Under the pieces are notes generated by a model. It saw only the letters and a program-made list of their open reading frames with translations, ran no database searches and was not told the origin of the DNA. Source: Streptomyces noursei ATCC 11455 (lineage in GTDB: Bacteria; Actinomycetota; Actinomycetes; Streptomycetales; Streptomycetaceae). From it: 64,000 nucleotides of DNA. The translations under genes and the position numbers were made by a program. This document shows, piece after piece, positions 1 through 64,000 of the stretch (the first letter of the stretch is position 1; each line of letters starts with the position of its first letter). Where the stretch lies: NCBI RefSeq assembly GCF_001704275.1, contig NZ_CP011533.1, positions 5,890,001-5,954,000 on the forward strand, read 5' to 3'.

Positions 1-1
1 C

Positions 2-946
2 TTCCTCTCCGGCGAGGTGATCCGCCGCCGGCTGCGGTCGGTCGGCATCGCCGCCCGGCTCGGCCACTGGCTCGCCGAGCCGCGGAACGCCGACCGGGTC
101 ACCGCCGAGCTGTCCACCGCGCTGCGCGGCGCGCTGACCGTGCTGCGCGACTCCGACGTCCAGGCGGTGGTCGGCGAGGCCATCACCCGGCGCGCCGACG
201 CCCAGGAGATCGCGCCCGGCATCGGCTCCCTGCTGGAGAAGATCGTCGCCGAGGGCGGCCACACCCGGGTGGTCGACCTGGTCTGCGCCCGCGCCCACGA
301 CTGGCTGGTCGACCACGGGGATTCGGTGGTCGCCGCGGTCTCCGGCGGCGCCCCCGGATGGACCCCCCGGTTCGTCGACCGCAAGGTGGGCGACCGGGTC
401 TACAAGGAGCTCCTCCGCTTCGTCACCGAGATGCGGGACATGCCCGAGCACCCGGCGCGCGGCGCGGTGGACCGCTTCCTGACCGACTTCGCCGCCGACC
501 TGCGGTCCGACCCGGGCACCCGGGAGAAGGTCGAACGGCTCAAGTCCGAGGTGCTGGGCCGCGGCGAGGTGCAGGACCTGATCGCCTCCGCCTGGGGCGC
601 GGTCCGCGCGATGATCGTGGCCGCCGCCGAGGACGAGCGCAGCGAACTGCGGCTGCGGGTGCGCGCGGCGCTGCTGTCCCTGGGCGGCCGGCTGGCCGCC
701 GACGGGCGGCTGCGCGACAAGGTCGACGGCTGGCTGGAGGGCGCCGCCGTCTACGTGGTGACGACGTACCGGAGCGAGATCACCGCCCTGATCACCGAAA
801 CCGTCGCGAGCTGGGACGCCGAGCACACCTCCCGGAAGATCGAGGCGCACATCGGCCGCGACCTGCAGTTCATCCGCATCAACGGCACGGTCGTGGGCGC
901 CCTCGCGGGGCTGTGCATCTACAGCGTCTCTCAGGTGTTCGGGTAG
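2..946 (+). CDS. DUF445 family protein (5' end outside window)
   Basis: The frame is open to the first base of the window (F-L-S-G-E then V-I-R-R-R), so the true start lies upstream and about 315 C-terminal residues are visible. The long amphipathic helical repeats with many Arg/Glu and a single hydrophobic segment at the extreme C-terminus (IRINGTVVGALAGLCIYSV) are typical of the DUF445 (YjiN-like) family. Members are membrane-anchored proteins with no established reaction. A GTG lies at position 17, but upstream in-frame codons argue against it being the start. Confidence 0.8.
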   Translation, partial: FLSGEVIRRRLRSVGIAARLGHWLAEPRNADRVTAELSTALRGALTVLRDSDVQAVVGEAITRRADAQEIAPGIGSLLEKIVAEGGHTRVVDLVCARAHDWLVDHGDSVVAAVSGGAPGWTPRFVDRKVGDRVYKELLRFVTEMRDMPEHPARGAVDRFLTDFAADLRSDPGTREKVERLKSEVLGRGEVQDLIASAWGAVRAMIVAAAEDERSELRLRVRAALLSLGGRLAADGRLRDKVDGWLEGAAVYVVTTYRSEITALITETVASWDAEHTSRKIEAHIGRDLQFIRINGTVVGALAGLCIYSVSQVFG

Positions 947-1078
947 GTCCGCCCCTCCCGTCGCGGGGCGGGAGACGGGTGCGTGGTCGTCGGTCGGTCG
1001 TCGGTCGGTGGTGGGGCTCGGGCGGGGGCCGCCCCGGTGCCTACCCCACCCCGACGACAGGGCCTAGGCTCTTCCCAC

Positions 1079-1336
1079 GTGCGAAACCAGTCCCCCGGCG
1101 GCCCGCCCCCGGGATCCCGAAAGCGCCCCGCGCTGCTCTGGCTGCTGCTGCCGTATGTGCTGTTCCTGGTGGTGCTGCCGCTCGTCAACCGGGTCACCCC
1201 GACCGTCCTCGGCCTGCCGTTCCTCTTCTTCTGGATGTTGCTCGCCACGCTGCTGACCCCGGTGTCGGTGTGGCTGGCACGCCGCGGCGACCACAAGCGG
1301 GGCCGGGACGACGGGCTGACCGGGGGGCGCGCGTGA
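1079..1336 (+). CDS. DUF3311 family small membrane protein
   Basis: An 85-residue protein with two hydrophobic helices (LLWLLLPYVLFLVVLPLVN and LPFLFFWMLLATLLTPVSV), the shape of DUF3311 proteins, which are usually encoded directly before sodium:solute symporters. The GTG start is preferred because a -10-like TAGGCT (1065-1070) lies about 9 bases upstream with no Shine-Dalgarno sequence, suggesting a leaderless transcript. An upstream in-frame start (983) would add a low-complexity tail. The stop overlaps the next start by 4 bases (GTGA), so the two are translationally coupled. It is probably an accessory subunit of the transporter; that role is inferred from context. Confidence 0.8.
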   Translation: MRNQSPGGPPPGSRKRPALLWLLLPYVLFLVVLPLVNRVTPTVLGLPFLFFWMLLATLLTPVSVWLARRGDHKRGRDDGLTGGRA

Positions 1337-2841
1337 ACGCCACCGTCGCCACCGCGATCTTCGCCGCGTTCATGGTGCTGACCGTCGTCCTGGGACTGCT
1401 CGCGGTCCGCGGCCGGGGATCCGGCGGCGGCCTCACCGAGTGGTCGGTGGGCGGCCGCAGCCTGGGCACCGTCTTCATCTGGGTGCTGATGGCCGGCGAG
1501 AGCTACACCAGCTTCAGCTACCTCGGCGCGGCCGGCTGGGGCTACAACTTCGGCGCCCCCGTGCTCTACGTCCTGGCCTACATGTCCTGCGGCTACGCCA
1601 TCGGTTACGTCGTCGGCCCGATGCTGTGGGCCTACGCCCGCCGGCACGGCCTGGTCGGCATCACCGACATCGTCGCCCACCGCTACCGCCGGCCGTGGCT
1701 CGGCGCCGCCGTCGCCGTCCTCGCCACCGTCTGCCTGCTGCCCTACATCCAGCTCCAGATCACCGGCATGGGCGTGGTCGTCTCGACCATCTCCTACGGC
1801 ACGATCAGCCTCGACTGGGCCTATTTCATCGGCTTCGCGGTCACCACCGGCTTCGTGGTCGTCAGCGGACTGCGCGGCAGCGCCTGGGTGTCGGTCCTCA
1901 AGGACGTGCTGGTCATCGCCACGCTCGGGTTTCTCGCCGTTTACGTCCCGCTGCACTACTTCGGCGGCTACGGCCCGTTCCTGGACCGGATCGTCGCCGA
2001 GAAGCCGCAGTGGCTGACCTTCCCCGGCCACGCCTCCGGCGGCCTGGGCCAGTCGTGGTTCATCACCACCACCCTGATCAACTCCCTGACCGTGGTGATC
2101 TTCCCGACGACCGTGGCCGGCTACCTGGGCGCCCGCAACGCCGACGTGCTCCGCCGCAACGCCATGTACCTGCCCTTCTACAACGTCCTGCTGTTCGTGC
2201 CGATGCTGCTGGGACTGGCGGCGCTGTTCGTCGTCCCGGGGCTGACCGGCGCCGGGTCCAACCTGGCGCTGTTCAAACTGGTCGTGGACTCCCTGCCGGC
2301 CTGGGCGGTGGGGGTGATCGGGGTGGCCGCGGCGCTCTCCTCGATCGTGCCGATGGCGGTGTTCATGCTGGTCATCGGCACGATGTGGGGGCGCAGCGTA
2401 CTGGGCGCGGTGCCCCGGCTGGCGTCCCGTCAGAAGCTCTGGTCGCAGGTGGTCGTGGTGGTCGCCGGGGCGCTCGCGCTGGTGCTCACCTACACCGCGC
2501 CCAACACCCTCGTCCGGCTCTCCCTGATCTCGTACGAGGGCATGGCGCAGCTGGTGCCGATGCTGCTGTTGGGGCTGGTGTGGCGGCGGTTGACGATGTA
2601 TGCGGCGGTGAGCGGCCTGGTGGCGGGCTTCGCCCTGGTGTGCGTCCTGGTCTTCGGCGGCCACGACCCGGTGTGGGGGGTGAACGCCGGGATCGTCGGG
2701 CTCGCGGTGAACGTGGTGGTGGCCCTGGCGGTGACCTGGCTCGGCCCGCGGGAGCGCGGCGACGACCGGCCGGACACCGAAGTCCTGGCGCTGGAGGACG
2801 AGTTCCCCCGGGCCGGGGCCGCCGCGTCCGGCAGCGGCTGA
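1333..2841 (+). CDS. Sodium:solute symporter family permease
   Basis: A 502-residue protein with about 13 hydrophobic helices, the length of the SSS (TC 2.A.21) family. The N-terminal WSVGGRSLG and AGESYTSFSYLGAAGWGY motifs and the later ALSSIVPMAVFMLVIGTMWGR segment are characteristic. A DUF3311 plus SSS pair is the arrangement seen for MctP-like monocarboxylate/amino-acid permeases, so a carboxylate substrate is plausible but not shown. The GTG start at 1333 overlaps the stop of the DUF3311 gene. The acidic C-terminal tail (about 40 residues) is cytoplasmic-looking. Confidence 0.88.
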   Translation: MNATVATAIFAAFMVLTVVLGLLAVRGRGSGGGLTEWSVGGRSLGTVFIWVLMAGESYTSFSYLGAAGWGYNFGAPVLYVLAYMSCGYAIGYVVGPMLWAYARRHGLVGITDIVAHRYRRPWLGAAVAVLATVCLLPYIQLQITGMGVVVSTISYGTISLDWAYFIGFAVTTGFVVVSGLRGSAWVSVLKDVLVIATLGFLAVYVPLHYFGGYGPFLDRIVAEKPQWLTFPGHASGGLGQSWFITTTLINSLTVVIFPTTVAGYLGARNADVLRRNAMYLPFYNVLLFVPMLLGLAALFVVPGLTGAGSNLALFKLVVDSLPAWAVGVIGVAAALSSIVPMAVFMLVIGTMWGRSVLGAVPRLASRQKLWSQVVVVVAGALALVLTYTAPNTLVRLSLISYEGMAQLVPMLLLGLVWRRLTMYAAVSGLVAGFALVCVLVFGGHDPVWGVNAGIVGLAVNVVVALAVTWLGPRERGDDRPDTEVLALEDEFPRAGAAASGSG

Positions 2842-3095
2842 GGGCGGCCCCGGAGGCGGGGGCGCGTCGCGGGCCGGTCGTCGTGGCAGTACGCCGCGGC
2901 GGCCGGCCCCGTGTGCGGCCACCGACCGCTGGTGCGCCCCCGGTTGCCGACGGCGTACCGTTCACCGGCGGGGGTGAATTCTCGAACTGACTGTCGCAGC
3001 GGCTCGGGGGTGCGGTTACCCTGGGACGGACGGTCGGACCGACGACCGAGAGCACCGAGAACGACGCGCGGGGGAGCGCGGGAGGGGGACGCCGG

Positions 3096-3404
3096 ATGTA
3101 CCGCATCGTCGAAGCCTGGCGGCTCTACACCAGCGCACTGTTCTTCCTGCTCGCCGAGCTCCTGCTCGAACAGAGCGGTCTGACGACGTCGCTGGCCGCC
3201 GCCGCGACCACCTCGGCGGTGCTGCTGCTGTTGTGCAGCGCCCTCGCCCTGGCCGCCGTCGCCCGCCCGGTCCCACCGGGCCGGATACGCACCGCCATCC
3301 GCGACCGCGAGCGCCGTACGGCCTTCCTGCCACAGCGCGACCCCGACGCCGCCGGCCGTCCGCGCCCGCGAGCACCCGGCCGCGCCCTCCCGGCGGCCGC
3401 GTAG
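3096..3404 (+). CDS. DUF6412 family membrane protein
   Basis: A 102-residue protein with a purine-rich ribosome-binding site (GGGAGGGGGA, about 3080-3089). It has two closely spaced hydrophobic stretches (ALFFLLAELLLEQ and AVLLLLCSALALAAVA) and a basic, Pro/Arg-rich tail. This matches the short Streptomyces proteins classed as DUF6412, commonly found just before a YidC-like insertase, as here (200 bp gap). No function is known; the pairing suggests a role with membrane insertion. Confidence 0.7.
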   Translation: MYRIVEAWRLYTSALFFLLAELLLEQSGLTTSLAAAATTSAVLLLLCSALALAAVARPVPPGRIRTAIRDRERRTAFLPQRDPDAAGRPRPRAPGRALPAAA

Positions 3405-3603
3405 CCGCTCCGGCGCACTCCTCTCGACGTCCGACCGTCCTGTGGCATCTGCCCGGGACGACCGTGAACGTGACCCGAGCCGATCAGCTGTGACCTGATG
3501 CGGCTCGACCCGATCTGCCTTGCCGCTGCGCCGGTGCGTGCCCGCGCGGCTCGTCACGCCGTCTCTCCATTCCGGCACGACGAGACCCGTGGAGGGCTCA
3601 CCC

Positions 3604-4626
3604 ATGTCCGTTTTCGACATCCTCGGTGCGGCACTGGCGCGCGGTGCCCATGTCATCGAACCGCTCTTCGGCACCGCGGCCACCGCCGCCGCCATCGTCC
3701 TGTTCACGCTCGGCGTCCGCGCCGCGCTGCACCCGCTCGCCCGCGCCGCGGCCCGCGGCGAGAAGGCCCGCTCCGCCCTCGCCCCGCAGATCGCCGCCCT
3801 CCAGCGCAAGTACGGCAACGACCGGGAGCGGCTCCAGCAGGCGATCAGCGACCTCTACGCCAGGACGGGATCCTCGCCGCTGGCCGGCTGCCTGCCGAGC
3901 CTGCTCCAGCTCCCGGTCTTCTTCGTGACGTACCACCTGTTCACCAGCGGGAACGACGCCCTGCTGAGCCACACACTGCTGGGCGCACCGCTCGGCGGGA
4001 CGTGGCGGCAGGCCCTCGCCGACGGCGGCGTGACCGGACCTCAGGGGCTGGTCTACCTCGCGCTGTTCGTCCTGATCGCGGCGGTCGCCACCTGGAACTA
4101 CCGGCGCGCCCGGGCGGCGGCGGCCGCGGCCCCGGCGCCCGCCGCGGGCACCGCGACCCCGGGCCTGGGCGCCCTGGGCAGGCTGATGCCGCTGCTGTCC
4201 TTCGGCACGCTGCTCACCGTGGCCGTGGTGCCGCTGGCGGCCGGCCTCTACATGGTGACGACCACGACCTGGACGGCCTGCGAGCGGGCCCTGCTGCACC
4301 GCGACCGCAAGCCGGCGGCCGACCGCGAGGCGGCCGGGGAAGGGAAGCAGGCGGGGGACCGTGAGGCGGAGCAGGGCCGTGGGCCGGTAGTGGAGGGGGA
4401 GCGCACCCCCGCGGGCGGTCCGGCGGCGTCGGTGGACGGCGTACCGCAGCCCCCGGCCCAGCGGCCGGTGCGGCGGGGCGGGCCCAGGACCCGGGCCGCG
4501 CGGCAGAAGGCGGCGCGGGCCAGGGCCAACACCGCGGCGCGGGCGGGCACATCGGGCCGGCGGACCGACGCCGAGCGCCGTCCGGCCGACGCCGACACCG
4601 GCCCGATCGTTACTACCCCTCAGTAA
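3604..4626 (+). CDS. YidC/Oxa1-family membrane protein insertase
   Basis: A 340-residue protein with the Oxa1 core: helix 1 (AAIVLFTLGVRAALHPLARAAAR), the charged hairpin (QRKYGNDRERLQQAISDLYAR), the amphipathic SPLAGCLPSLLQLPVFFVTY motif, and three further helices. It lacks the large periplasmic P1 domain of Gram-negative YidC, as expected for actinobacteria. The C-terminal 110 residues are basic and Pro/Ala-rich, resembling the ribosome-contacting tail of Oxa1. It differs from the rnpA-linked housekeeping YidC and is probably a secondary paralogue. ATG 3604 was chosen because homology begins immediately after it. Confidence 0.88.
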   Translation: MSVFDILGAALARGAHVIEPLFGTAATAAAIVLFTLGVRAALHPLARAAARGEKARSALAPQIAALQRKYGNDRERLQQAISDLYARTGSSPLAGCLPSLLQLPVFFVTYHLFTSGNDALLSHTLLGAPLGGTWRQALADGGVTGPQGLVYLALFVLIAAVATWNYRRARAAAAAAPAPAAGTATPGLGALGRLMPLLSFGTLLTVAVVPLAAGLYMVTTTTWTACERALLHRDRKPAADREAAGEGKQAGDREAEQGRGPVVEGERTPAGGPAASVDGVPQPPAQRPVRRGGPRTRAARQKAARARANTAARAGTSGRRTDAERRPADADTGPIVTTPQ

Positions 4627-4639
4627 CGGTCCAGTCCGT

Positions 4640-4669
4640 GAACGGGGTCTTGCGGAGTGGACCCCGTTC
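4640..4669. terminator. Hairpin after yidC-like gene
   Basis: Perfect 10-bp arms (4640-4649 and 4660-4669) around a 10-base loop, 13 bases after the insertase stop. No T-run follows, as is usual for Streptomyces terminators. Confidence 0.65.
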
Positions 4670-4764
4670 TTGGAGGATCAGCCAAATCGCTCGATGGCCG
4701 TCCCCCATCGGCCGGCCGGGGAGGACCCTCCCGGGCCGACCCTTCGACCACGGGAGTTGTGACG

Positions 4765-5622
4765 ATGAAGCTGCTGCGTGTCGGACCGGTGGGGGCGGAA
4801 CGCCCGGCGCTGCTCGACGAGGCCGGCCTGCTGCGCGACCTGTCGGACCTGGTCACGGACATCGACGGCGCGCTGCTCGCGGACGACGCCGCGCTGGCCG
4901 CCGTCCGGGCCGCCGTGACCGCCGGCGACCTGCCCGTACGGGACACCGCCGGTTTGCGGATCGGCCCGCCGGTCGCCCGGATCGGCAAGGTCGTGTGCAT
5001 CGGGCTGAACTACCACGACCACGCGCGGGAGACCGGGGCCGCCACCCCCGAGGAACCGATCGTCTTCATGAAGGCGCCGGACACCGTCGTCGGCCCCGAC
5101 GACACGGTCCTCATCCCGCGCGGCAGCGTGAAGACCGACTGGGAGGTGGAGCTGGCCGTCGTCATCGGCCGGACCGCCCGCTACCTGGAGGACGACGAGC
5201 AGGCGCTGGCGGCCGTGGCCGGCTACGCGGTGGCGCACGACGTGTCCGAGCGGGCCTTCCAGATCGAGCGCGGCGGCCAGTGGGACAAGGGCAAGAACTG
5301 CGAGACGTTCAACCCGCTGGGCCCGTGGCTGGTGACCGCCGACGAGATACCGGACCCGCAGGCGCTGGGCATCCGGCTGTGGGTCAACGGGGAACTGAAG
5401 CAGGACGGCACCACCGCCGAGCAGATCTTCCCGGTGGCCGAAGTGGTCCGCTACGTCAGCCAGTTCATGACCCTCTACCCGGGCGACGTGATCAACACCG
5501 GTACCCCGGCGGGGGTGGCGATGGGGCAGCCCGAGCCCAAGCCGTACCTGCGGGTGGGCGATGTGGTGGAGCTGGAGATCGACGGGTTGGGGCGTCAACG
5601 GCAGGCGTTGCGGTTGGCCTGA
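4765..5622 (+). CDS. Fumarylacetoacetate hydrolase family protein
   Basis: A 285-residue soluble enzyme of the FAH superfamily. An N-terminal mini-domain (1-70) precedes the catalytic core with CIGLNYHDHARETG, the metal-binding WEVELAVVIG (two Glu ligands), VAHDVSERAFQ (Asp ligand), GKNCETFNPLGPWLV, and the C-terminal GDVINTGTPAGV. Family members hydrolyse or decarboxylate 2,4-diketo or acylpyruvate substrates (2,4-diketo-3-deoxy sugar acids, homoprotocatechuate intermediates). The substrate cannot be read from sequence. ATG 4765 follows GGGAG (4752-4756); GTG 4759 is an alternative. It stands alone and faces a convergent sugar-type operon across a long palindrome. Confidence 0.88.
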   Translation: MKLLRVGPVGAERPALLDEAGLLRDLSDLVTDIDGALLADDAALAAVRAAVTAGDLPVRDTAGLRIGPPVARIGKVVCIGLNYHDHARETGAATPEEPIVFMKAPDTVVGPDDTVLIPRGSVKTDWEVELAVVIGRTARYLEDDEQALAAVAGYAVAHDVSERAFQIERGGQWDKGKNCETFNPLGPWLVTADEIPDPQALGIRLWVNGELKQDGTTAEQIFPVAEVVRYVSQFMTLYPGDVINTGTPAGVAMGQPEPKPYLRVGDVVELEIDGLGRQRQALRLA

Positions 5623-5720
5623 TCCGCCCGTTCGCTGCGCTTGGCCGGCTTCCCGCGTTGTCGGCTGTCCCGCCGTGGGGGTTCGTCTTGTGCGCCTGCG
5701 GCGCGGTGGTCGATGGGTGC

Positions 5721-5801
5721 GGTGACGGGCCTGCGGGGCAGGGGGTGTCCGGACTGCTGCGCTTCACGTCCGGACACCCCCTGCCCCTCCGGCCCGTCAC
5801 C
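5721..5801. repeat. 33-bp-arm palindrome between convergent genes
   Basis: Two 33-bp arms (5721-5753 and 5769-5801) are complementary at 30 of 33 positions, with a 15-base loop. The three mismatches are clustered (TGC against GGA). It lies between convergent genes and must act as a bidirectional terminator if transcribed. Its length and sequence richness exceed the 10-18 bp terminator stems elsewhere in the window, suggesting a dispersed palindromic repeat. See findings. Confidence 0.85.
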
Positions 5802-5860
5802 TCCCGTTGCGGGGTGGGAAGCGGGCCGGTGGGGCTGGCGTGAGTGGGTCGGTGCGGGTG

Positions 5861-6349
5861 TCAGCTCGTTGTCAGGTGGCGCTCCAGGGCCTCGACCACC
5901 AGGGCATGGTCGTCGGCCTGGGGCAGGCCGGACACCGCGACCACGCCGATCACTCCCGTCCCGCGCAGGCGGATCGGGAAGGCCCCGCCGTGTGCGGCGT
6001 AGCGGTCGGGGTCGAGGCGCGAGGAGTCCTCGAAGGTGCGGCCCTTGGCGCGGAAGCGGGCGCCGACCAGGTAGGAGGACTCCCCGTACCGTTCGACGAC
6101 GGCGGACTTGCGGTCGATCCAGGCGTCGTTGTCGGCGGAGGTGCCCGGGAGCGCGCAGTGGAAGAGCCGTTGGGCGCCGCGCCGGATCCCGATCGTCACC
6201 GCGGCGCCGCGCTCCCGGGCCAGTCCGACCAGCAGGGAGCCCAGTTCCCACGCCTCGTCGTTGCCGAAGGTGTCCAGGACCAGCCGTTCCTCCTGGGCGG
6301 CCAGTTCGCGGACCTCGTCGGGCCCGTGGGCGGTGCCGGGGGCCGTCAT
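5861..6349 (-). CDS. Heme-degrading domain / UPF0303 family protein
   Basis: A 162-residue protein of the UPF0303 family, with the GlcG/HbpS-like fold. Diagnostic motifs are RRGAQRLFHCALPGTSADND, a central W-I-DRKSAVVERYGESSYLVG, and the C-terminal GGAFPIRLRGTGVIGVVAVSGLPQADDHALV. Related proteins bind heme or small ligands; the name heme-degrading is inherited from distant homologues and is not proof of activity. Its ATG overlaps the stop of the upstream oxidoreductase gene by 4 bases (ATGA), so the two are cotranslated. Confidence 0.85.
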   Translation of the reverse strand: MTAPGTAHGPDEVRELAAQEERLVLDTFGNDEAWELGSLLVGLARERGAAVTIGIRRGAQRLFHCALPGTSADNDAWIDRKSAVVERYGESSYLVGARFRAKGRTFEDSSRLDPDRYAAHGGAFPIRLRGTGVIGVVAVSGLPQADDHALVVEALERHLTTS

Positions 6350-7455
6350 GAACCGGCTCCGATCCGGACCGTGACGCCCTGTGCGGCGGAGCGTTTGGCG
6401 GCTTCCAGGACGCGTAGCGCCGCCGCGGCCTCGGTGGCGGTCACCGGCGGCGCGCCGCCCTCGCGCAGGGCCCGCGCGATCGCCGCGTAGTAGGCCGGGT
6501 AGGCGCCGGGCAGGGTCGGGACGGGCTGTCCGCCGCCGGTCACCGGCGATTCTCCGGCGCCGAGCCGGCCCCAGTCGGACTCGGGTTCCACGCCCCAGGC
6601 GGCGCCCTCGGTGTCCGGGCGCCGGCCGGCCCGCAGGGCGGCCTCCTGCGGGTCCAGGCCGTACTTCACATAGCCCGCGCGACTGCCCAACACCCTAAAG
6701 CGCGGCCCGAGTTGGGCGGTGGTGGCGCTCACCCACAGGTGGGAGCGGACGCCGCCGGCGTGGGTGACGGCGAGGAAGGTGTCGTCGTCGGCCTCGGCGC
6801 CCGGGCGGCGGATGTCGGCCTCGGCGTAGACCGAGACCGCGGGGCCGAAGAGGGTCAGGGCCTGGTCGACGAGGTGGCTGCCGAGGTCGTAGAGGAGTCC
6901 GCCCAGCTCCGCCGGGTCGCCGGACTCGCGCCAGCCGCCCTTGGGCCGGGGCCGCCAGCGCTCGAAGCGGGACTCGAAGCGCTGGACCTCGCCCAGCGCG
7001 TCGTCCGCGAGCAGCTTGCGCACGGTGCGGAAGTCGTTGTCCCAGCGGCGGTTCTGGAAGACCGAGAGCAGCAGCCCGCGGCGGTCGGCGAGCGCGGCGA
7101 GTCGCTCGGCCTCGGCGGCGGTGGCGGCCAGCGGCTTGTCGACGACGACCGCGGCGCCGGCCTCCAGGGCGGCGGTGGCGAGCGGGACGTGCGTCTTGTT
7201 CGGCGACGCCAGCACGATCAGGTCGAGGTCGCCGGCGGCGGCCCGGTCCAGCACCTCCTCGGCGGTGGCCACCGCGCGGACCTGCGGGTGTTCGGCGCGG
7301 GCCTGCGCCTGCCGGTCGGGGCTGCGGGTCGAGACGGTGTCGAGCACCAGCCCGTCGGTGGCGGCGATCAGCGGGGCGTGGAAGACCGAGCCCGCCAGGC
7401 CGTAGCCGATCAGGCCGACGCGGTGGGGGGCGGTGCGTGCTTCGGGGTCGCTCAT
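6346..7455 (-). CDS. Gfo/Idh/MocA family oxidoreductase
   Basis: A 369-residue NAD(P)-dependent sugar or polyol dehydrogenase. The Rossmann motif GLIGYGLAGSVFHAPLI is followed by the family signature VVDKPLA (EKP-like Lys at the cofactor/substrate site), FQNRRWDNDF, and GGLLYDLGSHLVDQAL, which supplies the catalytic Asp/His pair. The start at ATG 7455 is preceded closely by GGAGG; the frame runs on to 7491 but that segment lies inside the operator. It is divergent from a ROK repressor over a shared palindrome, so sugar-responsive control is likely. Confidence 0.9.
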   Translation of the reverse strand: MSDPEARTAPHRVGLIGYGLAGSVFHAPLIAATDGLVLDTVSTRSPDRQAQARAEHPQVRAVATAEEVLDRAAAGDLDLIVLASPNKTHVPLATAALEAGAAVVVDKPLAATAAEAERLAALADRRGLLLSVFQNRRWDNDFRTVRKLLADDALGEVQRFESRFERWRPRPKGGWRESGDPAELGGLLYDLGSHLVDQALTLFGPAVSVYAEADIRRPGAEADDDTFLAVTHAGGVRSHLWVSATTAQLGPRFRVLGSRAGYVKYGLDPQEAALRAGRRPDTEGAAWGVEPESDWGRLGAGESPVTGGGQPVPTLPGAYPAYYAAIARALREGGAPPVTATEAAAALRVLEAAKRSAAQGVTVRIGAGS

Positions 7456-7461
7456 GCCCTC

Positions 7462-7488
7462 CACTTTCGCAACGCTGTTGCCAAAGTG
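7462..7488. promoter_or_regulatory. Palindromic operator between ROK and Gfo/Idh genes
   Basis: A 27-bp dyad: CACTTTCGCAAC, central GCT, GTTGCCAAAGTG. The 12-bp arms have one mismatch. It lies 7 bases before the oxidoreductase start and 23 bases before the ROK start, so a bound dimer would cover both promoters. ROK repressors characteristically bind A/T-flanked palindromes of this size. Confidence 0.8.
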
Positions 7489-7511
7489 CAAGCAGTGCGG
7501 AGAATGGAGGG

Positions 7512-8675
7512 GTGAGCCACGACCACGACCTCGACCGTCCGGACATCGGCGCCCGCCCGGACGGCGCCGCCGCGCCCGGCGCCAACCTCCTCGCCCTGCG
7601 CGGGCACAACGCCGCCCTGCTGCTGGGGCTGCTGCGCGCGGCGGGGGAGGAGGGCGCGAGCCGGCTGGAGCTGGCCGAGCGGACCGGGCTCACCCCGCAG
7701 GCGGTCAGCAAGATCACCGCGCGGCTGCGGGCCGACGGCCTGGTCGCCGAGGCGGGCCGCCGGGCCTCCACGGGCGGCAAGCCCCGCACCGTGCTGCGGC
7801 TGGTCCCCGGCGCCCGGCACGCCGTCGGCGTCCACCTGGACCGCGACGAGATCGTCTGCGTGCTGGCCGACCTCGCCGGCCGGCCGACCGCGGTCCGCCG
7901 CGCGCCGCTGGACTTCGGCGCCGGCGCCGAGGCCGTACTGACCACCACCGCCGGCGAGGTCGCGGCGCTGCGGGAGGCGGCGGGCGGGCCGCCGGTGCTC
8001 GGCGCGGGGGTGGCCTGCCCCGGGCCGCTGGACCACGCCACGGGCGTCCTGCGCCAGGTCACCGGCGCCCCCCAGTGGGACGGCTTCCCCCTGCGGGAGG
8101 CGCTCGCCGCGCGCCTGGGCCTGCCCGTCGTCCTCGACAAGGACACCAACGCGGCGGCCCTCGGCCTCAGCCGGGCGCCGGAGGAGGTCGGCGGCGCCTC
8201 GTTCGCCTACCTCCACCTGGGGACCGGGCTCGGCGCCGGGCTGGTCCTCGGCGGCAGCCTCTACCGCGGACCGCACACCGGCGCCGGCGAGTTCGGCCAC
8301 CAGGTGCTGCAGCTGGACGGGCCGCGGTGCGGCTGCGGGCGGTGCGGCTGCGTCGAGGCGCTGTGCCTGGCGGCGGTGGCCCGCGGCGATCTGCCGGCGG
8401 CGGCCCGGGTGCTGGGCGTGGCCGCGGCCAACCTCGTCGAACTCCTCGACGTCGACCGGGTGCTGCTCGGCGGCCGCACCGTCCTGGCGCACCCGGAGGT
8501 GTTCCGGGACGGCGTGGCCCGGGAGCTGGCCGACCACGCGGCCCTGCGCGGCCGACCGGCGCCCGGGGGCGACCCCGGGGCCGCGCCCGCGGTGCCGGTG
8601 GAACGGGCCCGCGGCGGGGCCCGGACCGTCGCGGACGGCGCCGCGGAGCTGGTGCTGACCGGACTGTTCCGCTAG
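7512..8675 (+). CDS. ROK family transcriptional repressor
   Basis: A 387-residue protein. An N-terminal winged helix (about 25-85: SRLELAERTGLTPQAVSKIT) is followed by a ROK sugar-kinase-like domain with LDKDTNAAALG, LGTGLGAGLVLGG, and the zinc site FGHQ...CGCGRCGCVE (His plus three Cys) that defines the family. Sugar binding normally releases DNA. GTG 7512 follows GGAGG at 7506-7510, a very short spacing, so the start is uncertain by a few codons. It is divergent from the Gfo/Idh operon and probably represses both. The stop codon is shared with the left end of a palindromic element, so the native C-terminus may have been altered by insertion. Confidence 0.88.
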   Translation: MSHDHDLDRPDIGARPDGAAAPGANLLALRGHNAALLLGLLRAAGEEGASRLELAERTGLTPQAVSKITARLRADGLVAEAGRRASTGGKPRTVLRLVPGARHAVGVHLDRDEIVCVLADLAGRPTAVRRAPLDFGAGAEAVLTTTAGEVAALREAAGGPPVLGAGVACPGPLDHATGVLRQVTGAPQWDGFPLREALAARLGLPVVLDKDTNAAALGLSRAPEEVGGASFAYLHLGTGLGAGLVLGGSLYRGPHTGAGEFGHQVLQLDGPRCGCGRCGCVEALCLAAVARGDLPAAARVLGVAAANLVELLDVDRVLLGGRTVLAHPEVFRDGVARELADHAALRGRPAPGGDPGAAPAVPVERARGGARTVADGAAELVLTGLFR

Positions 8676-8840
8676 GGCCTGTCCGATGGGTCATGGCCGG
8701 GTCCGCGGCGTCTGGTACGGCACCTCGCCGCGTTGCCGAAACGCCCCAATAGCTCCGCTATCGAGCCGCTCCGGCGCCTTGCGATGCACCGCACCAGACG
8801 CCACGGCCTTGCCGACCCTGGCCCATCGGACAGGCCCTAG
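8672..8840. mobile_element. 169-bp MITE-like palindromic element
   Basis: Perfect 19-bp terminal inverted repeats (CTAGGGCCTGTCCGATGGG at 8672-8690 and its complement at 8822-8840) enclose imperfectly paired inner arms, including GGCGTCTGGT and ACCAGACGCC, and a central AATAGCTCCGCTATCG hairpin. It encodes nothing. The ends suggest a TA or CTAG target duplication. It looks like a non-autonomous element mobilised in trans by an IS with related ends, and its left end forms the ROK stop codon. Confidence 0.8.
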
Positions 8841-8850
8841 GGCCTGTCCG
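8838..8850. repeat. Extra half-copy of the MITE end
   Basis: Immediately after the right inverted repeat the sequence TAGGGCCTGTCCG recurs in the left-end orientation. It may be the remains of a second, abutting insertion or of an imprecise excision. Confidence 0.6.
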
Positions 8851-8915
8851 CCACGCGGAAGAGGAGTGCCGAGGGTGCCGGCCCCCCGGTCCGCCGCTGG
8901 TGCGAAGATCGCCGG

Positions 8916-9686
8916 GTGGAGTTTCCGTACGGCCAGGATCCTGGCGCACCCGTCCGGTCCGGCATTCCCGAGCACGGACGCATTCCCAAGTACTACGCGG
9001 CGAAGGTCGACATCGCCGCCCTGCTGGAGGAGCTGGGCGAGGGCGAACCGCTGCCCACCGAACGCGAGTTGGCGCTGCGGTTCGAGGTGTCCCGCGAGAC
9101 ACTGCGCCAGGCCCTGCGGGAACTGGTGCTGGAGGGGCGCCTGCGCCGGATGGGCCGCGGCACGGTCGTCGCCGGACCCAAGATGGAGCAGCCGCTCTCC
9201 CTCGCCAGCTACACCGAGGGCGTCCGCCGTCAGGGCCGCACGCCCGGCCGGCACCTGGTCTCGCTGGACCGCTTCCCCAGCCCGCCGGCGCTCGCCCGCG
9301 ACCTCGGCGTCAGTGCCGGCGACGCGGTCTGGCACATGGAGCGGGTGCTGCTCGCCGACGACGAGCGGGTCGGCCTGGAGAGCACCTATGTCGCGGTGTC
9401 CCGAGTCCCGGACCTGGCCGCCGACTTCGAGCCGGACTCGTCGTTCTACGGCTACCTCCACGAGCGGCTCGGCATCGGCTTCGGGGACGCCGACGAACGT
9501 CTGGAGACGGTCCTGGCCACCCCGCGCGAGGCGCTGCTGATCGGGACGCCCGGCGCGCTGCCGATGCTGCTCATCCACCGGCTGTCCCGGGACACCGAGG
9601 GCCGCCCGCTGGAACGGGTGCGCTCCCTCTACCGGGGCGACCGGTTCTCGTTCACCACGCACCTGGGTGGCGCCCGGGACTCCTGA
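8916..9686 (+). CDS. GntR (HutC subfamily) regulator of the phosphonate operon
   Basis: A 256-residue regulator. The winged helix (about 25-90) contains LPTERELALRFEVSRETLRQALRELV, and a UTRA effector domain (about 100-250) contains SLASYTEGVRRQGRTPG and YRGDRFSFTTH. This is the HutC/PhnF architecture. It lies 147 bp before a phosphonate-type operon in the same direction, with a HutC-like operator in the gap, so it is probably the local repressor with a phosphonate-derived ligand. A possible -10 (GAAGAT, 8904-8909) just before GTG 8916 suggests a leaderless mRNA. Confidence 0.85.
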   Translation: MEFPYGQDPGAPVRSGIPEHGRIPKYYAAKVDIAALLEELGEGEPLPTERELALRFEVSRETLRQALRELVLEGRLRRMGRGTVVAGPKMEQPLSLASYTEGVRRQGRTPGRHLVSLDRFPSPPALARDLGVSAGDAVWHMERVLLADDERVGLESTYVAVSRVPDLAADFEPDSSFYGYLHERLGIGFGDADERLETVLATPREALLIGTPGALPMLLIHRLSRDTEGRPLERVRSLYRGDRFSFTTHLGGARDS

Positions 9687-9745
9687 CGGGCCCGCCGCGG
9701 GCCGGACGACGGCGGACCTCCGCCCGCCATGTCACGGGAAGATAA

Positions 9746-9759
9746 CGGGTCTAGGCCAA
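9746..9759. promoter_or_regulatory. HutC/GntR-type operator before the phosphonate operon
   Basis: The core GGTCTAGGCC (9748-9757) differs by one base from the GGTCTAGACC palindrome bound by HutC-subfamily regulators such as DasR and PhnF. It lies about 75 bp before the FAD oxidoreductase gene and 60 bp after the GntR gene. Confidence 0.65.
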
Positions 9760-9833
9760 GTTTGAGCGCGTGTTAACCGACGCGTCGCCGAATCGTCCCC
9801 CGCGGGCCACCCGCCGACGCGACCGTCTGGGGC

Positions 9834-10955
9834 ATGCGAGTCATAGTCGTCGGAGCCGGCGTGCTGGGAACCCTGCACGCCTGGCACGCAGTCGAACGAG
9901 GCCACGAAGTCCTCCACATCGAACGGGAAGCCGAGGCCCGCGGCGCCTCGGTCCGCAACTTCGGACAGATCTGGGTCAGCGGCCGGGCCGGCGGCGCCGA
10001 ACTGGACACCGCCCTGCGTGCCCGCGAACTCTGGGAGGGCATCGGCGCCCGCGTCCCCGGCATCGGCTTCCGCGCCATCGGCTCACTGACCGTCGTCCGC
10101 AACGACACCGAATACGCCGTCGCCGAGGCCGCCACCCGCCGCCCCGACGCCACCGCCCGCGGCTACCGGCTCCTCGACGCCGACCGGGCCCGCGCCCTCA
10201 ACCCCGCACTGCGCGGCGACTTCACCGCCGCCCTGTGGTGCGAACGGGACGCCGCCGTCGAACCCCGCGTCGCCCAACGCGCCCTCAAGGAAGCCCTGTC
10301 GGCATCCGGCCGCTACACCTACCTCGGCGGCCGCGAGGTCCGCGACGTGGTCGGCGAACGCGCGGTCCGCGACGACCACGGCGCCACCCACCACGGCGAC
10401 GCGGTGATCCTGTGCACCGGCGCCTGGCTCGGCGGCCTGGTCCGGGAACTCGTCCCCGACCTGCCGGTGCGCCGGGTGCGCCTGCAGATGATGCAGACCG
10501 ACCCGCTCGGCGAACCGCTGACCACCTCCGTCGCCGACGCCGACAGCTTCCGCTACTACCCCGCCTACCGCGGCGACGCCCTGGACGCCCTCAACGCCGA
10601 CCAGGCACAGACCCCGACCGCCGCCGCCCACAAGATGCAACTGCTGATGGTCCAGCGCGCCGACGGCGGCCTGACCATCGGCGACACCCACGAATACGAC
10701 ACCCCGTTCGCCTTCGACACCGTCGAGGAGCCCTACGAGCACCTCGCCGGAGTCGTCGAGACGATCCTGGGCCGCCCGCTGCCCCGCATCCGCCACCGCT
10801 GGGCCGGCGTCTACGCCCAGTGCACCGACACCAGCCGCGTCGTCCACCGCCAGCAGGTCCGCGACGGCGTCTGGCTGATCACCGGACCCGGCGGACGCGG
10901 CATGACCTGTTCCCCGGCCATCGCCGAAACCACCGTGAACGCACTGGGATGGTGA
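9834..10955 (+). CDS. FAD-dependent oxidoreductase, phosphonate-associated (TIGR03364-type)
   Basis: A 373-residue DAO-family flavoenzyme. The N-terminal dinucleotide motif VIVVGAGVLGTLHAWHAVERG is followed by RGASVRNFGQIWVSG, a central substrate domain, and the C-terminal FAD contact GPGGRGMTCSPAIAETT. This matches oxidoreductases found only in phosphonate operons beside a phosphonatase-like HAD. Related enzymes are thought to oxidise N-alkylated or otherwise modified aminoethylphosphonates to the aldehyde. It is the first gene of an operon with overlapping or nearly abutting genes to 14731. There is no PhnW transaminase here, so this enzyme may replace it. Confidence 0.85.
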   Translation: MRVIVVGAGVLGTLHAWHAVERGHEVLHIEREAEARGASVRNFGQIWVSGRAGGAELDTALRARELWEGIGARVPGIGFRAIGSLTVVRNDTEYAVAEAATRRPDATARGYRLLDADRARALNPALRGDFTAALWCERDAAVEPRVAQRALKEALSASGRYTYLGGREVRDVVGERAVRDDHGATHHGDAVILCTGAWLGGLVRELVPDLPVRRVRLQMMQTDPLGEPLTTSVADADSFRYYPAYRGDALDALNADQAQTPTAAAHKMQLLMVQRADGGLTIGDTHEYDTPFAFDTVEEPYEHLAGVVETILGRPLPRIRHRWAGVYAQCTDTSRVVHRQQVRDGVWLITGPGGRGMTCSPAIAETTVNALGW

Positions 10956-11689
10956 GCCCCTTGACACACCCCGCCCCGCACACCGACGACATCCGGCTCG
11001 TCGTCCTGGACATGGCCGGCACCACCGTCGCCGACGGCGGCCTCGTCGAGCTCGCCTTCGACACCGCCGCCCGCCGGATGGGCGTCGAACCCGGCACCCC
11101 CCGGCACGCCGAGCAACTCGCCTACGTACGCGCCACCATGGGCGAATCCAAGATCTCCGTCTTCCGGCACCTGTTCGCCGACCCCGACGGCGACCCCCGG
11201 GCCACCGAGGAAGCCGCCCAGCGCGCCAACCGCGCCTTCGAGACGGCCTACGGCACCCTCGTCGATGCCGGCCGGATCGCCCCCGTACCCGGCGCCCGCG
11301 AAGCCATCGAGGCCCTCCAGGCCGCCGGCCGCACCGTCGTCCTCACCACCGGATTCGCCCGGGTCACCCAGGACGCCATCCTCGACGCCCTCGGCTGGCG
11401 CGACCTCGTCGCCCGCACCCTCTGCCCGGCCGACGCCGGCGGACGCGGCCGCCCCTACCCCGACATGGTGCTGACCGCCCTGCTGCATACCGGCGCCGCC
11501 GACGACGTGGCGCAGATCGCGGTCGCCGGCGACACCTCCTACGACATGATCGCCGGACGCCGCAGCGGCGCCGCGGTGGTCGCCGGAGTACGCACCGGCG
11601 CCCACGACACCGCGCAGCTCCGGGCCGCCGGCGCCACCCACGTCCTGGACTCGGTCGCCGAACTGCCCGCCCTGCTGGGAGTGGTGTGA
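10949..11689 (+). CDS. Phosphonatase-like HAD hydrolase (TIGR03351-type)
   Basis: A 246-residue HAD hydrolase. The nucleophile motif is LDMAGTT (Asp21), and the later AVAGDTSYDMIAGRRSG supplies the acidic loop. The cap carries TMGESKIS; its Lys68 aligns with the Schiff-base lysine of phosphonoacetaldehyde hydrolase, so C-P cleavage of an aldehyde by the phosphonatase mechanism is plausible. ATG 10949 overlaps the previous stop (10953-10955); GTG 10952 and TTG 10961 are alternatives. The product of the preceding oxidoreductase is the likely substrate. Confidence 0.85.
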   Translation: MVSPLTHPAPHTDDIRLVVLDMAGTTVADGGLVELAFDTAARRMGVEPGTPRHAEQLAYVRATMGESKISVFRHLFADPDGDPRATEEAAQRANRAFETAYGTLVDAGRIAPVPGAREAIEALQAAGRTVVLTTGFARVTQDAILDALGWRDLVARTLCPADAGGRGRPYPDMVLTALLHTGAADDVAQIAVAGDTSYDMIAGRRSGAAVVAGVRTGAHDTAQLRAAGATHVLDSVAELPALLGVV

Positions 11690-11690
11690 C

Positions 11691-12977
11691 ATGCCCGCCC
11701 CCATGGCCCTCCCGTCGCCCGGCCACCACCCCTCAACGGCGCCGCTACGCGGCGACACCTCCCGTTACGCCTCCGCCCGACCCGCCGCCCCGGCCGGGTC
11801 AGCCGGGTCGTCGGTGCCGTCAGTGTCGTCAGTGCCGTCGGTGTCGTCCACGGATTCCGGCATCCGCTTCGACCGCGTCACCGTCGCCCACGGCCGCACC
11901 ACCGCCCTGGACTCCCTCGACCTCACCGTCGAACCGGGCGAGGTGATGGCCCTGCTCGGCCCGTCCGGCTCCGGCAAGACCACCGCCCTGCGCGCCGTCG
12001 CCGGATTCGTCCGCCCGACCTCCGGCCGCGTCCTGATCGGCGGCCACGACGTCACCGACCTGCCGCCCCACAAGCGCGGCATCGGCATGGTCGTCCAGCA
12101 GTACGCGCTCTTCCCGCACATGAAGGTCGCCGAGAACGTCGCCTTCGGCCTCAAAGCACAAAAGGCCCCGCGCGCCGAGATCCCCGGCCGCGTCGCCGAA
12201 GCCCTGGACATGGTCGGCATGGCCGGCTACGCCGACCGGCACCCCCGGGAACTGTCCGGCGGCCAGCAGCAGCGCGTCGCCATCGCCCGGGCCCTCGCCA
12301 TCCGCCCCCGCGTCCTCCTCCTCGACGAGCCGCTGTCCGCACTCGACGCCCAGCTGCGCTCCGACATGCTCGCCGAACTCGCCCACCTGCACCGCGAGTT
12401 GCCGCACGTCTCCATCCTCTACGTCACCCACGACCAGGTGGAGGCACTCACCCTCGCCGACCGGATCGCCGTCCTGGAATCGGCCCGGCTGCGCGAGTGC
12501 GGCACCCCGCACCAGCTCTACCGCAGGCCGCGCACCGCATTCACCGCATCCTTCGTCGGCACCGCCAACCTGCTGCCGGTGACCGTGCGCGCCGACGGCG
12601 TCGAGTTCGCCGGCCGCCACCTGACCGTCCCCACCGGGGACGCCACCCCCGGCGCCACCGCCACCCTCTGCATCCGCCCGCACCTCCTCGGCCTCGGCAC
12701 CGCCCCCGACCCACAGGGCAACACCCTGCGCGGCACCGTCACCGAGGTCCAGTGGCGCGGCGCCACCCACCGGCTCCACCTCACGGTGGACGGCCACCGC
12801 CTCATGGCCGACCTGCGGGAACTGCGCGAGACCCCACCACTGGGCACCGAACTCACCCTGCACTTCGCCCCCCAGGACGCCGCCCTCATCCCCGCCGACC
12901 TCCAGCCCGCGGCCCGGCCCGACACCCCGGCGAACACCCCGACCGACCCGGCGGACGGCGGACCGCACCATGCCTGA
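11691..12977 (+). CDS. 2-aminoethylphosphonate-type ABC importer ATPase (PhnT-like)
   Basis: A 428-residue ATPase. Walker A GPSGSGKTT, Q-loop VVQQYALFPH, signature LSGGQQQR, Walker B LLLDEPLSALD and H-loop VTHDQ are all intact, and a TOBE-type C-terminal domain follows. It starts one base after the HAD stop. The first 57 residues precede the ABC fold and are low-complexity, including an SSVPSV repeat encoded by an 18-bp tandem repeat (11808-11849). A start closer to the fold is possible, but no good internal start or ribosome site is visible. Confidence 0.9.
   Translation: MPAPMALPSPGHHPSTAPLRGDTSRYASARPAAPAGSAGSSVPSVSSVPSVSSTDSGIRFDRVTVAHGRTTALDSLDLTVEPGEVMALLGPSGSGKTTALRAVAGFVRPTSGRVLIGGHDVTDLPPHKRGIGMVVQQYALFPHMKVAENVAFGLKAQKAPRAEIPGRVAEALDMVGMAGYADRHPRELSGGQQQRVAIARALAIRPRVLLLDEPLSALDAQLRSDMLAELAHLHRELPHVSILYVTHDQVEALTLADRIAVLESARLRECGTPHQLYRRPRTAFTASFVGTANLLPVTVRADGVEFAGRHLTVPTGDATPGATATLCIRPHLLGLGTAPDPQGNTLRGTVTEVQWRGATHRLHLTVDGHRLMADLRELRETPPLGTELTLHFAPQDAALIPADLQPAARPDTPANTPTDPADGGPHHA
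11808..11849 (+). repeat. 18-bp tandem repeat inside the PhnT-like gene
   Basis: Two copies (11808-11825, 11826-11843) plus a 6-base partial copy, in frame, encode Ser-Ser-Val-Pro-Ser-Val. Copy differences are single transitions, suggesting recent slippage. Confidence 0.8.
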
Positions 12978-13947
12978 CCGCACCACACCGGACACCGGGC
13001 CCCGCCGCACCCGGACCACCGCCCTGTGGGCCCTGCCACCCGTCGCCGCCCTCGCGCTGGTGTTCCTCTACCCGCTCGCCCTGGTGGTCCGCCAGTCCCT
13101 CACCCCCGAAAGTGGCGGCGGGCCGTCCACCACCCCCTACACCACCGTCCTCGCCGCCACCTCCTTCCAGGACGCGCTGACCAACACCGTGCTGATCGCG
13201 GCCGGCGCCACCCTCGGCGCGCTCCTCCTCGGCCTGCTGCTCTCCCTGGTCATCGCCTTCGTCCCGTTCCCCGGCGGCCGGGCACTGGCCCGCTTCATCG
13301 ACATCTTCCTGGCCTTCCCCTCCTTCCTGATCACCCTCGCCCTGCTGTTCCTCTACGGCACCGTCGGCATCGCCAACGGCCTGTGGACGGACCTCACCGG
13401 CGCCACCCACGGCCCCCTGGACTTCCTGCACACCCCATGGGGCGTCCTGCTGGCCGAGGTCACCTACTTCACCCCGTTCGTGATGCGCCCCCTGCTCGCC
13501 GCGTTCGCGCAGGTGGAGACCGCACAACTGGAAGTCGCCGGCTCGCTCGGCGCCCGCCCGGGACGCATCGTGCGGACGGTGATCCTGCCCGAGGCACTGC
13601 CCTCGCTCGCCGCCGGCGGCGCCCTGGTGCTCGTCATGTGCCTGAACGAATTCGGGATCGTGCTGTTCACCGGCGCCAAGAACGTCGTCACCCTGCCGAT
13701 GCTCGTCTACACCAAGGCGATCCTCGACGGCGACTACACCGGCGCCTGCGTCGTCGCGGTCATCAACATCGCACTGTCCGCCGCCCTCTACGCCCTCTAC
13801 CGGACGGTCATGGCCCGCACCGCAGGCACCGCCACCCGCCGCAAGCCCGCCCGGCAACCGGCCGCTGCCCACCACACCACCGCAGCGCACACCCCCGCCC
13901 CCGTCCCCGCCCTCGCCACCGGAGGCGCCGACCGTGCTCGTCCATAG
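12970..13947 (+). CDS. Phosphonate ABC importer permease 1 (PhnU-like)
   Basis: A 325-residue binding-protein-dependent permease with six hydrophobic helices and the EAA-loop segment AGSLGARPGRIVRTVILPEALPS, which docks on the ATPase. The first gene of the permease pair overlaps the ATPase gene by 8 bases. The last 50 residues are an Ala/Pro/His-rich tail after the sixth helix. Family: 2-aminoethylphosphonate importers of the Fe3+/spermidine-like class, by gene context. Confidence 0.88.
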   Translation: MPDRTTPDTGPRRTRTTALWALPPVAALALVFLYPLALVVRQSLTPESGGGPSTTPYTTVLAATSFQDALTNTVLIAAGATLGALLLGLLLSLVIAFVPFPGGRALARFIDIFLAFPSFLITLALLFLYGTVGIANGLWTDLTGATHGPLDFLHTPWGVLLAEVTYFTPFVMRPLLAAFAQVETAQLEVAGSLGARPGRIVRTVILPEALPSLAAGGALVLVMCLNEFGIVLFTGAKNVVTLPMLVYTKAILDGDYTGACVVAVINIALSAALYALYRTVMARTAGTATRRKPARQPAAAHHTTAAHTPAPVPALATGGADRARP

Positions 13948-14731
13948 CGCAGCCGCCCGCCGGACCATCTGGGCGGTGTTCCTCCTCCTCTTCGTCCCGG
14001 TCTTCGCCCTCCCCCTGCTGGTCATCGCCGCCGCCTCCTTCGCCGACGGCTGGAGCGGCGCCCTCCCCTCCGGCCCGACCCTGACGCACTATCAGGACAT
14101 CGCGCACGGCGACGCCCTGACCGCCCTGACCACCAGCGTCCTCACCGCCCTCGCCGCCAGCCTCGCCGCCCTGACCACCGGCACCTGGGCCGCCCTGGCC
14201 GCCGAAAAGCTCGGCCGGCGCGCCCGCCGGATCCTCGACGCCCTCTTCCTCCTGCCGGTCGCCGTCCCCTCCGTCGTCGTCGGCCTCGCCCTCCTCGTCG
14301 CCTTCTCCCGCCCCCCGTTCCTCCTCAACGGCACCCCGCAGATCGTGATCACCGCCCACACCGTGCTGGTCACCGCCTTCGCCTACCAGTCCGTGACCGC
14401 CGCGCTCGCCCGCCTCGACCCCGCCTACGAGCAGAGCGCCGCCGGCCTCGGCGCCCGACCCGCCTACGTCCTGTGGCGCGTCAAACTCCCCCTGCTGCTG
14501 CCGTCCCTGACCGCCGCCGCCGGCCTGTGCTTCGCCCTGTCCATGGGCGAACTGAGCGCCACGATGATGCTCTACCCCCCGGACTGGATGCCGCTGCCCG
14601 TCCAGATCTTCGCCGCCACCGACCGCGGCGCCCTCTTCACCGGCGCCGCCCTCGCCGTGGCCCTCATGGCCACCACCCTCCTCGTCCTCCTCGGTGTCTC
14701 CCGCATCCGCACCCGAGCCACCTACCGCTGA
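13934..14731 (+). CDS. Phosphonate ABC importer permease 2 (PhnV-like)
   Basis: A 265-residue permease with six predicted helices and an EAA loop (AAGLGARPAYVLWRVKLPLLLPS). GTG 13934 overlaps the preceding permease by 14 bases, so translation is coupled. It pairs with the first permease to form the membrane channel. The segment ALSMGELSATMMLYPPDWMPLPV is typical of the PhnV/PotC-like class. Confidence 0.88.
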   Translation: MLVHSAAARRTIWAVFLLLFVPVFALPLLVIAAASFADGWSGALPSGPTLTHYQDIAHGDALTALTTSVLTALAASLAALTTGTWAALAAEKLGRRARRILDALFLLPVAVPSVVVGLALLVAFSRPPFLLNGTPQIVITAHTVLVTAFAYQSVTAALARLDPAYEQSAAGLGARPAYVLWRVKLPLLLPSLTAAAGLCFALSMGELSATMMLYPPDWMPLPVQIFAATDRGALFTGAALAVALMATTLLVLLGVSRIRTRATYR

Positions 14732-14787
14732 CCCCCACACCACCCCACTCCACCCCGCCCGCGCACCGTCCCCCAGGAGCACCCACC

Positions 14788-15852
14788 ATGCCCAGCCGCC
14801 CGCACCGCCCCCTCGCCGCCGGCGCCGCCGTCCTCGCCCTCGCCGGCTCCGTCACCGCCTGCGGCACCCCCTCCGCCGACCCCCAGGCCAAGGAGATCAC
14901 CGTCTACAGCGCCGACGGCCTCAAGAGCGAACAGGGCGACGGCTTCTACGACAAGGTCTTCAAGGACTTCGAGAAGCAGACCGGCATCAAGGTCAACTAC
15001 GTGGAGTCCGGCTCCGGCGCCGCCGTCCAGCGCCTGGCCCGCGAACGCGCCAACACCAAGGCCGACGTCCTCGTCACCCTGCCCCCGTTCATCCAACAGG
15101 CCGACGACAAGGGCCTGCTGGACATCTACCGCCCGAACGGCTCCGACCAGGTCGCCGCCGCCGACAAGGACCCCAACGGCAAGTGGGTCTCCATCGTCAA
15201 CAACTACTTCTGCTTCATCTACAACAAGAAGGAACTCCAGCAACCCCCGGCCACCTGGCAGGACCTCGCCGACCACCGCTTCGCCGGCAAGCTCCAGTAC
15301 TCCACCCCCGGCGTCGCCGGCGACGGCACCGCCGTCCTCATCAAGGCCCTGCACGACTTCGGCGGCCAGGGCCCGGCCATGGACTTCCTCAAGAAACTCC
15401 AGGCCAACAACGTCGGCCCGTCCTCCTCCACCGGCCAACTCGCCCCCAAGACCGACAAGGGCGAACTCCTGATCGCCAACGGCGACGTCCAGATGAACTA
15501 CGCCAACATGAAGTCCATGCCCAACCAGGGCATCTTCTTCCCCGCCCCCAAGCCCGGCGCCCGACCCACCACCTTCGCCCTCCCCTACGCCGCCGGCCTG
15601 GTCAAGGACGCCCCGCACGCCGCCAACGCCCGGAAGTTCCTCGACTACCTGATCAGCAAGCCCGTCCAGCAACAGGTCTCCGCCGTCGGCGGCGGCTTCA
15701 CCTCCCGCAAGGACGTCAAGGCCACCGACCCCAACGCCACCGCCCTCGCCAAGATCATGAACGGTGTCGACGTCTTCGAACCCAACTGGAACGACATCGA
15801 CAAGAACCTCGACACCTACATCAACGCCTGGAAGACGGCCACCGGAAGCTGA
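14788..15852 (+). CDS. Phosphonate ABC importer substrate-binding lipoprotein (PhnS-like)
   Basis: A 354-residue extracellular lipoprotein. The signal peptide ends in a lipobox-like SVTAC with Cys25, followed by a periplasmic-binding fold beginning ITVYSADGLK, the start typical of 2-AEP and iron binders. ATG 14788 follows AGGAG at 14775-14779. It is the last gene of the operon and supplies substrate to the two permeases. Internal segments NNYFCFIYNKKEL and GVAGDGTAVLIKALHDFGG fit the 2-AEP binder subfamily. Confidence 0.88.
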   Translation: MPSRPHRPLAAGAAVLALAGSVTACGTPSADPQAKEITVYSADGLKSEQGDGFYDKVFKDFEKQTGIKVNYVESGSGAAVQRLARERANTKADVLVTLPPFIQQADDKGLLDIYRPNGSDQVAAADKDPNGKWVSIVNNYFCFIYNKKELQQPPATWQDLADHRFAGKLQYSTPGVAGDGTAVLIKALHDFGGQGPAMDFLKKLQANNVGPSSSTGQLAPKTDKGELLIANGDVQMNYANMKSMPNQGIFFPAPKPGARPTTFALPYAAGLVKDAPHAANARKFLDYLISKPVQQQVSAVGGGFTSRKDVKATDPNATALAKIMNGVDVFEPNWNDIDKNLDTYINAWKTATGS

Positions 15853-15974
15853 CCACCACGGACCGGGACCAGCGGCCCACCCCTGACTTAGGCTGGGGCC
15901 GTCGGCCGCCACCCGGCCGGCCGACGCCCTGGCCAACCGGCCAGCCCTGGTCAACACGCACCACAGGAGTGGCA

Positions 15975-16754
15975 GTGGCAGAGCGCAAGCCGATCGAGTC
16001 CTGGCTCACCGACATGGACGGCGTCCTCATGCACGAAGGCGTCCCCGTCCCCGGCGCGGACGCCTTCATCAAGCGGCTGCGCGAGTCCGGCAGGCCCTTC
16101 CTCGTCCTGACCAACAACTCCATCTACACCCCCCGCGACCTCCACGCCCGCCTCAACCGCATCGGCCTGGACGTCCCCTGGGAATCCATCTGGACCTCCG
16201 CGCTGGCCACCGCCCAGTTCCTCGACGACCAGCGCCCCGGCGGCACCGCCTACGTCATCGGCGAGGCCGGCCTCACCACCGCCCTGCACGACATCGGCTA
16301 CATCCTCACCGACCACGCCCCCGACTACGTCGTCCTCGGCGAAACCCGCACCTACAGCTTCGAAGCGCTCACCAAGGCCATCCGACTCATCGAGAACGGC
16401 GCCCGCTTCATCGCCACCAACCCCGACGAGACCGGCCCCTCCACCGAAGGCCCACTGCCCGCCACCGGCTCCGTGGCCGCCCTCATCACCAAGGCCACCG
16501 GCGTCGAACCGTACTTCGTCGGCAAGCCCAACCCGCTGATGATGCGCCACGCCCTCAACGCCATCGGCGCCCACTCCGAGAGCTCCGCCATGATCGGCGA
16601 CCGGATGGACACCGACGTCGTCGCCGGCCTGGAAGCAGGCATGGAAACCTTCCTCGTACTCACCGGCCTGACCCGCCCCGAGGACGTCGAACGCCACCCA
16701 TTCCGCCCCTCCCGCGTCGTCGACTCCATCGCCGACCTCGTCGACCTGGTCTGA
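15975..16754 (+). CDS. HAD-IIA family hydrolase (NagD-like)
   Basis: A 259-residue phosphatase. Nucleophile motif WLTDMDGVLMHEG, motif II LVLTNNS, and C-terminal GKPNPLMMRHAL plus MIGDRMDTDVVAGLEAGM are all intact. The C2 cap between them is the HAD-IIA/NagD type, whose members dephosphorylate nucleotides or sugar phosphates. GTG 15975 follows AGGAG (15965-15969) with 5-base spacing. A -10-like TTAGGCT about 80 bases upstream suggests its own promoter, so it is probably not part of the phosphonate operon. Confidence 0.88.
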   Translation: MAERKPIESWLTDMDGVLMHEGVPVPGADAFIKRLRESGRPFLVLTNNSIYTPRDLHARLNRIGLDVPWESIWTSALATAQFLDDQRPGGTAYVIGEAGLTTALHDIGYILTDHAPDYVVLGETRTYSFEALTKAIRLIENGARFIATNPDETGPSTEGPLPATGSVAALITKATGVEPYFVGKPNPLMMRHALNAIGAHSESSAMIGDRMDTDVVAGLEAGMETFLVLTGLTRPEDVERHPFRPSRVVDSIADLVDLV

Positions 16755-16859
16755 CCCACCCCGCCGGACCCCCGCCCACCCGAACGGCGCAGCCCGGCCC
16801 CGCCCCGGATGCGCCCGGCAGCGCACCGGCGGACCTTCGGAAGTATCCGGAGGTGCACC

Positions 16860-17195
16860 ATGCGCTCACCGCAGCTCACACTCTGCGCCGCGATCGCGGC
16901 GTGCGCGTTGACCACGACACCCGCGTACGCCGCCACCGCCGCACACGGCCCCGCCACCGCGCCGACCGCCGTCGCCCCGGCCGCCACCGCCCCGCCCCGC
17001 ACCGCGCCCGTCGCCCCGCACCCCGCCGGCCCCGACCCCCGGCAGCTCGCCGCCCACCGCGAACTGAGCAGCACCTCCGCCGTCGGCCTCGTCCTCGCGG
17101 GCGGCGCGGCGCTGGTCATCGCCGGCCAGCTGCTCCGCCTCCGACTCCGCCTCCGCCGCGAACGCCAGGGGAACGGCAGTGCCGACGAACACTGA
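16860..17195 (+). CDS. Small secreted or membrane protein, unknown
   Basis: A 111-residue protein with GGAGG at 16849-16853 before ATG 16860. A signal peptide (LCAAIAACALTTTPAYA) is followed by an Ala/Pro/Thr-rich stretch of 40 residues and one hydrophobic helix (SAVGLVLAGGAALVIAGQLL). The Arg-rich tail (LRLRLRLRRERQG) fits an inside anchor. This makes a short surface-exposed loop between signal peptide and C-terminal anchor. It overlaps the next gene by 17 bases. I do not recognise the family. Confidence 0.65.
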   Translation: MRSPQLTLCAAIAACALTTTPAYAATAAHGPATAPTAVAPAATAPPRTAPVAPHPAGPDPRQLAAHRELSSTSAVGLVLAGGAALVIAGQLLRLRLRLRRERQGNGSADEH

Positions 17196-17514
17196 GGAAA
17201 CCACCACCCCGAACCGCCCCGACCGGCCCGCCGCCCCGACGGACGCACAGCACACGACCGCCCCGGGGACCGCCACGGGGAAGGAACCCCCGCGCGACGC
17301 ACCCGCCACCACCCGCCTCCTGGCGGGCATCGTCTGGACCGTCCTGCTGCTGACCTGCTGGCTCTGCGGCGGCCACCCCGGCCTGCCGGACAGCGGCCCG
17401 GCGCGATTCCCCGCGACCGGCGACGCCGCCGCCGTCGGCCGCCCCACGACCCACGCACCCCCGCCGCGCCCCGCGACCCCGGACGCCCACGACACCGCAC
17501 CACAACACGACTGA
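17179..17514 (+). CDS. Small single-pass membrane protein, unknown
   Basis: A 111-residue protein with one central hydrophobic helix (LLAGIVWTVLLLTCWLCGG), a Thr/Pro-rich N-terminal part and a Pro/Ala/His-rich C-terminal part. GTG 17179 lies within the 3' end of the previous gene (17-bp overlap), implying coupled synthesis. The stop lies inside the arm of a bidirectional terminator. Composition and GC3 support coding, but no family is recognisable. Confidence 0.6.
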   Translation: MPTNTEETTTPNRPDRPAAPTDAQHTTAPGTATGKEPPRDAPATTRLLAGIVWTVLLLTCWLCGGHPGLPDSGPARFPATGDAAAVGRPTTHAPPPRPATPDAHDTAPQHD

Positions 17515-17543
17515 GGCCCCCCGCAATGCGAGGGGCCTCAGTC
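17509..17543. terminator. Bidirectional terminator, small gene pair / tRNA-Lys 1
   Basis: Perfect 12-bp arms (17509-17520 and 17532-17543) with an 11-base loop. It ends both the rightward small-protein pair and the leftward tRNA-Lys transcript 5 bp away. Confidence 0.8.
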
Positions 17544-17548
17544 CTACG

Positions 17549-17622
17549 TGCGCCGCCAGGGACTCGAACCCCGGACCCGCTGATTAAGAGTCAGCTGCTC
17601 TAACCAACTGAGCTAGCGGCGC
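17549..17622 (-). tRNA. tRNA-Lys (CTT), copy 1
   Basis: A 74-nt cloverleaf: acceptor GCGCCGC/GCGGCGC, D-arm with AGTTGGTTAGAGC, anticodon loop CTCTTAA (anticodon CTT), T-arm GGTTCGAGTCC, discriminator A. CCA is not encoded. It is identical to the copies at 24321 and 38916. A -10-like TAGAGT (complement of 17638-17643) lies upstream. Confidence 0.97.
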
Positions 17623-18237
17623 GCGCTGACGAAGAAAACTCTACACGAACTCCAGGGGTGGTCCGTACCCACCAATACGCCCCCCACGCCCACGCCCCCT
17701 GTGATCCCCGTCACCCGCGCGCCCGCCCGCCGCCCGCCCCACCCACACCTCCGCGCCCACCCTGCCGACCCCACCCGCCTCTACCGCACCACCCGCCCTT
17801 CCGACCCGGGCCGAAAGTCCCGCGACATCAGGACCTTCGCCTACAAGGCCGCCCACATCGCTCTGTGAAGATCGAATCCATGGCCGCAGTGCCGCGATTG
17901 CCCCGTCAACATGCGGTATCTCCTGCCGGTTGAGAGGGTGAGGCCAGCGTCGGGGCACGGCGGAACCGGGCCGGGCACGCGGACCCCACGACCAGTCGGC
18001 CCGGAGGTGAAGGGAAATGACACTCCCGAACACCCCGCCCGCAACACCGCACCCACCACACCCCACCCGGCCCGGCCGCCGCACCACCGGCCGCACCCAC
18101 CCGCTCCCCCGCGGATCATGGCGTCCATCACTACTCCGCCATCGCCTGCAACCCCATCCCGCAAGCCGACGTCTGCTAGGACGCGAGCCCCGACCCGGGG
18201 CCCCGGGACTCGCCCCTCCTCGGAAAGGTTGATCGTC
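17623..18237. other. Intergenic region before the SsgA-like gene
   Basis: About 615 bp with no convincing gene. The right end is the tRNA-Lys promoter. Open frames running into the SsgA-like gene are Pro/Thr/Arg-rich with no ribosome site or homology. The AT-rich patches around 17860-17935 are the best place for the SsgA-like gene promoter. Confidence 0.5.
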
Positions 18238-18657
18238 GTGGTGTCGACAGCCAAGCGCACCCTTGAGATGCAGCTCCTCCTCGGGCCGGACGACACGGTT
18301 CCGGTGGCCGGCCGGTTCAGCTACCGCAGCGACCGCCCCTACGAGGTCGAGGTCGCCTTCATCAGCCGCGGCGAGACCGTCGCCACCTGGCTGTTCGCCC
18401 GCGACCTGCTGATCGACGGACTGCGCGACGAGGTCGGGCACGGCGACGTCCGGGTCTGGCCCACCCACCGCGCCGGCGGAGCCCACCGCGTACACATCGA
18501 ACTCGCCACCGACGACAGCATCTGCGAGCTGGCGGTGCGCACCACCGAACTCACCGCCTGGCTGGAGCAGACCACCGCCATCGTCCCGCCCGGCCACGAG
18601 GGCCGCCACCTCGATATCGACGCCCACCTGGCCCGCCTGCTAGCGGGGAAGTGCTGA
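18238..18657 (+). CDS. SsgA-like sporulation/cell-division regulator (SALP)
   Basis: A 139-residue protein of the actinomycete-specific SsgA family. Hallmarks are the RSDRPYEVEVAF strand region, TWLFARDLLIDGL, GDVRVWPTHR, and the C-terminal TAWLEQTTAIVPPGHE. SALPs recruit division and peptidoglycan machinery during sporulation (SsgB with FtsZ); this is a divergent member, neither SsgA nor SsgB. GTG 18238 is 9 bases after AAAGG; GTG 18241 is also possible. The stop overlaps the next ATG (TGATG), so the unknown downstream protein is cosynthesised. Confidence 0.85.
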   Translation: MVSTAKRTLEMQLLLGPDDTVPVAGRFSYRSDRPYEVEVAFISRGETVATWLFARDLLIDGLRDEVGHGDVRVWPTHRAGGAHRVHIELATDDSICELAVRTTELTAWLEQTTAIVPPGHEGRHLDIDAHLARLLAGKC

Positions 18658-19919
18658 TGACTCCCACTCCCATGACGACCACCCCCGACGTCCGCCGCAC
18701 CATACGCGCGACCACCGCCACCGAAGCGGGCGCGCCCCCGGTCACCGGCGCCGACCCGGCCGTCCGCATCCCGGCACAGGCCGGCCCGCCCGGCACCCGC
18801 ACCGGCTGCACCACCCCCACCGACACCACCCCCACCGACACCACCCCTGCCGACGGCGACACCACCGGCGCCCCGGCCCCGCACGACCCCTGCGCACACG
18901 GCTTCCTCCCCGAGCGGCCCCCCGTACGCTCCATGATCGGCACCTGGACCCGACTGGACGCCCTGGCCCGCGACGCCGCCGTCGCAACCGACCGCGCGAC
19001 CGCCGTCGACATCGTCGACCGCGCCGACCGCGCCGACGAGTTGACCGCCCTGCGACAGCGCGTCTCCCGCCTCTCGCCGCGCAACGCCGAGGCCGCCGCG
19101 ATGCGCGTCGCGGTCATCGCCGTGTCCTGTGGCTGGGGCGCCCTCGACCCGCAGGCACCGGCCGCCCGCGAGGTCGCCAACGAGGCGTTCCTGGAACTCT
19201 GGGCCGCCATCGCCCACCGCATCGACCACGACCAGTTCGTCGCCCTGCCCACCCTCGCGCTCCACAACTGGGCCCCGGAACGCAAACCGCGCCGCCACAT
19301 CCCCATCGACCAGCTGGCCCGCACCGAACAACTCGTCCCGATCGTGCGCTGGGCCCCGGAAGGCCAACCGCTCAGCCGCCTGGACCGGCTGATGCTCGCC
19401 GCGACCCGCCTGGAGGCACACGGCATCTGGCTCTTCCGCCTCGCCGACACCCTGGCCGGCCGCGCCCCCGACGACTCCTCCACACCGACGGCACTGCGCC
19501 GCCTGGTCCGCATCCAGCACGCCCTGCGCGCCCAACTCCACTCCGAGGCAGCGGAGTTGGCGGCGGCCCCGGCCACCGACCAGCAGCGCGCGGTGCTCGC
19601 CGCGCTCGCCGAACAGGGCGCCCTGGAACCCCCTGTCCTCCAGGCCGCCGACGCCGTCCTGGGCATCGGCGGACGCCGCCCCGGCGAAGGCCGACGCCAA
19701 CACCTGCGCCGCCACCTGCCGGCCCAGCACCGCGCCTGGCTCAGCGCCATGGACCGGCACTGCGCACCCGTCCGCACCCTCGCCCACCGCGGCGGCCCCG
19801 ACGCCGCCGTCTACCGCGAGGCCCAGGAATCCCTCATCGCGCTGCGCCGCACCTACACCGCCCTCGTCCAAACCGCCGCCGCCCCCACACCGGACGGCCC
19901 CCTCCCCGAGGCGGCCTAG
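18657..19919 (+). CDS. Conserved helical protein of unknown function, coupled to SALP
   Basis: A 420-residue soluble protein. Residues 1-95 are disordered (Thr/Pro-rich, with a TPTDTTPTDTT repeat), and the rest is predicted almost entirely helical and rich in Ala, Arg and Leu, without transmembrane segments. Distinct stretches include VIAVSCGWGAL, ALHNWAPERKPRRHIP and YREAQESLIALRRTYTAL. I recognise no domain. Its ATG overlaps the SALP stop by one base, so it probably works in the same process. Confidence 0.65.
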   Translation: MTPTPMTTTPDVRRTIRATTATEAGAPPVTGADPAVRIPAQAGPPGTRTGCTTPTDTTPTDTTPADGDTTGAPAPHDPCAHGFLPERPPVRSMIGTWTRLDALARDAAVATDRATAVDIVDRADRADELTALRQRVSRLSPRNAEAAAMRVAVIAVSCGWGALDPQAPAAREVANEAFLELWAAIAHRIDHDQFVALPTLALHNWAPERKPRRHIPIDQLARTEQLVPIVRWAPEGQPLSRLDRLMLAATRLEAHGIWLFRLADTLAGRAPDDSSTPTALRRLVRIQHALRAQLHSEAAELAAAPATDQQRAVLAALAEQGALEPPVLQAADAVLGIGGRRPGEGRRQHLRRHLPAQHRAWLSAMDRHCAPVRTLAHRGGPDAAVYREAQESLIALRRTYTALVQTAAAPTPDGPLPEAA

Positions 19920-19999
19920 GCCCCGCCCGACGGGCCGGGGCCGGCCGGTCCCCTGGCCCCACCACCGCAACACCCGGCGCCCCCGCGACCTCGACGCCA

Positions 20000-20160
20000 C
20001 CCGACGTTCCTGTGCCGCCCGGTGTTCCTGCGCCTTCTGGTGTTCCTGTGCTGCGCGGTGCTCGCGTGGTGCCCGGCGTTCCTGCGGTTCTTGGGACTCG
20101 CGGTGCCTGGTGCGCGGTGACCGGTGCCTGGTGTCCGATATTCGGTGCGCGGCGGGGAGT
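20000..20160. repeat. Degenerate short tandem repeats, intergenic
   Basis: A stretch of imperfect GGTGTTCCTG/GGTGCCTGG-like units (8-13 bases) repeated about ten times between the unknown helical gene and the convergent DinB gene. No coding sense. Confidence 0.55.
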
Positions 20161-20199
20161 GGTGCCGCCCCGCCGCCCCGGTGAGTGCCGGCGCCGACC

Positions 20200-20727
20200 T
20201 CAGGCGCCCGTGGCGCCGTCGATGCCTTCCCGGATCAGATCCGCATGCCCGTTGTGACGCGCGTACTCCTCGATCAGATGGACCAGGATCCAGCGCAGCG
20301 ACACCCCCTGGTCGCCGAGGTACCCGGCCTCCTGCTCCGAGAGCGCACCCGAGTCCTCCAGCGACGCATCGGCGATCAGCTCCTTGCCCCGGGCGACCTC
20401 CGCACGCCAGAGGTCCAGGGCCGCATCGATCCCCCGGTCCGGGGAGAGCGCGAAGCCGTCACCCGAACCTTCCCCGTACACCAGCGGCACGTCCTCGCCC
20501 GCGAACACCCGCTGGAACCAATGGCGTTCGACCTCCGCCAGGTGCTGAACCAGCCCCAACAACGTCATCGACGACGATGCCACGGAGGCCAGTCGCAGCT
20601 GACGGTCGTCGAGGCCCGCACACTTCAGTTCCAGCGTCGCGCGATGGAAGTCCAGCCAGCTCTTCAGGTTCTCGCGCTCCCCGGCATGCGGGGGCGGAAT
20701 CGGGCGGCCATCAGGTGTTGTCTGCAT
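20200..20727 (-). CDS. DinB family protein (DUF664)
   Basis: A 175-residue four-helix-bundle protein. Metal-ligand histidines are visible in [15 protein letters not shown] and in the C-terminal [20 protein letters not shown], the DinB/YfiT arrangement. Many actinobacterial members are mycothiol-dependent enzymes of detoxification, but substrates are mostly unknown. ATG 20727 was chosen because homology begins about 20 residues later; the longer frame adds an unlikely leader. Confidence 0.85.
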
Positions 20728-20812
20728 GCCCGTCACTCTCACACAGACCACTGACAACCCCCGCCCATCCGACCGGGGCACGACCACGACGGAGGCGCGG
20801 ACGCGATCGATT

Positions 20813-20828
20813 CATGGTCTAGACATGC
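20813..20828. promoter_or_regulatory. DasR-type (dre-like) site 1 upstream of LPMO
   Basis: GGTCTAGACA (20816-20825) sits in the perfect palindrome CATGTCTAGACCATG read on the minus strand. It matches the dre core GGTCTAGACC at 9 of 10 bases, but the outer positions fit poorly. Confidence 0.5.
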
Positions 20829-20852
20829 TCAATTCGCCTCACTAGTCTGCCG

Positions 20853-20868
20853 GTTGGTCTGGACCACA
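20853..20868. promoter_or_regulatory. DasR-type (dre-like) site 2 upstream of LPMO
   Basis: GTTGGTCTGGACCACA matches the dre consensus A(C/G)TGGTCTAGACCA(C/G)T at about 13 of 16 positions, with an intact GGTCT/GACCA frame. It is the stronger of two sites spaced 40 bp apart, close to four helical turns. Confidence 0.65.
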
Positions 20869-21122
20869 CGGCGCCAGCCTTCACTCGACCCCCAGCGCTC
20901 CCGCTATCCCCTCCGCTCTTCCCCCCACCCCACCCCACCCCACGCCCGCCGCCCTGGGCACCTCAACCCCCGCGCCCTTCTCCCTGTCTCTCCTCGCTTT
21001 TCCCTGCCCCCGCCCCCTGCCCCCGCCCCCTGCCCCGCCCCCACCCACCCGACGGCTCCCTCCCTCCCTCTCCGTCGTCCTCTCCGGGCGTTCCCTTCCC
21101 CCACGTACTTCAGGAGCGAAGC

Positions 21123-21716
21123 ATGCGTAAGAAGCTCAGTGCTGCCGTGATCGGCCTCGGTATCGTCGGGGCCTCCTTTCTCGCGACGGGCAGTGCCTCC
21201 AGTCATGGCTACAGCGATGCGCCCCCGAGCCGGCAGGCGCTCTGCGCCAACGGCACCGTCAAGGACTGTGGCGCCATCCAGTACGAGCCGCAGAGTGTCG
21301 AGGCGCCCAAGGGGTTCCCGGCCGCCGGCCCGGCTGACGGGAAGATATGTTCCGGTGGGCACGACAACTTCGCCCAGCTGGACGACCCGCGCGGCGGTGC
21401 GTGGCCCGCGACCAAGCTCTCGCCGGGGCAGGGCTACACCTTCACCTGGCGCCTAACAGCCCGCCACGCGACCACGGACTTCGAGTACTTCATCACCAAG
21501 GACGGTTACGACCCCACCAAGCCGCTCACCCGCGCCGACCTCGAACCCGAGCCGTTCATGACGGTGCCGATGCGTGGTGCGCGGCCGGGGGAGACGGTGC
21601 AGCACCAGGGCACCGTCCCCACCCTCAAGTCCGGGCGCCACATCATCCTGGGCGTATGGAACATCGCCGACACGGGCAATGCGTTCTACGCCTGCTCGGA
21701 CGTCGATCTCTCCTGA
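21123..21716 (+). CDS. AA10 lytic polysaccharide monooxygenase (chitin-active type)
   Basis: A 197-residue secreted copper enzyme. Signal-peptide cleavage after SASS exposes His28 (HGYSDAPPSRQALC), the first histidine-brace ligand; His115 in LTARHATTDFEYF is the second, and the C-terminal NAFYACSDVDLS supplies the axial aromatic. Four Cys can form the usual two disulfides. There is no carbohydrate-binding module, so it is a single-domain chitin-type LPMO. AGGAG precedes ATG by 6 bases. The two dre-like sites upstream suggest control by GlcNAc through DasR. Confidence 0.93.
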   Translation: MRKKLSAAVIGLGIVGASFLATGSASSHGYSDAPPSRQALCANGTVKDCGAIQYEPQSVEAPKGFPAAGPADGKICSGGHDNFAQLDDPRGGAWPATKLSPGQGYTFTWRLTARHATTDFEYFITKDGYDPTKPLTRADLEPEPFMTVPMRGARPGETVQHQGTVPTLKSGRHIILGVWNIADTGNAFYACSDVDLS

Positions 21717-21730
21717 GCGATGCCTTCATG

Positions 21731-21761
21731 GGGCCTCCCTGTCCTTCCTTCGGGGAGGCCC
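21731..21761 (+). terminator. LPMO terminator
   Basis: Perfect 9-bp arms GGGCCTCCC/GGGAGGCCC (21731-21739, 21753-21761), 14 bases after the stop. Confidence 0.75.
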
Positions 21762-21838
21762 TCGCCGCCCCGAGATCGTGTGCGGTTGTTCTGTGACTGC
21801 TCCGTGGCCGCTCCGGGATTCCGTCCCGCCGGTTCAGT

Positions 21839-21940
21839 GCCGTCGGCCTGGTCTCCCGTCCGCCTGGTGTTCCGTCGGCCTAGTCCCGTCGGCCTGGTCC
21901 CGTCGTTTGGTCTCGTCGTTTGGTCTCGTCGGTTCGGCGC
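21839..21940. repeat. 13-15 bp minisatellite
   Basis: About six to seven tandem units of CCGTCGGCCTGGTC, changing into CGTCGTTTGGTCT in the last copies. Non-coding; unit drift suggests slippage followed by point changes. Confidence 0.75.
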
Positions 21941-22109
21941 CGTGTAAGAACCGTACGGGCGGGGGAAGTTCGGGGGCGTCACACCACGGGTTGGTCCTGG
22001 GTGGGGGCGGAGGCAGGCCCGGGGGTTGAGGGGGCTGTGGGGGAGTTCTCCGGTTTGATCGCGTCCTCTCGGGTCGTACCGGCGTGCGGCCCGCCCACGC
22101 CCTCCACAT

Positions 22110-22124
22110 CTGACGTTGCGTCAG
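22110..22124. promoter_or_regulatory. Palindrome over the acyl-CoA synthetase promoter
   Basis: CTGACGTTGCGTCAG is a perfect dyad (6-bp arms, TTG centre). It sits immediately before a -10-like TTAGGC, 16 bases ahead of ATG 22140. TetR-type repressors of fatty-acid genes often use such sites; no regulator gene is adjacent. Confidence 0.6.
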
Positions 22125-22139
22125 TTAGGCTCCGCCGTC

Positions 22140-24092
22140 ATGGTGGCCGACAGCTCCCGCAGCGACAGTCCGCTCGCCCGCGACGCCCGCGATTGCCGTC
22201 CGCCCGGCCGTGACACGGCCGGCAGCTCCGCCGAGGCCCGCCTCGGCGGCCCCGTCACCACGCCCGACCGACCCGTCGAGGCCGCCCCCGACCGCCCCGG
22301 CGCCCGCACCATCGCCGAGCTGGTCCAGGCGCAGTGGGGCGACCACCGCATCGCCCTCAAGTACCAGGACTCGGCGCTCACCCATCACCAGGTCGCCGGC
22401 GCCGCCGCCGCGCGGGCCGCACTGCTGGGGGACGTACTGCCGCGCGGCGCGGAGCCGCACATCGGGGTGCTGCTCGACAACGTCCCCGAATTCCCGCTGT
22501 GGCTGGGCGCGGCGGCGCTCGCCGGAGCCGCCGTCGCCGGCATCAACCCCACCCGCCGCGGCCCGGAGCTGGTCCGCGACATCGCCCACACCGACTGCGC
22601 GCTGCTGATCACCGAACGGGCCCACCTGCCGCTGCTCGCCGGACTCGACCTGCCGCTGCCGCCCGAGCGCATCCTGCTCACCGACGACGACCCCGACGAT
22701 CCGGCCTACCGGGAATTGCTCGCCCCGTACGAGGGCGCGCGGCCACAGGACGTCCTCGGGTCCGCGCTCCGTGCCACCGGGCACGGCCGGGCCGGCCGGC
22801 CGGACCCTGCCACCCGTATGCTCCTCTACTTCACCTCCGGCTCCACCGGGGCGCCGAAGGCCGCGCTGTGCACCCAGGGCAGGCTCGCCGCCGCCGGCCA
22901 CTCCCTGGTCGCCTACTTCGGGGTGCGCAGGGAGGACGTCCACTATCTGTGCATGCCGATGTTCCACGGCAACGCGGTGATCGCCGGCTGGTCCCCGGCA
23001 CTCGCCGGCGGCGCGGCCGTCGCCCTGCGCCGCCGCTTCTCCGCCTCCGCCTTCCTCCCCGACGTACGCCGCTACGGGGCCACGTACTTCACCTACGTCG
23101 GCCGGGCCGTGCAGTACCTCCTCGCCACCCCGCCCGCCCCCGACGACCGCGACCACCCGCTGCGCACCGGGTTCGGGACGGAGGCGGGGGCCGTGGACGT
23201 CGCCCGCTTCGCCGACCGGTTCGGCGTCCGCCTGATCGAGGGGTACGGCTCCTCCGAAGGCGGCGCGTCCCTGCAACGCACCCCGGACACCCCGGCCGGC
23301 GCCGTCGGCCGCCCCGCCCCCGGGGACGACCTCGCCGTCGTCGACCCGGAGACCGGCGACGAACTGCCGCGCGCCCACCTGGACCCGGCCGGCCGGCTGC
23401 TCAACGGTGCGCAGGCCATAGGGGAGTTGGTCAACCGGGGGCGCAGCGCCTTCGAGGGCTACTGGCGCAACCCGGAGGCCACCGCCGCCCGCACCCGGGG
23501 CCGGTCCGGGGGCGGCGTCGGCGCGGGCTGGTACTGGACCGGTGACCTGTTCTTCCGGGACGCCGAGGGGTTCTTCCACTTCGCGGGGCGGGCGGACGAC
23601 CGGCTGCGGGTGGACAGCGAGAACCTGGCCGCCGCGGTGATCGAGAACATCCTCGCCCGTTACGCCCCGGCCACCGGAGCCGCCGTCTACGCCGTGCCCG
23701 ACCCGGTCGCCGGTGATCAGGTCATGGCGGCGCTCGCGCTGCCCGACGGCACGGCCTTCGACCCGGACGACTTCGCGGCCTTCCTCGCCGCCCAGCCCGA
23801 CCTCGGTACGAAGATGGCGCCCCGGTTCGTGCGGGCCGTCGCCGCGCTGCCGGTCACCGCGACCAACAAGATCCATCGGGTCGCGCTCCGGCGGGCCGGT
23901 TTCCACTGCCCGGACCCGGTCTGGTGGCGGCCGATCGAGCCCCCGACGCGCCTTCGCGCGCGAGCCGCGGGCGGCCGCGTCGAACGGCCGGGCTCCGGAC
24001 CGTTGCGCTACCGCCGTTTCACGGACGAGGACCGTGCCGCCCTCCTGTCGCAGTACCGCGACCACGGCCGGGAGCATCTTCTGGAGCGTTGA
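22140..24092 (+). CDS. Acyl-CoA synthetase (AMP-binding, FATP-like)
   Basis: A 650-residue adenylate-forming enzyme. The P-loop-like motif LLYFTSGSTGAPKAA, the motif VRLIEGYGSSEGG, the hinge WYWTGDLFFRDAEGFFHFAGRADD, and C-terminal TATNKIHRVALR (catalytic Lys) are present. NPTRRGPELVRDIAHTDC and the overall layout resemble long-chain or bile-acid-type CoA ligases. A palindrome and -10 lie directly upstream with no ribosome site, suggesting a leaderless transcript from ATG 22140. It is followed at once by a CCACCG hexamer repeat. Confidence 0.88.
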   Translation: MVADSSRSDSPLARDARDCRPPGRDTAGSSAEARLGGPVTTPDRPVEAAPDRPGARTIAELVQAQWGDHRIALKYQDSALTHHQVAGAAAARAALLGDVLPRGAEPHIGVLLDNVPEFPLWLGAAALAGAAVAGINPTRRGPELVRDIAHTDCALLITERAHLPLLAGLDLPLPPERILLTDDDPDDPAYRELLAPYEGARPQDVLGSALRATGHGRAGRPDPATRMLLYFTSGSTGAPKAALCTQGRLAAAGHSLVAYFGVRREDVHYLCMPMFHGNAVIAGWSPALAGGAAVALRRRFSASAFLPDVRRYGATYFTYVGRAVQYLLATPPAPDDRDHPLRTGFGTEAGAVDVARFADRFGVRLIEGYGSSEGGASLQRTPDTPAGAVGRPAPGDDLAVVDPETGDELPRAHLDPAGRLLNGAQAIGELVNRGRSAFEGYWRNPEATAARTRGRSGGGVGAGWYWTGDLFFRDAEGFFHFAGRADDRLRVDSENLAAAVIENILARYAPATGAAVYAVPDPVAGDQVMAALALPDGTAFDPDDFAAFLAAQPDLGTKMAPRFVRAVAALPVTATNKIHRVALRRAGFHCPDPVWWRPIEPPTRLRARAAGGRVERPGSGPLRYRRFTDEDRAALLSQYRDHGREHLLER

Positions 24093-24134
24093 CCACCGCC
24101 ACCGCCACCGCCACCGCCACCGCCACCGCCACCG
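24093..24134. repeat. (CCACCG)7 microsatellite directly after a stop codon
   Basis: Seven perfect hexamer copies start at the base after the acyl-CoA synthetase TGA. Loss of the stop would append Pro-Pro repeats. The following 135 bp (to 24270) holds no gene; a short GGATGG/GTGGA-rich patch lies there. Confidence 0.9.
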
Positions 24135-24271
24135 TCATCCATGACGCCTCCGACATCGGCACACCGAAGGATGGGCGTGGATGGAAGCGGATAAATATGG
24201 ATAGACGTGGACGCACGCGGATGGATTACGTCACACGGCAATCAGGGCACGCGCCACCACGGCATGCGAAA

Positions 24272-24299
24272 GGGGCTTCTCGGTGAACCGAGAAGCCCC
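24272..24299 (-). terminator. tRNA-Lys 2 terminator
   Basis: Arms 24272-24283 and 24288-24299 pair perfectly around a TGAA loop, 21 bases beyond the tRNA 3' end. Confidence 0.8.
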
Positions 24300-24320
24300 A
24301 GGTCAGCGACCTATTCGCTG

Positions 24321-24394
24321 TGCGCCGCCAGGGACTCGAACCCCGGACCCGCTGATTAAGAGTCAGCTGCTCTAACCAACTGAGCTAGCGGCGC
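24321..24394 (-). tRNA. tRNA-Lys (CTT), copy 2
   Basis: Identical over 74 nt to the copies at 17549 and 38916; anticodon CTT. A -10-like TAGTAT is visible on the minus strand (complement of 24410-24415), about 16 bases before the 5' end. Confidence 0.97.
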
Positions 24395-24511
24395 CTGCTG
24401 ACGAAAGAAATACTACCTGGTCGAGAGGGGTGCTCATGACCACCCTGGCGATCGGGCCCGGAGAGGCCCTGCGCCGGAGCGCGCCGGGGTGCTCACCGCC
24501 GGCCCCGGTGC

Positions 24512-25270
24512 TCAGATCGCCAGTGACAGCAGGACCGGCGCGGCCCTGCGGTTGAGGGTGTCGGCGGCCTGCCGCAGGCGGTGGGCGTTCTCCAGCGGCA
24601 TCGACAGCGCCAGACAGCCGACCGTCTTGCCGGCGGTGATCGGCACCGCGGCGCAGACCGTGCCGACCGCGTACTCCTGGAGGTCCAGGACGGGGACGGT
24701 CGGTGGCTGGCTGTCGAGCTTGTGGAAGAGCACCTTCTCGTTGGTGATCGTCCGGGAGGTGAGCCGGGCGGTCTTGTGGCGTGAGAGGTGGTCCATCCGC
24801 CCGTCGTGGTCGAGTTGGGCCAGCAGGCACTTGCCGACCGCGCTGGCGTGTGCCGTGCGGCGGAATTCGGCCCACTCGTTGACCTTGGGGGCCAGCGGGC
24901 CGTCGGCGTAGTGGAGGATCTTCACCTCGCCGTCGATGTACCGGCTGATGTAGACCGCCGCTCCGACCGAATCGCGCAGCTGGTCCAGCGTGCGCTGGAG
25001 CTTGTCGCGCAGGGCGCGGCTGCGGTCGGAGCCCGAGCCCAGCAGGAGAAGCGACTCGCCGACGACATACGCGCCGTCGGCGAGCTGTTGGGCGTAGCCT
25101 TCGCGGCGCAGCATCGACAACAGCTGTGTGAGGTGGGCTGCCGGCAGGCCGGTCTCGCGAGCGATCTGCGCGTCGGCCACGCCATCGGCGTGCCGCGAGA
25201 TCGTTTCGAGTACGCGTAGGGCGTGCTGCACCGAATGGAACGGCGCGGTCGGCTCGGGCTTCAGCGCCAC
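24512..25270 (-). CDS. IclR family transcriptional regulator
   Basis: A 252-residue regulator. The N-terminal winged helix (about 10-75) contains LETISRHADGVADAQIARETGLPAAHLTQLLSMLRREGY, split here only by reading. The effector domain has the family's RRTAHASAVGKCLLAQL, the EYAVGTVCAAVPI ligand region and VGCLALSMPLE. The start codon is GTG with AGGGGGA upstream. It lies 570 bp upstream of the Ehu-type genes' 3' end on the same strand, and is the only regulator near that island, so it is its likely controller. Confidence 0.87.
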   Translation of the reverse strand: MALKPEPTAPFHSVQHALRVLETISRHADGVADAQIARETGLPAAHLTQLLSMLRREGYAQQLADGAYVVGESLLLLGSGSDRSRALRDKLQRTLDQLRDSVGAAVYISRYIDGEVKILHYADGPLAPKVNEWAEFRRTAHASAVGKCLLAQLDHDGRMDHLSRHKTARLTSRTITNEKVLFHKLDSQPPTVPVLDLQEYAVGTVCAAVPITAGKTVGCLALSMPLENAHRLRQAADTLNRRAAPVLLSLAI

Positions 25271-25840
25271 GGTGTCCCCCTAAGAGGTTGGTACCGCTTG
25301 CGTCGTGACCGTTGTCGGCGGGCGCGACCACGTGGAACGCGGTTCGCTTCCGGACAACGGGCTCGTACCACGATAGCGGTCAACGGGCGCCGATGGAGGG
25401 GGTCTTGACCGAAAACCGGATTGGTTCACGCGTCTGTGCAGGCGCCCTGCACTCTGGCATATGCCCAGGTCATGAGCGGAGCGTGGGATGCCCCGCGGAC
25501 CGGCGACAACGGCTGACCGGAGCCGACCGGCCGGTCCGCTGACGATCGGGGTTGACGGCCGGCGGTGACGTGCGGAGTTGACGGAGTGTCGGGTTTTCGC
25601 CTGAGGCTCGCACGCCCCGCCCTTCCGCCTGATGTACGTCTTTCCGTCTGATGTTCATACACCTCATCCGTCACCTGCAGCGCAGTGGTCACGGATGTCT
25701 CAAAAATGCGCGGTGCGCGGTCCCGGCACCCGTCCACCGGGCCGACGGGACGCGGGCGGGGCGTGCAAAGACGCGCACCACGTGCCGCACCTCCGCACGC
25801 CCCCGGGCGGCGCCCACCGGGGCACCGCCGCCGGCGCCGT
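25271..25840. other. Intergenic region, ehuA 3' end to IclR gene
   Basis: About 570 bp with no convincing gene. An inverted repeat CCGTTGTC/GACAACGG (25309-25316, 25353-25360) lies in the IclR promoter region. Near 25623-25656 a 15-base unit (TTCCGCCTGATGTAC-like) is directly repeated 19 bases apart with two changes. Confidence 0.5.
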
Positions 25841-26674
25841 CTACCGCACCGCGCTCAGGAACTCCCGGGTCCGCTCGTGCTCCGGGGCCGTGAAGATCTG
25901 CTCCGGCGGGCCGAATTCGATGACCCGCCCGGCGTCGAACATCATCACGCAGTCGGAGATGTCCCGGGCGAAGTTCATCTCGTGCGTCACGCAGAGCATG
26001 GTGATGTCCGTGCTGTGGGCGATGTCCCGCAGCAGGTCCAGGACGCCGGCCACCAGCTCCGGGTCCAGGGCCGAGGTCACCTCGTCCAGCAGCAGCACCT
26101 GCGGGCGCATGGCCAGCGCCCGGGCGATGGCGACCCGCTGCTGCTGGCCGCCGGAGAGCTGCGAGGGGTACTTGTCGAGGTGCGCGGTGAGGCCGACCAG
26201 GTCCAGGAGCTCGCGGGCGCGTTGCTCGGCCGCGTCCTTGTCCATGCCGAGGACGTGCACGGGGGCCTCGGTGATGTTCCGCAGCACCTTCATGTTGGGG
26301 AAGAGGTTGAACTGCTGGAAGACCATGCCGATGTTCTTCCGGATCTCGCGGCTGTAGCGGTCGCTCGCCGGGACGAGCCTGCCGCCCTTGTCCTCGTGGG
26401 TGAGATACCGGTCGCCCAGCTTGATGGTGCCCTCGTCCGGCTTCAGCAGCGTCATCATCAGCCGCAGGATCGTGGTCTTGCCGGAGCCGGACGGGCCGAT
26501 CAGCGTGACGTGCTTGCCGGGGTAGACCTTCATGTCCAGCGCGTCGAGGACGGTGTGCGAGCCGAACCGCTTGGTGACCGCCTCGAAGCGGATCAGCTCG
26601 GTCTGTCCGGAGGCGGAGGCGGCGTCGGTGCCGTCGGCGGGCGGGGTGTTCGGGGTGCTGCGGTCAGCGGACAA
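25841..26674 (-). CDS. Ehu-type polar amino-acid ABC importer ATPase (EhuA-like)
   Basis: A 277-residue ATPase of the PAAT family. GPSGSGKTT, VFQQFNLFP, LSGGQQQR, LLLDEVTSALDPE and CVTHEM are intact. The DKGGRLVPASDRYSREIRKNIG insertion is typical of the ectoine/hydroxyectoine EhuA branch. The only sensible start is TTG 26674, which overlaps the permease stop by 11 bases and has GGAGC 8 bases upstream; the first ATG is inside the ABC fold. It is the last gene of the transporter operon. Confidence 0.87.
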   Translation of the reverse strand: MSADRSTPNTPPADGTDAASASGQTELIRFEAVTKRFGSHTVLDALDMKVYPGKHVTLIGPSGSGKTTILRLMMTLLKPDEGTIKLGDRYLTHEDKGGRLVPASDRYSREIRKNIGMVFQQFNLFPNMKVLRNITEAPVHVLGMDKDAAEQRARELLDLVGLTAHLDKYPSQLSGGQQQRVAIARALAMRPQVLLLDEVTSALDPELVAGVLDLLRDIAHSTDITMLCVTHEMNFARDISDCVMMFDAGRVIEFGPPEQIFTAPEHERTREFLSAVR

Positions 26675-27314
26675 GGCGGCGCTCCAGGGCTCGCAGGAGA
26701 AGGGAGGCGGGGTAGGCGATGGCGACGAAGGCGACCCCGACGACCGTGTACGGCTCGACGGTCTGGAAGGTCTGGGACGAGAACTGCCGGGCCTCGCCCA
26801 GCATCTCCAGCACACCGATGGCGAAGAGCATCGGCGAGTCCTTCAGCATCGCGATGACGTAGTTGCCCAGGGCCGGCGCCACCCGGCGGATCGCCTGCGG
26901 CAGGATCACCGCGGTCCAGGTGCGGCGGCGCGGCAGGCTGAGCGCGATCGCCGCCTCCCACTGGCCGGCCGGGACACCGTCGATACCGGAGCGGTAGACC
27001 TCGGCCGTGTACGTCGAGTAGTGCAGCCCCAGCCCGATCACGCCGGTGGCCAGGGCGCTGAGCGTGACGCCCCACTCGGGCATCACGTAGAAGAGGAAGA
27101 ACAGCTGCACCAGCAGTGGGGTGTTGCGCACGAACTCGGTGAGCGCGGTCACCGGCCAGCGCACCGCCTTCAGGGACGAGCGCTGCGCCAACGCCCAGAC
27201 CAGGCCGAGCCCGAAGGCGATCAGCGACCCGAGCGCCAGGGCCTGGAGGGTGACCAGGACGCCGTTCCAGAACGTCGGCAGGAAGGCGCCGACCGCGGAC
27301 CAGTCGAACTTCAT
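26664..27314 (-). CDS. Ehu-type ABC importer permease (EhuD-like)
   Basis: A 216-residue HisM-type permease with five hydrophobic segments, the N-terminal FLPTFWNGVLVTLQALALGS, the TEFVRNTPLLVQLFFLFYVMP motif and the EAA loop WEAAIALSLPRRRTWTAVILPQA. ATG overlaps the stop of the upstream permease by 4 bases. It pairs with the other permease to form the channel. Confidence 0.88.
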   Translation of the reverse strand: MKFDWSAVGAFLPTFWNGVLVTLQALALGSLIAFGLGLVWALAQRSSLKAVRWPVTALTEFVRNTPLLVQLFFLFYVMPEWGVTLSALATGVIGLGLHYSTYTAEVYRSGIDGVPAGQWEAAIALSLPRRRTWTAVILPQAIRRVAPALGNYVIAMLKDSPMLFAIGVLEMLGEARQFSSQTFQTVEPYTVVGVAFVAIAYPASLLLRALERRLVR

Positions 27315-28051
27315 CGGGCCTCACCTTCCGCGGGAGCGGCGGCACCGGTGACCGTCGGGCCGGTGGCGGGCCGCAGCCGCGACCGCCCGGCCGGCGCCTG
27401 CCCGATGCCGGCCTTGGCGTGCCGCTCCACCGCCCGCATCCCGCGGGTCAGGGCGAACGCCAGGACGAAGTACATCACCAGGATGATCGTGTAGACGGGG
27501 GCGCTCTGCGCGGTGGCGTTGCGCACCAGGGAGGCGCCGAAGGCGATGTCGCCGACGCCCAGGATCGACACCAGCGCGGTGCCCTTGAGCAGCTCGATCA
27601 GCAGGTTGTTGAACGGCGGGACCATTCCCGGCCAGGCCTGCGGCAGGACGATCTTCCGCAGCGTCTGCGCGGGCGAGAAGCTGAGCGCCACGCCGGCCTC
27701 GCGCTGCCCCGGCGGCACCGCGGCGATCGCGCCCCGGACGACCTCGGACCCGTACGCGCCGTAGGTCAGCCCCAACGTCAGCACCGCGGCCCACATCGGG
27801 GCCAACTGCCAGCCGAAGCCCATCGGCAGCACGAAGAACATCCAGAACATCAGGATCAGCGCGGAGGTGCCGCGGAAGATCTCGAAGTAGGCCCCGGACA
27901 GGAACCGCACGATCCACCGCCGGTGGGTGCGTGCCAGACCGATGCCGAAGGCCGCGACGGCGGCCAGTGCCGCGCTGTAGACGGTCAGTTGGACGGTGAT
28001 CCACACGCCCTTGAGGAGGAGTTCCCACAGACCCCAGGTGATGTCGCTCAT
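27311..28051 (-). CDS. Ehu-type ABC importer permease (EhuC-like)
   Basis: A 246-residue permease. GVWITVQLTVYSAALAAVAAF, the family FEIFRGTSALILMFWMFFVLP and EAA loop REAGVALSFSPAQTLRKIVLPQA identify it. It has a 25-residue Gly/Ala/Pro tail. Its ATG overlaps the binding-protein stop by 4 bases (ATGA), and its own stop overlaps the next permease in the same way. Confidence 0.88.
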   Translation of the reverse strand: MSDITWGLWELLLKGVWITVQLTVYSAALAAVAAFGIGLARTHRRWIVRFLSGAYFEIFRGTSALILMFWMFFVLPMGFGWQLAPMWAAVLTLGLTYGAYGSEVVRGAIAAVPPGQREAGVALSFSPAQTLRKIVLPQAWPGMVPPFNNLLIELLKGTALVSILGVGDIAFGASLVRNATAQSAPVYTIILVMYFVLAFALTRGMRAVERHAKAGIGQAPAGRSRLRPATGPTVTGAAAPAEGEAR

Positions 28052-29025
28052 GGCCGGCACTTCTCCTTGGCGGTGATCTCCGTCATCTGCTGCGCGGTGA
28101 AGCCGAAGGGCCGCATGAGGTCCAGGAGTTCCCCGGACCGCTTCATCTTGTGGAGCTCGCGGTTGAACGCGTCGCGGAGGTCGGTCTCGGGGGTGCGGAA
28201 CGCGAACCCGCCGACGTCGATCACCGGCTTCCCCTTCACGTACGGGGTGACCTCGGGCGTGGCCTCCGCCTTGGTGGTGCGCGACTGCTTCACCACGTTG
28301 CGGACCGTCACCGCGGTGCCGACGAAGACGTCCACCCGTCCCTGCTCGACCGCCAGCAGCCCCGCCAACTGGTCGGGCAGCGTGGTGATGTGGGTGACCC
28401 CGGCCTCCTTGGCGTAGTCGATCTCGGCGTAGCCGACGCCGGTGGCCATCCGCGCGCCGGTCCGCGCGATGTCCTTGTAGGTGCGCAGCTTCAGCGGATT
28501 GCCCTTGCGGACGATGAAGGCGTCCAGCATCTGGTACTCGGGATCGGCGAAGACGACCTGCGCGCAGCGCTCGGGATTGATGTACATCCCGGCCGCGACC
28601 ACGTCGAACTGCTGGGAGTTCAGGCCGACGATCAGCGAGCCGAAGTCGGTCGGGAAGGGCTCGACGCGCGGGACGCCGAGCCGCTTGAAGATCACCCGGG
28701 CGATGGTGGGCGCCGAACCGGTCATCTTGCCGTCGGTGCCGATGTAGCCGTACGGCTGCTCGCCGGCCAGCCCCAGCGTCACCGAGCCCTTGGCGCGCAG
28801 CCGCTCCAACAGCCGCCCGCCGCCCTGCGCCTGCGCGGTCGGGACCCGGCTGCAGCCGCTGGCCGCGCCGATCGCCCCCGCTGCGCCGAGCGCCGCCACC
28901 CCCGCGAGCAGCGACCGGCGGCGAAGACCGCTGGTCCGTTGTCCTGATATCTCGGGTCTCCAGGGGGTGTGGCCGCCGGGATGTGGTCCCTGATTGTCTG
29001 AGGTCGTGCTCTGTGGTGGAGCCAT
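28048..29025 (-). CDS. Ehu-type substrate-binding lipoprotein (EhuB-like)
   Basis: A 325-residue extracellular binder. The N-terminus has a twin-arginine-like LRRRSLLAGVAALGAAGAIG followed by the lipobox AASGC, so export may be by Tat with lipid anchoring. The SBP_bac_3 fold follows: VTLGLAGEQPYGYIGTDGKM, FDVVAAGMYINPERC, and VDVFVGTAVTVRNV. These match ectoine/hydroxyectoine EhuB proteins, though the downstream enzymes differ from known ectoine degradation. It is the first gene of the transporter operon, divergent from DUF3830. Confidence 0.87.
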   Translation of the reverse strand: MAPPQSTTSDNQGPHPGGHTPWRPEISGQRTSGLRRRSLLAGVAALGAAGAIGAASGCSRVPTAQAQGGGRLLERLRAKGSVTLGLAGEQPYGYIGTDGKMTGSAPTIARVIFKRLGVPRVEPFPTDFGSLIVGLNSQQFDVVAAGMYINPERCAQVVFADPEYQMLDAFIVRKGNPLKLRTYKDIARTGARMATGVGYAEIDYAKEAGVTHITTLPDQLAGLLAVEQGRVDVFVGTAVTVRNVVKQSRTTKAEATPEVTPYVKGKPVIDVGGFAFRTPETDLRDAFNRELHKMKRSGELLDLMRPFGFTAQQMTEITAKEKCRP

Positions 29026-29046
29026 GGGCGCGCGGCTACCCGAACC

Positions 29047-29084
29047 GTTCACACCTATGCCGATGGTTTCGAGCCCTTCACACC
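29047..29084. promoter_or_regulatory. Direct repeat in the divergent ehuB / DUF3830 promoter
   Basis: GTTCACACC (29047-29055) and CTTCACACC (29076-29084) are 29 bp apart, inside the 108-bp divergent region. It is a possible operator for the IclR protein. Confidence 0.4.
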
Positions 29085-29133
29085 GCCGCGGGAGATGTTC
29101 CCGTACGCCGGTATTGCCCCCTACGCTCGGGAT

Positions 29134-29634
29134 ATGACCGATCGCTTCATCGAAGTCTCCCTGGACAAGCGCGGCGTCAGCTGCACGGCCAAGTTGCTCG
29201 ACGATCGTGCTCCGCTCACGTGCGCCGCCATCTGGGACGCGCTGCCGCTCGGCGGCGACGTCTACCACGCCAAGTACGCCCGCAACGAGATCTACGCCCT
29301 GGTCCCGCCGTTCGCCCCCGAGGAGCCGCCGCTGGAGAACCCCACGGTCACCCCGATCCCCGGCGACCTGTGCTACTTCACCTTCAGCGACACCCAGTTG
29401 GGCACCGCCTCCTACGGCTACGAAAGCGCGGCCAAGCACCGCGGCCGCGCCACCGTCGTCGACCTCGCGCTCTTCTACGAACGCAACAACCTGCTGATCA
29501 ACGGTGACGCGGGCTGGGTGCCGGGCATCGTCTGGGGCGCGGTCGTCGAGGGCCTGGACCGGATGGCCGACGCCTGCCAGGACCTGTGGCGCGCCGGCGC
29601 GCTGGGGGAGACCCTCGCCTTCCGCCGGGCCTGA
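29134..29634 (+). CDS. DUF3830 family protein
   Basis: A 166-residue soluble protein. DUF3830 members adopt a cyclophilin-like fold; motifs seen are CAAIWDALPLGGDVYHAKYARNEIY cut by inspection into AAIWDALP and HAKYARNEIYALVPP, then PIPGDLCYFTFSDTQLG and the C-terminal NLLINGDAGWVPGIVWGAVVEG. No reaction is known, but the family co-occurs with amino-acid importers and amidases. It is divergent from ehuB. A -10-like TACGCT (29122-29127) just before ATG suggests a leaderless mRNA. Confidence 0.85.
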   Translation: MTDRFIEVSLDKRGVSCTAKLLDDRAPLTCAAIWDALPLGGDVYHAKYARNEIYALVPPFAPEEPPLENPTVTPIPGDLCYFTFSDTQLGTASYGYESAAKHRGRATVVDLALFYERNNLLINGDAGWVPGIVWGAVVEGLDRMADACQDLWRAGALGETLAFRRA

Positions 29635-29640
29635 CGCCCC

Positions 29641-31059
29641 CTACGGCACCGTCGGCGCCGGGATCCCGGCCGCCCCCGCCTCGTAGAGGGCGTGCGCGGC
29701 GCGCAGCACCAGTGCGTCCGCGTGCCGCGCGCCCACCAGCTGCACTCCGATCGGCAGCCCGTCGCCGTCCACCCCGCACGGCACGGTCGCGGCGGGCTGC
29801 TGGGTGAGGTTGAACGGGTAGGTGAACGGCGTCCAGCCCGTCCACCGGGTGTGGCCGGAACCGGGCGGCACTTCCACGCCGGCCGCGAACGCGGTGATCG
29901 GTTCGGTCGGCGTCACCAGCAGGTCGTAGACGCTGTGGAATCGGCCCATCGCCCGGCCCAGCGCCATCCGGACGTCCACCGCCGCCAGATAGTCCAGCGC
30001 GCCGTACCGGGCGCCCTGCTCGCAGATCTCCCGCAGCCCCGGGTCCAGCAGCTCCCGGTCGGCCGGCCCCAGCGGCTGCACCAACCGCGCCGCGCCGCTG
30101 AACCACAGCGTGTGGAACGCCGCCACCGGATCCGCCACGCCCGGGTCGACCTCCTCGACGTCCGCACCGAGCCCGGCCAGCGCGTCCACCGCCCGCCGGA
30201 CCGCCGACGCCACCTCCGGTGCCACCGGCACGTCCCAGCCCAGCGACGGGCTGTAGGCCACCCGCAGCCCCGCCACCTTCCCGGCCAGCGCCTCCCGGAA
30301 CGACCCGGTCGGCGGGGCCAGCTGCGACCAGTCCCGCCAGTCCGGGCCGCAGATCACGTCCATCATCAGCGCCGCATCCGCCGCGTCCCGGGTCATCGGC
30401 CCCACGTGCGCCAGCGTCCCGAACGGGCTCGCCGGATACGCCGGCACCCGCCCGTAGGTCGCCTTCAGCGCGAAGATCCCGCAGAACGACGCCGGGATCC
30501 GCACCGACCCGCCGCCGTCCGTCCCCAGGCTCAGCGGCCCGGCCCCCGACGCCACCGCCGCCGCACCGCCCCCGCTGGAGCCGCCCGCGGTCCGCCCCGG
30601 GTCGTACGGATTGCCCGTCACCCCGTGCCGCGGACTGTCGGTGACACCCTTCCAGCCGAACTCCGGGGTGGTGGTCTTGCCGACGAACACCGCCCCGGAC
30701 TCCCGCAGCCGGGCCACCGCCGGCGCGTCCTCGTCCCACGTCGCGCCCTCCGCCCGGACCGTCCGCGACCCGCGCAGCGTCGGCGCGCCCCGCATCAGCA
30801 GCACGTCCTTGACGGTGACCGGCACCCCGTCCACCGGCCCGGCCGGCGCCCCGCGCCGCCAGCGCTCCGCCGACTCCGCCGCCCGCGCCAGCGCCTGCTC
30901 CGCGTCGATCCGGGTGAAGGCGTTGACGGCGGCCTGGGCGGCCTCGGCGCGCTCCAGCACCTCCCGGGTCACCTCCACGGGGGAGAACTCGCCGGCGGCG
31001 TAGCCGGCCGTCAGGCGGGTGGCGGTCAGGTCGGCGAGGCGGGTCGGTCCGTTGGTCAT
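29641..31059 (-). CDS. Amidase (amidase signature family)
   Basis: A 472-residue AS-family hydrolase. The Ser-cisSer-Lys triad is visible: Lys in VPVTVKDVLL, cis-Ser and nucleophile region in TAGGSSGGGAAAVASG and GTDGGGSVRIPASFCG. ATG 31059 follows GGAGG. It converges on the DUF3830 gene (7-base gap) and lies in the Ehu island. It probably hydrolyses an amide derived from the imported compound; GatA is unlikely because there are no gatB/gatC neighbours. Confidence 0.9.
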   Translation of the reverse strand: MTNGPTRLADLTATRLTAGYAAGEFSPVEVTREVLERAEAAQAAVNAFTRIDAEQALARAAESAERWRRGAPAGPVDGVPVTVKDVLLMRGAPTLRGSRTVRAEGATWDEDAPAVARLRESGAVFVGKTTTPEFGWKGVTDSPRHGVTGNPYDPGRTAGGSSGGGAAAVASGAGPLSLGTDGGGSVRIPASFCGIFALKATYGRVPAYPASPFGTLAHVGPMTRDAADAALMMDVICGPDWRDWSQLAPPTGSFREALAGKVAGLRVAYSPSLGWDVPVAPEVASAVRRAVDALAGLGADVEEVDPGVADPVAAFHTLWFSGAARLVQPLGPADRELLDPGLREICEQGARYGALDYLAAVDVRMALGRAMGRFHSVYDLLVTPTEPITAFAAGVEVPPGSGHTRWTGWTPFTYPFNLTQQPAATVPCGVDGDGLPIGVQLVGARHADALVLRAAHALYEAGAAGIPAPTVP

Positions 31060-31143
31060 GCGTCCTCCGAGCGTCGGCCGCCCCGGGTGGGACGGCGGGC
31101 GGGGCACGGACCGCCGCGGGCCGGAGCCGGACGGCCCGCGGGG

Positions 31144-32199
31144 TCACTGCACCGGTACGTATCCGAGGCGTTTGTCGACCACGTTGAGCAGCGGTTCGCC
31201 GGCCGCCCACCGGTCGAAGTTGTCCTGGAACTGCGCGGCGAGCACGTCCCGCCAGCCCAGGGTGTCGCCGCTCATGTGCGGCGAGACGATCAGGTGCGGC
31301 ACGTCCCACAGCGGGCTGTCCGCGCCCAGTGGCTCATGCGCGAAGACGTCCAGCGCCGCCGCCGCGATCCGCCACTCCCGCAACGCCGCGACCAGCGCCT
31401 CCTCGTCCACCAGCGGCCCCCGCGCGACGTTGATGAAGCGGGCCCGGCGCGGCATCAGCGCGAACGCCGCGGCCCCGAACATCCCCCGGGTCTCCTCCGT
31501 CAGGGGCGCCGCGCAGACCACCCAATCGGCGTGCGGCAGCAGCCCGTTCAGGGCCTCGGCGGCGTGCACCCGGCCGAATTCCGGATCGCCGTCCCGCTCC
31601 CGACGGCCGACCAGATCGACCTCGACACCCAGTGCCAGCAGGGTGCCGCCGACGGCCCGGCCGATCGGCCCCGAGCCCACCACCACCGCGCGGGTCCCGG
31701 CCAGCCGCAGCGTCTCCCGGTGCTGCCAGCGCCGCTGACGCTGGAGCTCCCAACTTCCGTAGAAGTCCTTGGCCATGGCGATCACCAGTCCGGCGACGTA
31801 CTCGGCGATCGGCTGCTCGAAGACCCCGCGGGCGTTGGTGACCACGGTGTCGTCGGCGATCAGCGCCGGGCACAGCAGCCGGTCCACGCCGGCGCTCGCG
31901 GTGTGCACCCAGCGGGGCCGCGGGCCGCGCCCGGGCCAGCTCTCCCGGATCGCGTCGGAGGTGAAGTCCCAGGCCAACAGCACATCGGCGGTGGGGAGTA
32001 GGCCGGCCAGAGTCTTCTCGTCGGCGAAGACCACCTCGGCCCGTCCGGCGAGCCGGTCCAGCCGCGGGCGCGGATCGGAACCCAGTACGAGAACAGTGCT
32101 GCCGGTGCTGCCGGTGTTGACAGTGCTGCCGGTGTTGACGGTGCTGCGGGTGCTTCCGGTGTCGTCGGTGCTTCCGGTGCTTCCGGTGCGATCGGACAT
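31144..32199 (-). CDS. D-2-hydroxyacid dehydrogenase
   Basis: A 351-residue NAD-dependent dehydrogenase. The Rossmann motif is VVVGSGPIGRAVGGTLLALG; catalytic Arg, Glu and His are in FINVARGPLVDE, ALDVFAHEP and VSPHMSG. The first 35 residues are a GST/VNT repeat (GSTGSTDDTGSTRSTVNTGS), encoded by 9-bp tandem repeats, absent from ordinary members. It follows the amidase on the same strand (85-bp gap upstream of it), so one transcript is likely. It would reduce a 2-keto acid or oxidise a D-2-hydroxyacid from the pathway. Confidence 0.88.
   Translation of the reverse strand: MSDRTGSTGSTDDTGSTRSTVNTGSTVNTGSTGSTVLVLGSDPRPRLDRLAGRAEVVFADEKTLAGLLPTADVLLAWDFTSDAIRESWPGRGPRPRWVHTASAGVDRLLCPALIADDTVVTNARGVFEQPIAEYVAGLVIAMAKDFYGSWELQRQRRWQHRETLRLAGTRAVVVGSGPIGRAVGGTLLALGVEVDLVGRRERDGDPEFGRVHAAEALNGLLPHADWVVCAAPLTEETRGMFGAAAFALMPRRARFINVARGPLVDEEALVAALREWRIAAAALDVFAHEPLGADSPLWDVPHLIVSPHMSGDTLGWRDVLAAQFQDNFDRWAAGEPLLNVVDKRLGYVPVQ
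32093..32190. repeat. 9-bp tandem repeat in the dehydrogenase 5' end
   Basis: Eleven or so copies of GGTGCTGCC/GGTGTTGAC/GGTGCTTCC on the plus strand, in frame with the minus-strand gene, encode Gly/Val/Thr-Ser-Thr triplets. Confidence 0.85.
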
Positions 32200-32408
32200 A
32201 GGCCAGAGAAACCGTTCTGAAACGAGTGCCCCGTATCACGAAACAGGGCGCCGACAGATGCCTGAGATGCGAGGATTGACCACGCTAAGAAGTCGTATCT
32301 ACCGTGTCAACAACGGCTCTGTCCCGACGTCCCGGCTTGTCCGGCTGCATCACCTCTCCCGGCCACTGGCCTTGCCATTCCAGCCCTTCGTGCCTTCTAG
32401 GGGCCTTC

Positions 32409-33317
32409 ATGGACGTCTCTTTCCTGGGTGGCCCACAGCCCCAGCTCGGCGTGGGCGTCGTCGCGCCCTTCGACTTCGCGCTCGACCGCGAGCTGTGGCG
32501 CTGGGTCCCCGACGACGTGTCCCTCCACCTGACCCGAACTCCCTTCGTACCCGTCGAGGTCAGCCTCGACCTGGCCCGACTGGTCAGCGAGCACGAGACC
32601 CTGGACGCCGCCGTCCAGGCGCTGTGCGCGGTATCGCCGCAGGTCATCGCCTATGCCTGTACGTCCGGCAGCTTCGTCGGCGGCATGGCCGGCGAACGCG
32701 CGATGTGCGTGGCCATGACCCAGGCGGGGGAGGTACCCGCCCTCACCACCTCGGGCGCCGCGCTCGCGGCGCTCCAGGAGATCGGGGCACGACGCATCGC
32801 CGTCGTCACCCCGTACACCAAATCGGTCACCGATTCCCTGGAGGAGTACCTGGGCGAGGCCGCCATCACCGTCACCGGCCGCGCCTACCTCGGACTCACC
32901 CGGCACATCTGGAAGGTCCCCTACCGCGACGTCGTCGACATGGCCCGCGCGGCCGTCGTCGGTGCCGCCGACGCCCTCTTCATCAGCTGCACCAACCTCC
33001 CCACCTACGACGTCATCCCCCAACTGGAGGCGGAGCTGCGGATGCCCGTGCTCTCCGCCAACCAGGTGACGATGTGGGCCGCGCTGCGCGCCATCGGCGT
33101 GCAGGCCGTCGGCCCGTACCAGGCACTGCTCGACCCGGTGGCGCGCAGCGGCCCGGCCGCCATGACCGGCACCCGGCCACCGCCGTGCAGCCCCGCCCCG
33201 CCCACCCCCGAGGCCGCCTTCGCCGGCCCGCCCGCGCCGCCCGAAGCGGAGCCCGGCGACGGCCCCGAACCGTCCGCGTACCACCCCGAGGACCCCGGGC
33301 ATCAGCCCCCGGCCTGA
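32409..33317 (+). CDS. Asp/Glu racemase superfamily protein (maleate isomerase / EutA-like)
   Basis: A 302-residue enzyme. The two catalytic-type cysteines are present: IAYACTSGSFVGG and LFISCTNLPTYD, as in maleate cis-trans isomerase and EutA-type proteins. LGVGVVAPFDFALDRELWRW is the usual N-terminal motif. EutA-like proteins are encoded beside ehu transporters in rhizobia, supporting a link to the importer here. The last 65 residues are Pro/Ala-rich and probably disordered. It is divergent from the dehydrogenase. Confidence 0.85.
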   Translation: MDVSFLGGPQPQLGVGVVAPFDFALDRELWRWVPDDVSLHLTRTPFVPVEVSLDLARLVSEHETLDAAVQALCAVSPQVIAYACTSGSFVGGMAGERAMCVAMTQAGEVPALTTSGAALAALQEIGARRIAVVTPYTKSVTDSLEEYLGEAAITVTGRAYLGLTRHIWKVPYRDVVDMARAAVVGAADALFISCTNLPTYDVIPQLEAELRMPVLSANQVTMWAALRAIGVQAVGPYQALLDPVARSGPAAMTGTRPPPCSPAPPTPEAAFAGPPAPPEAEPGDGPEPSAYHPEDPGHQPPA

Positions 33318-33372
33318 GCCCGGTCCGCCGTACCACCGCGCACCGCACCCACCACCCGCAAGGGAGAACTGC

Positions 33373-34098
33373 ATGGCATCGGTCGGCTTCCTCTACCCCG
33401 GCCACTCCGCCGAGGACGACTACCCCCGCCTGGAGGCCCTCCTGGGCGGCGCGGTCCGCCTGCCGCTCGTCCACACCGACATCGGCGAGGACGCCCACCG
33501 CGTCGACGCCCTGCTGGAGATGGGCTCCGCGGCCCGGCTCGCGGCCGGCGTCGGCGCGCTGCGGGACCGCGGCGCCCAGGCCGTCGTCTGGGCCTGTACC
33601 AGCGCCAGCTTCGTCTTCGGCTGGGACGGCGCCCAGCAGCAGGTGCGGGAGCTGTCGGCCACCGCCGGGCTGCCCGCCTCCAGCACCTCCTTCGCCTTCG
33701 CGCACGCCGTCCAGGCGCTCGGCGTCCACCGGGTCGCGATCGCCGCCACCTACCCCGCCGACGTCGCCGCGTACTTCCACGCGTTCCTCAAGGCCGCCGG
33801 CGCCGAGGTCGTCGCCACCCGCGGCAGCGGCATCGTCACCGCCGCCGAGGTCGGCACCTGGGGCCGCGACGAGGTGCTGGCCCTGGCCCGCGCCGGCGAC
33901 CACCCGGACGCCGAGGCCGTGCTGCTGCCGGACACCGCCCTGCACACCGCCGCCCACCTGCCCGCCCTCGAAGCGGCGCTCGGCAAACCGGTCCTCACCG
34001 CCAATCAGGTGACGGTCTGGGAGGGCCTGCGGCTGCTCGACCGCCCGCTCGCCCGCCCGGAGCTGGGCGCCCTCTTCTCCCGCGCGGTCGGCGCGTAG
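33373..34098 (+). CDS. Second Asp/Glu racemase-like protein, one catalytic Cys replaced
   Basis: A 241-residue paralogue of the preceding protein. The first motif is intact ([16 protein letters not shown]), but the second reads [16 protein letters not shown], with Asp where CTN is expected. Racemase or isomerase two-base chemistry would therefore be lost; a decarboxylase-like or partner role is possible. AGGGAGA precedes ATG 33373. It follows the two-Cys gene by 55 bp on the same strand, so the two could form a heteromer. Confidence 0.82.
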
Positions 34099-34238
34099 GG
34101 CCCACCGCCCCGCCCGCACGGAATCCCCGTCCCCGCCCGGGAATAACCGGAGCATTGCTCCGGTTGTCCTGCTCGCAGACCACCGGCGTCGGAACCCCCG
34201 ACGACGTCACCACGCGCGACGCGAGGAGGACCCGCACC

Positions 34239-35369
34239 GTGAGCGGCGAAGACCAGCAGACCCCGAGCACCGACGACCGGCCCGGGGGCGACGGGATACC
34301 CGGCACCGCCCTGGGCACCGCACCCGTCCCCCTGTCCGTGCTCGACCTGGTGACGGTCGGCGCCGGCAGCACCGCCGGCGCCGCGGTCCGCACCGCCGTC
34401 GACCTGGCCCGCACCGCCGAGCGCCGCGGCTTCCACCGCTACTGGGTCGCCGAGCACCACTCCATGCCCGGCGTCGCCTCCTCCTCGCCGGCGGTGCTGC
34501 TGGCCCATCTCGCCGCGCACACCGACCGCATCCGGCTCGGCTCCGGCGGCGTGATGCTGCCCAACCACGCCCCGCTGGTGATCGCCGAACAGTTCGGCAC
34601 CCTGGAGGCGATGGCCCCCGGCCGCATCGACCTGGGCCTGGGCCGCGCCCCGGGCACCGACGGCGCCACCGCCGCCGCGCTCCGCCGCACCGAGCGGCTC
34701 CACGAGGGGGCCGACGAATTCCCGCAGCAGCTGGCCGAGTTGACCCGCTTCCTCGACGACTCCTTCCCCGACGGCCACCCCTACTCCCGGATCCACGCCG
34801 TCCCCGGCCCCGTCCAGGCCACCGCTCCCGGCGGCGTCCAGTCCCCGCACCGCCCGCCGCTGTGGCTGCTCGGCTCCTCCGGCTTCAGCGCCCGCCTGGC
34901 CGGCACGCTCGGCCTGCCGTTCGCCTTCGCCCACCACTTCTCCGCGGCCAACACCCTCCCCGCACTCGACCTCTACCGCGCCTCGTTCCGCCCCTCCGAG
35001 ACGCTCGCCGAGCCCTACGCCCTGATCGGCGTCTCCGCGCTGGCCGCCGAGGACGAACAGGAGGCGCTCCGTCAGGTCCGCACCGGCGCGCTCGCCATGA
35101 TCCGGCTGCGCACCGGCCGCCCGGGCCTGGTCCCCACGCCCGAGGAGGCCGCCGCCCACCGCTTCACCGAGGTCGAGCAGAACTTCGTCGACAGCTGGCT
35201 CGGCAACGTCGTCCACGGCACCCCGGACGCCGTCCGCCAGGGCCTCGACGACCTCGCCAAGCGCACCGGCGCCGACGAGTTGATGATCACCGCCAACGCC
35301 CACACCGGCGAGGTCCGCCGCCGCTCCTACGACCTGATCGCGGACGCCTACGACTTCCCGCGGGGCTGA
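34239..35369 (+). CDS. LLM class flavin-dependent oxidoreductase
   Basis: A 376-residue luciferase-like monooxygenase of the single-domain MsnO8/YtmO class. [51 protein letters not shown], and [22 protein letters not shown] segments identify it. GTG 34239 follows AGGAGG (34224-34229). It is the last rightward gene of the island, 140 bp after the racemase pair, and may share the transcript. The substrate is unknown. Confidence 0.87.
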
Positions 35370-35377
35370 CCCGGGCG

Positions 35378-35412
35378 CGCGGGGCGCGGCTCAGCCGCAG
35401 GCGCGCCCCGCG
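35378..35412. terminator. Bidirectional terminator, LLM / GGDEF-EAL
   Basis: Perfect 11-bp arms CGCGGGGCGCG and complement (35378-35388, 35402-35412). The right arm is inside the 3' end of the GGDEF/EAL gene. Confidence 0.75.
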
Positions 35413-37325
35413 TCCAACAGCGCCTCCACCCGGTCCGGGGCCACCGGCCGGGAGTAGAGCCAGCCCTGGCCGGTGTCGCAGCCGATCCGGCGGAGCCGCT
35501 CGGCCTGCTCGGCGCTCTCCACGCACTCCGCGGTCACCGTGAGCCCGAGCCGGTGCGCCAGCGCGACCAGCGCCTCCACGATCATCTCGTCCGCCGGGTT
35601 GGGGTGCTCCTGCGAACGGAAGCCGTGCACGAACGACCCGTCCAGCTTCAGCACCGACACCGGCAGCCGGCTGAGGTAGGCGAGGTTGGAGTAGCCGGTG
35701 CCGAAGTCGTCGATGGCGATCCGCACGCCCATGTCGCTGAGCGCCTGCAGCGCCTGCAGCGGCCGGCCGGCCGAGCCCATCACCGCCGACTCGGTCAGCT
35801 CCAGCTGGAGCAGCCGCGGCGGCAGCCCGGTCTCCGCCAGGATCCCGGCGACGTCCGCGACCAGGTCGGAGTCCCACACCTGACGCACGGCCACATTCAC
35901 GCTGACGAACAGCGGCTGCCCCCCGGGGTGCGCCAGCTGCCAGGCCCGCGCCTGATAGCAGGCCCGCTCCAGCACCCAGCGGCCCAGTTCCACGATCGCG
36001 CCGTTCTCCTCGGCCAGCGCGATGAACCGATTCGGCGCCAGCACCCCGAACTGCGGGTGCCGCCACCGCACCAGCGCCTCCACCCCCTGCGCCCGGCCGT
36101 CGCCCAGCCCGACCAGCGGCTGGTACTCCAGGGTGAACTCCCCCCGGTCCACCGCCGGCCGCAGCGTGCTGGACAGCGCCTGCCGGGTCATCCGGTGGGC
36201 GTTGCGCTCCGGGTCGAAGAGCGTCCAACGGGCCTTGCCGTCCTCCTTGGCCCAGTACAGCGTGGTGTCCGCGGCCTGCATCAGCCCGGTCGCGGTGGTT
36301 CCGCCGGCGGCCCGCTCCACGACGCCGATGCTCGCCGACACCGACAGCCGCTGCCCGGCCAGGTCGAACGGCCGCTGGAGCGCGTCCAGCAGCGACTGCG
36401 CCAGCTCCGCCAGCTGGTCGGTGCCGGTGGAGTTCTCGACCAGCAGCGCGAACTCGTCGCCGCCCAGCCGGGCCACCAGGTGCCCGCCGCGGCCCGGCCC
36501 GCGCTCCGCCGCGCTCTCCGCGCAGCGGGTCAGCCGCTGCGCCACGGCGCTCAGCAGCCGGTCGCCGACCCGGTGCCCCAAGGTGTCGTTGACCGCCTTG
36601 AAGCCGTCCAGGTCCAGGTAGCACAGCCCGATCCGGCCGGTGCCCGACCGCTCGAAGGAGGCCGCCTCCAGCGCCGCGGTGAGCCGCTCGAAGAACAGCG
36701 TGCGGTTGGGCAGCCGGGTCACCGGATCGTGCATCTGCAGATGGCGCACCCGGGCCAGCAGATCGTGCCGGTCGCTGATGTCCGCGGCCGACAGCAGCAC
36801 CCGTTCGGCGCCGCCCGGCTGCCCCTCGGCGACCGGCTCGACCGTCACCTCCACCCACACCGACGCCCCGTCGGACCGTTTCAGCCGCCGGGTGCAGCGC
36901 AGCCGCTCGCTGCGGCCGCACAGCACCTCGCGGTAGGCGGCCCACACCCTCGGGTCGGCGCCCAGGTCGGTGAGGTCGGCGGCGTTGGCGGCGATCAGCT
37001 CGTCCGGGTCGGCGCCGACCAGTTCGCCGAGTGCGGGGTTGGCGGCGAGCACCAGTCCGTCGCGGTTGAGGACGGCCATCGGCAGGCTCGCGGTGTGGAA
37101 GGCGGCGCGGTAGTCGCCGAGCGAGGCGGCGGTGCCGTCGCAGCGCGCCGAGGCGTCGCACGACGGCGGGCCGGTCGTGCCGTCCGAAGCGGCGGGGGAG
37201 GACGGCGGTGCGGTCCGGGCGTCGGGGTCTTTGGTCGAACCATCACGCTCCGTCACCGAGGGCAGTGTCGCTCCGGGCGTGCGGCCCGTGCTGTCGGGGT
37301 GTCCGCTCACTGCTCGCTCCCGCAT
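35391..37325 (-). CDS. PAS-GGDEF-EAL cyclic-di-GMP protein
   Basis: A 644-residue protein: a disordered N-terminus (1-75), a PAS domain (about 80-195, with FHTASLPMAVLNRDGLVLAANPA), GGDEF (about 200-365) and EAL (about 375-640). The cyclase motif RLGGDEFALL and phosphodiesterase motif VEALVRW with DDFGTGYSNL are intact, so both making and breaking c-di-GMP are possible. No membrane helices are seen, unlike RmdB/CdgA types. ATG 37325 is chosen; a frame extends upstream without a ribosome site. In Streptomyces c-di-GMP acts through BldD and RsiG to hold back sporulation. Confidence 0.88.
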   Translation of the reverse strand: MRERAVSGHPDSTGRTPGATLPSVTERDGSTKDPDARTAPPSSPAASDGTTGPPSCDASARCDGTAASLGDYRAAFHTASLPMAVLNRDGLVLAANPALGELVGADPDELIAANAADLTDLGADPRVWAAYREVLCGRSERLRCTRRLKRSDGASVWVEVTVEPVAEGQPGGAERVLLSAADISDRHDLLARVRHLQMHDPVTRLPNRTLFFERLTAALEAASFERSGTGRIGLCYLDLDGFKAVNDTLGHRVGDRLLSAVAQRLTRCAESAAERGPGRGGHLVARLGGDEFALLVENSTGTDQLAELAQSLLDALQRPFDLAGQRLSVSASIGVVERAAGGTTATGLMQAADTTLYWAKEDGKARWTLFDPERNAHRMTRQALSSTLRPAVDRGEFTLEYQPLVGLGDGRAQGVEALVRWRHPQFGVLAPNRFIALAEENGAIVELGRWVLERACYQARAWQLAHPGGQPLFVSVNVAVRQVWDSDLVADVAGILAETGLPPRLLQLELTESAVMGSAGRPLQALQALSDMGVRIAIDDFGTGYSNLAYLSRLPVSVLKLDGSFVHGFRSQEHPNPADEMIVEALVALAHRLGLTVTAECVESAEQAERLRRIGCDTGQGWLYSRPVAPDRVEALLDAGRACG

Positions 37326-37617
37326 GGCACTTGTCTCGTGACGGAGGGGGGACCTCGCGCTGGAAAGTGTGGCGATCATAGAGGCTGGCACGAGGGCCGA
37401 TCCAGCGACGAAGCCGTGACCATCCGCACGCATGACGGAAGTTCAGCCAATTCTGCCCGGCTCTGTTCGCCCCTATTGCACCTTTAGTCGCTTGTGACTT
37501 TCCGTTACGAGGCGGGGGAGGCGCGCGGGTCACTCATTCGGGCTGCCATATCAGGACGAAGAGCATGAAATCACCACAGGGTAAGTGGGTGTCCCGAATC
37601 CACCCCTGGAGGTCTAC

Positions 37618-38865
37618 GTGCCGCGCGTACAGACACCCCACGGGGTGGACCGCCGCTGCATGCGGCGCGTCGCAGCCGTCGCCACCTCCTTGAGCGCGCT
37701 CATCGCGACCTCCATCGTCGCCGGCCCGGCCACCGCCTCCGAAGCCGCCCTCTCCTGCGCCCTGGGACGCACCGACGCGCACCACTCCGAAGGCGTCGAC
37801 GGCTGGAACGGCGCCTACCCCCGCCCCGACCGCCACCTCGACGCGGTGATGATCTTCCTGTCCTTCCCCGACGCCAGGCCCACCACCTCCCCCCAGCAGC
37901 TCTCCGGCGACTACTTCCCCGCCACCTCCCGCTTCTTCGACCGCGCCTCCTACGGCAAGTTCCGCCTGCGCACCCACATCCACAACCGCTGGGTCCGCAT
38001 GCCGCACCCCTCCACCTCGTACGGCATACAACGCGACTGGGACTCCGGCCGCCGCTCCGCCTACCTCCGCGACGCGGTCGCCGCCGCCGACCCGGTCATC
38101 GACTTCAGCCGCTACGACCTCGTCTACTTCACCGCCGACCCCGGCGCCCCCGGCGTCGACTCGGACGCCACCAAGGTCGTCAACCTCGACCAGCCCATGC
38201 ACGCCGACGGCGTCGAGCTCCGCCGCTTCGTCACCGTCTTCGAGCACAGCCCGCCCGACCGCAACGTCCTCGCCCACGAGACCGGCCACGTCTTCGACCT
38301 GCCGGACCTCTACCACCGCCCCGAGAACGGCCACGGCGACTGGGACACCTACGTCGGCGACTGGGACCTCATGGGCAGCCAGTTCGGGCTGGCCCCCGAC
38401 CCCTTCGCCTGGCACAAGTGGCGGCTGGGCTGGATCACCGACGCCCAGGTCGACTGCGTCGGCCTGGACCACCCCCGGATGCACGCGCTGCGCCCGCTCT
38501 CCGCCCCCGACGACCCCGACGAGCGCCACCGCCCCCGCCTCCTGGTGGTCCGCACCGGCCCCGACAGCGCACTCGCCATGGAGGCCCGCGTCGCGGGCGG
38601 CAACGACCGTTCCCTGTGCACCGAGGGCGTCCTCGTCTACCGCGTCCGCAGCACCACCGCGTCCGGCTCCGGCCCCGTCCAGGTGCTCGACGGGCACCCG
38701 GGCGCCTCGGCCTGCCGGGGCTCCTCCGTCTACCCGCCGCTCGCCGACGCCCCGCTCGGCGTCGGGGAGAGTATGAACGACACCGAGGACGGCGTGCGCA
38801 TCCAGGTCGAGGGCCGCGGCGCCGACGGCGAATGGGCGGTCAAGGTCACCCGCAGCACCGCATGA
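37618..38865 (+). CDS. Secreted M6-family metalloprotease domain protein
   Basis: A 415-residue exported protein. Signal peptide RRVAAVATSLSALIATSIVAGPATA, then an M6 (immune inhibitor A-like) zinc protease domain with the HETGHVFDLPDLY zinc motif (HExxH, third ligand Asp/His downstream), and the met-turn-like DWDLMGSQFG. GTG 37618 follows CTGGAGG. It lacks the PPC or MAM domains of long InhA proteins. It probably degrades extracellular protein. There is a shared terminator with tRNA-Lys 3. Confidence 0.85.
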   Translation: MPRVQTPHGVDRRCMRRVAAVATSLSALIATSIVAGPATASEAALSCALGRTDAHHSEGVDGWNGAYPRPDRHLDAVMIFLSFPDARPTTSPQQLSGDYFPATSRFFDRASYGKFRLRTHIHNRWVRMPHPSTSYGIQRDWDSGRRSAYLRDAVAAADPVIDFSRYDLVYFTADPGAPGVDSDATKVVNLDQPMHADGVELRRFVTVFEHSPPDRNVLAHETGHVFDLPDLYHRPENGHGDWDTYVGDWDLMGSQFGLAPDPFAWHKWRLGWITDAQVDCVGLDHPRMHALRPLSAPDDPDERHRPRLLVVRTGPDSALAMEARVAGGNDRSLCTEGVLVYRVRSTTASGSGPVQVLDGHPGASACRGSSVYPPLADAPLGVGESMNDTEDGVRIQVEGRGADGEWAVKVTRSTA

Positions 38866-38877
38866 CCCCCGGCACGC

Positions 38878-38907
38878 CGAAGGCCCCCACCGGAGTGGGG
38901 GCCTTCG
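38878..38907. terminator. Bidirectional terminator, M6 protease / tRNA-Lys 3
   Basis: Perfect 13-bp arms (38878-38890, 38895-38907) with a CGGA loop, between the protease stop and the tRNA 3' end. Confidence 0.85.
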
Positions 38908-38915
38908 ACCGTCTG

Positions 38916-38989
38916 TGCGCCGCCAGGGACTCGAACCCCGGACCCGCTGATTAAGAGTCAGCTGCTCTAACCAACTGAGCTAGCGGCGC
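38916..38989 (-). tRNA. tRNA-Lys (CTT), copy 3
   Basis: Third identical 74-nt copy, anticodon CTT. The 12-14 bases 5' of the gene (GTCAGCAGGC-like) also match copy 2, and it has the clearest promoter of the three. Confidence 0.97.
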
Positions 38990-39004
38990 CTGCTGACGGG
39001 GAAA

Positions 39005-39032
39005 ACACTAGCATCCTGGCCGGGTAGGGCAA
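39005..39032 (-). promoter_or_regulatory. tRNA-Lys 3 promoter
   Basis: On the minus strand TTGCCC (-35, 39027-39032) and TAGTGT (-10, 39005-39010) are 16 bp apart, and the -10 lies 15 bases before the mature 5' end. Confidence 0.65.
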
Positions 39033-39045
39033 AAATCGATGGTCC

Positions 39046-39741
39046 TCAGCCGCCCGTCAGCGCGGTGTCCGCGGTGTGCACGGCGGGCTCCTGGTGCGGG
39101 CGGGCGGTCTCCTGGTCGGCGCCGAGCGCGCCGCGGGCGGCGCGCACACAGGCCCACAACAGCACGTCGGGCCCCGGCAGCCAGGGGTCGCGGACGTCCG
39201 GCGCCACCAGCCAGCGGGAACCGGTGGACGCCGCGGGGTCGCCCGGCTCGGCGCCCTCGGCGGGGTGTCCGACCGCCCGCCCGCGCCCGGCGCCCGCGGC
39301 CCGCGCCGTCCCCGGGCGGGCGGTGGCGGGACGGGGGTGCAGCGGTGGCACCGTCACCGCGTCCCCGCTGCCGTGACACAGCAGGTGCGGCACCGCGCTG
39401 CCCCACTCCTCCCAGGCCAGCAGCGCGGGCAGCCGCTGCGCGGTGCCGGGGGAGGCGAAGAGCAGGATCCGGCCCCGGTGGGTGGCCACCGGACCCGACC
39501 CGGGCCCGGCCGACCACAGGCGGTCCACCATGCGCCGGCCGAAGAGCGCCGGGGCGTTGATCACGTCGAAGACCGCCCCGCACGGCAGCACGCTCGGCGC
39601 CGTGGGCCGCTCCGCCCACAGCATGTGCATCCCCTCCGGGTGCGGGCTGGCGGAGGCGAGCCAGTCGGCCCCGGCGAGGGTCACGTACGCCGTGGTCGGG
39701 AAGGCCAGGTTCCGGGGAGTCTCAGGCAGCCAGTCGCTCAT
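39046..39741 (-). CDS. Prim-Pol-like small protein (bifunctional primase/polymerase annotation)
   Basis: A 231-residue soluble protein. The N-terminal TTAYVTLAGADWLASASPHPEG, PTAPSVLPCGAVFDVINAP and GRILLFASPGTAQRLPALL segments match Streptomyces proteins annotated as bifunctional DNA primase/polymerase, a weak relationship, since catalytic Asp residues of true Prim-Pol are not evident to me. It shares a PC-x-V core with the protein at 47534-47986. A palindrome lies about 105 bp upstream of ATG 39741. True primase activity is doubtful. Confidence 0.6.
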   Translation of the reverse strand: MSDWLPETPRNLAFPTTAYVTLAGADWLASASPHPEGMHMLWAERPTAPSVLPCGAVFDVINAPALFGRRMVDRLWSAGPGSGPVATHRGRILLFASPGTAQRLPALLAWEEWGSAVPHLLCHGSGDAVTVPPLHPRPATARPGTARAAGAGRGRAVGHPAEGAEPGDPAASTGSRWLVAPDVRDPWLPGPDVLLWACVRAARGALGADQETARPHQEPAVHTADTALTGG

Positions 39742-39844
39742 GGGACAGGTTCTATCGACTTCCCGTGCCGCTGCCGAGTCGATTGGCGGAAATCAGGACA
39801 GGGCAGGGCGCCGGGGAGTATCTTCCCCTCCCTGCATATGCCAG

Positions 39845-39871
39845 CGGCTCATGATCTTGGGTCATGAGCCG
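39845..39871. promoter_or_regulatory. Palindrome upstream of the Prim-Pol-like gene
   Basis: CGGCTCATGA, 7-base spacer, TCATGAGCCG: perfect 10-bp arms. Just beyond, at 39886-39906, the 9-mer ACGTATGTK is directly repeated. The rest of 39742-40014 contains no gene that I can see. Confidence 0.6.
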
Positions 39872-40014
39872 AGAGGGGCACCTGTGACGTATGTTACGTA
39901 TGTGACGGGGGCCGGGGCGATCGACGGGGGTGCCGGCCGACGCGCGAAGGCTCCCGGGCCGCCCGGCCCCTTGCCCCGCGGCGCCCGCGTGCCCACCCGC
40001 CGACGCACCGGCGC

Positions 40015-40398
40015 TCAGTCGATGTCCGGCGGCACGGTGCTGCCGCTGCGCATCAGGCTCTGGCCGAACTCGACCATCTTCTGCGCGTAGTCCTCGGTCC
40101 AGTCGGCCCGCTCGGCGACCTCCGCGAGCGGCAGCCGGTCGAAGCGACGGGGGTCGGTCAGCTGCGCGGCGGCCATCGCCTGGAACTCCGTCGCGCGGTC
40201 CGCCGCCGCCCGGAAGGCGATGGTGAGTTCGGTCGCGCGGGCGAGCAGGGCGCCGGGGTCCTCCATCGACTCCAGCCCGAAGAAGTGCTCGGGATCGGCG
40301 GTGGCCTCGGGCGGCTCGAACAGCAGCTGCGCGGGTTTCATGCGGCGGGGGGCGGGCGCCGTACCGCGGGGATCGGGAGCCGACTGCGGCTCGGACAT
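40015..40398 (-). CDS. Conserved small soluble protein, unknown
   Basis: A 127-residue acidic protein with GGAGG before ATG 40398. The N-terminal 30 residues are disordered and Pro-rich; the rest is helical (MEDPGALLARATELTIAFRAA, LPLAEVAERADWTEDYAQKMVEFG). No transmembrane segment or known motif. GC3 and the ribosome site support expression. It ends 55 bp after... and stands alone between the Prim-Pol-like gene and the helicase module. Confidence 0.65.
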   Translation of the reverse strand: MSEPQSAPDPRGTAPAPRRMKPAQLLFEPPEATADPEHFFGLESMEDPGALLARATELTIAFRAAADRATEFQAMAAAQLTDPRRFDRLPLAEVAERADWTEDYAQKMVEFGQSLMRSGSTVPPDID

Positions 40399-40486
40399 GT
40401 ACCTACCTCCATCGTTGTCTGCCGCATTCCATTGTCCCGCTCCGCGCAAGGGGGCCCGGAGCCGCGGTGCGCGGGACGATCACGCC

Positions 40487-40671
40487 CGCCAGGCCACCCG
40501 GTGTTCCGCGAGATGGGCGAGGACCGCGTGGTTGGCCTCCCAGCCGTCCGGGGCGGTAACTCCGGGCCGCCTCCGGCGGCGTGCCGGACTCCGTCCGGTC
40601 AAGGGCGCCAGGCCACCCGGTGTTCCGCGAGATGGGCGAGGACCGCGTGGTTGGCCTCCCAGCCGTCCGGG
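40487..40671. repeat. 66-bp perfect direct duplication of the helicase gene 3' end
   Basis: 40487-40552 and 40606-40671 are identical over 66 bases, offset by 119. The right copy is the real last 21 or so codons of the helicase gene (PDGWEANHAVLAHLAEHRVA); the left copy lies just beyond its stop in the same orientation. Confidence 0.92.
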
Positions 40672-41957
40672 AACTTCACGGTGACGCCGAGTTGGACCGG
40701 TTCCGTGGCGGGGTGTTCGTCCAGCAGCTCGGTGACGCCGGCGCGGCAGACGACGATGCAGGCGTGCCGGTGCCGGGAGGCGAGCACGCACAGGCGGCCG
40801 GTCTCCAGGTGGAAGGCGGTCGCGTCGGGGCGGCCGGAGAGCGGGTGGAGGACGACGGTGACGTCGAACTCGCGGCCCTGGAGGCGGTTGGCGGTGTCCA
40901 CCGTGACACCGGTCACGCCCAGCCCGGCGAGGGCGGCGCGGACCGCCGCGGCCTGGTCGCGGTGGGCGGTGCTGACCGCGATCCGGGCGGCCGTCAGCGG
41001 CTCCGGGGCGCCTGCGTGCTCGCTGGTGGCGGCCCCGCCGCGGTCCAGCAGCCGGCGGACGACCCCGGCGACGGCGCGGACCGCCTCCGGGTCCGTCCGC
41101 GGGGTGTGCCGGGCGGGCAGCTCCAGCAGGCCCCAGCCGGACTCCGCGGCCTCGTCCAGCACGCGGTCCACGGCCGAGCCGTCGCCGCGCACGCCGAACG
41201 CCAGCCGCCGGTCGCCGGGGCCGGTGCCGCTGCGGAACGGCGTGTACGGGTAGAAGGCGCCGGAGACGAGGGGAGCGGCGGAGGCCGGCAGGCGCCAGGA
41301 GACGGGGAGCCGGTGCTGCGGCAGGTCGGGGTTGTGGGCGAGGAGGGTGGCGACGGCGCTGGCGGAGGGGTCGTAGGAGAGGCCGGCCCACTGGTCGGCG
41401 CCGACGACGCTGAAGGGGTCCAGCTGGCCCGGGTCGCCGACGAACAGTGCCCGCTCGAAGAGGCCGGCGACGCTCAGCAGCGCGTCCGAGCGCATCTGGT
41501 ACGCCTCGTCCACGATGGCGTGCCGCCAGGGCTCCTCGACCTTGGTGTAGGCCCACTTGGCGGCGGTGGAGACGACGACGTCCAGGGCGGTGAGGTCGGC
41601 GATCCTGGCGGAGGTGCGGACGGCGGGGAGGTCCGCGAGGGCCGGGTCGAAGGCGCCGGGCTCGCTGCTGTGCAGGCGGCCGACGGGGAGTTCGGGGTCC
41701 TTCGCGGCGAGCCGCAGCACGAGGTCGTCGACCTGGGCGTTGGTCTGCGCGACGATCATCAACCGGCGGCCCGCGGCGGCCAGTTCGCGGGCGGCGCGGA
41801 CCACCAGGGTGGACTTCCCGGCGCCCGGCGGGGAGTCGACGACCACGCCGCGCCGGGGGCTGTGCAGGGTGTCGTGGAGGATCGCTTCGGTGGCCTTCGC
41901 CGCCGCCGCGGCGGGGTCGACCGGCGGCGGGACGGGCAGGGGCTGAGGGGGCGTCAT
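40599..41957 (-). CDS. SF1B (Upf1/Dna2-like) helicase
   Basis: A 452-residue ATPase with the full SF1B set: motif I PPGAGKST (Lys48), Ia IVAQTNAQVDDL, II IVDEAYQ (Asp150-Glu151, DEA-Q type), III GDPGQLDP, IV LPVSWRLP, V VTVDTANRLQGREFDVTVVL, VI ASRHRHACIVV. DEA-Q plus the motif V/VI pattern fits 5'-3' helicases of the Upf1/Dna2 class rather than UvrD. ATG 41957 follows GGAGAG. It is third in a leftward set with the unknown protein and a RecB/Cas4-type nuclease. Confidence 0.85.
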   Translation of the reverse strand: MTPPQPLPVPPPVDPAAAAAKATEAILHDTLHSPRRGVVVDSPPGAGKSTLVVRAARELAAAGRRLMIVAQTNAQVDDLVLRLAAKDPELPVGRLHSSEPGAFDPALADLPAVRTSARIADLTALDVVVSTAAKWAYTKVEEPWRHAIVDEAYQMRSDALLSVAGLFERALFVGDPGQLDPFSVVGADQWAGLSYDPSASAVATLLAHNPDLPQHRLPVSWRLPASAAPLVSGAFYPYTPFRSGTGPGDRRLAFGVRGDGSAVDRVLDEAAESGWGLLELPARHTPRTDPEAVRAVAGVVRRLLDRGGAATSEHAGAPEPLTAARIAVSTAHRDQAAAVRAALAGLGVTGVTVDTANRLQGREFDVTVVLHPLSGRPDATAFHLETGRLCVLASRHRHACIVVCRAGVTELLDEHPATEPVQLGVTVKFPDGWEANHAVLAHLAEHRVAWRP

Positions 41958-42039
41958 GCCGGGGCGCTCTCCGGGGGGTGGGCGGGCGTCGGGCGGTGGC
42001 CGCGCGGCGCCGGGGCCGGACGGCGGCGGGGCGATCCGG

Positions 42040-43599
42040 TCACAGGAAGTCCTCAAGGGTCACCGGGTCGGGCGCGGCGGGCGGCGCGTCGCCGGGGCCG
42101 GACGGCGGGCCGCCGTGCGTCCACGGGGTGTCCTCCGGCTCCGGCAGGCCCGGGCCGCCGCGCGGGGCGTGCTCGAAGAGCGTCCAGCAGGTCGTCTCGC
42201 CGGGCTCCGGGACCGAGCCCGGCTCGGGAGTGCGGCCGCGTCCCATCCCGCCGGTGAGCCGGAACACCGGCGCGCCCTCGGCGTCCTCGGGGCCCGCGGC
42301 GTACGCGACGAACTCGGCGGTCTGGGTGCGGCCGTCGGCCAGCGGGCGGTGGACCTTGACGCCCTCGGACAGCGGGGGGCGGTCGTCGGTGTGCAGCGTC
42401 ACCAGGGGGCGCGGCATCGGCCGCCGGCCCTCGGAGAACGCCATCTCGACGGCGGTGACCGTGCCGTACAGCGCCTCGCCGGCCAGCCGCCGGGCGGCCA
42501 TCACCAGCGGGTCGTCCAGGGCTTCCTGGGCGTCCAGTTGGGCCTGCGCGGCCTCCCGGGCGGCGAGCTTCCGGGCGGCGGTGACCGCGTCGTCCTGTTT
42601 GGGCTGCGGCGGCTCCCCGGCCCGGATCCGGTCGCGGTGGGCGGTGTACGACCAGCGGTCGCGCTTCCAGCGGTCGGCGACCCGGGCGCCCTCGGGAAGG
42701 CCGCGGAGCAGGTCGATACCCTGCCAGACGGCGTCCCAGGTGGGCCGCAGCTGGCTCTCGACGAGGGCGCGCAGGGCCTCCTCGGCGCCGGGCAGACCGG
42801 CGTCGTAGCCGGCCATCGCGGGCGCCAGCAGCCGGTTGTCGAACGCCGGGTCGGTGGCGGGACCGGCCGGCGGGCAGCGCAGTTGGCCGTCCGCGTCGCG
42901 CGCCGCCTCGGCGTACTCGGCCGCCCGCGGGGCCGGTACGCCGGGCGGCGGGGCGATCCAGGCGAGCAGCGCGCCCAGGTGCTGGTCCTCCAGGACGCTC
43001 TGGCCGGTCGCCCAGTGACGGGTCAGCAGGCCCGTCATGGACAGCAGCAGACCGGCGCCGGGCACCCGGGCCCGCTCGCCGAGGTGCGTGAACCAGCGGC
43101 CCAGCAGCGGGACGTGCGGCGGCGCGGGGTGCGGCGTCTCCGGCTCCTGCTCGGCCGTCCGCCGGAACCGCATGGAGCGGCCCAGCAGCCGGACGTAGTC
43201 GATGCCGGCCGCGCTGGGCACGATCACCTGTGGCGCGTCGGTGCACAGTTCGACCTGCACCGGGACCTTCTGGCCGGTCTCCGCGTCGGTCTCCTTGCGC
43301 TCCTCGAATTCGACGTCGTCGGCGAAGCCGTCCACATAGGGCAGCACCGCCTCGGCGAGGTCGGCGAGGAACCCGAACCGCAGGTCGCGGTCGCGGGGCT
43401 GGGGGACCGTCAGCAGCAGCGGCTTCTCCCGGTCCGTGCCGACCAGGGCACCCAGCGGGGCGCCGGCCTCACCGGCGGTGGTCAACGGCACCAGGACCAG
43501 CGGGCGTTCGGCGAGGTGGCGGTGGCGGACCGTGGTCAGCGGCTGGGCGCGGCCCGCGGCCACCGCCTCCATCCGGGCCAGCGTCTCGATCAGCGACAT
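42040..43599 (-). CDS. Unknown 519-residue protein between nuclease and helicase
   Basis: A soluble, acidic, Pro/Ala-rich protein with no recognised domain. Distinct parts are an N-terminal alpha/beta region (1-170, with RFGFLADLAEAVLPYVDGFADD), a central helical part with HLGALLAWIAPPPGVP and RLLAPAMAGYDAG, and a C-terminal region (about 380-480) with TLHTDDRPPLSEGVKVHRPLADG that looks like a small beta barrel. It overlaps the nuclease gene by 10 bases and lies 82 bp before the helicase. The linkage suggests a subunit that loads or regulates the other two. Confidence 0.7.
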   Translation of the reverse strand: MSLIETLARMEAVAAGRAQPLTTVRHRHLAERPLVLVPLTTAGEAGAPLGALVGTDREKPLLLTVPQPRDRDLRFGFLADLAEAVLPYVDGFADDVEFEERKETDAETGQKVPVQVELCTDAPQVIVPSAAGIDYVRLLGRSMRFRRTAEQEPETPHPAPPHVPLLGRWFTHLGERARVPGAGLLLSMTGLLTRHWATGQSVLEDQHLGALLAWIAPPPGVPAPRAAEYAEAARDADGQLRCPPAGPATDPAFDNRLLAPAMAGYDAGLPGAEEALRALVESQLRPTWDAVWQGIDLLRGLPEGARVADRWKRDRWSYTAHRDRIRAGEPPQPKQDDAVTAARKLAAREAAQAQLDAQEALDDPLVMAARRLAGEALYGTVTAVEMAFSEGRRPMPRPLVTLHTDDRPPLSEGVKVHRPLADGRTQTAEFVAYAAGPEDAEGAPVFRLTGGMGRGRTPEPGSVPEPGETTCWTLFEHAPRGGPGLPEPEDTPWTHGGPPSGPGDAPPAAPDPVTLEDFL

Positions 43600-44780
43600 G
43601 TGTCCTCTCCCTGACGGGGCGTGCGGCCGGAGAGCGCCGCGGCGCGCAGTGCGGCGGCGGTGCGGAGGGCCTGCACGGCCGGGTCGTCGGGGTCCGCCTC
43701 CGGTGCGCCGCCGGCCGCCGCCAGCGCCTCCTCGATGGTGCGCAGTCCGCCCAACTCGCCCCGCAGGCCGCGGCCCAGGCTCTCCACCGCGCCGTCCTGG
43801 CGGGACCGCCGGCGGCAGTGGAAGGCCAGTTCGCAGGCGGCCAGGCACTCCGGGGCGTAGGCGGCGGTGACCGTCTCCACCGCCTCGGCCAGTTCTGCGG
43901 CCGGGCGGGTCGGGGTCTGGCCGTCGTCGGCCAGCCGCAGGTCGAAGGTGGTCCCGGCGGGCAGCGCGGCGGCGATCTCCTCGACGCGGGTGAGCCGGGC
44001 CAACTGGCGCCGGGTGGTGGCGCGTTGCTTGCGGACGTCGACGGCGGCGGCCGTCGGGAGGTTGGAGAAGTCCTTGGGGCAGACCAGCAGCGCCCGGTCG
44101 CGGACCCGGGCGGGGCGGCCGGTGTGCGCCGCGGTGTGCTCCGCCACCGCCTCCAGGGCGAGGACGTACACGGCGGCCTGCCGGGCCGCGGCGCCGACCT
44201 TGGCGGCGTCCGCGGTCCCGTCGATCATCGGGAAGGACTTGATCTCGACGACCGTCCAGCTGCCGTCCGGGTGCACCACCACCGCGTCCGGCTCCACGTA
44301 GGCGGGGGAGCCGGCGACCTCCATGGCCAGCAGGGGGTGGTCCAGCAGCGCCCAGCCGCCGGCCGCGGTCGCCTCGCGCAGCGCCAGCGCGGTGCGCGCC
44401 GCCCGGCCCTCGGGGCCGGCCGCGGACAGGTCGGGCCGGGCGACCGCGCCGTCCTCCGGCACCGCCGTGCCCGGCGCGAGCCGCTCGCACACCAGCCGCA
44501 GCAGCTCCAGGCCGCCGTCGGCCTTCACCCGGGCCTCGAAGGAGTTGCCGCGGACCAGGGCGAACTGGGACTGGCCGTACGCCGCGGGCGAGCCCAGCGC
44601 GCGGGCCAGCGCGCCCTTGTCGACGCCGGCGCCGTCCAGCAGCGCCCGGCGCCGGCAGCCGGGGTTGGCGGCGAGCGCGGCGAGCGCGCGGGCGTCCAGC
44701 GAGCGGGGGCGCACGCCGGGTCCGCGCAGCTCGGTCAACTGCTTCCGCAGGCTCGGTCGGCTTTCGCGGGAAACGTTCAC
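43590..44780 (-). CDS. RecB/Cas4-type PD-(D/E)XK nuclease, probable iron-sulfur protein
   Basis: A 396-residue protein. Nuclease core: RGNSFEARV (77-85), EPDAVVV (Asp165), VVEIKSF (Glu179, Lys181), then RQAAVYVLAL (Gln201-x3-Tyr205, the RecB-family QhxxY motif). A Cys in NPGCRRRALL (Cys42) before the core, plus ECLAACELAFHC (Cys312, 316, 322) after it, matches the cluster layout of Dna2/Cas4/AddB nucleases, except that the first spacing is CxxxC instead of CxxC. It starts the operon. Likely single-strand nuclease acting with the SF1B helicase. Confidence 0.8.
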   Translation of the reverse strand: MNVSRESRPSLRKQLTELRGPGVRPRSLDARALAALAANPGCRRRALLDGAGVDKGALARALGSPAAYGQSQFALVRGNSFEARVKADGGLELLRLVCERLAPGTAVPEDGAVARPDLSAAGPEGRAARTALALREATAAGGWALLDHPLLAMEVAGSPAYVEPDAVVVHPDGSWTVVEIKSFPMIDGTADAAKVGAAARQAAVYVLALEAVAEHTAAHTGRPARVRDRALLVCPKDFSNLPTAAAVDVRKQRATTRRQLARLTRVEEIAAALPAGTTFDLRLADDGQTPTRPAAELAEAVETVTAAYAPECLAACELAFHCRRRSRQDGAVESLGRGLRGELGGLRTIEEALAAAGGAPEADPDDPAVQALRTAAALRAAALSGRTPRQGEDTCR

Positions 44781-45042
44781 CCGCCGAAGTCTGGCATCTC
44801 ACACCCCCGGTACGGGCACCGGTCCCCGAGCTCGCGCATCCTCCCCGGCGCTCGGCTTCGCCCGCGCGGGGCCCCTGGGCAGGGCGGACCCCGGTGCGGC
44901 GGATCGGCCGGCGCCGGGTCCTCGGCCGAGGCCCCCGGCCGGCTTCCCGGCGGGTACGCGATGATGGAAGGGCCGCGGTCAGCGCCGCCCGCGCCCAGCC
45001 GAGCACGACGACAAGCCGGGAATCCGGCGAGAGGTACGACCC

Positions 45043-45636
45043 ATGGCACCGCGCATTCTCCTGGCCAGGCACGGACAGACGGAGTGGTCCGTCTCCGGAC
45101 GGCACACCGGACGCACCGACATCCCCCTGCTCGACGAGGGACGCCGGGGCGCCAAGCTGCTGGGCGAGCGGCTGCACCACGCCCCCTGGGACGGCCTGCC
45201 GGACGTCGAGGTCCGCACCAGCCCCCTGGTGCGCGCCAAGGAGACCTGCGAGCTGGCCGGCTTCGGGCCGCGGGCCCAGGAGTGGGACGCGCTGCTGGAG
45301 ATCGACTACGGCGCGTACGAGGGGCTGACCCCGGCGCAGATCAAGGCCGACCGGCCGGACTGGCTGATCTGGCGGGACGGGGTGCCGGCGGGCGAGACGC
45401 TCGCCGAGGTCTGCGCGCGGGCCGACGCGGTGGTCGACTGGGCGCGCTCGGCCGACCGCGACGTGCTGGTCTTCGCGCACGGCCACATCCTGCGGGTGCT
45501 GGGCGCGCGCTGGCTGGGCCTGGACGTCTCCTTCGCGGCGCGGCTCCGGCTGGCGCCGACCTCCCTGTCGGTGCTCGGCTGGGCCTACGGCGAGCCGGCC
45601 GTGGTGAGCTGGAACGACACCGGCCACCTCGACTGA
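45043..45636 (+). CDS. Histidine phosphatase family protein
   Basis: A 197-residue phosphoglycerate-mutase-like phosphatase. [11 protein letters not shown] gives the catalytic His, [16 protein letters not shown] the second Arg, and [19 protein letters not shown] the second His. The short length fits the acid phosphatase/cobC-like class rather than glycolytic dPGM. Divergent from the nuclease operon with a 262-bp gap that holds no other gene. Confidence 0.9.
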
Positions 45637-45669
45637 GCCGGCACCCGGTTTGGGGGCGCGGCGTCAGCC

Positions 45670-45688
45670 GCACCGGTGGAGCCGGTGC
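45670..45688. terminator. Terminator between phosphatase and HTH/TPR regulator
   Basis: GCACCGG and CCGGTGC arms (7 bp) with a 5-base loop between convergent genes; a third GCACCGG follows at 45691. Confidence 0.6.
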
Positions 45689-45701
45689 TTGCACCGGGGG
45701 G

Positions 45702-47231
45702 TCAGGACGGCTGGCGCCGCGCGGGGTCGCCGGCCGCCCGGTACCGCCCCAGGAACGCGGCGACCGGGGCGCAGCTGCGGTACGGGCGGAGCGTGTGGGC
45801 GACGGCGTCCAGCATCGCCCGGATCCGGGCCGAGCGGACCTGCGTCAGCAGGGCGAGCGTCTGGAGGGCCGCCGCGGCGGCCTCCTCGGCGGCGCCGCTG
45901 GCCGCGAGGTTGCCGGCCAGCTCCGCGGTGAACAGCGCGATGTTGCGGGTGAAGTGCGGATCCTGCAGTGCCACCGCGTGGCGGGCCAGCTCCGCCGCCC
46001 GCCCCCGCTCGCCCAGCGCGGACCAGCACTGCGCCGTGAGGCCGGCCAGTTCGGCCTCCCCGTAGAAGGTCATCCACTCCGGGTCGCGTTCGCTCGGCCC
46101 GGCCGCGAACAGCCGCTCGGCCCGGGCCAGCGCCTGCGTGCAGCCGGTGCGGTCGCCGAGCCCGGCCCAGCCGCCGGCCTCGCGCAGCGCCAGCAGCGAC
46201 CGCAGCCGCGGCGAGCCGAGCCGCTTGGCGGCCTGCTGGGCGGCCTGTGCGGCCCGCACCGCCTCGCGCGGCCGGCCGGCGTCGCGGGCCAGGAACGCGG
46301 TGTTGCAGAACGCGTGCGCCTCCAGGGCGGCGTCGCCGCAGACCCGGGCGGTGGACAGCGCTTCGGCGTAGTGCGAGCGGGCGTCCTCGAAGCGGCCGGA
46401 GTCGTGCGCCAGCCAGCCCACGGAGATGGCGAGTTCGCCGGCGCCGGCGTGCAACCGGTCGTAGACCGCGCGGCGTTGGACGCCGGCGTCGAGCAGTTCG
46501 TAGGCGATGCGCAGGGGTTGGGTGGCGCGGTGGTAGAGGCCGTCGGCGCCGTGCCGGTCGTCCAGCAGGCGGATCCGGCGGACGGCCTCCTCGACGGCGG
46601 TGGCCTCGGCGGCGCCGGCCCGGCCGCCGGGGGCGGTTCGGGGTCCGGGCACGGTCGCGGCGAAGCCGTCGGGCGACGGCGCCCTGCCCTGGTCGAGCGG
46701 GCTCGACGGCCGGGGGATCGATGCGTGCGGCGCGGGGCCGGGCGGACAGAGGCCGGCCAGGCCCAGGGCGGCCGCCGGGCCGCCGGTGATGAACGCGCGA
46801 CGTAGCACGTCGCTCTCCTCGCAGTTCTGGATACGGGTATCGCGGTGGTCGGGGTCGGTCGCCAGGGACGCGGGGCCGCCCGGTGCGAGCACCTGCTCCA
46901 CCGGAGTGCCCGACGCCGCCCGCCCCTTCGGCGCCCGCCGTCCGCGTACCGTCTCCCGCGGCGCGAACCCCATGTCGGGCAGCGTCAGCCCCGGGAACAT
47001 GTGCCGGAACACCCGTTCGTAGGCGTAGTTCGGGCACCGGATCTCCCCGGACTCGACGCGGCCCACATAGCGGGCGTCGCACGAGACCTGCTCGCCGATC
47101 TCACGGGCGGACCGTCGGACCGCCGCCGCGAACTCGCCGGGCGACAGCCGGCCGCGCAGCTGTCGGAAGGCGGTGTTCGGGCGGGCGGGTGCGGTGCGGG
47201 ACGACGCTGGACGTTGAGCTTGCGACGCCAT
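45702..47231 (-). CDS. HTH-XRE / TPR regulator (NsdA-like architecture)
   Basis: A 509-residue protein. An N-terminal XRE-type helix-turn-helix (about 20-80: REIGEQVSCDARYVGRVESGEIRCP) is followed by a Pro-rich linker containing a hydrophobic segment (ALGLAGLCPPG), then TPR-like helical pairs from about 240 to the end (LISVGWLAHDSGRFEDARSHYAEAL, ALEAHAFCNTAFLARDAGRPREAVRAA). The layout and size match NsdA-type regulators of sporulation and antibiotics in Streptomyces; assignment by architecture only. Confidence 0.75.
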   Translation of the reverse strand: MASQAQRPASSRTAPARPNTAFRQLRGRLSPGEFAAAVRRSAREIGEQVSCDARYVGRVESGEIRCPNYAYERVFRHMFPGLTLPDMGFAPRETVRGRRAPKGRAASGTPVEQVLAPGGPASLATDPDHRDTRIQNCEESDVLRRAFITGGPAAALGLAGLCPPGPAPHASIPRPSSPLDQGRAPSPDGFAATVPGPRTAPGGRAGAAEATAVEEAVRRIRLLDDRHGADGLYHRATQPLRIAYELLDAGVQRRAVYDRLHAGAGELAISVGWLAHDSGRFEDARSHYAEALSTARVCGDAALEAHAFCNTAFLARDAGRPREAVRAAQAAQQAAKRLGSPRLRSLLALREAGGWAGLGDRTGCTQALARAERLFAAGPSERDPEWMTFYGEAELAGLTAQCWSALGERGRAAELARHAVALQDPHFTRNIALFTAELAGNLAASGAAEEAAAAALQTLALLTQVRSARIRAMLDAVAHTLRPYRSCAPVAAFLGRYRAAGDPARRQPS

Positions 47232-47533
47232 GGCGGACCTCTCCGTGCCCCAGGGGCGGCCCGGTGGATCACGGCCGGGCCCGACCCCGATCCACCAGGC
47301 CGACCCTCCTCCGTGCCATCGTGTGACCTCGCCGCGTCCTGGCGGTGCGGCGGGACGACGGTACCGGCTGTGACGGGTCCGCCACCCTGTGTTTGGCTAC
47401 AAACCGGAATATCTCACCCTCGATCCGCCATGAAGTGCCATCCTTTGCAGCGTTCCGCCGCCGTAGCTGTTGACGCGTTTCTCCGTTGAAGACGGTGTAA
47501 AGGGTGTGGCGCGTGCAGGAGGAGGGGTTCTCC

Positions 47534-47986
47534 GTGTGGGAGACCGGCGTCAGCAGGGGCGGCAAGGAGTCCGCGGGCCGGGTCGCGGGCCGCGAGGGGC
47601 GCATCGCCCCCGGGATCGTCGCCCAGCCCTGTGACCTGGTCACGGTGCCGGCCCGGCAGGGACTGGAGGCGGTGGACATCCTGCGACTGCGGGACGGCGT
47701 CGGCCCGGTGCTGCACGACGGCGCCTGCGACACCCTCGGTTTCCTGGTCCCGCCGGGGACGGCCGCCGGGTGGGACGTGCCGGGCAGCGCCTGTACGCAG
47801 ACGTCCGGGCGCGGAATCCCCCTGGGCGGGCCGGAGGGCGGCGCGGCACCGGAGCCGCCGGTGCAGGGCACCGGCTGGCTGGTGCCGCCGGACGGCGCGT
47901 ACGCCGACGCCACCGACCCGGCGGTGCTGCGGGCGGCGTTGGGCGAGGCGGCCCGCACGATCGAGGCGGTCGACCGCTGCCAGTGA
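47534..47986 (+). CDS. Small Prim-Pol-like paralogue, unknown function
   Basis: A 150-residue protein; GTG 47534 follows GGAGGAGGGG with ideal spacing. Its core PCDLVTVPARQGLEAVD, GPVLHDGACDTLGFLVPPGTAAGW and GTGWLVPP resembles PCGAVFDVINAP, RILLFASPGTAQR and SRWLVAPD of the gene at 39046-39741, so the two appear homologous. It is divergent from the HTH/TPR gene; such pairs are frequent in Streptomyces. TTGACG (about 47470) and GTGTAA-like elements precede it. No catalytic residues are evident. Confidence 0.6.
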   Translation: MWETGVSRGGKESAGRVAGREGRIAPGIVAQPCDLVTVPARQGLEAVDILRLRDGVGPVLHDGACDTLGFLVPPGTAAGWDVPGSACTQTSGRGIPLGGPEGGAAPEPPVQGTGWLVPPDGAYADATDPAVLRAALGEAARTIEAVDRCQ

Positions 47987-48002
47987 GGCGGCCGGCGACG
48001 GA

Positions 48003-48042
48003 AAGCGGTGGAGGGGCGGCCGGTGCCGCCCCTCCACCGCTT
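48003..48042. terminator. 18-bp stem bidirectional terminator
   Basis: Perfect 18-bp arms (48003-48020, 48025-48042) with a CGGT tetraloop, between convergent genes. Confidence 0.88.
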
Positions 48043-48064
48043 CGTGTGCCGCCCCTGTCGCCCG

Positions 48065-49318
48065 TCAGCGCTTGGAGAGCGAGTGCCCGTCCGGGGCCGG
48101 GGCCGGCGACGGGTCGGGCAGCGTGAAGCCCGGGGGCAGGCCCTGGGGCGGGGGCCCCACGGGAGGCGCGGTGAGCTTCGCCGCCGGGCGGGCCCGTCGC
48201 GTCGCGTCGCGGGCCTGCTCGTAGACGGCCATCAGTTGCTGGGCGCTGCGGTCGATGTCGTAGCGGCGCACCACCGGGGGCACGGGCAGCCGACCGGGCT
48301 CGGTGCGGCGCAACTCCCGCAGTGCGGTGGCCAGTTCGTGGACGCCGTGGCCGAAGCGGTGGGCGCCGGGGGCCTGGTCGTCGGGGAGGTCGTCGACGGC
48401 CGGGCAGCTGCCGTAGAGGACGTGCAGACCGGACGCCAGGGCCTCCAGGGTCGCCAGGCCGAACGCCTGGTCGGGGGAGGGGGAGACGAAGACGTCGATG
48501 GCCGACAGCATCCTGGGGATGTCCGGCCCGTCGCCGGGCACCGGGCCGTCCGCGCCGCCGTAGGCGCCGAGCAGGTGGATCCGGTCGCCGGAGCCGAACT
48601 GCCCGGCCATCCGCCGCAGCAGCTCCCGCTCCGGTCCGTCGCCGGCCAGCAGCAGGTGGACGCCGGGGAGTTGGGTGATCGCGCGGACCAGGACGTCGAA
48701 CCGTTTGCCGGGCACCAGCCGGCCCGCGCCGCCGACCACGAACGCGTCGTGCGGCAGGCCGAGTCGGGCCCGGAGCGCGGCCCGGGCCGCCGGGTCGTAG
48801 GCGAAGCGGTGCGCCTCGATGCCGTTGGGCACCACGTGGATCCGCCGCGCGGGGACGCCCCAGCGGCGGAGTCGGGCGGCGACGGTGTCGGAGACCGCGA
48901 CGGTGGCCGAGCCCAGCCGTTCGGTGGCCCGGTACAGGGTGCGGACGCCGCGGGTCAGCCGCCGGCCCTCGATGACCGCGTCGCCCAGCGAGTGCTCGGT
49001 GGCGACCACCGCCCGGACGCCGGCCATCCGGGCGGCGATCCGGCCGTAGACGCAGGCCCGGTAGAGGTGGGTGTGGACGAGGTCGGGGTCGGCGGCGCGG
49101 ATCAGGCCGGCCAGGCGGCGGAGCACCGACAGGTCGCGGTTGCCGGTCATGTCGAGGTGGGTGACGCGGGTGCCGTCCGCCTCGATGGCCTCGGCGAGCG
49201 GGCCGGGGCGGGTCAGGGTGACGACCTCGCAGTGGGCGGGCAGCCGCCGCAGCAGCAGCCGCAGCTGCTGCGCGGCGCCGCCCACTTCGAGGCCGGTGAT
49301 GACGTGCAGGACTTTCAC
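48065..49318 (-). CDS. GT4-type glycosyltransferase
   Basis: A 417-residue GT-B enzyme. The N-terminal VLHVITGLEVGGAAQQLRLLL is followed by HTHLYRACVYGRIAARMAG, AVSDTVAARLRRWGVPARRIHVVPNGIE, GAGRLVPGKRFDVLVRA and the nucleotide-sugar site SPDQAFGLATLEALASG. Here EXXXXXXXE-type catalytic Glu is replaced at the first position by Gln-Ala (QAFGLATLEA), typical enough for GT4. GTG 49318 overlaps the stop of a 41-codon ORF (GTGA), so it is translated through coupling. Downstream gene of the glycan operon. Confidence 0.87.
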   Translation of the reverse strand: MKVLHVITGLEVGGAAQQLRLLLRRLPAHCEVVTLTRPGPLAEAIEADGTRVTHLDMTGNRDLSVLRRLAGLIRAADPDLVHTHLYRACVYGRIAARMAGVRAVVATEHSLGDAVIEGRRLTRGVRTLYRATERLGSATVAVSDTVAARLRRWGVPARRIHVVPNGIEAHRFAYDPAARAALRARLGLPHDAFVVGGAGRLVPGKRFDVLVRAITQLPGVHLLLAGDGPERELLRRMAGQFGSGDRIHLLGAYGGADGPVPGDGPDIPRMLSAIDVFVSPSPDQAFGLATLEALASGLHVLYGSCPAVDDLPDDQAPGAHRFGHGVHELATALRELRRTEPGRLPVPPVVRRYDIDRSAQQLMAVYEQARDATRRARPAAKLTAPPVGPPPQGLPPGFTLPDPSPAPAPDGHSLSKR

Positions 49319-49440
49319 CGGATCCCTCCAGGGGTAGCGGCCAGGGTGGCCTGGTCAGCGGCCGGGTCGGCCTCGTCGGGGGGCCGCGCGCGGCGGTGCC
49401 GCGGCTGCGCGGAGCGGTCGGTCGGGGTGGTCGGGGTCAT
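49315..49440 (-). CDS. 41-codon coupled ORF in the glycan operon
   Basis: A 41-residue ORF (MTPTTPTDRSAQPRH to TPGGIR) fills the space between the sugar transferase and the GT4 gene. Its ATG overlaps the sugar-transferase stop by 4 bases (ATGA) and its TGA overlaps the GT4 GTG. GC3 is very high. The peptide is hydrophilic and Pro/Arg/Ala-rich with no motif. Its simplest role is to carry ribosomes across the gap; a protein function is unproven. Confidence 0.5.
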   Translation of the reverse strand: MTPTTPTDRSAQPRHRRARPPDEADPAADQATLAATPGGIR

Positions 49441-50867
49441 CCGTCCTCCCGCCGGAACAGCGGTCGGGCCGCGGCCCGCAGCAGGATCCGCAGGTCCCCT
49501 CCCGGCGACCAGCCGTCGATGTAGAGGTTGTCGAAGCGCGCCCGCTCCTCGGCGCGGGCGCCGTCGCGCAGCCCGTGCACCTGGGCCAGGCCGGTCAGGC
49601 CCGGCGGCATCCGGTGACGGGCGGCGTAGCCGGGGTGACGGCGGGTGAACTCGGCGGCCCGGGACGGGCGTTCGGGGCGCGGCCCGACCAGGCTCAGCTC
49701 GCCGCGCAGCACGTTCCACAGCTGCGGCAGCCCGTCCAGCGAGGTGCGCCGCAGCCAGCGGCCCAGGCCGCCGGGCGGGGTGCCGGGGCGCGCGATGCGG
49801 AAGCGCAGCAGGGCGCAGCGGCGGCCGTCCTGGCCCAGACGGGGCAGCCGGCAGAACACCCCGGGCCCGTCCACCAGCCGTACCGCCAGCGCGCAGCCGA
49901 GCAGCAGCGGCAGCGTCAACAGCAGCGCCGCCGACGCCAGGACGAGGTCCAGCGCCCGCTTGGCCGGTCCGCCGGGCCGGGGGCGGCCGGCCTCCCACGG
50001 CCGGCAGGCGAACCCCCACAGGTGGCCGGTGCCGGGCCCCGGCGGCCGGCCGTCGCGGGCCGCGGCGGCGCCGGCCAGCCAGACGGCGGTGCCCTGGCCG
50101 AGGAACCGGCGCAGCAGCGCCGCGGCGTACGGGTCGCTCTCCGGCGGCAGCAGGAACACCGCGTCGCGGACGGTGTACCGGATGACGGCACGGGTCAGCG
50201 CGTCGGACGAGCGGAGCAGCGGCGGCGCCGCGCCCGCCGGGGCGCCCTGCGGCGCGGCCGGCCCGGTCGGCACCAGGCCCACCGGGCGCAGCCCGTACTC
50301 GGGGTGCGCCAGCAGCGCCGCGGCCAGCTGCCGGGCGACCGGTTCGGGGCCGACCAGCAGCGTCGACCGCGGCCGGCGCCGGGCGGTGGCACGTCGCGCC
50401 CGGTACACCACGGCCCGGGCGGTGGCGGCCAGCGCCGCCTGGGCGGCCACCGCGACGGGCAGGGCGACCGGGCCCAGCGCGAGCCCGGGGTGCAGCGCGG
50501 CCAGCGCCGCGCCCGCCGCGCACCAGCCGGCGGCGGCCCGGCCCAGCAGCGGTGCCACCTCGTCCAACGCGGCCGGGGCCGGGCCCGGACGGTAGAGCCC
50601 GGCCCGGGAGTTGAGCAGCAGCAGGACCGGCACCAGGCCCGCGAGCAGTGCCGGGTCGGTGTCGACGAGGAGGGTCGCGCCGGCCGTGGCCAGCGCGTCG
50701 GTCGCCGCCAGCAGGACGGGGACGGCCCGGCGCGGCACGGCCCGGCCGGGGGGCGTCGGTGCCACCGGGGCGGCGGCCGGGGCGGCGGGGCGGGGCAGTG
50801 CCCCGGCGGGCGGCCGGGCGTGCCGCCCCGCGTGCGCCGGCGGAGCGTCCGCGCGCTCGGCGGTCAT
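49437..50867 (-). CDS. Polyprenyl-phosphate sugar transferase with altered catalytic segment
   Basis: A 476-residue protein: four to five N-terminal hydrophobic helices, a Rossmann-like region (RSTLLVGPEPVARQLAAAL), and a C-terminal transferase domain (KRALDLVLASAALLLTLPLLL, LDGLPQLWNVLRGELSLVGPRPE, GLTGLAQV). It matches exopolysaccharide glycosylphosphotransferases. The loop that normally carries FRTM...DE before the LDELPQ motif is cut to FRIARPGTPPGGLG, without the Asp-Glu dyad, and LDELPQ reads LDGLPQ. Overlaps the preceding GT stop by 4 bases. Confidence 0.83.
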   Translation of the reverse strand: MTAERADAPPAHAGRHARPPAGALPRPAAPAAAPVAPTPPGRAVPRRAVPVLLAATDALATAGATLLVDTDPALLAGLVPVLLLLNSRAGLYRPGPAPAALDEVAPLLGRAAAGWCAAGAALAALHPGLALGPVALPVAVAAQAALAATARAVVYRARRATARRRPRSTLLVGPEPVARQLAAALLAHPEYGLRPVGLVPTGPAAPQGAPAGAAPPLLRSSDALTRAVIRYTVRDAVFLLPPESDPYAAALLRRFLGQGTAVWLAGAAAARDGRPPGPGTGHLWGFACRPWEAGRPRPGGPAKRALDLVLASAALLLTLPLLLGCALAVRLVDGPGVFCRLPRLGQDGRRCALLRFRIARPGTPPGGLGRWLRRTSLDGLPQLWNVLRGELSLVGPRPERPSRAAEFTRRHPGYAARHRMPPGLTGLAQVHGLRDGARAEERARFDNLYIDGWSPGGDLRILLRAAARPLFRREDG

Positions 50868-52048
50868 CGCTCGGCCCGCGGCACGGTCAGGACGGGCGGC
50901 ACCGCCAGCAGTTCCCGGTAGAGGTTCAGCACCGCGCCGGCCGCCCGCTGCCCGTCGTGGGCCATCCGCACGTGGTCCCGCAGCCGCTCGCCGAGCGCTG
51001 TCCGCCGTTCGGGGTCGGCCAGCAGGGTGATGACGGCCCGGGCCAGCGCGGCCGGGTCGCCCGGCGGCACCAGGCAGCCGTCCGCGGCGTCCGCCGGCAG
51101 GCACTCGCGGGCCCCGCCGACGTCGCTGAGCACCACGGCCCGGCCGCAGGCCATCGCCTCCAGGGGGACCAGCGCCATGCCCTCCCACCGGGACGGCACC
51201 ACCACCAGGTCCGCCGCCTGGTACCAGGGGGCGACGCTGTCGGCGGCGCCGGTGAAGAGCACGCCGGGCGGCGCGGCCCGGAGCAGCGCCGCCCGGTCCG
51301 GCCCGTCGCCGACCAGCGCCAGGCGCGCGTCGGGGACCGCCGCCGTCACCTGGGGCCAGGCCCGCAGCAGCGTCGGCAGGCCCTTCTGCGGGAACAGCTG
51401 CGCCACGCACACCACCAGCGGCGCCCCGGCCGGCACCGCGTCGCGCAGCGCGGGCAGGGACGTGCGCAGCGCCGCCCGGCCGTCGTCGTCGGCGGGGGCG
51501 AACCGCCGCAGGTCCACGCCGTTGGGGATCACCACCCAGCGGCCGGTCACGCCCACGGCCGTCCCGCGCGCCCGCTGCGCCTCGCTCACACACAGCATCC
51601 GGTGCGTCCAGCGGGCCGCGTACCGCTCCCAGACCCGCGCCGTGCGGCCCGCCGGCCCACCGTCCTCGAACGGCCAGCAGTGCGGCTGGTGGACGGTGGG
51701 GATCCGCCCGCGCACCGCCCGCCGGACGGCGTACCCGGCCCGGGCACCGTGGGAGTGCACGAGGTGCGGGCCGGTGCGCCGGACGAGCCGGGCCAGCCGC
51801 GCCGACGCGGACAGCGCCGTGCCGAGGGCGCCGCGGGCCGGCCAGAGCACCACCTCGGCGCCCGCGACCGCGGCCTCCACGTGCAGGGTGCCGCCGGGCG
51901 GCGCGGCCACCACCACCCGCAGCCCGGCCGCCACCTGGGAACGGACCAGGCCGGCGACGACCCGGGCGATCCCGCCGTCGACCGGCTGGGACACATGCAG
52001 GACCGTGAGCCGCTCCTGGGACGGCGGGTCTTGTGGCGGCACGCGCAC
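50864..52048 (-). CDS. GT4-type glycosyltransferase, first gene of glycan operon
   Basis: A 394-residue GT-B enzyme. LTVLHVSQPVDGGIARVVAG, HLVHSHGARAGYAVRRAVRG, CVSEAQRARG, WVVIPNGVDLRRFAP, VAQLFPQKGLPTLLRA, and the donor site VVPSRWEGMALVPLEAMACG (Glu-rich, correct spacing) are intact. GTG 52048 follows GGGAGCA; a second in-frame GTG is at 52042. Its stop overlaps the sugar-transferase start. 56 bp separate it from the secreted DUF3344-like gene. Confidence 0.88.
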   Translation of the reverse strand: MRVPPQDPPSQERLTVLHVSQPVDGGIARVVAGLVRSQVAAGLRVVVAAPPGGTLHVEAAVAGAEVVLWPARGALGTALSASARLARLVRRTGPHLVHSHGARAGYAVRRAVRGRIPTVHQPHCWPFEDGGPAGRTARVWERYAARWTHRMLCVSEAQRARGTAVGVTGRWVVIPNGVDLRRFAPADDDGRAALRTSLPALRDAVPAGAPLVVCVAQLFPQKGLPTLLRAWPQVTAAVPDARLALVGDGPDRAALLRAAPPGVLFTGAADSVAPWYQAADLVVVPSRWEGMALVPLEAMACGRAVVLSDVGGARECLPADAADGCLVPPGDPAALARAVITLLADPERRTALGERLRDHVRMAHDGQRAAGAVLNLYRELLAVPPVLTVPRAER

Positions 52049-52104
52049 TGCTCCCTGATTACCGAGCTGTCAAAAACTCCGCGGGAATTGCCGAAGCCCG
52101 CCGC

Positions 52105-53196
52105 TCAGCGCCGGAGATCGGCCTGGACGAAGAGCGCGCCGAGCAAATAACCCGCCTTTCGGGTGGTGAAGCGGAATGCCAGCCGGTCGCCTCCGGACCG
52201 GAGCGCCGGCGTCAGGTCGAAGACATCGGAATCAAAACCGAGGGCGTTGTGGTATGTGGCCCCATCCGGCGCCTGCCGACCGGAATTCGGGCGCATCGAT
52301 TGCCGCCCCTCATTCGCTGGATCGGCCGCACCACGGAGCGCGACCGGAGTAATGCGACCGGCTCGGGCGGAGATTTTTCCGTGGGTTCCGGGCGTTCCGT
52401 GGTAGGCCACGACTCCGGCCCGTCCCCGGGAATGCGCCGGAATGCGCAGCCCGGGCAGTTCCACCGCGAGCGCCCGGCGCTTCCCGCCCAGCGCCTCGAA
52501 TCCGTCCCACAGCGTCAGCCGCCGCAGCGGCTCCCGCGGGTTCTCGTAGGCGGCCACCAGCACCCAGCCGCCCCGGGTCCCGGCCCGCGCCGCCCGGTGC
52601 CCGGTGGCCTCCTGGGCCACCGTGTACGTGCCCGGCCCGCCGCGCCGCACCAGGGCGGTGACGTCCGCGGACGCCTGGTAGGTGTCGGTCCAGGCGGTGC
52701 TGCGGCGCCCGATCGGGCCGTCCGCGCGCACCTCCTCGTACCGGCCGCGGGGCCCGGCGAGCAGCACCTGACCGGTGGTCCGGGCCGCCCGGGGCCCACC
52801 GGGACGCAGGTCGCCGCCCCAGTAGAGCCGGGCGTAGCGCACCCGGGAGCCGGCCGGCAGCCGCAGCCGGGCGCTGCTGGAGCCGACGGCGCGCCGGTCC
52901 TCGTCGGCGTCGAGGTACGCCGTTCGGGCGACGGTGGTGCGGTCGGTCCGTCGGGACGCCGCACAGGGCGGGCCGGCGGGCCCCGCCCGGTGCGGTGCGG
53001 GCCGGCAGGTCACCGAGGTACCGGCGGCCCGCGCGATGCCGCCGTGCCCGGTGATGTGGAAGCGCTCGGCGAACGGAATGCGCGGGGATTCCGGGGGCGT
53101 CGGGGCGGCCACCGCCGAAGTCAGCGCGGCCGACAAAGCCAGGGTCGCGAGCGCGCATACCGCGCCGCACCTGGTGCGGTCCATCGACTTCGGCAT
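52105..53196 (-). CDS. Secreted DUF3344-like surface protein
   Basis: A 363-residue exported protein. Signal peptide (CGAVCALATLALSAALTSAVAA) is followed by a beta-rich region with VRYARLYWGGDL, GGWVLVAAYENPREPLRRLTLWDGFE and, near the end, NALGFDSDVFDLTPALRSGGDRLAFRF, all features of DUF3344 proteins. No sortase motif or anchor is present. It lies upstream of the glycan operon on the same strand and may be cotranscribed, and is divergent from the chaplin gene, suggesting a cell-surface role in aerial growth. GGAGAGG precedes ATG. Confidence 0.75.
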   Translation of the reverse strand: MPKSMDRTRCGAVCALATLALSAALTSAVAAPTPPESPRIPFAERFHITGHGGIARAAGTSVTCRPAPHRAGPAGPPCAASRRTDRTTVARTAYLDADEDRRAVGSSSARLRLPAGSRVRYARLYWGGDLRPGGPRAARTTGQVLLAGPRGRYEEVRADGPIGRRSTAWTDTYQASADVTALVRRGGPGTYTVAQEATGHRAARAGTRGGWVLVAAYENPREPLRRLTLWDGFEALGGKRRALAVELPGLRIPAHSRGRAGVVAYHGTPGTHGKISARAGRITPVALRGAADPANEGRQSMRPNSGRQAPDGATYHNALGFDSDVFDLTPALRSGGDRLAFRFTTRKAGYLLGALFVQADLRR

Positions 53197-53349
53197 GTGG
53201 TCCTCTCCGACTTCAATCAGTCAAACAGGAGAGAACTCTGGCAGAAATCATGTTGGAAATCGCGGCAGGCGCGCCGCGGCCGCACCCCCGTTTTCCACCG
53301 GTCGTCCGCCAGCCAGTCAGCCTAATGAATCCGCTTAAGTGGTAACGGC

Positions 53350-53377
53350 CGTATCCGTAACCCATATTGTTCGTTGT
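53350..53377 (+). promoter_or_regulatory. Sigma-BldN-like promoter of the chaplin gene
   Basis: CGTATC (53350-53355), 16-bp spacer, CGTTGT (53372-53377), each one base from the BldN consensus CGTAAC-N16-CGTTGA reported for chaplin and rodlin promoters. The start codon is 38 bases downstream. Confidence 0.65.
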
Positions 53378-53414
53378 GTCCGATGCCCCATACGCGACTG
53401 AAAAGGAGAATGGG

Positions 53415-53717
53415 ATGAAGCGGTTCGTCAAGACCGCCGCGATGGCCGCGGCCACCTCAGCCCTGGTGCTGAGCGGCGCGGGCGCCGCCACCGCCTACGA
53501 CGGCGGGCACCACGGCAAGAGCCACGGCCGTTTCAAGGAGGGCCGTCACCATGGCCGCGGCGCGCACGCGAAGGGGATCGCCAAGCACTCGCCGGGCGTC
53601 CTCAGCGGCAACGTCATCCAGATCCCGATCGACATTCCGATCAACGTGTGCGGCAACAGCGTCAACATCATCGCGCTGCTGAACCCGGCGTTCGGTAACC
53701 ACTGCATCAACAAGTGA
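53415..53717 (+). CDS. Short chaplin with His-rich linker
   Basis: A 100-residue secreted protein. Signal peptide ends ATA-YDGG, then a His/Gly/Lys linker (29-59, seven His), then one chaplin domain (about 60-100: SPGVLSGNVIQIPIDIPIN, Cys79, NSVNIIALLNPAFGNHC with Cys97). Short chaplins assemble as amyloid on aerial hyphae. The linker is unusual; ordinary short chaplins go directly from signal peptide to domain. AGGAG precedes ATG. A terminator follows. Confidence 0.9.
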   Translation: MKRFVKTAAMAAATSALVLSGAGAATAYDGGHHGKSHGRFKEGRHHGRGAHAKGIAKHSPGVLSGNVIQIPIDIPINVCGNSVNIIALLNPAFGNHCINK

Positions 53718-53721
53718 TCCG

Positions 53722-53752
53722 GAGCCGGTCCGAAGGGACATCGGACCGGCTC
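53722..53752 (+). terminator. Chaplin terminator
   Basis: Perfect 12-bp arms (53722-53733, 53741-53752) with a 7-base loop, 4 bases after the stop. Confidence 0.85.
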
Positions 53753-53873
53753 GGGTCGCGGTACACCAGGCGGGCTGCCCGCGGCTCAGGCCGTCGGGCG
53801 GTCCGCCGCCTGGCTTCTCGCGCCGTCCCTGACCTGCGGATACCGTCTCACAGCGGACCGCCATACTGGAGGC

Positions 53874-54731
53874 ATGGCGAGAAGCAGGCGCGGGCGCGGC
53901 CCGGAGTCCGTCACCGGAACGGTGGGCGGCGGGGTCGCGGAACTCCGACCCGACCGGGACCGGCCGCGCGGCTGGACGCTGTTGATAGACGGCGCCCCGC
54001 AGTCCCACGTGGACCTCGACGACCCGGCGTACCTGGAGTTCTCCTACCAGCGGCGGTTGGGGCACATCGCCGACCTGGTCGCCCCGCCCGGTGCGCCGCT
54101 GCGCGTCGTCCACCTCGGCGGCGGCGCCCTGACCCTGGCCCGGTACATCGCCGCGACCCGGCCGCGGTCCACCCAGCAGGTCGTGGAGATCGACACCCCA
54201 CTGGTCCAGCTCGTCCGTGAGCGGCTGCCGCTGGAGAGCACCTGGCGCATACGGGTGCGCGGTGCGGACGCCCGCGCCGGGCTGGCCAGGATCCCGGACG
54301 GCTGGGCGGACCTGGTCATCGCCGACGTCTTCGCCGGCGCCCGCACACCCGCGCACCTGACCAGCGTGGAGTTCGCGACGGAGGTGCGCCGGGCGCTGCG
54401 GCCCGGTGGCCACTACGCGGCCAACCTCGCCGACGGGCCGCCGCTGGCGTTCCTGCGCGGCCAGATAGCCACCGTCCACACCGTCTTCCCCGAGCTGGCC
54501 CTGACCGCCGAGCCGGCCGTGCTGCGCGGCAGGCGGTTCGGCAACGCGGTGCTGCTCGCCGCGGACCGGACGCTGCCGGTCGCCGAGCTGACCCGGCGGG
54601 CGGCCGGCGACCCGCACGTCGGCCGGGTCGAGCACGGCCGGGCGCTGCTGGACTTCACCGGCGGCGCGGCCCCGGTCACCGACGCCACCGCGGTCGCCTC
54701 GCCGTCCCCGCCCGCCGGGGTCTTCACGTAA
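53874..54731 (+). CDS. Spermidine-synthase-like protein
   Basis: A 285-residue protein of the spermidine synthase-like methyltransferase fold. The nucleotide-binding motif VVHLGGGALTLARYIAATRP and following VVEID, plus DLVIADVFAGARTPAHLTSVEFATEVRRALRPGG, are clear. The polyamine-binding aspartate pattern of true SpeE is not obvious, as in the widespread actinobacterial paralogues of unknown substrate. Stands alone, ATG 53874. Confidence 0.82.
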   Translation: MARSRRGRGPESVTGTVGGGVAELRPDRDRPRGWTLLIDGAPQSHVDLDDPAYLEFSYQRRLGHIADLVAPPGAPLRVVHLGGGALTLARYIAATRPRSTQQVVEIDTPLVQLVRERLPLESTWRIRVRGADARAGLARIPDGWADLVIADVFAGARTPAHLTSVEFATEVRRALRPGGHYAANLADGPPLAFLRGQIATVHTVFPELALTAEPAVLRGRRFGNAVLLAADRTLPVAELTRRAAGDPHVGRVEHGRALLDFTGGAAPVTDATAVASPSPPAGVFT

Positions 54732-54760
54732 GGGCGTCCGACGGCGCGTCAACTCACCTG

Positions 54761-55333
54761 CTACGTCGCGTGGTTGCTGGTCACCACCAGGGGCGGATGG
54801 CCGTTCCAGGTGCAGATCACCGAGGTGTGCGCGCCGCCGCCGGTGAAATCGACCCGGAGCCACTGGTCCTGCTTCCACACCTGCATCTGCCAGCCCGCGT
54901 TCGGTGTCGCGGACACCAGCTCGGCGGAGTCGGCGCCCAGCGAGAGCACCACCCGGCCGCCGTTGGTGACATAGCCGCGGATCCGGTCGCCGGTGGGTGC
55001 CGGGGTGCCGCTGCCGGGCAGGGCCGAGGAGGTGGACGAGGGGGCGTCCAGTGAGCGGGACGGGTCCGCGGTCCGCGGCGGACGGTCGTCGGCGGGGGAG
55101 GAGGAGGGGCTCGCGGACGGCGAGGCGGACGGCTTCGGTCGATGGGTGGAGGAGACCTGCGGCAGGGCCGAGGACGCCACCTGGTCGGAGAGCGGAAGCG
55201 CCCGCGGCGCGTCGTACACCGTGCCGGACAGCACGGTGTGCACGCCGAACCACGACAGGGCGACCGCGGCGCCGGTCGCCAGCGTCCAGGCCGCCGCGTG
55301 CATCAGGCCCCGCCCCGAACTCCCTCTGTCCAT
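54761..55333 (-). CDS. Membrane-anchored extracellular protein, unknown
   Basis: A 190-residue protein with one N-terminal membrane helix (AAAWTLATGAAVALSWFGVHTV), a Ser/Pro-rich linker (about 65-115), and a small C-terminal beta domain (RIRGYVTNGGRVVLSLGADS, WLRVDFTGGG, VICTWNGHPPLVV). The layout suggests a short external sensing or binding module. ATG 55333 follows a G-rich stretch. Converges with the spermidine-synthase-like gene. No family recognised. Confidence 0.7.
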   Translation of the reverse strand: MDRGSSGRGLMHAAAWTLATGAAVALSWFGVHTVLSGTVYDAPRALPLSDQVASSALPQVSSTHRPKPSASPSASPSSSPADDRPPRTADPSRSLDAPSSTSSALPGSGTPAPTGDRIRGYVTNGGRVVLSLGADSAELVSATPNAGWQMQVWKQDQWLRVDFTGGGAHTSVICTWNGHPPLVVTSNHAT

Positions 55334-55534
55334 GCCCCCTATAGGACCACGCCGGCCGGCGGAAAGAACAACCCCGTCCACGCGGGCTTGACGGTGCGGG
55401 GCCGGGGCGGCGCCTCGGTTTCCCCGGTCCGACGCCGCGTCATATAACCGCCACAAGAGGGATTTAGCGCGTATAAGCGGAGGAACTCGGGCAGAGTGAG
55501 CGAAAGATCAGCGACTTCTCGGGAGGCTCGTGCA

Positions 55535-55693
55535 ATGCGCCGTGTCGCAGCCCTCATCGTCGGAACCCTCATCACGCTGGCCGTGTTCAGTGCGCCGGCC
55601 AGCGCCGATCCGGACCCTTCGGGGAGCGGCCTGTTCGGCTCCCGACTCATCGACCCGCAGGTCGGCGACACCAACATGGTGATGCACGGCTAG
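55535..55693 (+). CDS. Small secreted peptide, unknown
   Basis: A 52-residue peptide: signal peptide MRRVAALIVGTLITLAVFSAPASA then about 28 mature residues (DPDPSGSGLFGSRLIDPQVG...). ATG 55535 follows GGGAGG. Size suggests a surface peptide or signal; no resemblance to rodlins or lanthipeptide precursors (no Cys). Start could be GTG 55496, but that would bury the signal peptide. Confidence 0.6.
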   Translation: MRRVAALIVGTLITLAVFSAPASADPDPSGSGLFGSRLIDPQVGDTNMVMHG

Positions 55694-55844
55694 CCGCACC
55701 CCGGCGCCCGCCCGTACGGGGCCGCGGGAGGCCGTCACCGCGGCGCCGGTGGGGGCCAATCCGCCCGCCCGCCAACGGGGGTGACGCCGTCCGCCCGTCA
55801 ACCGTGCGCAGGGGAACACGCCCGTATGGCGTACGGTGCCGCCC

Positions 55845-56537
55845 ATGGCACGAGTGCTCGTGGTCGAGGACGACCAGTTCGTACGTTCCGCGCTCATCCG
55901 GCATCTGACCGAGGCCGGGCACGCGGTGCGTAGCGTCGGGACCGCCCTGGAGGCGCTGCGCGAGGTCGCGCACGTCGGCTTCGACCTGGTCGTCCTCGAC
56001 CTCGGTCTGCCCGATCTGGACGGCGGCGAGGCGCTGAAGATGCTGCGCGGCATCACCGACGTCCCGGTGATCATCGCCACCGCGCGGGACGACGAGGCCG
56101 AGATCGTCCGGCTGCTCAACGACGGCGCCGACGACTACCTCACCAAGCCGTTCTCGGTCGAGCACCTCTCGGCCCGGATGGCGGCCGTGCTGCGCCGGTC
56201 CCGGGGCGGGGCGCCGGGGGCCGAACCGCCCTCGCGGGCGACCCGGGTCGGCGGGCTGTCCATCGACCCGCTGCGCCGCCAGGCCGAACTCGACGGCGTC
56301 GCACTGGACCTCACCCGCCGCGAGTTCGACCTGCTGGCCTTCCTCGCCGAGCGCCCCGGCGTGGTCGTGCCCCGCAAGGAACTCCTCGCCGAGGTCTGGC
56401 AGCAGTCCTACGGCGACGACCAGACCATCGACGTCCACCTGTCCTGGCTGCGCCGCAAACTGGGCGAGACCGCGGCCCGGCCCCGGTACCTGCACACCCT
56501 GCGCGGTGTCGGGGTGAAGCTGGAGCCGCCCCGGTGA
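55845..56537 (+). CDS. OmpR-family response regulator
   Basis: A 230-residue regulator. Receiver (1-115) has VVEDD acidic pocket, phosphoacceptor Asp in VVLDLGLPD, and Lys in YLTKPF. The wHTH (about 135-228) contains REFDLLAFLAERPGVVVPRKELL and DVHLSWLRRKLG. A -10-like TACGGT just before ATG suggests a leaderless transcript. The partner histidine kinase follows by 46 bp. Confidence 0.92.
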   Translation: MARVLVVEDDQFVRSALIRHLTEAGHAVRSVGTALEALREVAHVGFDLVVLDLGLPDLDGGEALKMLRGITDVPVIIATARDDEAEIVRLLNDGADDYLTKPFSVEHLSARMAAVLRRSRGGAPGAEPPSRATRVGGLSIDPLRRQAELDGVALDLTRREFDLLAFLAERPGVVVPRKELLAEVWQQSYGDDQTIDVHLSWLRRKLGETAARPRYLHTLRGVGVKLEPPR

Positions 56538-56583
56538 GCCGGGGGCGGCCCCGCCCGGCGCAGGGGCGGAGAGGCGGGACGCC

Positions 56584-58065
56584 GTGAGGTGGGCCCTGGT
56601 CAAGGTGGCCCTGGCGGTCACCACGATGGTCGTGGTCGCCTTCGCGGTCCCGTTGGGGCTGGTGGTCAAGGAGATGGCCTCCGACCGCGCCTACGGAGGC
56701 GCCGAGCGGCAGGCCGCCGCCATCGGCCCCGTCCTGGCCATCACCACCGACCGCACCCAGTTGGAACGGGCCCTGGCGAGCGCCGAGACCGGCCCCGGCG
56801 GCGGGATCGGCATCCACGTCCCGGCGGCCACCAAGGGCGGCAGCCCGACCGAGGTCGGCGTCCGCCGGGCCGCCCCCGCCGATGTCGCCGCCGCCGTCCG
56901 GCTCGGCCGGGCCTCCATCGCCGAGGTCCCCGGCGGCACCGCGCTGCTCCAGCCCACCGCGGTCGCCTCCGGCATCGCCGTCGTCGAGGTGTACGTCCCC
57001 GACGACGCGCTCACCAACGGCGTGGCCACCTCCTGGGCGGTACTGGCCGGCGTCGGCCTGGCGCTGGTCCTGGGGTCGGTAGCGGTCGCCGACCGGCTCG
57101 GCACCCGGATGGTGCGCCCCGCCGAGCGGCTGTCCGCCGCCGCCCACGACCTGGGCCGCGGCGACCTCGGCGTCCGCGTCCAGGAGGACGGCCCGAAGGA
57201 GCTGCGCTCGGCGGCCAGCGCCTTCAACTCCATGGCCGACCAGGTCGTCCAACTCCTCACCAACGAACGCGAGTTGGCCGCCGACCTCTCGCACCGGCTG
57301 CGCACCCCGCTGACCGTGCTCCGGCTCAACGCGGCCTCGCTCGGCGACGGACCGGCCGCCGAGCAGACCCGGGCCGCCGTCGAGCAACTGGAGCACGAGG
57401 TGGACCAGATCATCCGCACCGCCCGCGCCCAGCGGGAGCACACCGCACAGGCCGCCGCCGCGGCCGGCTGCGACGCGGCCGAAGTGATCCGCGCGCGGAT
57501 GGACTTCTGGTCCGCGCTGGCCGAGGACGAGGGCCGCACCGTCCGGGTCGCCGGCGCGGACCGCCCGGTGCGGGTGCCGGTCGCCCGCCCCGACCTCGCC
57601 GCGGCCCTGGACGCCATGCTCGGCAACGTCTTCCGGCACACCCCCGAGGGCACCGCCTTCGCCGTCGACGTCCACAACGCCGACGACGCGGTGATCGTGC
57701 TGGTCTCGGACGCCGGACCGGGCATCGCCGATCCGGCCGCCGCGCTGCGCCGCGGCTGGTCGGGCGGCGGCCGGGAGGACCGTCCGGCGGCGACCGGGGG
57801 CGGCTCCACGGGGCTCGGCCTGGACATCGTCCGCCGGCTGGCGGAGTCCACCGGCGGCGACGTCCGGATCGGGCGCTCGGTGCTGGGCGGCACCGAGGTC
57901 CGGGTCTGGCTGGCCCTGGACGGGCGGCGGGCCCACGCCGGCGCCCGGCGCGGCCACCGGTTGCGGCGCCGGATCGGCGGCCGGGTGTTCGGCGCCCACG
58001 GACGGCGGGCCGCCCGCACCGCCGCGCCGGGCGCCGGCTCCCCGGGCCGGGGCGCCGGCTCTTAA
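56584..58065 (+). CDS. Sensor histidine kinase
   Basis: A 493-residue kinase. Two membrane helices (about 5-27 and 148-170) bracket an extracellular domain of about 120 residues; HAMP follows, then H-box ELAADLSHRLRTPL, N-box LDAMLGNVFRHTP, and G-boxes SDAGPGIAD and GSTGLGLDIV. GTG 56584 starts the homologous N-terminal helix. The C-terminal 60 residues are basic and Gly-rich. Partner of the preceding regulator. Signal unknown. Confidence 0.92.
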   Translation: MRWALVKVALAVTTMVVVAFAVPLGLVVKEMASDRAYGGAERQAAAIGPVLAITTDRTQLERALASAETGPGGGIGIHVPAATKGGSPTEVGVRRAAPADVAAAVRLGRASIAEVPGGTALLQPTAVASGIAVVEVYVPDDALTNGVATSWAVLAGVGLALVLGSVAVADRLGTRMVRPAERLSAAAHDLGRGDLGVRVQEDGPKELRSAASAFNSMADQVVQLLTNERELAADLSHRLRTPLTVLRLNAASLGDGPAAEQTRAAVEQLEHEVDQIIRTARAQREHTAQAAAAAGCDAAEVIRARMDFWSALAEDEGRTVRVAGADRPVRVPVARPDLAAALDAMLGNVFRHTPEGTAFAVDVHNADDAVIVLVSDAGPGIADPAAALRRGWSGGGREDRPAATGGGSTGLGLDIVRRLAESTGGDVRIGRSVLGGTEVRVWLALDGRRAHAGARRGHRLRRRIGGRVFGAHGRRAARTAAPGAGSPGRGAGS

Positions 58066-58067
58066 CC

Positions 58068-58093
58068 GCCCCCTTCCGCTTCCTTAAGGGGGC
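58068..58093 (+). terminator. Terminator of two-component operon
   Basis: GCCCCCTT and AAGGGGGC arms (58068-58075, 58086-58093) with a 10-base loop, 2 bases after the kinase stop. Confidence 0.7.
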
Positions 58094-58214
58094 CATAATT
58101 CCGCCAACCGCCGTACGGAACCCGGCATTTGTCCGTTTCGCTGCCGCTAGCGTGCAGAACGCACCTCCCCCTCGGTGCGCCCCACCCCCCCACGTGACGA
58201 CAGGCAGGCACGAG

Positions 58215-59264
58215 ATGAGTTCCTCGGCACACCGGCGCCGGACGAGCCGCACGACCATGGTGATCGGCGCGGCGGTGGCCGGCGCGCTGGCGGTCGGCGG
58301 CGGGTTCGTCGTCGCCGGCTCCGCGATGGCCACCAAGGCCCCGCGGCCCGGCACCCCCGCAGCCGGCGCCAAGGCCGGCTTCGCCCCGTACGTCGACACC
58401 TCCCTCACCCCGGCCTTCGACCTGGCCGGCACCGCGCGGCAGACCGGGGTCAAGCACTTCACCCTCGCCTTCCTCACCTCCGGCGGCGGCTGCGTCCCCA
58501 AGTGGGGCGGCTCGGGCGACCTCGGCAGCGACGCGGTGGCCCAGCAGATACCGGCGCTGCGCAAGGCCGGCGGAGACGTCCGGGTCTCCTTCGGCGGCGC
58601 CAACGGCACCGAGCTGGCCGCCGCCTGCTCCTCCGCCTCCCAACTGGCCGCCGCCTACGGCAAGGCCGTCGACCAGTACAAGCTCACCAAGGTGGACTTC
58701 GACATCGAGGGCGGCGCGCTGCCCGACACGGCCGCCAACACCCGCCGCGCCCAGGCCATCGCCCAGCTCCAGAAGCAGCACCCGGGCCTCGACGTCTCCT
58801 TCACCCTGCCGGTGATGCCCGAGGGCCTCACCCAGGACGGCGTCAACCTCCTGGCCAACGCCAAGCGGAACGGCGCGCGGATCTCCGCGGTCAACATCAT
58901 GGCGATGGACTACGGCTCCTCCTACAACGGCAACATGGGCACGTACGCCACCCAGGCCGCCACCGCCACCCAGGCCCAGCTGAAGAAGGCCCTCGGCCTG
59001 GGCGACGCGGACGCCTGGAGGACCGTGGCGGTCACCCCGATGATCGGCGTCAACGACGTCCAGGGCGAGGTCTTCAAGCCCGCCGACGCCGCCGCCCTGG
59101 TGAAGTTCGCCCAGAGCAAGCGCCTGGCCTGGCTGGCCATGTGGTCCGCCAACCGCGACCGGCCCTGCCCCGGCGGATCCACCAACTCCGCCCAGCCGAC
59201 GTGCAGTTCCCTCGACCAGGCCCCGCTGGCCTTCACCCAGGCACTCGGCGCCTACACCGGCTGA
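58215..59264 (+). CDS. Secreted GH18 chitinase
   Basis: A 349-residue exported enzyme. Signal/anchor segment (MVIGAAVAGALAVGGGFVVAG) and an Ala/Pro linker precede a GH18 barrel with the DFDIEGG form of the DxxDxDxE catalytic motif, VSFGGANG, NIMAMDYG and LAWLAMWSANRD. It has no CBM or Fn3 domain. It probably acts with the LPMO of this window on chitin. Unlike the LPMO gene, no clear DasR-type site lies in the 149-bp upstream region. Confidence 0.9.
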   Translation: MSSSAHRRRTSRTTMVIGAAVAGALAVGGGFVVAGSAMATKAPRPGTPAAGAKAGFAPYVDTSLTPAFDLAGTARQTGVKHFTLAFLTSGGGCVPKWGGSGDLGSDAVAQQIPALRKAGGDVRVSFGGANGTELAAACSSASQLAAAYGKAVDQYKLTKVDFDIEGGALPDTAANTRRAQAIAQLQKQHPGLDVSFTLPVMPEGLTQDGVNLLANAKRNGARISAVNIMAMDYGSSYNGNMGTYATQAATATQAQLKKALGLGDADAWRTVAVTPMIGVNDVQGEVFKPADAAALVKFAQSKRLAWLAMWSANRDRPCPGGSTNSAQPTCSSLDQAPLAFTQALGAYTG

Positions 59265-59274
59265 CCCCCCACCG

Positions 59275-59300
59275 GTCCGGGCCCGTACCGAGCCCCGGAC
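59275..59300. terminator. Terminator after chitinase
   Basis: GTCCGGG and CCCGGAC arms (7 bp), 12-base loop. It stands between the chitinase and the convergent AraC gene. Confidence 0.5.
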
Positions 59301-59380
59301 TGCCCTCGATGCGGGGCGCGGCGGCCCCACCCCCCACCCGCCGCGCCCCGCCCCACCCCTCCCGGGCCGACGGCCCCCGG

Positions 59381-60289
59381 TCAGTCGCCGCCCCGCACGG
59401 CGGCCCGGAACGCGATCGGCGTGATCCCGGCCTGCCGTTGGAAGAACTTGCTGAAGTTGGTGGCGTCCGCGAAGCCCAGCCGGTCCGCGATCCGCGAGGC
59501 CGGCTGGTCGCCGTGCGCCAGCAGCCGCTTGGCCTCCAGCACCACCCGCCGGTCGATGAACTCCTTCGCGCCGACCCCCGCCGCCGCCTCGGTGGCCCGC
59601 GAGAGGGTGCGCGGCGCATAGCCCAGCGCCCGGGCGTAGTCGGCCACCCGGCGGCTGCGGGCGAACCCCCGCTCCACCGCGTCGCGGAACCGCAGATACG
59701 TCTCGCCCGCCTCGCACGTCCCGTCGGCCGCCCCGTCCGCCGGCCCGGCCGGATGCGCGGCCCGCAGCACCAGGACGGCCAGCAGATGCCGCAGCACCTC
59801 CAGGTGCACCTCCAGCGGCAGTCCGCCCAGCGCCCCGAACTCCCGGTGCAGTTGCCCCAGCGCCTCGTCCAGCGCCCGGGCCGCGGCGTCCTCCGGGTGC
59901 AGCACGGCCGGCCCGTACCAGTCCTCGATCCGGGCCGCGGCGGCGGTCGCCGGGTCCAGGAACCCGGACTCGAAGAGCACCAACCGCCCCTCCGCGCGCG
60001 TCAGATCCCCGAAGTGCTGCACCTGCCCGGGGCGCGACCACAGCAGGTCCCCGGGCGCGAGGCGGTGCTCCTTGAAGTCGACGCAGTGCACCAGCCGCCC
60101 GCGGTCCAGGACCAGCAGATGGTGGAATCCGGGCCGGTGCGGGGTGGAGAGTCGACAGGCGTCCGCACGCTCGCGCAGCTCGGCGAGGGTCAGCACCTCC
60201 ACGCCGGCGGGCCGCCCGGCCGGCGCGGAGAACGGCACCTCACGGATCGCCTCTGCGTCCTCTCGGGGGTCCTGTCGCTTTTTCACCAT
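59381..60289 (-). CDS. AraC family transcriptional regulator
   Basis: A 302-residue regulator. N-terminal cupin-like ligand domain (HHLLVLDRGRLVHCVDF, LAPGDLLWSRPGQVQHFG) and C-terminal two-HTH AraC domain (about 205-300, LLAHGDQPASRIADRLGFADATNFSKFFQRQAGITP). It is divergent from an NmrA-type SDR gene; the shared 160-bp region is the likely target. ATG 60289 starts MVKKRQD. Confidence 0.9.
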   Translation of the reverse strand: MVKKRQDPREDAEAIREVPFSAPAGRPAGVEVLTLAELRERADACRLSTPHRPGFHHLLVLDRGRLVHCVDFKEHRLAPGDLLWSRPGQVQHFGDLTRAEGRLVLFESGFLDPATAAAARIEDWYGPAVLHPEDAAARALDEALGQLHREFGALGGLPLEVHLEVLRHLLAVLVLRAAHPAGPADGAADGTCEAGETYLRFRDAVERGFARSRRVADYARALGYAPRTLSRATEAAAGVGAKEFIDRRVVLEAKRLLAHGDQPASRIADRLGFADATNFSKFFQRQAGITPIAFRAAVRGGD

Positions 60290-60450
60290 GACCCGTCGCC
60301 TCGCTACCCCGAAATCTCCCGTTGATACCCCTAGCGTAGGAGACGTCAGCACCACTGATGGCGGAAAACGGCAGCCGCACCGCGGAGGCCGGAACACCGC
60401 GGTCCACACGGGCACACCTCGCCCCCACCGAACCACCGGGAGAACCCACC

Positions 60451-61101
60451 ATGTCCAAGATCGCTCTCTTCGGGGCCACCGGCACCATCGGCAGCCGCAT
60501 CCTCGACGAGGCGCTGCGCCGCGGCCACCAGGTCACCGCGGCCGTCCGCGACCCCGCGAAGGTCACCATGACCCACCCCGCCCTCACCGTGACCTACGGC
60601 GACGTGCTCGATCCGGAATCCGTCGCCGAGGTCGCCAAGGGCCAGGACGTGGTGGTGAGCGCGGTCGGCGGCGGCGACGGCCCGGGCCACATCGCCACCA
60701 TCCGGCCCGCCGCCGAGGCGCTGGTCGAGGGCCTGCGCCTGCTGGGCGGGGACATGCCCCGACTGATCGCGGTCGGTGGCGCCGGCTCGCTCCGCAAGCC
60801 CGACGGCGTCCAGGTCTGGGACACCGAGGGCCTCCCGATCCCGCTGCTGCAGATCATGCACGCGCACGGCGACGCGCTGGACTTCTACCGCACCGTCTCC
60901 GACGTCCGGTGGACCAACCTCAGCCCGGCCGGCACCATCGAGCCCGGCGAGCGCACCGGCACCTACCGCACCGCCCTCGAGGACCTGGTGGTCGGCGCGG
61001 ACGGCAGCAGCCGGATCTCCACCGAGGACTACGCCGTCGCGCTCCTCGACGAGCTGGAGCGGCCCGCCCACATCGGCGAGCGCTTCACCGTCGGCTACTA
61101 A
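60451..61101 (+). CDS. NmrA/atypical SDR NAD(P)-binding protein
   Basis: A 216-residue Rossmann protein. IALFGATGTIGSRILDEALRRGH is the nucleotide motif, followed by AAVRDP and VVSAVGGGDGPGH. The active-site Tyr/Lys of classical SDRs is lacking, which is usual for the NmrA-like/flavin-reductase group. ATG 60451 follows CGGGAGA. Divergent from the AraC gene, which probably controls it. Confidence 0.88.
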   Translation: MSKIALFGATGTIGSRILDEALRRGHQVTAAVRDPAKVTMTHPALTVTYGDVLDPESVAEVAKGQDVVVSAVGGGDGPGHIATIRPAAEALVEGLRLLGGDMPRLIAVGGAGSLRKPDGVQVWDTEGLPIPLLQIMHAHGDALDFYRTVSDVRWTNLSPAGTIEPGERTGTYRTALEDLVVGADGSSRISTEDYAVALLDELERPAHIGERFTVGY

Positions 61102-61150
61102 AGGCCCGGCCGGCCCGCCCCGGCCGGCGGCGGCATCCGCCCGGAAACAC

Positions 61151-61184
61151 TCGAGGCCCCCGATCCGAAGATCGGGGGCCTCGA
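61151..61184. terminator. Terminator beyond tRNA-His
   Basis: Perfect 15-bp arms (61151-61165, 61170-61184) capped by a stable CGAA tetraloop, between the SDR and tRNA-His genes. Confidence 0.88.
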
Positions 61185-61190
61185 CATTGG

Positions 61191-61264
61191 GGTGAGTAAC
61201 GGGACTCGAACCCGCGACATCCTGGACCACAACCAGGTGCTCTACCAGCTGAGCTATACCCACC
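61191..61264 (-). tRNA. tRNA-His (GTG)
   Basis: Cloverleaf with acceptor GTGGGTA/TACTCAC, D-arm TAGCTCAGCTGGTAGAGC, anticodon loop TTGTGGT (anticodon GTG), T-arm GGGTTCGAGTCCC. An encoded G at -1 (61264 complement) opposite C73 is the tRNA-His identity signature. Confidence 0.97.
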
Positions 61265-61369
61265 AAGACCGGTGCTGTGTGGTTCCTTTTCCCCACCGGC
61301 TGAGAAAAAGTGTACAGGCTCCGGAGGGGTGCTCGCTCCCAGGTTTCGCGTCCCTGGGAGCGAGCTGCG

Positions 61370-61990
61370 TCACTGTGCCGCCGACTCCGGTTCGGCAGGC
61401 AGCTTGTGCTTGGCCGCGATGGCCTTCGCGGTCTCCGAGTCCGGCCCCGGCTGGGGCACGAACACGGCCTCCCGGTAGTAGCGCAACTCCGCGATGGATT
61501 CGCGGATGTCGGCCAGCGCCCGGTGGTTGCCGTTCTTGTCCGGACTGTTGAAGTACGCCCGCGGGAACCAGCGCCGGGCCAGTTCCTTCACGGACGACAC
61601 ATCGACGATCCGGTAGTGCAGGTAGCTCTCCAGCGTCGGCATGTCGCGCAGCAGGAAGCCGCGGTCGGTGCCGACGGAGTTTCCGCACAACGGCGCCTTC
61701 CTCGGCTCCGGCACATGCTGCTTGATGTAATCAAGCACCTGTGCCTCGGCCGCCTCCAGCGTCGTTCCGGAGTCCAGCTCGGCCAGCAGCCCGGAGGCGG
61801 TGTGCATCTGTCGCACCACCTCCGGCATGGTGGTCAGCGCCTCGGCCGGGGGACGGATCACCACATCCACCCCGTCACCCAGCACGTTCAGTTCCGAGTC
61901 GGTGACCAGGGCGGCCACCTCGATAAGCGCGTCACTCGCCAGCGAGAGTCCGGTCATCTCGCAGTCGATCCACACCATGCGATCGTTCAT
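61370..61990 (-). CDS. orn: Oligoribonuclease
   Basis: A 206-residue DEDDh exonuclease. WIDCEMTGL (Asp, Glu), [11 protein letters not shown] (Asp), and HRALADI (His, Asp) form the catalytic set. Orn degrades 2-5 nt RNAs and pGpG, finishing c-di-GMP breakdown, and is needed for normal development in Streptomyces. Adjacent to adpA (5-bp gap), the conserved arrangement in the genus. The C-terminal extension ([20 protein letters not shown]) is typical of actinobacteria. Confidence 0.95.
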
Positions 61991-61995
61991 ACGTC

Positions 61996-63264
61996 TCACC
62001 CTACGGGGCGCTCCCGCTGACCGGGCAGTACGGGCCGACCGGCCCCCCGGCCGACCGGGGTCTCCGGCAGTCGGGTGGCGTACCCCTCCGACGGCGGCTT
62101 GGTCGCGTCCGCCACCTCGGCGGCCAGACCGTGCCCGCCCAGTGCGGCGGCCGAGAACCGCTCGCTGCCCAGCGCCGCCCGCTCGCGCTCGGGACGCTCG
62201 GCCCGCTCCGGACGCAGCGCGGGCTCGGGTGCACCGCTCTGCGGCCGACGGGCGCGATAGGCCGCCCGATAGGCCGCGGGCGAGGCGCCCAGCTGCCGCC
62301 GGAAGTGGCCGCGCAGCGCGACCGGCGAGCGGAACCCGCAGCGGCCGGCGACCTCGTCCACCGAATAGTCGGAGGTCTCCAGCAGCCGCTGGGCCTGGAG
62401 GACCCGCTGGGTGATCAGCCACTGGAGCGGCGCGCTGCCCGTGAGGGAGCGGAACCGCCGGTCGAAGGTGCGTCGGCTCATGTACGCGCGGGCCGCCAGC
62501 GTCTCCACGTCGAACTGCTCGTGGAGGTGCTCCAGCGCCCAGGCGACGACCTCGGCGAGCGGGTCGGCGCCGATCTCCTCCGGTAATGACCTGTCCAGGT
62601 AGCGCTGGTGCCCGAGGTCGGACGCGGTCCGCCGGGGCGGGACGACCAGGCGGCGGGCGAGCGCGTTGGCCGCGTCGGCGCCGTGGTCGGTGCGCACGAT
62701 GTGCAGGCACAGGTCGATTCCGGCGGCGGTGCCGGCGGAGGTGAGCACGTCGCCGTCGTCGACGAAGAGCTCGCGCGGATCCACATGGACGGACGGATAA
62801 CGCTTGGCGAGCGTCGGCGCGTACATCCAGTGGGTGGTGGCCGGTCGGCCGTCGAGCAGTCCGGCCGCGGCGAGGACGAACGCCCCCGTGCACAGCCCGA
62901 CGATCCTGGCCCCTTCTTCGTGCGCGCGGCGCAGCGCGTCGAGCGCCGCGGGCGGCGGGGCCTGGGTGATGGAACGCCAGGCCGGTACGACGACCGTCCC
63001 GGCACGGGAGATCGCCTCCAGCCCGTAGGGGGCCGACAGTTCGAGCCCCCCGGTCGTGCGCAAAGGCGCATCTTCGCCGGCGCACACAAGCAGCCGGTAC
63101 CTCGGAACGCCGGCGTCTTGGCGGTCGATGCCGAAGACCGAGAGCGGAATGGAGCTCTCGAAAATGGGGCCGCCGCTGAAGAGGAGCACCGCGACTATTT
63201 CGCGGCGTCGTCGGGCGGCGAGCTTGCGTGCGGCATCTGGTACGGCAGCGGAGTCCTGGCTCAT
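61996..63264 (-). CDS. adpA: AdpA, master developmental regulator
   Basis: A 422-residue protein with a ThiJ/PfpI/DJ-1-like dimerisation domain (about 20-200; [38 protein letters not shown]) and a double-HTH AraC domain (about 220-330; [36 protein letters not shown]), the AdpA sequence almost unchanged. A TTA codon lies between the domains. The C-terminal 85 residues are species-variable. AdpA activates hundreds of morphology and antibiotic genes and represses itself. ATG 63264 with G-rich ribosome site. Confidence 0.97.
62584..62586 (-). promoter_or_regulatory. TTA (bldA-dependent) codon in adpA
   Basis: The Leu codon of DRSLPEEIG is TTA. It sits in the same interdomain position as in other Streptomyces adpA genes and makes translation depend on the bldA-encoded tRNA-Leu(UAA). 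Confidence 0.95.
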
Positions 63265-64000
63265 GGCACTTAAGCCCCCCTCGGTCGTCTCGCCCTCTCG
63301 GTCCTGCACAGTTCCCCCGCCGTCACTGACCAAGATCGAATCTACTGTGTCCCGTGAGGATGGAGTGCCAAGTTCACCACCCACTGGTATGTCGATATGG
63401 CAACTTGGCGCGAAGCATTCGATCACGAAGCGTTCCACTCGTCGGGCCTGCATGGGAAGTGCGCGTCTCGGCTCTGCCCGTTCGCAGTAGGGCACAACCA
63501 TGCCCGGCGGTCCTTTCCTCCCTGCTCACACCCGGGTTGAGGGGGGTCTGGGGCAAGGTGAGGATCCGGGCCGGAAGTTGGCTGAAAACGGTCGTGCACA
63601 GACTTGCGGACGCCTCTACCGGTCGATGTAGACCCCCTCTTGATGCCCTCCCTCCCCTGCCTTTCTGTCTGCGTATGCCCACTTCTGTCCCCCTGGTGAT
63701 CGATGTCTACGACGGGTCGCCGTGCGGCCGTCCGTCCGGGCCGGGTTGACGACCCGCGCCGCGCGCCGGCCGCCGCCGCGGGGCCGTCGGCACCGCCGCC
63801 CGCATCCGTCCCGGCGGCCCCGCGAGCGATCAAGGTGACGGGCGCCGGGGCGCGTCCGGATGCGCCCCGGGGTACGCCGCCGCTCACCGGGTCGGGTGAT
63901 CTACCGGACGGCGTCGGTGGCGTGGAGATCACCGCGGACGGCCGGCGGGGGCGGCGCCGCCGGCGATCACAAGAGGCCGCCGGGGGTACGTACGGGGGCA
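63265..64000. other. Upstream region of adpA, to window end
   Basis: About 735 bp with no gene that I can support; the open frames there are shadows without ribosome sites. The first 350 bp is relatively AT-rich, as expected for the long adpA control region, and holds an inverted repeat (63367-63409). The rest is GC-rich and may include the promoter of a gene beyond the window. Confidence 0.6.
63367..63409. promoter_or_regulatory. Inverted repeat in the adpA upstream region
   Basis: GCCAAGTT (63367-63374) and AACTTGGC (63402-63409) are perfectly complementary, 27 bp apart, about 100-145 bp before the adpA start. The second arm runs into TGGCGCGAAG (63406-63415), 9 of 10 bases of the AdpA consensus TGGCSNGWWY, suggesting self-binding. 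Confidence 0.55.

Follow-up and report, generated by a model that had tools for sequence, protein, structure and literature searches.

What kind of machine is encoded by a predicted nuclease, a protein of no known family and a helicase when their genes stand in a row on a Streptomyces chromosome, and does it serve repair or defence? The three genes, here called NUC, MID and HEL, lie at 44780-40599 on the minus strand of the Streptomyces noursei ATCC 11455 chromosome. All positions are those of the window, the whole stretch of 64,000 nucleotides that was analysed.

Gene layout and the helicase

NUC (43590-44780, minus strand) starts with GTG and encodes 396 amino acids, predicted from motifs and conservation to be a RecB/Cas4-like Fe-S nuclease. 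MID (42040-43599, minus strand) encodes 519 amino acids and starts inside NUC: the NUC stop and the MID start overlap by 10 nt (43590-43599, minus strand). HEL (40599-41957, minus strand) encodes 452 amino acids from the ATG at 41957, which is the most likely start and is separated from MID by 82 nt; the alternative start, a TTG at 42056, would overlap MID.

Motifs, Pfam and PDB profiles place HEL among the SF1 helicases of the Upf1/IGHMBP2/Dna2 class. The sequences GAGKS, DEAYQM, GDPGQL, VSWR and QGRE are found, and motifs I, II, III and VI are all present. The Pfam families AAA_11 (44.3 bits against a cut-off of 27) and AAA_12 (31.5 against 27) are matched, as is AAA_30, and the score for UvrD-helicase (11.5 bits) is below the cut-off of 23. 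In the PDB, the HEL profile matches SMUBP-2 (IGHMBP2) at 2.7e-12 and DNA2 at about 5e-12, both ahead of Upf1. Against PADLOC there are weak matches only, to Mokosh helicases, the best being MkoA with 28.2 bits. The P-loop begins at residue 45, so the N-terminal accessory domains seen in Dna2 and Upf1 are probably missing from HEL. A first-pass annotation of this DNA had listed the three genes with their motifs; the NUC residues, the DEA-Q, GDPxQL and QGxE patterns of HEL and the overlap between MID and NUC were all reproduced.

Distribution of the trio

Of 296 Actinomycetes genomes sampled, the same 48 carry all three genes. Counted one at a time, NUC is found in 48 genomes, HEL (at E <= 1e-20) in 48 and MID in 49; the 49th MID match (G217; E 7.8e-5, 71 residues, with an internal stop) looks like chance. 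The genes adjoin in all but three genomes: in G095 and G196 HEL stands apart, by about 36 and 49 kb, and in G152 there is a contig break. The trio is one heritable unit. Its co-conservation across actinobacteria, which the first-pass annotation named as a check, is borne out by co-occurrence in 48 of 48 genomes; the contrary outcome, in which homologues occur apart from one another, was looked for and is absent.

At the level of the phylum MID was found in 9 of 198 sampled genomes, all inside the class Actinomycetes. In the sample of the order it is present in 89 of 99 genomes, including 82 of 84 Streptomyces, and the two Streptomyces genomes that lack it are small (5.8 and 4.8 Mb). The names of homologues include Micromonospora, Plantactinospora, Frankia, Parafrankia, Pseudofrankia, Actinomadura and Planomonospora.

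For the copy typical of Streptomyces we studied a core set, the best 80 of 497 confirmed Streptomyces-type loci, one of them titled Streptosporangium. NUC is found in 79, MID in 80 and HEL in 79 of these best 80 loci. The set includes short contigs, so some flanks are partial. With several loci cut by contig ends, the same flanking genes recur: a histidine-phosphatase-like gene (73/80), a TPR gene (73/80), a 127-amino-acid gene (74/80), a Prim-Pol-like gene (66/80) and a GGDEF/EAL gene (59/80). The core copy thus sits at one syntenic site in Streptomyces. SbcCD, Wadjet and pPIWI-RE neighbours, sought with 14 query families, were found at none of the best 80 core loci. Further, none of 41 pattern matches in viral contigs was confirmed as a relative.

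Since the recurring flanks indicate that the core copy is kept vertically, a housekeeping role is favoured for it. It had been suggested earlier that ordinary chromosomal flanks favour repair, and this fits the syntenic core copy; the argument does not carry over to the paralogous trios, which adjoin SbcCD, Wadjet and pPIWI-RE.

The candidate nuclease and the middle protein

The order of active-site motifs D...(D/E)xK...QxxxY is present in NUC: D165, in E163-P-D165, is followed by E179xK181, in E179-I-K181, and by Q201xxxY205. One cysteine lies before this core (C42) and three lie after it (C312/C316/C322). The stretch from EPD to EIK, residues 163-181, is encoded at 44238-44294, the codon of C42, a candidate N-terminal Fe-S ligand in an NPGC motif, at 44655-44657, and the C-x3-C-x5-C cluster at 43815-43847, all on the minus strand. 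Across 23 diverse aligned homologues there is no variation in EPD, Y205, C312, C316 or C322, and conservation is at least 90% at C42, E179, K181 and Q201, so that the four cysteines singled out in the first-pass annotation hold up well. E-[IV]-K is found in 77 of 79 core NUC proteins, the other two being fragments at contig edges, and C-x3-C-x5-C is kept in every NUC compared across core and paralog loci, among those listed. The NUC of locus L122 has no NPxC match because of an unknown base at that place.

Profile searches with NUC gave no family above cut-off in Pfam, NCBIfam or PADLOC (0 matches in the last), nothing useful in PHROGs, and no significant match to RecB-like families. PDDEXK_1 matches 5 of the 23 homologues, weakly (best E 0.014). 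In the PDB no nuclease was matched; the matches under E 0.001 are two designed helical-repeat proteins only, covering residues of about 18-91, and we judge them to be inflated by repeats because single stretches score E of about 7.

When NUC was aligned with hhalign to known or putative nucleases, the motifs fell in exact register with one Cas4, with RecB-like proteins and with PprPDDEXK, the nuclease of pPIWI-RE islands, at scores that are not significant; the last alignment also matched the N-terminal cysteine. The register was two residues off with the Cas4 set and absent with an AdnAB-like protein. Block shuffles scored as high in 1 of 48 and 3 of 48 cases, and in 2, 9 and 4 of 60. The RecB-like set had seven sequences, including a wrongly extracted piece of 35 amino acids (L191). 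As the profile scores are not significant, the assignment of NUC as a nuclease rests on motif order and conservation, from which we infer a nuclease fold and an Fe-S cluster.

Of 7996 candidates scored, 3433 are homologues of MID at E <= 0.001. A TPWTHGG stretch near its C-terminus (residues 491-497) is invariant among the aligned homologues. No family above cut-off was found for MID in Pfam, NCBIfam or PADLOC (0 matches in PADLOC), its profile has no match in the PDB, and no MID was found in phages.

Mobile copies and their partners

Other copies of the trio are preceded by an additional gene of 281 amino acids, UP281, located before NUC. In the 40 UP281 loci examined the partner is SbcCD in 21, pPIWI-RE in 10 and neither in 9, these nine being all outside Streptomyces. 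At the SbcCD loci SbcD and SbcC are placed divergently beside UP281, and in 8 of the 21 there are also Wadjet genes, of type I or II, downstream of HEL. UP281 is present in 20 of 246 Streptomyces genomes, always with the trio. In the class sample it is found in 15 of 296 genomes: 13 matches are strong and each adjoins a trio, and two weaker ones (G087, G269) lie away from trios. The weaker relative in G087 is at 290877-291515 of contig C44, in a genome without the trio.

The first paralog set consisted of 24 UP281 loci from Streptomyces, plasmids and one other family (L126). SbcD lies beside UP281 in 16 of them, 15 of which also have SbcC, and is missing in the other 8. These 8 have PprPDDEXK, PprRE and PprDinG without exception, and PprPIWI in 6 of 8 within the stretch fetched, that is, a pPIWI-RE island. 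After HEL, Wadjet I genes follow in 3 and Wadjet II genes in 4 of the 16 SbcD loci. Two Streptomyces plasmids carry UP281 and the trio with the genes of Wadjet type I after them (DUF3375, DUF4194 and one resembling SbcC/MukB), and one of these plasmids also has intact SbcC and SbcD divergently beside UP281.

The two groups among these 24 loci were defined by their neighbours, and 11 later loci, found via MID only, therefore give a fairer test. Five were SbcCD-like by their NUC: all five have SbcD and SbcC, one of them with Wadjet I. Two were pPIWI-RE-like by their NUC and both have all four pPIWI-RE genes, while the four that resemble neither branch have neither partner. The best-matching NUC type predicted the neighbour in 7 of 7 later loci. 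Chance proximity of SbcCD and defence genes was considered and rejected: the counts are 0/80 in the core set against 16/24 and 15/24 in the paralog set, where the groups were neighbour-defined, and 7/7 in the later loci.

Two further observations concern the SbcCD loci. In four of them (L169-L172) TnsB- and TniB-like transposase genes lie beyond SbcC, which suggests that these modules are carried by a Tn7-like element. L136 (2318 upstream) and L159 have a broken or truncated SbcC/SbcD next to open frames for UP281 and the trio.

Motif loss and co-inheritance

The paralogous loci carry one gene set, inherited together, in which the partner has been swapped and, in one branch, the catalytic motif of NUC has been lost. 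EPD and E-I-K are kept in the NUC of all 21 SbcCD loci (16/16 first, 5/5 later). At the pPIWI-RE loci the motif is degenerate in 10 of 10 (8/8 first, 2/2 later) and the cysteines are kept. The degenerate form is LIR in six of the first eight and in both later loci; in L167 and L168 EPD is changed to APQ or IPQ, and K to R. L128, which has neither partner, reads A-I-K. The HEL motifs look intact in the members checked, including three of the pPIWI-RE branch; in L171, which belongs to the SbcCD branch, the QGRE pattern was unmatched.

In the pPIWI-RE branch PprPDDEXK occupies the place that SbcD has in the other branch. The simplest account of the sequences would be that PprPDDEXK, the island's PD-(D/E)XK nuclease, took over cutting from the motif-less NUC, which would then remain as a structural Fe-S subunit.

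In a tree of NUC the SbcCD loci form one clade (support 95/93) and the pPIWI-RE loci another (100/100). A quick tree of HEL agrees on both with one exception, L124, which is placed within the SbcCD group. The placement of the motif-less branch differs: it is with the Streptomyces core copies in the HEL tree, and with L128, on long branches, in the NUC tree. SbcD distances correlate with those of NUC, MID and HEL at r 0.982-0.987 (NUC 0.987; 13 loci), and none of 5000 permutations gave a correlation as high. The SbcD of the modules is about 28-32% identical to the sole SbcD found elsewhere in the S. noursei genome, at 1.377 Mb and far from the trio.

Proposed function and alternatives

We think it on balance probable that the trio is a three-subunit helicase-nuclease for processing DNA ends, whose core copy would serve genome maintenance and whose mobile copies would degrade invader DNA. 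HEL, an SF1 motor by its motifs, would unwind from a DNA end and, by analogy with its helicase family, would do so in the 5'-3' direction. NUC would cut the strand freed by unwinding, using a RecB-like active site which, judging from the motifs, may be held by a four-cysteine Fe-S cluster. Given the strict co-conservation of the trio, MID would be an obligate scaffold or DNA-binding subunit that couples the two; it could supply DNA binding, as HEL is short. In the mobile branch, which adds UP281, a dedicated SbcD and SbcC would open blocked or hairpin ends; this branch is often next to Wadjet, which linearises circular plasmids, and SbcCD and the trio would then degrade the product. In this scheme it is predicted that the three proteins form a complex, that unwinding has the stated direction and that the work is shared with SbcCD and Wadjet as described. 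A module for DNA-end processing or defence had been proposed at the first reading of this DNA, and the co-occurrence of the genes and the conserved cysteines count in its favour.

Because the mobile relatives adjoin anti-plasmid and anti-phage systems, the data suggest a machine, usable in more than one setting, that processes or destroys DNA ends. More tentatively, this could be a modular DNA-destruction machine of Actinomycetes: a maintenance core of three subunits that mobile elements may have redeployed in two ways, as a cassette of six genes (SbcD-SbcC-UP281-NUC-MID-HEL) downstream of Wadjet, or as the engine of pPIWI-RE, where NUC is catalytically dead and another nuclease replaces it. 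On this reading DNA-end repair would be linked directly to defence against plasmids or phages.

The core trio might instead be a defence system against plasmids or phages, fixed by now in Streptomyces, rather than a repair enzyme. In its favour, the paralogs are associated with Wadjet, with pPIWI-RE, with TnsB/TniB-like transposase genes and with plasmids, and the weak PADLOC matches of HEL are to Mokosh helicases, but we consider it unlikely: defence genes are usually patchy in distribution, while the core trio is present at a single syntenic site in nearly all Streptomyces genomes and has no defence neighbour in the best 80 of 497 loci (14 query families).

The position of the SbcCD-branch copies raises a second alternative, that they maintain the ends of linear replicons instead of attacking invaders. 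The distance to the contig end is 4.7 kb for one copy (G576, a contig of 8.27 Mb) and 15 kb for another (G727); a third lies on a linear plasmid of 300 kb, about 12 kb from its end, and in G536 and G610 matching SbcCD-trio cassettes are found at both contig ends, 24 kb in (the end-located cassettes of G536, G610 and G576 are loci L157 and L171-L177). However, Streptomyces chromosome arms collect foreign genes anyway, the copy in G591 is about 523 kb from the end, and other copies are mostly on short contigs and hence unplaceable. The UP281-free trio also occurs in families that are not known for linear chromosomes. We therefore regard end maintenance as rather improbable, and a telomere function as the general role was rejected, as UP281-free trios lie mid-chromosome. 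The pPIWI-RE copies in large contigs (n=3; G304, G658, G675) are more than 1 Mb inside.

It is very improbable that the trio acts on RNA, as an Upf1-like RNA helicase with a nuclease partner: the HEL relatives Upf1 and IGHMBP2 do act on RNA, but DNA2 scores equally, DNA is the substrate of both SbcCD and Wadjet, its partners, and the known members of the nuclease motif class of NUC are DNA-specific.

Relation to known systems

Returning to the preferred reading, a DNA-end-processing helicase-nuclease, one of the closest comparisons is with the Dna2 of eukaryotes and archaea, which likewise combines an Upf1-class SF1 helicase with a RecB-like nuclease whose four cysteines are split around the catalytic core. 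In Dna2 these are one chain; here there are three, with MID as an obligate extra and no significant profile match for the nuclease, and NUC and HEL are separate genes both at the S. noursei locus and in the Actinomycetes class sample. The cysteine spacing is C-x2-C-x5-C in Dna2, AddB and Cas4, and C-x3-C-x5-C in NUC. The earlier idea of a dissociated Dna2 counterpart agrees with HEL, which has IGHMBP2 and DNA2 as its nearest solved relatives, and falls short for NUC, which has no significant RecB-like profile match. "Split Dna2" is a fair analogy for the trio, as distinct from a statement of ancestry.

The same combination of activities is known from nuclease-helicase fusions of the TM0106 type (TIGR03491). 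The trio was rejected as a form of this fusion: NUC does not match TIGR03491, and that model has no match above cut-off in 31 relatives. AddAB, AdnAB and RecBCD are helicase-nucleases for DNA ends, and AddB carries an Fe-S nuclease; they differ in that HEL matches AAA_11/AAA_12, with UvrD-helicase below cut-off, and in that the trio subunits are separate. The motor and nuclease of archaeal HerA-NurA are genetically linked with Mre11/Rad50, whereas the trio has an SF1 helicase and a RecB-like nuclease and was found here only in Actinomycetes. Wadjet and pPIWI-RE are neighbours of the paralogous trios, but the trio is absent from the PADLOC component lists of both.

The available part of PMC3702460 describes pPIWI-RE as a set of three genes only (REase, DinG and pPIWI-RE), and SbcCD as an end-processing Rad50 complex. 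The term Dna2 is absent from the available parts of PMC12624138, PMC10853773 and PMC12839542, and SbcC and Wadjet from those of the latter two. In the open-access literature (subscription journals and preprints lie outside it) no paper was found that describes the trio or links it with SbcCD or Wadjet. The trio is real and conserved, with no description found in the literature searched.

If the proposed function is right, nearly every Streptomyces has an uncharacterised helicase-nuclease with an obligate subunit of no known family, and its mobile versions show a DNA-end-processing engine paired with Mre11-Rad50 and with DNA-cutting defence systems. It would also give an answer, open to testing, to the question of what becomes of a plasmid once Wadjet has cut it. 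Further, the natural series of active and dead NUC versions would separate the catalytic from the structural roles of the Fe-S cluster.

Two minor features lie downstream of HEL in S. noursei. The Prim-Pol-like gene (39046-39741, minus strand) matches PF09250 with 26.2 bits, against a cut-off of 22.8, and the 127-amino-acid gene (40015-40398, minus strand) has no Pfam match. The last 22 or so codons of HEL are repeated just past its stop: 40477-40552 and 40596-40671 are 95% identical over 76 nt, a leftover 3' duplication.
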